From the NCBI GenBank assembly GCA_023512255.1, contig JAILZY010000050.1:1-25065 (forward strand): DNA of 25,065 bases. Reading direction: 5' to 3'. Each line of letters begins with the position of its first letter. The stretch's first letter is position 1. Below the pieces are notes generated by a model. The model was not told where the DNA came from. It was given only the letters and a program-made list of their open reading frames with translations, and did not search any database. This document shows positions 1 to 25,065 of this stretch, in pieces. This stretch comes from a bacterium. Lineage in GTDB: Bacteria; SZUA-182; DTGQ01. The position numbers were made by a program, and so were the translations under genes.

Positions 1-498
1 GATTTCAGAATCGATTTTTTGGCCGAGAGTGTCTATCCGCTGGTTGACCTGTCTGGTTTCAGCATCGATTTTTTGGCTGAGGGTATCTATCCGCTGGTTC
101 ATATTGCCAATTTCTTGTCTAACCTGTCCGATTTCAGAATCGATTTTTTGGCCTAGAGTGTCTATTCGCTGGTTGACTTGTCCGATTTCAGAATCGATTT
201 TTTGGCCGAGAGTGTCTATCCGCTGGTTGACCTGTCTGGTTTCAGCATCGATTTTTTGGCCTAGAGTGTCTATTCGCTGGTTGACTTGTCTGGTTTCAGA
301 ATCGATTTTTTGGCCGAGGGTGTCTATCCGCTGGTTTATATTGCCAATTTCTTGTCTAACCTGTCCGATTTCAGAATCGATTTTTTGACTGAGGGTATCT
401 ATCCGCTGGTTGACTTGTCTGGTTTCAGAATCGATTTTTTGGCTGAGGGTATCTATCCGCTGGTTCAATTGAGCTCCCAGCGTATCTATCCGTTGATT
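1..498 (-). repeat. Intragenic coding repeats, nine units of 33/54/75 bases
   Basis: Read on the minus strand, units are 11, 18, 25, 18, 18, 18, 25, 18 and at least 15 residues (33, 54 and 75 bases). They are near-identical at DNA level, including silent positions, which indicates recent expansion by slippage or recombination. Each unit starts with NQRIDTL. The 25-residue units carry an extra heptad, RQEIGNI or RQEIGNM. Confidence 0.9.
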
Positions 499-669
499 GA
501 AATACCGGGAAGATTCTTCTTGCTTCTCTCTTAAGTCCTCGGCATTCTTCTCAATAGCAGTGTAGATATCATCAAGAGTTATTCGCTTGATCGACTTTCC
601 CACGGCTACAATCGGCCCCGTTAGTTTATCTATACCCTCTTTGATGTTTTCTTTTACTTTAATACTCAT
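1..669 (-). CDS. Repetitive coiled-coil protein, 3' end outside window
   Basis: The frame is open from an ATG at 669 to the window edge (223 codons, no stop), so the C-terminus is missing. A purine-rich AAGGCGG lies about 11 bases before the ATG. Residues 1-57 form a non-repetitive, lysine- and glutamate-rich head. From residue 58 on, the protein consists of nine copies of a unit starting NQRIDTL, most often NQRIDTLGQKIDSETRQV. Isoleucine, leucine and valine fall at 3- and 4-residue spacings, as expected for a long alpha-helical coiled coil. No signal peptide or membrane segment is seen, so it is probably cytoplasmic. I do not recognise a named family. A structural, cytoskeletal or scaffold role is possible but is inference. 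The open frames on the opposite strand here are mirror images of the repeat. Confidence 0.8.
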   Translation of the reverse strand, partial: MSIKVKENIKEGIDKLTGPIVAVGKSIKRITLDDIYTAIEKNAEDLREKQEESSRYFNQRIDTLGAQLNQRIDTLSQKIDSETRQVNQRIDTLSQKIDSEIGQVRQEIGNINQRIDTLGQKIDSETRQVNQRIDTLGQKIDAETRQVNQRIDTLGQKIDSEIGQVNQRIDTLGQKIDSEIGQVRQEIGNMNQRIDTLSQKIDAETRQVNQRIDTLGQKIDSEI

Positions 670-816
670 AGCTCACAAAGCCGCCTTTTCCAGATGAAAA
701 AGTTTAGATTCTATCATTTTCTATCTTTAATCTATTTTTATTTTTATATCAAGCAAAAAATTCATCTTTATTCTTGTCTAACTTCTATCAAAAAAATTTT
801 TACTATTAACAGTAAT

Positions 817-903
817 TCAAAGCCATTCTTCTTCGTCTTCTAAAGGGAGTTTGACGTGCACTTCTTCCGTAATTTTTGCATTTTCTTCTTGTTTTTGCAA
901 CAA
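817..903 (-). pseudogene. Possible gene remnant or very small ORF
   Basis: On the minus strand a short frame from TTG (903 or 900) to TGA (817) reads as a strongly acidic, protein-like tail ending KLPLEDEEEWL. An in-frame TGA lies just upstream at 915-913 and there is no convincing ribosome binding site. It may be the surviving 3' end of a decayed gene or simply chance. The rest of the 670-1110 spacer is AT-rich and holds nothing else I can support. Confidence 0.2.
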
Positions 904-1110
904 TATGATAACTCAACAAATGACGATCACTCTAGTCAAGGGAGGTGAGGGATCTATTCATAAAATAACATAAAAGGCTTAAAAGTAGTGAATTTTCCCC
1001 AGCGGCGGGCTTGTGGGAAAGCTCTGCTCATCAGGAGTAGCAATTTTCTTACTTATCCCCAGCTTATATGTTGTATAGACCAATATCTTATATTTTCAAG
1101 GGAGTTTGAA

Positions 1111-1644
1111 ATGAATTCTATTAAAAAGAACTGGTTAACCTTTGGTTTGTTGATCTTGGTATTTTTAGCCTTAACAAGTGCAGCTAATGCCCAATTTTAT
1201 CCTCCGATCGTACCTCCATTCTATGGATATACTTATGGTTATAGCCCGGTGTCGCCCGCTTTTGGATATTATCCACCGGTCTCCTCAGCCACTGTGGCTC
1301 CATATGGGTATCGTGGTGCTCATGCGCTGCTTACTACCTTAGCCCTCCTGGGAGCTTTGCCGACAACTACAACCACCAGCACACTTTTGCCGACGACAAG
1401 TACCACGAGCACACTTTTGCCGACCTACACGGTTCCTACTACGAGCTATCCGACCACGACCTCTACTATTGGGACAACGACAGCTCTCTTGCTCGGAGGA
1501 TCGATTTCTCCAACTACTGCTCTTTTGCTCTCTTCGACAACTCCTACTACGACCTATCCGACCACGACCTCTACCATTGGGACAACGACAGCTCTCCTGC
1601 TCGGAGGTGTGTCCACCACAACCCTACTGGCTCTCGGTATTTAA
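1111..1644 (+). CDS. Secreted Thr/Leu-rich low-complexity protein
   Basis: The ATG at 1111 is preceded by AAGGGAG at a good distance. An earlier in-frame GTG at 988 lacks a site and would hide the signal peptide inside the protein. The 177-residue product has a classical signal peptide (KK near the N-terminus, a hydrophobic core at about 10-22, ANA cleavage near 27). It continues with a Pro/Tyr/Gly-rich stretch (28-67) and then Thr-, Leu- and Pro-rich low-complexity sequence. An 18-residue unit, YPTTTSTIGTTTALLLGG, occurs twice (113-130 and 149-166), and STLLPT motifs repeat around 90-105. No cysteines or catalytic motifs are visible. It is probably an exported surface or envelope protein of unknown function. 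It stands alone, with a strong terminator downstream. Confidence 0.7.
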   Translation: MNSIKKNWLTFGLLILVFLALTSAANAQFYPPIVPPFYGYTYGYSPVSPAFGYYPPVSSATVAPYGYRGAHALLTTLALLGALPTTTTTSTLLPTTSTTSTLLPTYTVPTTSYPTTTSTIGTTTALLLGGSISPTTALLLSSTTPTTTYPTTTSTIGTTTALLLGGVSTTTLLALGI

Positions 1645-1724
1645 GGCTTTCCCCAAGAGAGAATTATCAAAAAGGTTTTAGTTGAATTATAATTGCGTTT
1701 CTACTCTACTGTATTTCTCCTTTA

Positions 1725-1776
1725 TCGCCTTTTCGGGTTCTGGTATAGGGCCCGGAAAGGCGAATTTTTATTTTTT
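1725..1776 (+). terminator. Rho-independent terminator
   Basis: TCGCCTTTTCGGG at 1725-1737 pairs with CCCGGAAAGGCGA at 1751-1763 (13 pairs, one of them G-U), followed by a T-rich run to 1776. It lies about 80 bases after the stop of the Thr/Leu-rich protein gene and would end its transcript. Confidence 0.85.
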
Positions 1777-1878
1777 GACTATTATCAGCTAGCCAGCAGC
1801 CGATCAAAAATAAAGATAGAGAAGATACCTTAACAAAAAGGGGATATTGAAAAGATAGCTCTTGGTTTTAGGTGCTAA

Positions 1879-1925
1879 GATTATATCATCTCACTCATAA
1901 TGATGATATAATCTCAACCGTTGAG
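1879..1925. repeat. Inverted repeats upstream of the sulfatase-TPR gene
   Basis: GATTATATCATC at 1879-1890 is repeated in exact inverse at 1902-1913 with an 11-base loop. It is followed directly by a second palindrome, CTCAAC-C-GTTGAG, at 1913-1925. They sit 30-80 bases before the GTG at 1958, so they could be operator half-sites or a leader hairpin. No T-run follows, so a terminator is unlikely. The rest of the 1645-1957 spacer holds only the terminator at 1725. Confidence 0.5.
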
Positions 1926-1957
1926 TTAGCCTAATAAAAATAAGAAAGGGGTATCTT

Positions 1958-4624
1958 GTGAGGATAAAGATTAGCCATCTCGATACAGAATTAGCTTGGC
2001 TTTTGGAGCACGGCAGCAGGCTTATTCTTTTCCTGATTGTGGTATTAACCATAACTGTAACTGTGGCTGCTAAAATTATGCCCTGTTATGCAGCAGCAGG
2101 GGGCAAAGATCAGGCGTCAGCTTTTTCGCCTCTTAATGTTATCGTAATTACAATTGATACCTTGCGGGCTGATCATCTTGGCTGTTACGGATACCGGGCG
2201 GTCAAGACTCCTAATATTGACGCTCTGGCCCGACAGGGAATTTTATTCTGGCAAGCCTATACCCCAACTCCAGTTACCTTCCCTTCTCATACCTCCATCT
2301 TCACCGGAACCTATCCTCCATTTCATGGGATCCGAAATAACGGGAATTTTATCCTCGACAGCAAAGCGCTTACCCTGGCTGAAATTCTAACTGAGCATGG
2401 ATATCGAACCGCGGCTTTTATCGGAGCTTATGTTCTAGATTCATACTATGGGCTGGATCAGGGATTTCAAACCTATGATGATGATTTTTCTGAAGGTAAA
2501 AGTAATGAGCAGGAATTATATCAGGAAAAGACTGCCGAGCAGGTTACTCAGAAGGCGGTGAAGTGGCTAGAGAAAAATGGCCAAGATCGCTTTTTTATCT
2601 GGCTCCACTATTTTGACCCTCACGCACCATATAGTCCACCCTCTCCTTTTCGGGAAGAATATAGCCAGAATCTCTACGATGGAGAAATTGCTTACACTGA
2701 TTACTGGCTTGGAGTTTTGTTCCGTCAGCTGCAAAAACAGAAGCTCGATGCCAAGACCCTGGTCATTCTCACCTCAGATCATGGCGAGAGCCTTGGCGAG
2801 CACGATGAGCTGACTCACGGCGTATTTATCTATGATTCTACCCTGCGGATTCCCCTGATCATCAAAGGCGGTCAGCTTCCATCATCCAAAACGGTTTCAA
2901 CCCAGGTTCGAACAATAGATATTTTGCCCGCTATTTTACAGATCTTGGGGATCAACCTCTCAGGCCAGATTCAGGGACAAAGCCTTCTGAATTTAGTTAA
3001 TGGTCAGCCAGATAAAAAGGAGCGAATCTTGTACTGCGAGTCGTATCTGCCTTACTATAATCATGGATGGAGCCCGCTGAGCGGAATCCGCACTCATGAT
3101 TGGAAGTACATCAGGGCTCCAAAACCGGAGCTATACGATCTTCGGAAAGACCCGGCAGAGAGACGCAACCGGATCGGGGAGCTTTCAGCCGTAAGGGGAA
3201 AAATGGAAGATGAGCTCAACAGCCTGCTCTCTTCGATAGCTCCACCACCCACGGCCGAGAAAAACCGCCAGACTGAAGCAGCAGGGGGCAACCAGGCAGC
3301 TTTTGTGCCGAATCAGGATAGACTAAAGAGGTTAATGAGCCTTGGCTACATTTCTACTGCTCCATCCATAAAACCTAAAGAGGGCTCTTTGGCTGATCCG
3401 AAAGATAAGATTGGGCTTTTGAATTATTTAAACCGTGGGATGGGCTTTTTGGAGGCTAAAGACCCCAATCGGGCTATCAGAGAGTTCAAGACCCTGGTTG
3501 AGATGGATCCAAACAATACTTTCGGCCACCTGATACTTGGCTCGACCTACTGCCAAGTCAAACTCTACGATTTGGCTTTGCAGGAGTTTCTCACTGTTGC
3601 TCGAATTGACGATATGTACATGGACATTCATAACCGCCTGGCCTCGGTTTATCAGGTAAAGGGATTAAGTGAGCGGGCTATTGAAGAATACAAACTCTCC
3701 ATTCGAAATTATCCCCGGTGTGCGGAAAATTATAATCTTTTGGCCACGGTGTATATTGATCTAAATCGCTATGATGAGGCTATTGAGCAACTTAAGGAAG
3801 CCCTCAGGCTCAAGCCTGACTTTATTAGGGCCCATAATAACCTTGGCCTAGCCTATGGTCGAAAAAAGAGCTATGCTCTAGCCATAGAGGAGTTTCAGGC
3901 TGCTCTGAGAGGGAGCTCTGCGATTGCTGAAATCTACAATAACCTAGGTTGCGTCTACCTTGAGCTTGGCATTCTGCTAAAGGAAGGAAAGAATATGCCT
4001 CAATTTCCTATTAGCCCACAAGAGATGGAAAAAATCTACGGCCATATTCCAGGTCTAAGAGAGCATCCGGCGCAAGCCTTTGACCTGGCCAAAGAGGCTT
4101 TTGAGCAAGCTTTGAAGATTGATCCTAACTTCCGAGATGCCAGAATAAATCTTGGGATCACTTATTTGAATGTCGGCTCTTTAGATAAAGCCATAGCAGA
4201 GTATCAAAAGATTCTGACTGATGATCCTTCGGATATTAAATCACGGCTGAATCTGGCTGTCATCTATCTCCAGGGTGGGCAGGCCGAGCAGGGTAGAAAG
4301 TGCCTGTATGAGGTCCTGGCCCAGGATCCTAACAATATGCTGGCTCATTACTATCTTGGTTCAAACTATTTGCGGGCAGGTCAAATTGAGAAAGCTTTGA
4401 CCGAATATCGTCGAATGGTTAAGATCGAGCCTTACAACCCAGATGCTCATTTTTATCTGGCAGAGGCATATCGAGCCAAGGGAGAAATCAAACAAGCTAT
4501 TGAAGAGTATCGGCAATCCCTTAAAATTAACCCTGATCACGTCAGGGCTCGCAAAGCTCTCTCGGCGCTAATCTCTTCTTCTCAACAAGGCGCAGGTCAA
4601 CAGGGTGCTGCGGGCGGTGGATAG
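1958..4624 (+). CDS. Sulfatase-like hydrolase fused to TPR array
   Basis: The GTG start at 1958 has AAAGGGG six bases upstream; the product is 888 residues. A hydrophobic segment at about 21-45 is a signal peptide or membrane anchor, placing the rest outside the cytoplasm. Residues 58-425 are an alkaline-phosphatase-superfamily (sulfatase) domain. Visible metal-site motifs are D67 in ITIDTLRADH, FDPHAPY at 219-225, SDHGE at 273-277 (D274, H275) and H287. The usual sulfatase C/S-x-P-x-R site is replaced by T107-F-P-S-H, so a threonine would be the nucleophile, as in phosphoethanolamine-transferase-like relatives. No formylglycine is possible there. Residues about 487-868 are roughly nine TPR units with typical A-Y-x-P spacing. 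The end is Gln/Gly-rich. Fusions of this kind are known in several bacterial phyla. The substrate is unknown, and the TPR part probably binds protein partners. Confidence 0.88.
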   Translation: MRIKISHLDTELAWLLEHGSRLILFLIVVLTITVTVAAKIMPCYAAAGGKDQASAFSPLNVIVITIDTLRADHLGCYGYRAVKTPNIDALARQGILFWQAYTPTPVTFPSHTSIFTGTYPPFHGIRNNGNFILDSKALTLAEILTEHGYRTAAFIGAYVLDSYYGLDQGFQTYDDDFSEGKSNEQELYQEKTAEQVTQKAVKWLEKNGQDRFFIWLHYFDPHAPYSPPSPFREEYSQNLYDGEIAYTDYWLGVLFRQLQKQKLDAKTLVILTSDHGESLGEHDELTHGVFIYDSTLRIPLIIKGGQLPSSKTVSTQVRTIDILPAILQILGINLSGQIQGQSLLNLVNGQPDKKERILYCESYLPYYNHGWSPLSGIRTHDWKYIRAPKPELYDLRKDPAERRNRIGELSAVRGKMEDELNSLLSSIAPPPTAEKNRQTEAAGGNQAAFVPNQDRLKRLMSLGYISTAPSIKPKEGSLADPKDKIGLLNYLNRGMGFLEAKDPNRAIREFKTLVEMDPNNTFGHLILGSTYCQVKLYDLALQEFLTVARIDDMYMDIHNRLASVYQVKGLSERAIEEYKLSIRNYPRCAENYNLLATVYIDLNRYDEAIEQLKEALRLKPDFIRAHNNLGLAYGRKKSYALAIEEFQAALRGSSAIAEIYNNLGCVYLELGILLKEGKNMPQFPISPQEMEKIYGHIPGLREHPAQAFDLAKEAFEQALKIDPNFRDARINLGITYLNVGSLDKAIAEYQKILTDDPSDIKSRLNLAVIYLQGGQAEQGRKCLYEVLAQDPNNMLAHYYLGSNYLRAGQIEKALTEYRRMVKIEPYNPDAHFYLAEAYRAKGEIKQAIEEYRQSLKINPDHVRARKALSALISSSQQGAGQQGAAGGG

Positions 4625-4667
4625 ATTTTTGTGCCTTTTATGCTATCTGATAATCTGATACCCACTT

Positions 4668-4793
4668 AGTGGTCCTTTCGCCAAGGTGCGAGAGTATATC
4701 CCAATTACCCAATCAAAAAATTGTATGGAAATTGTATGGGCGGACCTTATGTCCTCCTACTAAATTGCGCACTTTGTTAACGAGAGGACCACT
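4668..4793 (-). repeat. Dispersed palindromic repeat, copy A
   Basis: A 126-base element starting AGTGGTCCTTTCG and ending in the inverse, CGAGAGGACCACT. Its reverse complement aligns end to end with the copies at 24676 and 24788, including the internal GATTGGGTAATTGG block, so it lies in the opposite orientation. It has no coding capacity. It begins 44 bases after the sulfatase-TPR stop. Confidence 0.75.
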
Positions 4794-4966
4794 ACCCCAT
4801 CCCCCTGCCTTATGAATCTAGGCAGGTCTATATCCAGGGAATATATATATATCCAGATTCAGGGGGAATATATATCCAGGAAATTTTTCAATCATGCCGA
4901 TAAAAACAATTTCTCCCAGAGAATCGAATAAATCCTGGATATATTCCGATAAGTAATTATAAGTAT

Positions 4967-5077
4967 CCGACCATAAATTATAACGTTTTGGTAGGATAAG
5001 CGCCTCGCTGGTCAAGCACAGGCGAGACGCTTGCGCTACCTGAGTAAGTTATAGATCTTTATGGTCGGGCGCTTATC
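4967..5077. repeat. Nested inverted repeat / strong hairpin
   Basis: Outer arms: CCGACCATAAA (4967-4977) pairs with 5058-5068, and GATAAGCGCC (4995-5004) pairs with 5068-5077. Alternatively, 4990-5040 folds into a hairpin of three 5-bp stems (GGTAG/CTACC, AAGCG/CGCTT, CTCGC/GCGAG) separated by symmetric 3/3 and 1/1 internal loops, with a 13-base loop. The two folds compete for GATAAGCGCC. The structure lies just before a small ORF. Between copy A and this element (4800-4960) are several repeats of TATATATCCAG-like sequence. Confidence 0.6.
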
Positions 5078-5122
5078 TTGGGGATAGGGAGTGAAGTATG
5101 CAGTAAACCAGTGAGGGGAAAA

Positions 5123-5329
5123 ATGAGGGAGAGCTTTATGAATATCGAACAAGGCTGCAATATAAACTATATGGTCATGCCTACAAAATCAAAAGAGCCC
5201 ACCTTCAGGGAGAATATGATCGAATTTTCCGTCCTGCCTAGAGAAAGACTCATAATCGATATCGAGAAAAAGCTTAAAGCTGTTGAAAGATTTTTGCTCA
5301 ATCTGAGTGTTGATCTGACTGAGTCGTAA
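5123..5329 (+). CDS. Small hypothetical protein
   Basis: The ATG at 5123 follows GAGGGG at 4-5 bases; the ATG at 5138 also has a good site (GGGAGAG), giving 68 or 63 residues. The frame extends further back to a TTG at 5078, but that would run into the inverted repeat. The product is charged, with an amphipathic C-terminal half containing ERLIIDIEKKLKAVERFLL, likely helical. No signal peptide, membrane segment or known motif is seen. It stands alone between repeats, with a hairpin immediately upstream. Function unknown, and it could be a fortuitous frame. Confidence 0.4.
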   Translation: MRESFMNIEQGCNINYMVMPTKSKEPTFRENMIEFSVLPRERLIIDIEKKLKAVERFLLNLSVDLTES

Positions 5330-5379
5330 TCTTTATTCACTCAATGATATTTCAATCTGAAAATTTTTAGACTTAAAAT

Positions 5380-5409
5380 TTGACAGCTTTTGATCTTATC
5401 CACTATAAT
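5380..5409 (+). promoter_or_regulatory. Near-consensus sigma70-type promoter
   Basis: TTGACA at 5380-5385 and TATAAT at 5404-5409, separated by 18 bases, both match the consensus exactly. The only gene downstream on this strand is the 15-heme cytochrome, whose ATG is at 6080. The leader would be about 660 bases and would contain repeat copy B and the motif at 5908. Alternatively it drives an unrecognised small RNA. Apart from these features, 5330-6079 appears non-coding. Confidence 0.5.
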
Positions 5410-5769
5410 ATAAAAAATCATTAATATAACAAATTACCTATTTTAAGAGGTTATGTCGAAACTCTAGTCTCATTTTCTTTATTCTTTAGCGTATTTTTTA
5501 GTCTCTATTTTGGATAAGTTTTAAGTAGTGGTTAATCTGCCGGTTAATTTTATTTGTTTCCTTCCCCTTAAAATTTGAAGATTAAAAGACAGATGTTCCC
5601 TAAATTCCCTCCTATAGAAAGGGCCAGGGGAGGGAGGTGCTTTTATTCACTCCTTACCCAGCCTTTCCCATCGAGGAGGTGGCAGGGCGATTGCATGAGA
5701 AATTGGCTAGTCAATATGTTATATAGAGTTATCCTAATTATGGTTAATCTATATTCAGTTTAATTTATT

Positions 5770-5877
5770 AGTGGTTCTTTCGCTAAGTAAATATCCATTA
5801 ACGATAACCTCTTAGAGGCCAAAACCTTAAGATTAGCCTTTAATTTTAGTTATTACATACTTAGCGAGAAAACCAAT
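5770..5877 (+). repeat. Dispersed palindromic repeat, copy B
   Basis: Ends AGTGGTTCTTTCGCTAAGTA (5770-5789) and its inverse at 5858-5877 match at 17 of 20 positions. The 108-base element shares its termini with copies A, D1, D2 and E, but its interior differs, lacking the GATTGGGTAATTGG block. Non-coding. Confidence 0.7.
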
Positions 5878-5907
5878 TAGATGCCATGTTTACAATTTTT
5901 CTTCTGT

Positions 5908-5947
5908 GGGTTCCTCATTTTGGTGTCTATTACTGTTATATGAGAGC
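5908..5947 (+). promoter_or_regulatory. Motif shared with the tupB upstream region
   Basis: GGGTTCCTCATTTTG at 5908-5922 and TATATGAGAGC at 5937-5947 recur exactly, in the same order and strand, at 11122-11155, with six fewer bases between the blocks. Here it lies 133 bases before the 15-heme cytochrome start. It may be a shared operator or leader element, or a second short repeat. Confidence 0.45.
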
Positions 5948-6079
5948 AGACCCGGGGAATAGATAAAATCTCATCTCCTCAGCTCATTGGTGCTCTCCTT
6001 ATCGGTACTCTCCATGAAGGAGAGGGTTTTGGCAGGTAGCCAAAAGATTAACTTATTTAAGGTTAGTGAGGGCTTACAT

Positions 6080-9000
6080 ATGTCTATTAAAACCAAAAAA
6101 GTATTATTCTCAGTAAAATCAGTCCATTTCTCCCTTGTATTATCCCTTATCCTTTTTTGGGCAATTCCCTCTTATGCTCTTCAGCAGCTCTGTACCATGC
6201 ATAAGGAGAGCCTAAGGGGGCCTAAAGTTGACTGTACTTATTGCCATGATGATCCTGATTTAGGGAGCTTAAGAGACGGCTTAGGCCTTGCAAACACCAC
6301 TGTCTGTAATGATTGCCATAGCCCGGGGGGACAATTTGACGGGGTGGATGATCCGGTCATTGGAGCCAGGGCCAATTGGCAGGCTGGGGGGGGGTATGAG
6401 GGCAATCAATTGAAGCCGGGGAAGGAGAAGTGGTGTGTCGGCTGCCATGATGATGGAAGCTGTACGATTCTGGGTATAGCCGCAGCTAATATTGCTGGCT
6501 TATCCATGAGCGGAGATTGGCAGAATTCGGCCTCTATAGTTTCATCGAGTGTGCCGGGGGCGGAGAGACTCCTCGATCAGGACCTTGAAACAGGCAACAA
6601 TAGCGGGGTAATCATCTTTGATCTTGGTGAGACCGCGGTGATATCTCATGTTAGGCTATATACCGCGGCTGGGGAGCAGGCCAAGTGGGAGCTTTGGGGA
6701 GGAGTTGATGGTATTTCCTGGAGCAGGGTTGTATTTGGCTCATCAGTACTTTATTCTGCCCCAACTTGGCTAACAGGGCTTGAGGGTGGATGGAGTGAGG
6801 TCAGGCTGGATAAATTCATTCCGATTCGCTATCTCAAATTGGTCAAGGCGAGCTCATGGCCGCTTAGCAAAAATTACCTACGTGAGTTTGAGTTCAAAAA
6901 GGATATTCAGTATGGATATTACATTAGCGGCCACAAGATTGGCTGTAGCCACTGTCATGATTTGGCCAGCGACCACATTGATGGCCAGGCCAGGACCTAC
7001 TGCGCCAGCCAGAATAATTACCAAAGCGGCTATCGCCTAAAGAGCGTAGAGGTGGACGGGCAGATGGTTCTGCCCATGGAGATTCCGCGGGTAGGCTGCA
7101 ACAGTGGAGAAAGTCCTAGGACCGACAATGACTTTGCCCTATGTTTTTCCTGCCATGATAAATATAAGCTTCTTGGCGATGCCTATGGCTCGGGCAGCTT
7201 TCATCAGGATCCTCTGGCTACGAATTTTCGCAATGAGGATCATGTCGATGAAAATGGCAAGGTTAAAAATGAGCATCTTCGCCACCTGCGGGGAAGGGGA
7301 CCATGCGGAAACACCAAGGATTGGGATTCTGACTGGGATGGAGTGGCTGACTCACCGCAGAGCTGTCCAGCTTGTCATAATGTTCACGGCTCACCCTCAC
7401 CAGCCATGACCAGGCATGGAGAGCTGGCTAGTCCAGCGGGCAGCAGCGCTGAGAAGGCCCCTATGTTCAACTTTCGCTACCTGAACGCGGCTGGAAAAGC
7501 CGATTTTAGCTTGCAGAATACTTCCCAAAGTACGGGTGGGCAGACCCAGTTCTGGGGATCAGGGCCAGGAACAGTAGCCAAAAACAAGATCTGCGCCATG
7601 TGCCACAATGATCAGATCATTTACCACCGCAGCCCAGTATCTTCACCCATTGCTCAGTGTCTTGACTGTCATACTTTGGCTAGTGTAGCGGCTATTAATC
7701 CGAGTCATGCCACTCACCTGGTGGTTGATCCTCGTGGTCCGAGCATTGCCTGCACGGTTTGTCATAGTAATTGCAGCCAAGGCAGCCCTCATCTGAAGCT
7801 GATGGCTGACGGCAAGCCCTTAGCCCAAACTACGGCCTGTGATCCATGCCATAGCAAAGACGGTGCCTTTGATGGAATAAATGATCCATTGATCGGCGCT
7901 AAGGTTAACTGGCAGGATGGAGTGTATCAGAAGCCGGAGCGGGTTGACCTAAAGCCAGGGCTGGAAAACTGGTGTGCTGGATGCCATGATCAGGGCACCT
8001 CGGTCTGCATTGGAGTCTCAGCGCCGAATGTCATGGGAGATAACGCCACCTATGGTTATAATATTAATGGCCACAAGATCGCCTGCTCAGCCTGTCATGA
8101 CCTGACCACTACCCACACTGATGGTGACGCCAGGACCTATTCCCATAATTCCGATCCCTTGAACGCGAGCGATGTCCATAATTACCAGAATGGATATCGG
8201 CTGAAATACCGGATGGTTATCCCCCTGCCCACTGGCCCTGGAGGAGGAACCAGCAGAGACAAGTTTGCCCTCTGCTTTGAATGTCATGACTATGATAAGC
8301 TCATGGATAACAGCGAGCCTTTTGAGACCAATTTTCAGGATGAGGATATGATTAACAATATTAATCAGCGGATTAATCGGCACCGCTCTCACCTGATTTC
8401 TGGAAATGTAGCCTGGGATTCTGACTGGGATTATCTCCAGACAGAAGGTGATGCTTTGGACTCCCGGATGAGTTGTCCTGCCTGCCACAATGTGCACGGT
8501 GCGCCCAATCCGATCATGATCCGACATGGTGAGCTAATCAGCACTCCTGGCACTCAGGATAAGGTGCCGGCTTTAGATTTTCGCTGGTATAAAGAGGATG
8601 GTTTTACCCTGACCGTATTTCCTGAAGAGAGCCGCTATGGAGATATGCCACCGCTTGGTGGACCAGGGAATGGCTCTTTAGCAGCCAGCAAGGTGTGCGA
8701 GGGCTGTCATGGCGGCCCCAATCCTATTGTCTATGACCGGAGTTATCAGTCTATCCAGATGCCTTCGGGTAGTTGGGCCAGACCACCGCTTCCACCCTCA
8801 GTGCGGATGCTGAGCCCAGCTTCAGGCAGCAAAGATGTAGCTCCAGACAGATCGTTATCTTTCCTACTCCTGTCGAACGGACACGATGCCCTAGACCTTG
8901 CTACCTTATCAGTCTCTCTTCGAGGGTCGATCTCTTATGATCAGCTCTATACATACGGAGACAGTGAGATTGAAGTCTCCACTTTGCCGTCGCCTAGATC

Positions 9001-9949
9001 CATGGATTATCAGGTGAAAGTTTTCCCTTCAGCCAATTTTGGCGATTATGAGAGAATTACGGTAACTATCTCGGTTCGGGACAACAGAGGCCATAAGTTG
9101 ACCTCTCCTTCCTGGTACTTTGAAACCGGCGGATCTTCTCCTGTAATCTGGAAGAGCCCGCAGGCGATCCACTCAGCTGGCTTATTCTGGTATCCAGAGC
9201 GTCTGATCGACGATCTTCATGAGACAGGAAATCCCTTTGTGGCCGGTGCTAGTCACTGGATAGTATTTGATTTGGGACAGAGCTATGAAGTCAGTCAGGT
9301 TCGCCTGTTGATTCCTTCGCTTGAGGTGGCTCGAACTTGGACCATATGGGTGAGTGATGATCCGGCTAACTTTGGAACAGCCGTAAAAACAAACTGGCTG
9401 GCTGAGCCACCTACGATTACGGTAGACAATACCCAAGCAGAATTTACCCCAGATGCAGCTTCCTGGCCCTCCTCGAAGGCGATCAGTGGCTATTACGGCA
9501 CTGATTACCAAACTCATGCTACCGTGCTTGGAGACGATACTGCTACCTGTACCTGGACTCCTGAGATTCCTGCTGATGGCACCTACCAGGTTTATGCTCG
9601 TTGGACCAGCAGTGCTGACCGAGCTCAAGATGCTAGCTACACCATAAACTATAGCGGTGGATCGGAAACGATATTGGTAAATCAGCAGCTAAATGGAGGA
9701 AAATGGAATCTTCTAGGCACCTATTATTTTGTGCAGGGAACCTCTGGTAATATTGTCCTGGGCAATAGATCCTCATCCGAAGGTTACTTGGTGATAGCTG
9801 ATGCTATTCGACTCGTTCCGACCGAGAACTTGCCGGTCTGGGTCAGTACATCAGTTACTACAAAAACGGGAAGATATCTCAAGCTCTCTACCGGACAGGG
9901 ACCTTTGAGTGAGGATACGGTCAGAGAAATAGACTTTGTCGGCAATTAA
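6080..9949 (+). CDS. Secreted 15-heme cytochrome c with F5/8C, Ig-like and golvesin domains
   Basis: The ATG at 6080 has GAGG eight bases upstream and gives 1289 residues starting with a signal peptide (hydrophobic 15-30, cleavage near SYA33). The frame continues 31 codons upstream without a better site. Fifteen CXXCH heme sites start at residues 53, 76, 119, 289, 355, 429, 505, 527, 558, 587, 632, 669, 732, 799 and 873. Sites 1-7 and 9-15 are two copies of one seven-heme unit, shown by matching blocks such as GHKI-C-CHDL, NYQ-GYRLK, WDSDWD and CPACHNVHG-P-P-M-RHGEL. A discoidin-like (F5/8C) domain at about 133-275 interrupts only the first unit. Then come an Ig-like domain (about 907-1017), a second F5/8C domain (1022-1106 plus 1251-1289) and a golvesin-like domain (1111-1247) inserted inside it. 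No C-terminal anchor is seen. It is likely an extracytoplasmic electron carrier with surface-binding modules; its redox partner is unknown. Confidence 0.92.
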   Translation: MSIKTKKVLFSVKSVHFSLVLSLILFWAIPSYALQQLCTMHKESLRGPKVDCTYCHDDPDLGSLRDGLGLANTTVCNDCHSPGGQFDGVDDPVIGARANWQAGGGYEGNQLKPGKEKWCVGCHDDGSCTILGIAAANIAGLSMSGDWQNSASIVSSSVPGAERLLDQDLETGNNSGVIIFDLGETAVISHVRLYTAAGEQAKWELWGGVDGISWSRVVFGSSVLYSAPTWLTGLEGGWSEVRLDKFIPIRYLKLVKASSWPLSKNYLREFEFKKDIQYGYYISGHKIGCSHCHDLASDHIDGQARTYCASQNNYQSGYRLKSVEVDGQMVLPMEIPRVGCNSGESPRTDNDFALCFSCHDKYKLLGDAYGSGSFHQDPLATNFRNEDHVDENGKVKNEHLRHLRGRGPCGNTKDWDSDWDGVADSPQSCPACHNVHGSPSPAMTRHGELASPAGSSAEKAPMFNFRYLNAAGKADFSLQNTSQSTGGQTQFWGSGPGTVAKNKICAMCHNDQIIYHRSPVSSPIAQCLDCHTLASVAAINPSHATHLVVDPRGPSIACTVCHSNCSQGSPHLKLMADGKPLAQTTACDPCHSKDGAFDGINDPLIGAKVNWQDGVYQKPERVDLKPGLENWCAGCHDQGTSVCIGVSAPNVMGDNATYGYNINGHKIACSACHDLTTTHTDGDARTYSHNSDPLNASDVHNYQNGYRLKYRMVIPLPTGPGGGTSRDKFALCFECHDYDKLMDNSEPFETNFQDEDMINNINQRINRHRSHLISGNVAWDSDWDYLQTEGDALDSRMSCPACHNVHGAPNPIMIRHGELISTPGTQDKVPALDFRWYKEDGFTLTVFPEESRYGDMPPLGGPGNGSLAASKVCEGCHGGPNPIVYDRSYQSIQMPSGSWARPPLPPSVRMLSPASGSKDVAPDRSLSFLLLSNGHDALDLATLSVSLRGSISYDQLYTYGDSEIEVSTLPSPRSMDYQVKVFPSANFGDYERITVTISVRDNRGHKLTSPSWYFETGGSSPVIWKSPQAIHSAGLFWYPERLIDDLHETGNPFVAGASHWIVFDLGQSYEVSQVRLLIPSLEVARTWTIWVSDDPANFGTAVKTNWLAEPPTITVDNTQAEFTPDAASWPSSKAISGYYGTDYQTHATVLGDDTATCTWTPEIPADGTYQVYARWTSSADRAQDASYTINYSGGSETILVNQQLNGGKWNLLGTYYFVQGTSGNIVLGNRSSSEGYLVIADAIRLVPTENLPVWVSTSVTTKTGRYLKLSTGQGPLSEDTVREIDFVGN

Positions 9950-9971
9950 TTATTCCTAACCACACCTTGGT

Positions 9972-10013
9972 GTGCCCTCTCTCCTCAGCTTTCTAAGGGG
10001 AGAGAGGGCGCAC
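9972..10013. terminator. Strong hairpin between convergent genes
   Basis: GTGCCCTCTCTCC (9972-9984) pairs with the GGGGAGAGAGGGCGCAC segment (9997-10013), with one bulge. It lies between the convergent cytochrome and tupA genes and could act on both transcripts. No T-run follows on either strand, so classical intrinsic termination is doubtful. Confidence 0.4.
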
Positions 10014-10033
10014 CTTGAGAGGCGCAAATAGCT

Positions 10034-10056
10034 AAGTTGGTTCTTTCGCTAAGTGA
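10034..10056 (+). repeat. Partial/decayed copy of the dispersed repeat (copy C)
   Basis: TTGGTTCTTTCGCTAAGT matches the left terminus of copy B almost exactly. A weak inverse (GTTATAACTCAT...GGTTAG, about 10099-10120) may be the degenerate right arm. It lies between the convergent cytochrome and tupA genes. Confidence 0.4.
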
Positions 10057-10149
10057 GTAACACAACTGGACAAGTGAAATAATTATCCTAGCCGGGATGT
10101 TATAACTCATTATGGTTAGTCGCGTATAAATAGCAAATTTTGAAAACAA

Positions 10150-10992
10150 TTAAGGGATAGCCAAAGGAACAAAGAGCGGCTGGCCGAATTTAGCTTTTCC
10201 AAACTCCCTGACAATTTTCTGCCCTTGAGGCGAAGTTACCCAACCGATATAGGCCATAGCCAGAATGTAATTTACTTTGGGGTGGCGGGCTGGATTGACA
10301 GCCATAATTCCATAGATATTGAACAGGCTAGGGTCTCCTTCACAGAGGATTTCAAGGCTGATTTTGTCCTTGTAAGCTAGATACGTGCCACGGTCTGACA
10401 AGGTGTAGCCATTCTTTTCGTAAGCCATCTGGAGAACCGCGGCCATGCCCTGTCCAGCCTGGGCATACCATTTCCCTTGGGGAATAATGTGCGCTTTAGC
10501 CCAAATCTCCATTTCCTTTTTGTAGGTTCCTGAATCATCTCCCCTTGAGACAAAAAAAACCTGAGCCTTGGCGATCTTGCCAAAGGCTTGGGATGCATCC
10601 TTAGAGCCCCGGATCCCCGCGGGGTCATCTGGAGGACCAACAATAACAAAATCATTGTACATCACCTCACGGCGATTGACCCCAAATCCATTGGCAATAA
10701 ATTTATCTTCAGCCTGAGGGGCATGTACAAAGACCAGATCGCAGTCACCCATCTCGCCTGTCTTGAGTGCTTTCCCCGTGCCTTCAGCGATCACGTCCAC
10801 TCGGCAGTTGAACATTTTTTCAAAAGGTGGATTGAGAGCCGCAAACAAGCCGGTATTATCCGTACTGGTAGTGCTGGAGATCCGAAGCCGCCAATCTCTC
10901 CTCTGCTTGGCCTTGGTCGGGGGAGGTGAGAGGATAGTGAAAATAAAAATTATGGCTAGGATAAAAGAAAGGATGATATTCATCTTTTTCAT
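10150..10992 (-). CDS. tupA: Tungstate ABC transporter substrate-binding protein TupA
   Basis: Periplasmic binding protein that would deliver tungstate to the TupBC membrane complex. With the ATG at 10992 the product is 280 residues with a signal peptide (KK, hydrophobic 5-22, cleavage near TKA28). A GTG at 11019 is possible but has only a weak site; AAGGAG lies about 13 bases before the ATG. Family hallmarks are STTSTDNTG (40-48), GTGKALK (71-77), DLVFVHAP (85-92), NRREVMYNDFVIVGP (106-120), RGDDSGT (150-156), AGQGM (179-183), and GDPSLFN and YGIMAVNPARHP near the C-terminus. These match TupA-type rather than ModA-type oxyanion binders. The gene points away from tupB, with a 192-base divergent spacer. 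The spacer holds a TATAAT on this strand (11051-11046) as a possible -10 box. Confidence 0.92.
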   Translation of the reverse strand: MKKMNIILSFILAIIFIFTILSPPPTKAKQRRDWRLRISSTTSTDNTGLFAALNPPFEKMFNCRVDVIAEGTGKALKTGEMGDCDLVFVHAPQAEDKFIANGFGVNRREVMYNDFVIVGPPDDPAGIRGSKDASQAFGKIAKAQVFFVSRGDDSGTYKKEMEIWAKAHIIPQGKWYAQAGQGMAAVLQMAYEKNGYTLSDRGTYLAYKDKISLEILCEGDPSLFNIYGIMAVNPARHPKVNYILAMAYIGWVTSPQGQKIVREFGKAKFGQPLFVPLAIP

Positions 10993-11121
10993 GGCGATAT
11001 TTTCTTCTCCTTTTTGCACTCTTGACTTTACCTTTTTCTCTGCCTATTATACATCATTCTATTTTTTATCGCGGCTTTTCTTTTTTATTCACTCTCAGTT
11101 ATTAGTGGTTTTTCCACTTTC

Positions 11122-11155
11122 GGGTTCCTCATTTTGCCGTCTGCTATATGAGAGC
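11122..11155 (+). promoter_or_regulatory. Second copy of the cytochrome-upstream motif
   Basis: GGGTTCCTCATTTTG at 11122-11136 and TATATGAGAGC at 11145-11155 repeat the blocks at 5908-5947 exactly. It ends 29 bases before the tupB start, within the tupA/tupB divergent spacer. Immediately before it, AGTGGTTTTTCCACT (11104-11118) is a small palindrome resembling the terminus of the dispersed repeat family. Confidence 0.45.
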
Positions 11156-11184
11156 TTTTTTATTATGACCATAGGAGAAGCCAG

Positions 11185-11883
11185 ATGCACTTTTTGCTTG
11201 AAGCTTTCAGAACTTCATTGCGCTTGATCCTCTCTTTTGATCGAGAGGTTTACGGCATTGTATTGCGCTCTGTGGACTTTTCCTTTTGGGCTACGGCCCT
11301 GGCTGTTCTCTTTGGGGTACCTTGCGGCTTTCTCGTGGGATCGCGCTCTTTTAAGGGCAGGTCGCTGCTCATTATCCTTTTGAATACAGCCATGGCTTTG
11401 CCCTCGGTCATTGTGGGACTTATTGGCTATGCCTTTTTTTCCCGCAGTGCTCCTTTAGGTTTTTTGGATCTGCTGTTTTCGCCAAAGGCGGTTATCCTAG
11501 GTGAGTTTTTCCTTTCTCTGCCGGTTATCACTAACCTGACCATTGCGGCTGTCCAGTCAGTGGATCATAGGGTGAGGATTACGGCCCGCACTTTGGGTGC
11601 AGGCCGCATCCGCACAGCTTGGGCCGTGCTGATGGAGGCGCGGTTTGCCCTGATGGCCGCAATTGTCGCTGGCTTTGGCCGAGCAGTGTCAGAAGTAGGA
11701 GCGGCCGTGATGCTGGGAGGAAATATCAGGTTTTATACCCGAACCATGACTACAGCCATTGCTCTTGAGACTAGCAAAGGAGAGTTTGGCTTAGGGCTTG
11801 CCCTTGGTTTTTTCCTTCTCCTGGTGGTATTCTTGATCAATATTTTCCTCTATGCCTTGCAGAGAAGGGGCTTGAGCCGGTAG
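11185..11883 (+). CDS. tupB: Tungstate ABC transporter permease TupB
   Basis: Integral membrane subunit forming the tungstate channel in the cytoplasmic membrane. The ATG at 11185 is preceded by AGGAGAAG at an ideal distance; 232 residues, normal for TupB. There are about five hydrophobic segments (near 33-52, 62-84, 103-124, 154-178 and 202-224). The cytoplasmic coupling loop is visible around 130-170 as ARTLGAG (134-140) followed by AGFGRAVSEVGAA. The family assignment rests on this loop, on RFYTRTMTTAIALET after it, and on the flanking tupA and tupC. tupC follows 100 bases later on the same strand, so the two are probably co-transcribed. Confidence 0.9.
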   Translation: MHFLLEAFRTSLRLILSFDREVYGIVLRSVDFSFWATALAVLFGVPCGFLVGSRSFKGRSLLIILLNTAMALPSVIVGLIGYAFFSRSAPLGFLDLLFSPKAVILGEFFLSLPVITNLTIAAVQSVDHRVRITARTLGAGRIRTAWAVLMEARFALMAAIVAGFGRAVSEVGAAVMLGGNIRFYTRTMTTAIALETSKGEFGLGLALGFFLLLVVFLINIFLYALQRRGLSR

Positions 11884-11983
11884 GAAGGAATCAGGGAAGG
11901 GACTCACAACTTATATCGGTAAGAAATGCGCCCCAAAAACAAGGGCTTCTGGGAATAGCTCCCCCACATTTTTTGAGGAGGCG

Positions 11984-13000
11984 ATGAGCAGGATTATCGA
12001 GCTTAAAAATATCACCCATTTCTATGGAGAGCGAAAGGTGCTTGATATTGCTAGCCTTTCCCTTGAAAAGGGCCGGATTTACGGCCTGGTTGGACCTAAC
12101 GGCTCAGGCAAGACCACCCTTTTGTCCATCATGGCTCTTTTGCTCAGGCCGAGCAGCGGAGAGATTTATTTTGAAGGCCAGCCGATCTCCGGCCTTTCTA
12201 AAATCTCCCGTATGGTTATTCAAAGGTCCATGACTATGGTGTTTCAGAATCCCTATCTTTTCCATATGTCAGTGGCTAAAAATATTGCCTATGGGCTGCG
12301 GGTCCGTGGTCTTTCCCGCAAGGCTCGATCGGCCAAGGTCAAGGAGGCCCTTTCCTGGGTTGGACTTGCGGGTTTTGAAAAAAGAAAGGCTAGGGAGCTC
12401 TCCGGCGGTGAAATCAAGCTAGTGGCTTTGGCTAGGGCACTGGTTCTTGATCCGGCCATCATTTTTCTTGATGAGCCGACGGCCAATGTGGATAGTCGGC
12501 ATATCCACCGGATCGAGAGCATTATCAGTCAAATCAACCGGGATCGTGGAACCACGGTAGTTATGACCACTCATAATCTTTCGCAGGCTTATCGGCTGGC
12601 GGATGAGGTTTTCTCCCTTTTTGAAGGCTCCTTAGTAACTTCAGCCATGCACAACCTCTTCTCAGGCCGATTTCAGGAGACCGAAGAGGGAATTTTTTTT
12701 GATACCGGGGCAGTTCGCATTTGGGTATCTGCCGAGACCATCCCTTCCGATTCAACCCATATAACCATTGATCCTGAAAATATCATCGTCTCAAAAGAAC
12801 CATTTGCCTCAAGCGCCAGGAATAGATTTGAGGGAACTGTCTCCCAGATTATTGACCAGGGCGGGAGAATTCTTCTTGAAATCCGCTCTCAGGAGAGATT
12901 CAAGGTTTTGATCACCGAACATTCCCTACGGGAAATAGGACTTGGGATTGGCTCTCCGGTTTATCTGACCTTCAAGGCTTCCTCAGTGAATATCTTGTAA
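11984..13000 (+). CDS. tupC: Tungstate ABC transporter ATPase with C-terminal TOBE/Mop-like domain
   Basis: ATP-hydrolysing subunit that powers tungstate import through TupB. The ATG at 11984 follows GAGGAG closely. The 338 residues contain Walker A GPNGSGKTT (37-45), Q-loop Q88, the signature LSGGE (139-143), Walker B IIFLDEP (159-165) and switch histidine H197. Residues about 265-338 (from IVSKEPFASS on) form an extra domain resembling the TOBE/Mop oxyanion-binding regulatory domain of ModC and WtpC. Many TupC proteins are only about 200-240 residues and lack it, so this version may sense intracellular tungstate or molybdate. The 3' end overlaps the convergent nonaheme cytochrome gene by 18 bases. 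Confidence 0.88.
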   Translation: MSRIIELKNITHFYGERKVLDIASLSLEKGRIYGLVGPNGSGKTTLLSIMALLLRPSSGEIYFEGQPISGLSKISRMVIQRSMTMVFQNPYLFHMSVAKNIAYGLRVRGLSRKARSAKVKEALSWVGLAGFEKRKARELSGGEIKLVALARALVLDPAIIFLDEPTANVDSRHIHRIESIISQINRDRGTTVVMTTHNLSQAYRLADEVFSLFEGSLVTSAMHNLFSGRFQETEEGIFFDTGAVRIWVSAETIPSDSTHITIDPENIIVSKEPFASSARNRFEGTVSQIIDQGGRILLEIRSQERFKVLITEHSLREIGLGIGSPVYLTFKASSVNIL

Positions 13001-14326
13001 TTTATTTTTCAGCCTGGATCTTTGATAGGCAATCAGGGCAAAGGAGGCTGATATGAACAAAAGCATGTGCTCTAACCACTCTCTTCTCTGCCTGGCCTCC
13101 TGGTAGCACCGATCAATCCGCTGGTCAATGGTATTCATGATCTTGCGGGCCTTGGTTATAATCTGACTTACTATCTGGATATCCTGTGAATGAGTAGCCT
13201 TAACGGCCTGTTTGAGATTTTCAGTAACATCATCCATTTTTAGATTGAGACTGGAAATATCGATATCTAAATCTTGTTTCAGTTGGTTGATTTTGCTTTG
13301 GGTTAGAGCTGCTTCTCGTTTGGCCTGTTTGATGAGAGCCCGAAGCCTCAGACCACACTGATACTCTGCTGACTCAGGCGGATGACAGGATCCGCAGTGT
13401 GAGGCGGCCTTGCCAGCAAAAAGCTCTTCACTCGGAATTGGAATATCGTGATAGCCATGACAGTCAATGCAGCGGGGCTTTCGATTTTTTTTCAGCAGTA
13501 GGCTATGAATACTTTTCTGGAAATATCGCTTGCAATTCAAATGGCAGTTATTGCAAGCCTCAGCGACCTCAGACACCCCAGCTGGCTTTCCACTGTGGAT
13601 TCCGTGACAGCCCGGGCAGGAGGGTGCCAGACGGGGATTTTCCCTCTCGATCTGCTGATAGACGATCTGGCCATGATAACTTTTCTTATACTTGCTTAAC
13701 TGGTCGGTGGGAAGACCGTAGGGCTTCATTAGATTTCTATCAGCATGACAGCGGGCGCAGGTATAAGCTATATTCTGGTGGTTGACCTTTGATTGGGGAT
13801 CATCTGGTTTTCTGATATCGTGGCTATCGTGACAGTCCACGCAACTGGCTACATCCTGGTTATTATTATTAAGCAGCTGCTGTCCATGAACGCTGTTTTT
13901 ATACTGATTCTCCTCATCAATTCGGATATCATACTTTCGCATGTAGAGAGGATCGTCATGACAGCGGCTACAGAGTCCAGGAATCTGCTTTTTGGATGGT
14001 GAGCCGATGAAGCCTTCTTTTCCGATTATTGGCGCTTTAGGCGAAGTAGGATTGCCGCCATGACATTCTTCACAGCAGACTGAAACAAGCGCGTGAGCGC
14101 TTTTAAGCCACTGTTGGGCGCAGCGAGCTAATTCATGTTTTGATGATCCCAGGTGGCAACTAAGACAGGTGTTTTTTTGAATAGCCCAGGAGATTTGGCA
14201 GTCAAGCAAAGTGGCCATGATGAATATAAGGAAAAGAAGAAGCGACAGAATAGGCAATAAGGATGAGGCAGAGGCCGCCGCGGCCGGCCGCAGTTGAGGT
14301 TCTCTGAGGGAGGATAGCGGTCTCAT
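12983..14326 (-). CDS. Membrane-anchored nine-heme cytochrome c
   Basis: The ATG at 14326 overlaps the cytochrome b stop as ATGA, so I prefer it to the upstream frame, which runs back inside cytochrome b. The 447-residue product has an N-terminal hydrophobic segment (about 23-43). It then has nine CXXCH sites, starting at residues 54, 85, 119, 162, 190, 237, 258, 286 and 311. Many histidines outside these motifs (for example SVHGQ, SYHGQ, SIHS) are likely distal heme ligands. Residues about 320-415 are highly charged and helical, probably coiled coil, leading to a second membrane helix near 420-434 and a basic tail. The heme domain would face the periplasm, tethered at both ends. With the coupled cytochrome b it is likely a quinol-oxidising electron-transfer complex. 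I cannot name a closer family than the multiheme cytochrome c3/NapC-NirT-like group. Confidence 0.88.
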   Translation of the reverse strand: MRPLSSLREPQLRPAAAASASSLLPILSLLLFLIFIMATLLDCQISWAIQKNTCLSCHLGSSKHELARCAQQWLKSAHALVSVCCEECHGGNPTSPKAPIIGKEGFIGSPSKKQIPGLCSRCHDDPLYMRKYDIRIDEENQYKNSVHGQQLLNNNNQDVASCVDCHDSHDIRKPDDPQSKVNHQNIAYTCARCHADRNLMKPYGLPTDQLSKYKKSYHGQIVYQQIERENPRLAPSCPGCHGIHSGKPAGVSEVAEACNNCHLNCKRYFQKSIHSLLLKKNRKPRCIDCHGYHDIPIPSEELFAGKAASHCGSCHPPESAEYQCGLRLRALIKQAKREAALTQSKINQLKQDLDIDISSLNLKMDDVTENLKQAVKATHSQDIQIVSQIITKARKIMNTIDQRIDRCYQEARQRREWLEHMLLFISASFALIAYQRSRLKNKLQDIH

Positions 14327-15417
14327 GAGCAGACGCCTAACAGGGTGAGTGCCAGGAAGATGAGCAGCCCAGCAGCAGTCAAGGCAATGGTCAAGGGACG
14401 TATCCATGTATTCTCGCCTTGTTGTGAGGGAACGAAAAAAGGGAGCAGCCCAAGCAGCAGAAAAATCCCAATGTGGAGCATAATACCAAAAATAATGCTG
14501 ACATTCTGTCGCTCTGGTGAGATTTTTCTAAGAAGCTGAAAGACCTCATAAGAGGCCATAAAATACCATTCAGGTTTAATGTTCAGGATTGAATTTAGGG
14601 GATCGGCCTTTTGAGCCATGCGGGCTGGGTAGAGTGTGGCCAGAGAGAATAAAATGCCCGTCAGGATTATAACTATCAAGACATGGAGTAGTAGATCTGC
14701 AGGTATCAGGGACCTTCTGGCCGAGAATATATGCCCTAGCGCCAGGAAGATAAAGAGTAGGGGAGCGATTAGAATGTGAAGGGCGAAAAAGCGCGACAGA
14801 GTCATCTGCGAGACCTCATTCCCCCCACGAATAAGGATTTTGATTGGCTCTCCAACCAAGGGAACGGCTGCTGAAAGCTGGGTAAGAAAGGTAGTTGCCC
14901 AATAGGAGCCTTGGGTCCAGGGAAGCAAATGTCCCGAAGTTCCGATTACGCCTATCAAAATCATCAGGATAATGCCCAGAATCCAGGTTGATTTCAAGGC
15001 TAGCCGATAGATTTGAGCAAGTTGCTGCCAAAAGTGGAGCAAGAGGGAAAGAATGAGAAGATGAATCCCCCACATATGCACTCCTCTAATTAGCCAGCCA
15101 TAGTGCAGATTATTGGTAATCTGCTGAATTGATTCATAAGCTTCTGAAACCGTAGGTCGATAATATAGCAGTAGCAAAATGCCACTTATTCCCTCGATCC
15201 AAAACAGGTGAAAGATAATCCAGCCTGAGCAGGAAGACCATCGCACGGGTTCTGGCTTCAGGCATTGGCGCAGTGCTGCTGCCAGGCTCTGCGAGCTAGT
15301 TTCCTCTTTTTTATTTTTATACAGACTGCCGTAGCCTTTGAGCTGATTTTCCTGCACAGCTGGACTATCTGGACTATCATGTATATGGTGGGGGGAATGG
15401 ATTCTCCTTACCTTCAT
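14323..15417 (-). CDS. b6-type cytochrome b with fused subunit-IV-like region
   Basis: Integral membrane diheme cytochrome b, expected to oxidise quinol and pass electrons onward. The 364-residue product has heme-ligand pairs H114/H128 and H214/H229; the 15-residue second spacing is the b6 type, not the bc1 type. GTSGHLLPWTQGSYW (159-173) lies in the Qo region. PEWY at 282-285, the Qo-site motif of subunit IV, shows that the b6 and subunit-IV parts are one chain, with about seven or eight membrane helices. The N-terminal 60 residues are hydrophilic and histidine-rich in HSPHHIHDS. The ATG at 15417 has a poor ribosome site, so the true start is uncertain; the start region is duplicated 72 bases upstream. 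It is translationally coupled by ATGA to the nonaheme cytochrome. No Rieske gene is present in the window. Confidence 0.92.
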   Translation of the reverse strand: MKVRRIHSPHHIHDSPDSPAVQENQLKGYGSLYKNKKEETSSQSLAAALRQCLKPEPVRWSSCSGWIIFHLFWIEGISGILLLLYYRPTVSEAYESIQQITNNLHYGWLIRGVHMWGIHLLILSLLLHFWQQLAQIYRLALKSTWILGIILMILIGVIGTSGHLLPWTQGSYWATTFLTQLSAAVPLVGEPIKILIRGGNEVSQMTLSRFFALHILIAPLLFIFLALGHIFSARRSLIPADLLLHVLIVIILTGILFSLATLYPARMAQKADPLNSILNIKPEWYFMASYEVFQLLRKISPERQNVSIIFGIMLHIGIFLLLGLLPFFVPSQQGENTWIRPLTIALTAAGLLIFLALTLLGVCS

Positions 15418-15499
15418 GGTAACATGCTCTCAACTGTTCAATTTTATCGCTAATCAGATAGATTCTAAATAGATTCTCCGTGCCTTCATGGTAACACGC
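15401..15499 (-). repeat. Direct repeat duplicating the cytochrome b start region
   Basis: 15401-15427 and 15473-15499 match at 24 of 27 positions with a 72-base offset. On the minus strand each contains GTTACCATGAAGG, so the upstream copy reads MKARRIYLESI then stop, and the downstream copy opens cytochrome b with MKVRRIH. It may be a local duplication, a leader peptide or a binding-site pair. Confidence 0.6.
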
Positions 15500-15712
15500 A
15501 CTATTTGATTAGCTTCTCAAAGTGATGACTTCAGAAGAAAACTATATATGCCGGGCTACCCAAGAAGATTAAAAAAACTTTTCACTTAAAGCCGCTCTTC
15601 ATTATATTTATCGCTTATTTCAAGGCAGATATTCTGAATAAAATTACGCAAAAAGGGGGGAGCAAAAAAGGAAGAAAAAGAAGAGGGGGGATAAGACAAG
15701 CGCGAGGCGTAT

Positions 15713-16255
15713 TTAGAGCAGGCTGCTGGTGCGGGGTGTTTTTAGGGCATGGTAGCTGTCGAGATATTTTTCGATTGCCTTATGATGGGCTGCTCTTGGA
15801 TATATCTCTCTCTGGACATTATCGGCAGAGTTTTTTGTCCAGTGCTGGTTCAGGGAGAAAATCATCTCAGCTATATCTTTTTGGATAGTAGTGAGGACCT
15901 CGATCCTGATTTGCTCGGCCTGACCCCGTGCCTGCCGAAGAATCCTCTCGGCTTCCTCACGGGTTTCTTTCAAGACTCGATCCTTAATCAACATATTGGC
16001 CATCTGCCCCTGACTCATTAAGGCCGCGGCCTCGTTCTTCAGGTCCTGTAAGAATTTTTCCCTCCTGGCCTGCCAAACCTGCTGTTCATGCTTTCTAAGA
16101 TGTGATTCAGCGGCGGATGGAGATCGGTGAGAGGATCGGGCCAAACGGCGAAAAATTCCCCTGAGCAGACCTCTGACCATTTCCCAGAAAATTATGACTA
16201 GCAGGATAAAGACAATCAAAGCCATCAGGTTTTTCGGTGAAAACATTGATGTCAA
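15713..16255 (-). CDS. AtpF-like membrane-anchored coiled-coil protein
   Basis: 180 residues from a TTG at 16255, eight bases after AGGAGG in a purine-rich leader; the ATG at 16246 is a possible later start but is less well spaced. One N-terminal membrane helix (about 10-27) is followed by a basic linker and a long charged helix (50-137). The stretch RVLKETREEAERILRQARGQ around 93-112 resembles the F-type ATP synthase b-subunit stalk. The last 40 residues do not look like subunit b. No other atp gene is near, so it may be an orphan b-like protein or an unrelated membrane-anchored coiled coil. It is separated from cytochrome b by 295 bases containing a long purine tract (15650-15692). Confidence 0.65.
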   Translation of the reverse strand: MTSMFSPKNLMALIVFILLVIIFWEMVRGLLRGIFRRLARSSHRSPSAAESHLRKHEQQVWQARREKFLQDLKNEAAALMSQGQMANMLIKDRVLKETREEAERILRQARGQAEQIRIEVLTTIQKDIAEMIFSLNQHWTKNSADNVQREIYPRAAHHKAIEKYLDSYHALKTPRTSSLL

Positions 16256-16431
16256 AATTCCTCCCTCCTGTATCCTGGTGGTGAGTAATCAGAAAAAGAA
16301 AATAGATGCCTGAGCACTGATAATTTTTTATTTTTATATTAAGATTAAGCAAGTTTGATGCCGAAGGGGTTGATTTTCGAGCAATATCCAGCTAAAACCA
16401 AAAGGGACAGGACAATTGCCCTGACCAAAGA

Positions 16432-16474
16432 AAGAGCCAGGAGGGTAAAGGCTGCTTATTCCTGGCTCTTTTTT
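16432..16474 (-). terminator. Terminator downstream of glnS, possibly bidirectional
   Basis: AAGAGCCAGGA (16432-16442) pairs perfectly with TCCTGGCTCTT (16460-16470) across a 17-base loop. Minus-strand transcripts from glnS then reach TTTCTTT; on the plus strand a run of six T follows. The remaining 16256-16620 spacer holds a short tandem repeat (16530-16581) and the purine-rich leader of the AtpF-like gene. Confidence 0.75.
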
Positions 16475-16529
16475 GGGGATGTGCGCCCTAGGTGGATAAG
16501 ATAAGGAGGAGATTAAGAATTAAATTTGC

Positions 16530-16581
16530 GAAAAATCATGGGTAATGTGAAAAATCAGGTAATGTTAAAAATCATGGTAAT
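16530..16581. repeat. Short tandem repeat downstream of glnS
   Basis: Three imperfect units, 16530-16548 (19 bases), 16549-16565 (17) and 16566-16581 (16), all of the form RAAAAATCATGGGTAATGT with small deletions. A further GAAAAATC follows at about 16597. It lies 40-90 bases past the glnS stop and before the terminator. No function is evident. Confidence 0.6.
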
Positions 16582-16620
16582 AAGAATTTAGCCTGTGAAA
16601 AATCTATACACCCATCCTCT

Positions 16621-18375
16621 TTAACCCTTGCCTCCTTGTGCTTTTTCAATCTTGGCCCATGAGTCACGTAAGCCAACCGTTCGGTTGAAAACCAGCAAGC
16701 CATTGACAGAATCAACCGGATCGAGGCAGAAATAACCAAGTCGCAAGAACTGATAGCGGCTTCCTGGCTTGGCTGAGGCCAAAGATGGCTCAACTCGGCA
16801 TGAAGTCAATATCTCGAGCGAGTTAGGATTCAGGTAATCCTTGAAATCATGTCCGGGCTCCACCTCGTTTGGATTTTCTTTAATAAACAGATGATCATAT
16901 AGCCGCACCTCAGCAGGAATCGAGTGAGCAGCCGAGACCCAATGCAGGGTTCCTTTGACATCTCGGCCATCCGAAGACCAGCCGCCCCGGGTTGCCGGAT
17001 CATAGGTGCAGTGAAGCTCGACGATTTGGCCACTGTCCTTATCCTTGACTACATCAGTGCATTTTATGTAATAGGCATGTTTTAGCCGCACCTCGCGGCC
17101 AGGAGCAAGGCGGAAAAACTTTTTTGGCGGATCTTCCCGAAAATCCTCCTGCTCGATATACAATATCCGTGAGAAGGGAATCTTCCGTGATCCCATGCTT
17201 GGGTCTTCAGGATTATTCTCAGCCACAAGCTCTTCCACCTGATCCTCCGGGTAGTTGTCGATCACTACCCGCAATGGACGCAAGACGGCCATGACCCTTG
17301 GCGCCCGCTTGTTCAAATCCTCTCTGAGGTAGTATTCTAGTAGGGCGATATCCACCAGACTATCCCTTTTGGCTACGCCGATCCGATCGCAAAAATTACG
17401 GATAGCTTCTGGCGTGTAGCCTCGCCTACGCAATCCAGCCAGGGTGGGCATCCTGGGATCATCCCAACCGCTGACATATCCCCCCTCCACCAGCTCATGG
17501 AGCTTTCGCTTGCTCAGCACGGTATGGCTGAGGTTGAGGCGGGCAAACTCGATCTGCCGCGGATGACACTTGACGTTCAATTCATTTAGAAACCAATCGT
17601 ATAGGGGCCGGTTATTCTCAAATTCCAGCGTACAGATAGAGTGAGTAATTCCCTCGATGGAATCTGAAAGACAGTGAGCAAAATCGTACATCGGATATAT
17701 GCACCATTTATTACCTGTCCGATGATGAGTTACTCGCCTGATGCGGTAGATGGTCGGATCACGCATATTTAGGTTTGGAGAGGCCATATCGATCTTGGCC
17801 CGCAGGACACGTGAGCCATCTTCAAATTCCCCTGCCCTCATGCGTTCGAATAACTCCAGATTTTCCTCAACCGAACGATTTCGGTAGGGGCTGTTCTGGC
17901 CAGGCTCAGTCAAGGTGCCTCGGGTGTTCCTGATCTCCTCTGGGCTCAGATCACATACATAGGCCTTGCCAGCTTTGATCAATTGCACGGCATACTGATA
18001 GAGTTGCTCGAAATAGTCAGAGGCATAAAATAGCCGATCACCCCAATCGAACCCAAGCCATTTGATATCTTCCTTGATCGACTCTACATACTCGACATCT
18101 TCTTTAGTCGGATTTGTATCGTCAAACCGCAGATTGCAAGTGCCGCCTGGATGCTCGGCAGCAATACCAAAATTCAAGCAGATAGACTTGGCATGTCCGA
18201 TGTGAAGATAACCGTTCGGCTCAGGCGGGAAGCGGGTAGCTACTCGTCCGTTATTTTTCCCTGCCTTTAGGTCCTCGGCAATGATAGCCCGAATAAAGTC
18301 AAGGGAGGAGGCGCTCTCATTCTTGACAGGATTGTCAAGGGCAGTGCTGTCTTTTTCAGTATCTGGCATTCTCAT
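16621..18375 (-). CDS. glnS: Glutaminyl-tRNA synthetase
   Basis: Cytoplasmic class I enzyme charging tRNA-Gln with glutamine. The ATG at 18375 has AAGGAAC just upstream; another ATG lies two codons later. The product is 584 residues, about 30 longer than E. coli GlnRS, mostly from a hydrophilic N-terminal tail. Signature sites are [17 protein letters not shown] (48-64, HIGH at 58-61) and VLSKRKL (286-292, the KMSKS-like loop). Other GlnRS-specific features are [11 protein letters not shown] (82-92) and [12 protein letters not shown] (274-285). The C-terminal half contains the beta-barrel anticodon-binding domains. It is GlnRS rather than GluRS by these motifs. It stands as a single gene with its own terminator. 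A direct GlnRS route suggests that GatCAB-dependent Gln-tRNA formation is not needed here. Confidence 0.97.
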
Positions 18376-18421
18376 ATCAGTTCCTTACCTAAAATCTTTA
18401 TTAATATAAGAGTATTTTAAG

Positions 18422-18451
18422 TGAATATTACGATTTTTCGGGTATTGGCAA
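18422..18451 (-). promoter_or_regulatory. Possible glnS promoter
   Basis: On the minus strand TTGCCA (18451-18446) and TATTCA (18427-18422) are separated by 18 bases, about 45 bases before the glnS ATG. The match to consensus is moderate. Confidence 0.3.
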
Positions 18452-18597
18452 TGATCGTAGATTAACAATTTAACGCAACTATTTTATCATAATATCAGCT
18501 TCCATTCCAGCGGGTTAAAGAGAAAAACATATCTTCTTCAATTTCTCCAATTAATTTCCCCAATTCCATGCAATTCCTCTTACCCTTTATCTCAAGA

Positions 18598-18650
18598 TCT
18601 CGAGCGCAGCTTGGTAAGCTGTTATCTCAAGCGCAGCTTGGGTAAGCTGT
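18598..18650 (-). repeat. Tandem duplication across the beta-helix gene stop
   Basis: 18598-18622 and 18625-18650 are near-identical 25/26-base units, each containing GCGCAGCTTGG and TAAGCTGT. The stop codon of the beta-helix gene (18622-18624) falls at the junction, so the last residues (LPKLRLR) come from one unit. Confidence 0.7.
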
Positions 18651-19854
18651 CTAACTCCTTGGAGGCCCTCCCCTTGTCCTCTCCGGCAGCAGCAGACGAT
18701 AAGCTGCCTTCGCTTATCAGCGGGGTTGTTCCGTTGACGATTAGCCAGGTGCACTGATTTTTCCCTTTGATGATTATCCCAGGCTCTATGCTCAAGGTGG
18801 CGCCTTCGGCTACGGTTAGGCCGTTGAGCATATATGGACAATCCGGGCTATTGTTAAGGTGAGTGTCAGCAGTGATTACTCCTGCAAGGCAGATACCTCC
18901 ACCACAATCTCTGATTGTGTTATCGGAGATGAACACCTTGCCTGTACAAGATAGGAAGGCGGCAAACAGGCCGTTATCCGAGAAGGTGTTTTCGGTGATA
19001 ACTGGGGTTGAGGTGCCGAGGGAGTAGATTCCGTAGGTGCGGTTGTGGTGGATGGTGCATCGCTTGATGGTGGGGCAGGATGCGCCCTCGCAGAGGATGC
19101 CGGCTGAGGAGCTGTGGCTGATGGTGCAGTGGCTGATGGTGGGTGAGGCATCCTGCAATCTTAGGCCACAGGCTCGGCTGTGGCTGATGGTGCAGTGGGT
19201 GATGGTCGGGGAGGCCTGATTGCAGAAGATGGCGCTCATCTGGCTGCCTGAGCCACCGTAGCTGATTAGGCAGTGATCGAGCAGAGAGGCCGAGGCCGAG
19301 CTTGCGGAAAAAAATAGCCCGTCCCAGTCGCCGCTTGCCGGCGATGAGCTCTTTGAGCCGCTGGCTGATGAGCCGCTTGAGTCGCCGTTGGTGTCTCCGC
19401 CCCACCTATCATCCCTCAGAGAAGTAAAGATGATGGGTGCCTGCTCTGATCCCCTGGCCAGTAGTGTCCCGTTTATGATCAGCCTGCTTCCCTGATCGAC
19501 TCCCTTGATGATGGTGCCCGGCCTGATAGTCAAAGTGCTGCCTTTGGCTATGGTAACTTTTCCATCGAGCACATAAACCCGCTCTGAAGACCAGACCGTA
19601 TCAGCATGAATAGTTGTCTGGTCGGGTAAAATGAGGCAAGAAGCAGTGCTGGCCGAGGCGGCTGGTTTTTCCATTACTGATGGAATTATCGGCTCATTTC
19701 TGACCGACGAGACAGAAGCAATGGCGCTTGTTGTTGCGGCAGCATCGACCACGGTCTTCGCTGTTGAGCAGAGAATAACTGTGAAGGAAAGGATCAAGAA
19801 AAAACACCTCACAGAGCTAGGTACCTGTAGTCTTTCGGTTATTAGCCTGATCAA
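18622..19854 (-). CDS. Secreted right-handed parallel beta-helix protein
   Basis: The TTG start at 19854 has GAGG seven bases upstream; 410 residues. A signal peptide (hydrophobic 15-30) precedes an Ala/Ser-rich linker. Residues 78-145 form a module with VTIAKGSTLTIRPGTIIKG and LIINGTLLARGSEQAPIIFTS, typical of beta-helix proteins carrying a roughly 'low-cost' envelope fold. A Ser/Gly-rich insert (155-176) follows. Residues 205-320 hold about five rungs of the form SPTITHCTISHS-x-GI, roughly 23 residues each. A second partial copy of the first module appears at 326-376 (VAEGATLSIEPGIIIKG, LIVNGT) and breaks off abruptly into unrelated sequence. No catalytic residues can be assigned. Probably exported; polysaccharide binding or a structural role is inference. 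The gene stands alone downstream of repeat copy E. Confidence 0.82.
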   Translation of the reverse strand: MIRLITERLQVPSSVRCFFLILSFTVILCSTAKTVVDAAATTSAIASVSSVRNEPIIPSVMEKPAASASTASCLILPDQTTIHADTVWSSERVYVLDGKVTIAKGSTLTIRPGTIIKGVDQGSRLIINGTLLARGSEQAPIIFTSLRDDRWGGDTNGDSSGSSASGSKSSSPASGDWDGLFFSASSASASLLDHCLISYGGSGSQMSAIFCNQASPTITHCTISHSRACGLRLQDASPTISHCTISHSSSAGILCEGASCPTIKRCTIHHNRTYGIYSLGTSTPVITENTFSDNGLFAAFLSCTGKVFISDNTIRDCGGGICLAGVITADTHLNNSPDCPYMLNGLTVAEGATLSIEPGIIIKGKNQCTWLIVNGTTPLISEGSLSSAAAGEDKGRASKELDSLPKLRLR

Positions 19855-19975
19855 TTGGAAACCTCAAAGAAGCTCATTATGTATGAAAATAAGATTATGA
19901 AATAAGAATGCTTATTAACTATTATAGTTCGACTAAAACCGTAAAATTCGCTTAAAGATTGTTATCGTTAACTTA

Positions 19976-20094
19976 ACTGGTCCTCTCGCTAAAAAGGTGC
20001 GCAAGCTGGGTGGACACACAAAGGCCGCTTCTAAAATTGATTGGGTAATTGATCCGTAGCGTACTTGTGTTACGTACTTGGCAAGAAAACCACT
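19976..20094 (+). repeat. Dispersed palindromic repeat, copy E
   Basis: Begins ACTGGTCCTCTCGCTAA and ends GCAAGAAAACCACT, inverse termini of the same family as 24676 and 24788. The interior shares GACACACAAAGGCCGC and TTGATTGGGTAATTG with those copies. 119 bases, non-coding. Confidence 0.75.
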
Positions 20095-20143
20095 TAAAAG
20101 CCAGGAGAAAACAAACCAGAGAGGGGGTAAAAAGAGGAAAAAC

Positions 20144-20311
20144 CATTTCTCAGCCTGTGATGGGAAAAGCTGCTGATGCCGAGGCAGCAACAACTATGCC
20201 TTGCACTATTTCCCAGCCTGACACTATTTCTCAACCTGATAGGGAAAGCTAACCGAATCTTCATCGACGGCTGAGAATCAGGCACTATTTCCCAGCCTGA
20301 TAGGGTAAGCT
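20144..20311. repeat. Cluster of four irregularly spaced 18-29 base repeats
   Basis: Copies at 20144-20171, 20204-20221, 20222-20250 and 20283-20311 share the core ATTTCCCAGCCTGA; three also share the following GGGWAAGCT segment. Spacers differ in length (32, 0 and 32 bases), so this is not a CRISPR array. It lies between copy E and the stop of the small membrane protein gene. Open frames here are repeat translations. Together with copy E this accounts for most of the 19855-20384 spacer. Confidence 0.6.
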
Positions 20312-20384
20312 CCCCCCGATAGCGGCAGCCTCTGAGATATGATGCCAGCAAGGGCAGGATGATTTCGCCTAAGGTCTCAAATTA

Positions 20385-20618
20385 TTATCCTAGATGCGTT
20401 ATTATCCAGGCCATACTGATTAGAAATATTATGAGTGGCTTGATGATGTCGAACTTGTACCTTATGCCATGCAAGACATCGGTAGCATCCTGAAGAGGGG
20501 TATAATAGTGCGATTTTACTATCCTGATATAAGCAAGCAAAAATGACCCTAGAGCCAAGAGCCAGGCTAAGGAATCGATATATCCATTGGCTATTAGAAA
20601 CTTAATCCACCTCTGCAT
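20385..20618 (-). CDS. Small two-helix membrane protein
   Basis: The ATG at 20618 lies 4-6 bases after GGGGAGAG, clearly better than the GTG at 20672 in the same frame. The product is 77 residues with two predicted membrane helices (about 14-33 and 59-75). They are separated by a polar loop containing YYTPLQDATD. The short tails would place both ends on the same side of the membrane. I do not recognise a family, and there are no close neighbours to suggest a role. Confidence 0.55.
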   Translation of the reverse strand: MQRWIKFLIANGYIDSLAWLLALGSFLLAYIRIVKSHYYTPLQDATDVLHGIRYKFDIIKPLIIFLISMAWIITHLG

Positions 20619-21541
20619 AATTCTCTCCCCTTGTGAGGTCAACTTAGCCAGTGATAGGTCATCTATCTTCACCTAGAAATAATCAGTGAAAGAGGTAGGA
20701 AAGAGTACTCTTCCTATAAAAGCATATTTCCTTCAGAAGAATATTTCCTATTTATTTTATCGCAACATTAGCACTATTTCTTTACTCGATATATTCGGTT
20801 ATTACACTAAATAAGCACAAGGATGTGACTCCTAGGTAAGCATAAGGCTAAAATTACTAAAGGAAAATTCCCTTTTTCATTATTCTTCGGCTTTCGACTA
20901 GAGGTATTGAAAATGATGATTTTGAATAAAAAGCTCAAGGTGAAAGGTGAACTTTTACCTTGACTATCTTTTCGATAATGGAATAAAATTATTATTGTTA
21001 CCGAGGAAGTGTTAGAAATTTGAGTTAAGTATAAAAGATTAATTTTTATTACTAAAACTAGATGAGAACAGGTAGGAATTTTTATTTTTTTTTATCTTTA
21101 TCTAACCATTGGCCGCAAGATCTTGAGTATTCCAAAAAAATTTTACTCCCCGCAGATTTTTCCATCAGCTTACCCATATTCAGCGAGAGATTATGTCGAT
21201 AATACTTTCAGGCGGAATGAGCCTCAATGATTTTACCCAGGAGTATAAGTCAAGAAAATATAATTTCTCAAATTACAACCACAAAGAAATTTGATTCAAG
21301 ACTGGTAATTTATCTTGTAATACGAGAGAGACTGCTTGAAAAAATTAAGGGAATTTTTGACCGTATGTTGTATCATGTGCTTTGGAGAGGGAGATTGACG
21401 TGCAAGGAGAGAGTATGCTCGATGATGTCGATGAAGGAGGGAATCGTTCCAGAGACATCTTGAATATCTGGTGAAGATCGAGGAAGAGGTTCTTTTATTC
21501 ATTTTCCCCTAAAAATTTCCCTAAAAATGAGGTGATCAAAG
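20619..21541. other. AT-rich region without a supported gene
   Basis: About 920 bases precede the DUF4921 gene. A frame at 21227-21463 lacks a ribosome site and any recognisable sequence. A hairpin-forming segment (CAAGGTGAAAGGT...ACCTTG, about 20936-20962) is followed by TTGACT (about 20959) and AT-rich sequence that could be a promoter. Several purine-rich stretches near 21390-21500 resemble ribosome sites without a following gene. A small RNA or a decayed gene cannot be excluded. Confidence 0.4.
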
Positions 21542-22936
21542 ATGTATCGTTTACACAAGATGATCTATCGTGTGATGCCGGACGGCACAGGAAAGCAGAT
21601 CAACCCCTTTACTGGAAGAGAGGTTTGGACAATCCCTGGCCGGAAAAATAAACCTAGCTACAATAGCTTCAAATCAGCACCCAAGGAAATAACCCCGCGG
21701 GAGCCGGAAGATTATTGCAATTTTTGCGCCGCTAACTATAAAAATACTCCGCCTGAGAAGGCTCGGCTGGTCAAGACCGAGCAAGGGTATAAATCACTTA
21801 ATCGTCTTGATGCCGCCCAGGTCTTCAGTAGTGAAGCTGAGTTTCGGCGTATACCGAACCTTTTTGAAATTGTAACCACAGATTACTGGGAGAAAAATTA
21901 CAACTACAAGCTGGATGGAATCAATAAGGAGTGGAAGCAGCGCTACATTTCCAGTGAAGAAGGGTTAAAGCATGTGTTGGGTATCATTGATTTGAAACTG
22001 AAGCTGTCTGGTCTGACGCCGGAGGAAATCGCGGCCAAATCTGTGGATGAGAAGTTGAAAATGGCCAATGCCTTTTTCTGCGGCGGCCACGAGTTGATTG
22101 TCGCTCGCAAGCACTACAAGCCCGGTGCTCATTATGACACTGATCTGTGCTCTTCGGGAGAGCTTACCCAAGAGGAGCATTTTCAATATTTTAAATTTAC
22201 CATCGAGGCCATGGAGGACATTTACGCTCAAAATCGATATGTCCGCTACGTGAGTATATTTCAGAATTGGCTGCGGGATGCCGGGGCCTCATTTGACCAC
22301 TTGCACAAGCAATTGGTAGCCTTGGATGAGTGGGGTACATCGATTGAGCAGGAGCTGGCTTTGGTCCAGTCCCACCCAAATATCTACAACGATATGGCGG
22401 CCAATTTCGCCTGCTACAATAACTTGGTTATCGCCGAAAATGATTACGCCATGGCTTTTGTTGATGTCGGTCATGTACATCCTACCCTGGTTGTTTATTC
22501 AAAGAGCGAGCACCTTCGGCCAAATGAACATACCGACGAGGAGTTACGAGGCTTCAGCGATCTTGTTCATGCCTGCCATGCGGCTATGGGCAAGGCCATC
22601 TCCTGTAATGAGGAATGGTATTATTGTCCGCGGGATGCTATTATTCCCATGCCCTGGCACATCCTGATAAAGTGGAGGATAAATACCCCAGCTGGCTTTG
22701 AAGGTGGAACCAAGATTTTTATCAATCCGATGGGGCTGACCGAATTAAGAGACATCATGGTTCCCCGGCTGTATGAGTTGCGAGACAAGAAAATTATTGA
22801 TGGATTTAAGATTGCTGAGGAATGTCCGGTCCGGCCCAATTCTCTACGCTACAGCCAGCGGCAGGGCTATGCGGCTATAAGTCCTGCGGTTTCTATCCAA
22901 GTTCCTGCTGATCTTGTTGGCGCAGGCTTGGAATAG
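21542..22936 (+). CDS. DUF4921 / galactose-1-phosphate uridylyltransferase-like protein
   Basis: The ATG at 21542 has GAGGTGAT about eight bases upstream; 464 residues. The N-terminus (MYRLHKM, then KQINPFTGREVWTIPGR at 18-34) matches the DUF4921 family as I recall it. DYCNFC (57-62, C59 and C62) corresponds to the zinc-binding CxxC of GalT-like enzymes. ASFDHLHKQLVA (249-260) gives H253-x-H255-x-Q257, the HIT-superfamily nucleotidyl-transfer site whose histidine forms a covalent uridylyl- or adenylyl-intermediate in GalT. CGGHELIV (180-187) may add a zinc or substrate ligand. A nucleotide-transfer reaction on a sugar phosphate or similar substrate is likely, but the substrate is unknown. No sugar-metabolism genes adjoin it. 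A cytoplasmic location is likely, with no signal peptide. Confidence 0.88.
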   Translation: MYRLHKMIYRVMPDGTGKQINPFTGREVWTIPGRKNKPSYNSFKSAPKEITPREPEDYCNFCAANYKNTPPEKARLVKTEQGYKSLNRLDAAQVFSSEAEFRRIPNLFEIVTTDYWEKNYNYKLDGINKEWKQRYISSEEGLKHVLGIIDLKLKLSGLTPEEIAAKSVDEKLKMANAFFCGGHELIVARKHYKPGAHYDTDLCSSGELTQEEHFQYFKFTIEAMEDIYAQNRYVRYVSIFQNWLRDAGASFDHLHKQLVALDEWGTSIEQELALVQSHPNIYNDMAANFACYNNLVIAENDYAMAFVDVGHVHPTLVVYSKSEHLRPNEHTDEELRGFSDLVHACHAAMGKAISCNEEWYYCPRDAIIPMPWHILIKWRINTPAGFEGGTKIFINPMGLTELRDIMVPRLYELRDKKIIDGFKIAEECPVRPNSLRYSQRQGYAAISPAVSIQVPADLVGAGLE

Positions 22937-23014
22937 CTCTCCGTCCTGCCAAAGCGGAAAAGAAAGGTCAAAGAAAAGAACAGTCCACAATTAAGGTTTG
23001 CTGGTCTAGTGTGG

Positions 23015-23110
23015 ATTTCCTGCGGCTTGGCGTTTGCAGGTCGCAGGAAATTTGCAGTTAATTTGTTGGGTTACTATATGTTTGCACTTTTTCTGTGTTT
23101 GCACTTTTTT
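23015..23110. repeat. Hairpin plus short direct repeats after the DUF4921 gene
   Basis: ATTTCCTGCG (23015-23024) pairs perfectly with CGCAGGAAAT (23042-23051) over a 17-base loop. Downstream, TGTTTGCACTTTTT occurs at 23079-23092 and 23096-23109. The T-runs after the hairpin could help end transcription, but they are 35 bases away. Confidence 0.5.
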
Positions 23111-23182
23111 TCGACCCTTTGATTTTACCGGATTTGCTATTAGAGGGAATTTCCAAGGATTTCAAGGGGTTAAGTAATTTTC

Positions 23183-23360
23183 ACTACCGGACACTTTTAT
23201 CGGCATTCCCGCGAAAGTGATAATCCATGTATAATTGCAGCAACCTTCTGGTATAATTGCAAGCAACCCTTCTGGATTCCCGCCTACGTGGGAATGACAT
23301 GAAATGCCTGCACTTAAGAAGTGCACATACAAAACCGGAAGATAAAATGTGTCCGCTAGT
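23183..23360. mobile_element. 178-base element with terminal inverted repeats (MITE-like)
   Basis: The left end ACTACCGGACACTTTTATC (23183-23201) is matched by the inverse of 23341-23360 with one substitution and one extra base. No coding capacity. Inside are a tandem repeat of GTATAATTGCARCAAC-type units (23229-23250 and 23251-23274) and a small palindromic GATTCCCGCCTACGTGGGAAT element (about 23275-23295) of a kind common in bacterial spacers. The termini resemble those of insertion sequences with GGACAC ends, so it may be a non-autonomous derivative. Confidence 0.55.
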
Positions 23361-23404
23361 TGTGTCTGCTAGTAAGAAGAAATTTCGGCAAACGTTAAGT
23401 TTGG

Positions 23405-23761
23405 TTACTTTTTGAAAAAAAGTCGAAGCGAAACAATCAAGAGTAAGGAAGCAAAAAAAAACCGCAGCTTTGCTTCGGGAAGCCGATTGGCGATGGCGGC
23501 ACCAATGTATCCGCCGATAAAAAAACCAAGAGACATAAAGATAGCCGGTTTGATATGAACATGCCCGTCGCGGTAGTATCTGAGAACAGCTAGCAGCCCA
23601 ATTGGAGGAAGCAGGGTGGCCAGGGCAGTGCCTTGAGCCTGATGCTGGCTGTATTTAAAAAGATAAATCAGAGCGGGAATGATGATCACCCCACCGCCAA
23701 GCCCGAAGAAGCCTCCGAATATGCCGGCGACAATCCCGATGATAATATAATTTATAAACAA
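23405..23761 (-). CDS. Half-size TSUP (TauE/SafE-type) membrane transporter
   Basis: The TTG at 23761 has AAGGAG seven bases upstream and overlaps the end of the DUF89 gene by 10 bases, so the two are translationally coupled. The frame extends upstream inside that gene but has no good start there. 118 residues with about four membrane helices. Characteristic motifs are GGFFGLGGGVIIIPAL (16-31) and QAQGTALATLLPP (41-53), and the C-terminal helix ends in KK. Full TSUP proteins have two such halves (about 250 residues); half-size members are known and presumably dimerise. The family exports or imports sulfur-containing and organic anions. The substrate here cannot be deduced. Confidence 0.85.
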   Translation of the reverse strand: MFINYIIIGIVAGIFGGFFGLGGGVIIIPALIYLFKYSQHQAQGTALATLLPPIGLLAVLRYYRDGHVHIKPAIFMSLGFFIGGYIGAAIANRLPEAKLRFFFASLLLIVSLRLFFKK

Positions 23762-24633
23762 TTTTTTTCTCCTTTTAAGAAAGATGAGTCTAGCAGGAGC
23801 ATGGAATTGATTTTGCAACCAATATGCTTCGCTACAACCGGGCATTTAGCTTTCAGAAGAAAAAAAATTCTCTTAGGAACATCGCTCAAGGTTTCAAAAT
23901 TCCCTTGTCCCTTGGCAATAATCAAGTCCGCCTGCTGAAACCGCCGGACAAATTCCTCCGAGCATAGCTCAAGAATCGTGCCCGGTGCATTGGCTCCATT
24001 ATCAATGACTGGCACCCGGTCAGTCAACCCGATAAACTCGGCATCTTCTCGTAAAGCGTCGTTAATGATCGGGCTTCCCTTGACTACAAAGGTGATTTTT
24101 TCTCTTGGAAGCGTTTCGATCAACAGCCGATCGAAGACAATCTCTCCAGCATTATCTCCAAGGTATAGAATCTGATCAGCCTCTTGAGCTGCCTGATCAA
24201 GCAGTCTGAATCCTGCCGGATCAAGGGGGCTTTCCAGTGCATCCTGAATGGATTGGTGCACCTGGGACATGGTGAGTCTGGTATGAATTCCAAAATCAAT
24301 AATGTTTCCAGCAATGGCTAACCGCACGGCAGTTTCAAGTGGATAGGGTGAGTTTTTGACCTTGCGGACCAGATCTGGATATAGAGACAGAGCAAGCCGA
24401 TTGAAACGCTCCTTGGCCTCCCGGTAGGGGTCCGTGGTTTGGCACTCCCTTTGGATAAGGGTATGAATGACCCTGCCGGTAGCCGGTGGTGGGAGAAGCA
24501 AATCAATCTGGCTGGCATATCGAAGCACCTCTCGTACTACCTTCTCTCTAACCTGAGGCTCGGCATTGAGCATGTCAAGAGCGTTCAGGGTCTGGTGGAT
24601 AAAACAGGGGAAACATTCAAGTGAGGTTTTCAT
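23752..24633 (-). CDS. DUF89/ARMT1-like metal-dependent phosphatase
   Basis: The ATG at 24633 gives 293 residues; the ribosome site is weak. DUF89-family features are CFPC (C7-C10) near the N-terminus, AGNIIDFG (108-115), GDNAGEIVFD (159-168), VVKGSPIINDA (183-193) and KGQGNFETLS (241-250). The GDNAGE and KGQGN segments form the metal and phosphate site in this family. Known members act as damage-control phosphatases that hydrolyse aberrant phospho-metabolites; the substrate of this bacterial CxxC type is unknown. It is cytoplasmic, with no signal peptide. It is translated together with the overlapping TSUP gene, which may hint at a shared small anionic metabolite (inference). Confidence 0.9.
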   Translation of the reverse strand: MKTSLECFPCFIHQTLNALDMLNAEPQVREKVVREVLRYASQIDLLLPPPATGRVIHTLIQRECQTTDPYREAKERFNRLALSLYPDLVRKVKNSPYPLETAVRLAIAGNIIDFGIHTRLTMSQVHQSIQDALESPLDPAGFRLLDQAAQEADQILYLGDNAGEIVFDRLLIETLPREKITFVVKGSPIINDALREDAEFIGLTDRVPVIDNGANAPGTILELCSEEFVRRFQQADLIIAKGQGNFETLSDVPKRIFFLLKAKCPVVAKHIGCKINSMLLLDSSFLKGEKNCL

Positions 24634-24675
24634 GATGTCAATAAGACTCTCTCTGGCAAATTTTTCTGGATGTCA

Positions 24676-24785
24676 AGTGGTCCCCTCTCGCTAACAAAGC
24701 GCGCAATTTTGGCGATCACAGGGGGCCGTCTCCCTGAGATTGATTGGGTAATTGGATCTTCTCTCGCGCTTGGCGAGGAAACCAT
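24676..24785 (+). repeat. Dispersed palindromic repeat, copy D1
   Basis: Starts AGTGGTCCCCTCTCGCTAA and ends CTTGGCGAGGAAACCAT. It contains the shared internal GATTGATTGGGTAATTGG block. It is the first of two head-to-tail copies, only two bases from D2, just upstream of the DUF89 gene. 110 bases. Confidence 0.8.
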
Positions 24786-24787
24786 TA

Positions 24788-24893
24788 AGTGGTCCTCTCG
24801 CTAATAAAATACCCAAATTGGACAGACACAAGAGCCGCCCCTATAATTTGATTATGTAATTGGATCTTCTCTCGCGCTTGGCGAGGAAACCAC
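24788..24893 (+). repeat. Dispersed palindromic repeat, copy D2
   Basis: Starts AGTGGTCCTCTCGCTAAT and ends CGCTTGGCGAGGAAACCAC. Its last 35 bases are almost identical to those of D1, while the middle has diverged. 106 bases, same orientation as D1. Confidence 0.8.
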
Positions 24894-25065
24894 GGAAAAA
24901 CCAAATTAAGTTAAGCATTAAGAAAGAATATAAGCCTGTAAATAGGCTTTATCATACCAGAAAAGTAGGGCAAGCCACAAGGTAAAAAATCAGATGTTCC
25001 CCATATTTAAAATTAGGAGAAGTAGATAAGCTGCAGGGGAAGGGTATTGAGGTAAAAGACAATAG
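24894..25065. other. Window end, no supported gene
   Basis: An AT-rich stretch with a small inverted pair, AAGCCTGTAAATAGGCTT (24932-24949). A plus-strand frame near the edge reads KLGEVDKLQGKG but has no start codon after its last stop, so I do not call a gene. Confidence 0.4.

Follow-up and report, generated by a model that had tools for sequence, protein, structure and literature searches.

The gene at positions 6080 to 9949 of the window (the whole stretch of 25,065 nucleotides that was analyzed) encodes a 15-heme cytochrome in which two homologous seven-heme units are combined with several beta-sandwich domains, and we are highly confident that this unusual modular architecture belongs to a real protein family. 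The gene is a single ORF of 1289 amino acids on the + strand, with its ATG at 6080 and a stop codon ending at 9949. Exactly 15 CxxCH motifs are present, at residues 52, 76, 119, 289, 355, 429, 505, 527, 558, 587, 632, 669, 732, 799, and 873. Along with free histidines and a signal peptide read from the sequence, these motifs place the product among multiheme c-type cytochromes by general criteria, and Pfam returned a match to Cytochrome_C7 (E = 1.6e-12). There were no Rfam matches within the window. The parts of the gene are as follows, with the basis of each assignment in brackets.

6080..9949, + strand: whole gene, 1289 aa, 15 CxxCH motifs (ORF and motif count)
6080..6181, + strand: likely Sec signal peptide, residues 1-34 (...LFWAIPSYA/LQ), without a lipobox (sequence read by eye)
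6188..6475, + strand: first part of unit 1, hemes 1-3, residues 37-132 (self-comparison, unit alignment)
6476..6907, + strand: F5/8C-like domain, residues 133-276, interrupting unit 1 between hemes 3 and 4 (Pfam, relatives, hhalign)
6914..7624, + strand: second part of unit 1, hemes 4-7, residues 279-515 (self-comparison, unit alignment)
6910..7480, + strand: tract with ~96% DNA identity to the C134 paralogue (L042), probably through recent gene conversion (DNA comparison)
7658..7672, + strand: heme 8 (CLDCH, residues 527-531), joining unit 1 to unit 2 (motif scan)
7706..8737, + strand: unit 2, hemes 9-15, residues 543-886 (self-comparison, unit alignment)
8429..8470, + strand: 14-residue DYLQTEGDALDSRM between hemes 5 and 6 of unit 2, where a Golvesin domain was probably lost and left a scar (unit alignment)
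8792..9127, + strand: Big_5 Ig-like domain, residues 905-1016, under the Pfam cut-off here (Pfam; above cut-off in L048)
9140..9415, + strand: C-terminal F5/8C domain, first part, residues 1021-1112 (Pfam, relatives)
9416..9817, + strand: Golvesin_C domain, residues 1113-1246, lying within the C-terminal F5/8C (Pfam, PDB profile match)
9818..9946, + strand: C-terminal F5/8C domain, last part, residues 1247-1289 (mapping onto relatives)

The seven-heme units and their history

The initial annotation had described the protein as a duplicated seven-heme unit with heme 8 as a linker, and both points hold. Hemes 1-7 align one to one with hemes 9-15 at 40-48% identity, and comparison of residues 41-525 with residues 526-900 by blastp gave two collinear blocks (107 bits, 48% identity, and 167 bits, 40% identity), while heme 8, at residue 527, sits between the units. 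With the insert left out, the local score of one unit against the other was 644, versus a mean of 61.5 (sd 10.9, maximum 117) for 500 shuffles in which every CxxCH was fixed in place. Based on this difference, the match between the units is not a by-product of common heme motifs, and we rule out an artefact of that kind as the source of the apparent duplication. The spacings between successive hemes are 24, 43, 170 (insert included), 66, 74, and 76 in unit 1 and 29, 45, 37, 63, 67, and 74 in unit 2.

Beside its seven CxxCH motifs, each unit has six other histidines that are invariant in all 13 of the units we aligned, and an additional histidine is often found immediately ahead of the first heme of the unit. 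Most or all of the hemes can therefore have two histidine ligands, which would fit electron carriers rather than a substrate-binding heme. AlphaFold models (window and L041 sequences; shallow alignments of 2 and 4 rows) had mean pLDDT values of 25.1 and 34.6, too low for use.

In a tree of the units, every unit 1 sequence fell into one group (support 98/94). A second group (100/99) contained the window protein's unit 2, the unit 2 sequences of L045, the orthologue in the sister species, and of L051, and proteins that have a single unit. Unit 2 of the window protein is 59-76% identical to its group mates versus 40-48% to its own unit 1. The proposal that the protein was made by duplication consequently stands in that the units are homologous, and holds only for the distant past: the tree indicates that the duplication is old, as unit 2 lies closer to the single-unit proteins found in the sister species than to unit 1. 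Since units 1 and 2 also occur together in the genome G003, the two-unit protein is older than the split of these genera. As the sister relation of the unit 1 and unit 2 groups has moderate support only (83/91), the tree does not distinguish an internal duplication from a fusion of two paralogous units. We also considered whether the extra N-terminal hemes of the single-unit protein L048 are a remnant of unit 1, and this was unsupported (score of 54, where shuffles averaged 49 and reached at most 78).

More recent exchange between paralogs is also likely. The paralog on contig C134 of the same genome has the same type of unit 1 as the window protein and a different type of unit 2 (100/99). Across ~0.55 kb (approximately positions 6910-7480) the two genes are 96% identical in DNA, and 92% identical at third codon positions; outside this tract their identity is 57-69%, and within it the orthologue L045 is just 76% identical to the window gene. 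These values suggest that the part of unit 1 with hemes 4-6 has likely undergone recent gene conversion with the C134 paralog. The mismatches within the near-identical tract are scattered throughout, which makes its origin by assembly collapse less likely, as judged from the sequence.

Beta-sandwich domains and loop inserts

Comparison with relatives revealed a family with many members in which both types of unit have taken inserts. In the window genome, further members are encoded on C134, with 15 hemes, on C121, with 24, and on C120, where a more distant relative has 26; in the sister species, G001, there are six members besides the orthologue L045, and in G003 there are several. By a unit profile search, the seven-heme unit was found in five of the nine species examined in this small phylum, and outside the phylum in three of 377 sampled genomes, of which G095 gave a strong match to the full unit (E = 3e-95) without an insert.

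Of the two heme units of the window protein, only unit 1 has an internal F5/8C-like domain, as had been claimed, and this lies in the loop between hemes 3 and 4. Over the whole protein, Pfam assigned F5/8C (PF00754/PF22633) with 34.8 bits (cut-off 28.2) in two stretches. By itself, the insert matched PF00754 weakly (E = 0.0014, 19.2 bits, under the cut-off of 28.2), and its assignment is made solid by homologous inserts in seven relatives and by hhalign, in which it matched the C-terminal F5/8C domain of the family (probability 99.4, E = 1.6e-21, 30% identity). A profile of the eight inserts matched the C-terminal F5/8C domains of the family with E-values of 1e-16 to 2e-10, and other F5/8C domains of the same genomes with 2e-3 or worse. 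These similarities are most simply read as the transfer of a copy of the C-terminal F5/8C into the loop between hemes 3 and 4, the alternative being a common donor from outside.

The earlier inventory of domains was correct for this internal F5/8C and missed the last 390 residues, in which there are three domains: Big_5, a second F5/8C, and a Golvesin_C nested within the latter. Big_5 is supported by its match above the Pfam cut-off in L048 (29.7 bits). The Golvesin_C domain (PF25275, residues 1113-1246) is unambiguous (E = 2e-37, 128.6 bits, cut-off 31.6), and the same region matches residues 905-1038 of the PDB chain 6f2p_A (E = 1.3e-23). Its nesting is evident because Golvesin interrupts the C-terminal F5/8C of the window protein, of L045, and of L051, while this F5/8C is unbroken in the single-unit proteins L048 and L049.

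We mapped the window protein piece by piece onto each of its relatives, and the inserts onto the alignment of 13 units. The heme 3/4 loop of unit 1 contains F5/8C in eight proteins, and the same loop in unit 2 of L053 contains a Golvesin domain at a slightly different point. Golvesin is also present in the 5/6 loop of L048, L049, and unit 2 of L051, and in the 6/7 loop of unit 2 in L042 and the two L046 copies. Taken on this alignment, at least three loops (3/4, 5/6, and 6/7) of a conserved chassis accept a beta-sandwich domain with the series of hemes unbroken.

The 5/6 loop appears to record a loss as well. The segment that separates its WDSDW-like and CPACH-like motifs is 140-143 residues long with Golvesin and eight residues long in the other units measured, and in unit 2 of the window protein (DYLQTEGDALDSRM) and of L045 (NYLQTDDEPLDSRL) it is 14 residues. 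In the window protein, this 14-residue segment matches the Golvesin insert of L048, L049, and L051 at either edge. Since unit 2 of L051 falls outside the group of L048, L049, and the window unit in the tree, loss of the domain leaving a scar is the simplest account, and we consider the segment to be a probable remnant of a lost Golvesin insert.

Comparison with known systems and possible roles

The reading that we modestly favor is that the window protein is a secreted electron conduit tethered to a surface or matrix by its beta domains. The two seven-heme units and heme 8 would carry electrons, and the F5/8C, Golvesin_C, and Ig-like domains would tether the protein, either to polysaccharide of the cell wall or matrix, or to the solid or partner cell that receives the electrons. 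F5/8C domains are of a kind known from polysaccharide and surface binding, the Golvesin_C domain matches part of a xanthan lyase, and it is the presence of beta domains of polysaccharide- and surface-binding kinds that leads to this reading. It would entail export beyond the periplasm, binding to polysaccharides or solids, electron flow between the units, and use in extracellular respiration or transfer to partners. The expectation that electron transfer is combined here with adhesion, to or from solids or partner cells, remains a plausible one. It is also consistent with a genome that is rich in multiheme cytochromes, one cluster of which encodes 25-, 16-, 8-, 11-, 6-, and 28-heme proteins.

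Beta domains in cytochromes may be structural. In an alternative that we regard as unlikely, though by no means negligible, the beta-sandwich domains would have no external ligand and would serve to shield, space, or pack the heme units, in a protein that would still be an extracellular conduit. This alternative draws on MtrC, MtrF, OmcA, and UndA of Shewanella, surface electron transfer proteins in which heme domains alternate with beta domains (PMC7096707), split beta-barrels flanking the heme domains in MtrC and OmcA. The window protein resembles them in having two heme domains and beta domains in one chain. In contrast to these proteins it has 7+1+7 hemes rather than 5+5 (or 5+6), and whereas MtrC and MtrF have two split beta-barrels, the beta domains here are of the F5/8C, Golvesin, and Ig-like types, and one lies inside a heme unit. 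PF22113, which represents domains II/IV of MtrC/MtrF, scored 27.9 bits in the window protein, just under the cut-off of 30, and exceeded the cut-off in L045 (36.3), L052 (37.2), L053 (51.5), and L092 (41.1 bits). A distant kinship of the heme unit with MtrC-type heme domains is therefore possible. Neither the window protein nor the unit profile matched a PDB chain of the MtrC/MtrF class or of the filament cytochromes of the OmcS/OmcE/OmcZ type, and the search of the heme unit against solved cytochromes gave nothing credible (cytochrome c4 at E = 0.063). An essential role in packing is, however, a poor fit to domains that vary in kind and in loop and are missing from closely related units.

A tethered conduit also has parallels among the giant extracellular cytochromes MHC-A, -B, and -C of ANME archaea, which have non-heme surface domains, including in MHC-C a pectin-lyase-like domain with a suggested role in recognition of the partner cell (PMC9012536). 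The window protein is likewise a very large cytochrome with non-heme domains of surface type. Unlike the ANME proteins, it is bacterial, its heme unit is repeated, and it has neither a C-terminal transmembrane helix nor a pectin-lyase fold; the S-layer domain that is a feature of MHC-A and MHC-B was also not found in it by Pfam.

Location bears on a second alternative, a periplasmic electron store or shuttle whose beta domains would tether it to periplasmic or peptidoglycan-associated polymers. The only location signal seen in the window protein is the Sec-type signal peptide, with neither lipobox nor sorting tail, there is no porin-cytochrome partner among the neighboring genes, and no match to the MtrB/PioB-type porin (PF11854) was obtained by Pfam in the genome, which is 96.6% complete; all of this speaks against the surface-tethered reading. 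While the signal peptide and the gene neighborhood suit a periplasmic protein, we consider such a location improbable, as it is unusual for a periplasmic protein to reach 1289 residues and to carry several domains of adhesion type, and the relative in G003 (L041/L051) has a Ser/Glu-rich tail ending in SCFIKSVF that resembles a C-terminal anchoring tail.

The PSCyt proteins of Verrucomicrobia and Planctomycetes join cytochrome domains with carbohydrate-binding modules, Big_2, or F5/8C (PMC5615132), as the window protein joins a cytochrome with F5/8C and Ig-like domains in one chain, and the two genes upstream, encoding a sulfatase-TPR protein and a Thr-rich protein, are the only neighbors that are conserved in the sister species. 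The PSCyt parallel and the sulfatase would suit a redox protein linked to polysaccharide, whose target would be the polymer or redox groups within it and which would not be a conduit to solids or cells. We nevertheless regard such a protein as very improbable: PSCyt proteins have a different type of cytochrome and the PSCyt families are unmatched in Pfam, no glycoside hydrolase or polysaccharide lyase was present among the neighbors scanned, and the sulfatase, which has TPRs, lies at a distance of 1.4 kb.

Cytochromes that mix heme and surface domains are thus already known; what is new is the pattern of loop inserts, the nested C-terminal domains, and the scar of a loss. The counterpart of Golvesin_C in the PDB is found at the C terminus of a xanthan lyase from Paenibacillus (6f2p), a polysaccharide lyase, and here Golvesin_C is nested within the F5/8C of a cytochrome. 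Our literature search, whose coverage extended to few subscription journals, found no paper on a multiheme cytochrome with golvesin or discoidin domains.

Implications for the family

For a tethered conduit of this kind, the seven-heme chassis would have stayed constant across paralogs as domains were gained, moved, and lost, and this turnover would retune what each paralog adheres to. Tentatively, we suggest that the family may be a plug-in system, in which fixed loops take, swap, or discard ligand-binding domains and gene conversion keeps the chassis uniform, so that one cell could have conduits with differing targets. How extracellular cytochromes find and hold a solid or cellular partner is poorly understood. 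A constant chassis with F5/8C or Golvesin domains in three loops is a natural matched set in which the binding part would be separable from the electron-carrying part. The family also points to a route to giant multiheme proteins, in which two copies of a unit were joined and a terminal domain may have moved inward.

Regions upstream of the 15-heme cytochrome gene

Positions 988-1644 (+) of the window code for a Thr-rich protein with repeated TSTIGTTTALLLGG blocks, for which Pfam gave no match; its counterpart in the sister species is 84% identical and lies in the same gene order. The roughly 1.4 kb at 4625-5986, on the 5' side of the cytochrome gene, lack a long open reading frame and have no match in Rfam, and within them the short stretches 4922-4955 and 5212-5268 are kept at 79-91% in the sister species.

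Relatives of the cytochrome and their neighbours

The 15-heme paralogue on contig C134 (locus L042) is adjoined by a formate-dehydrogenase-like molybdopterin oxidoreductase in two frames, together with an Fe4S4 subunit (L042 1-4009, -). The first frame (209 aa) carries a TAT signal and an Fe4S4 domain, the second comprises 923 aa, and a TGA codon translated as selenocysteine may account for the split. Positions 24991-25065, the final 75 bases of the window and of its contig, match the terminal stretch of C134 (L042 10927-11000) at 91% identity, a repeat located at contig ends.

In the G003 relative (L041 4093-6957; L051 6353-10846) the chain closes with a tail rich in Ser and Glu followed by GKGSCFIKSVF. 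This ending resembles a C-terminal anchoring tail, and the window protein lacks it.

An open frame of at least 2589 aa with 49 CxxCH motifs in G004, a species of the same order (L057 10235-18001, +), adjoins a 26-heme protein and resembles the 21-heme protein of G000, the genome of the window. Contig C10 of G000 (L097, L098) holds a big cytochrome cluster (25, 16, 8, 11, 6, 3, and 28 CxxCH).

The nine-CxxCH protein and cytochrome b pair

Window positions 12983-14407 (-) code for a protein that has nine CxxCH motifs and, close to the C terminus, a hydrophobic stretch. Its gene overlaps that of a b6/petD-like cytochrome b (14323-15417, -), which matches PF00033 (1.7e-41) and does not reach the ExtP cut-off. 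The pair (12983-15417, -) is a candidate quinol:cytochrome oxidoreductase.
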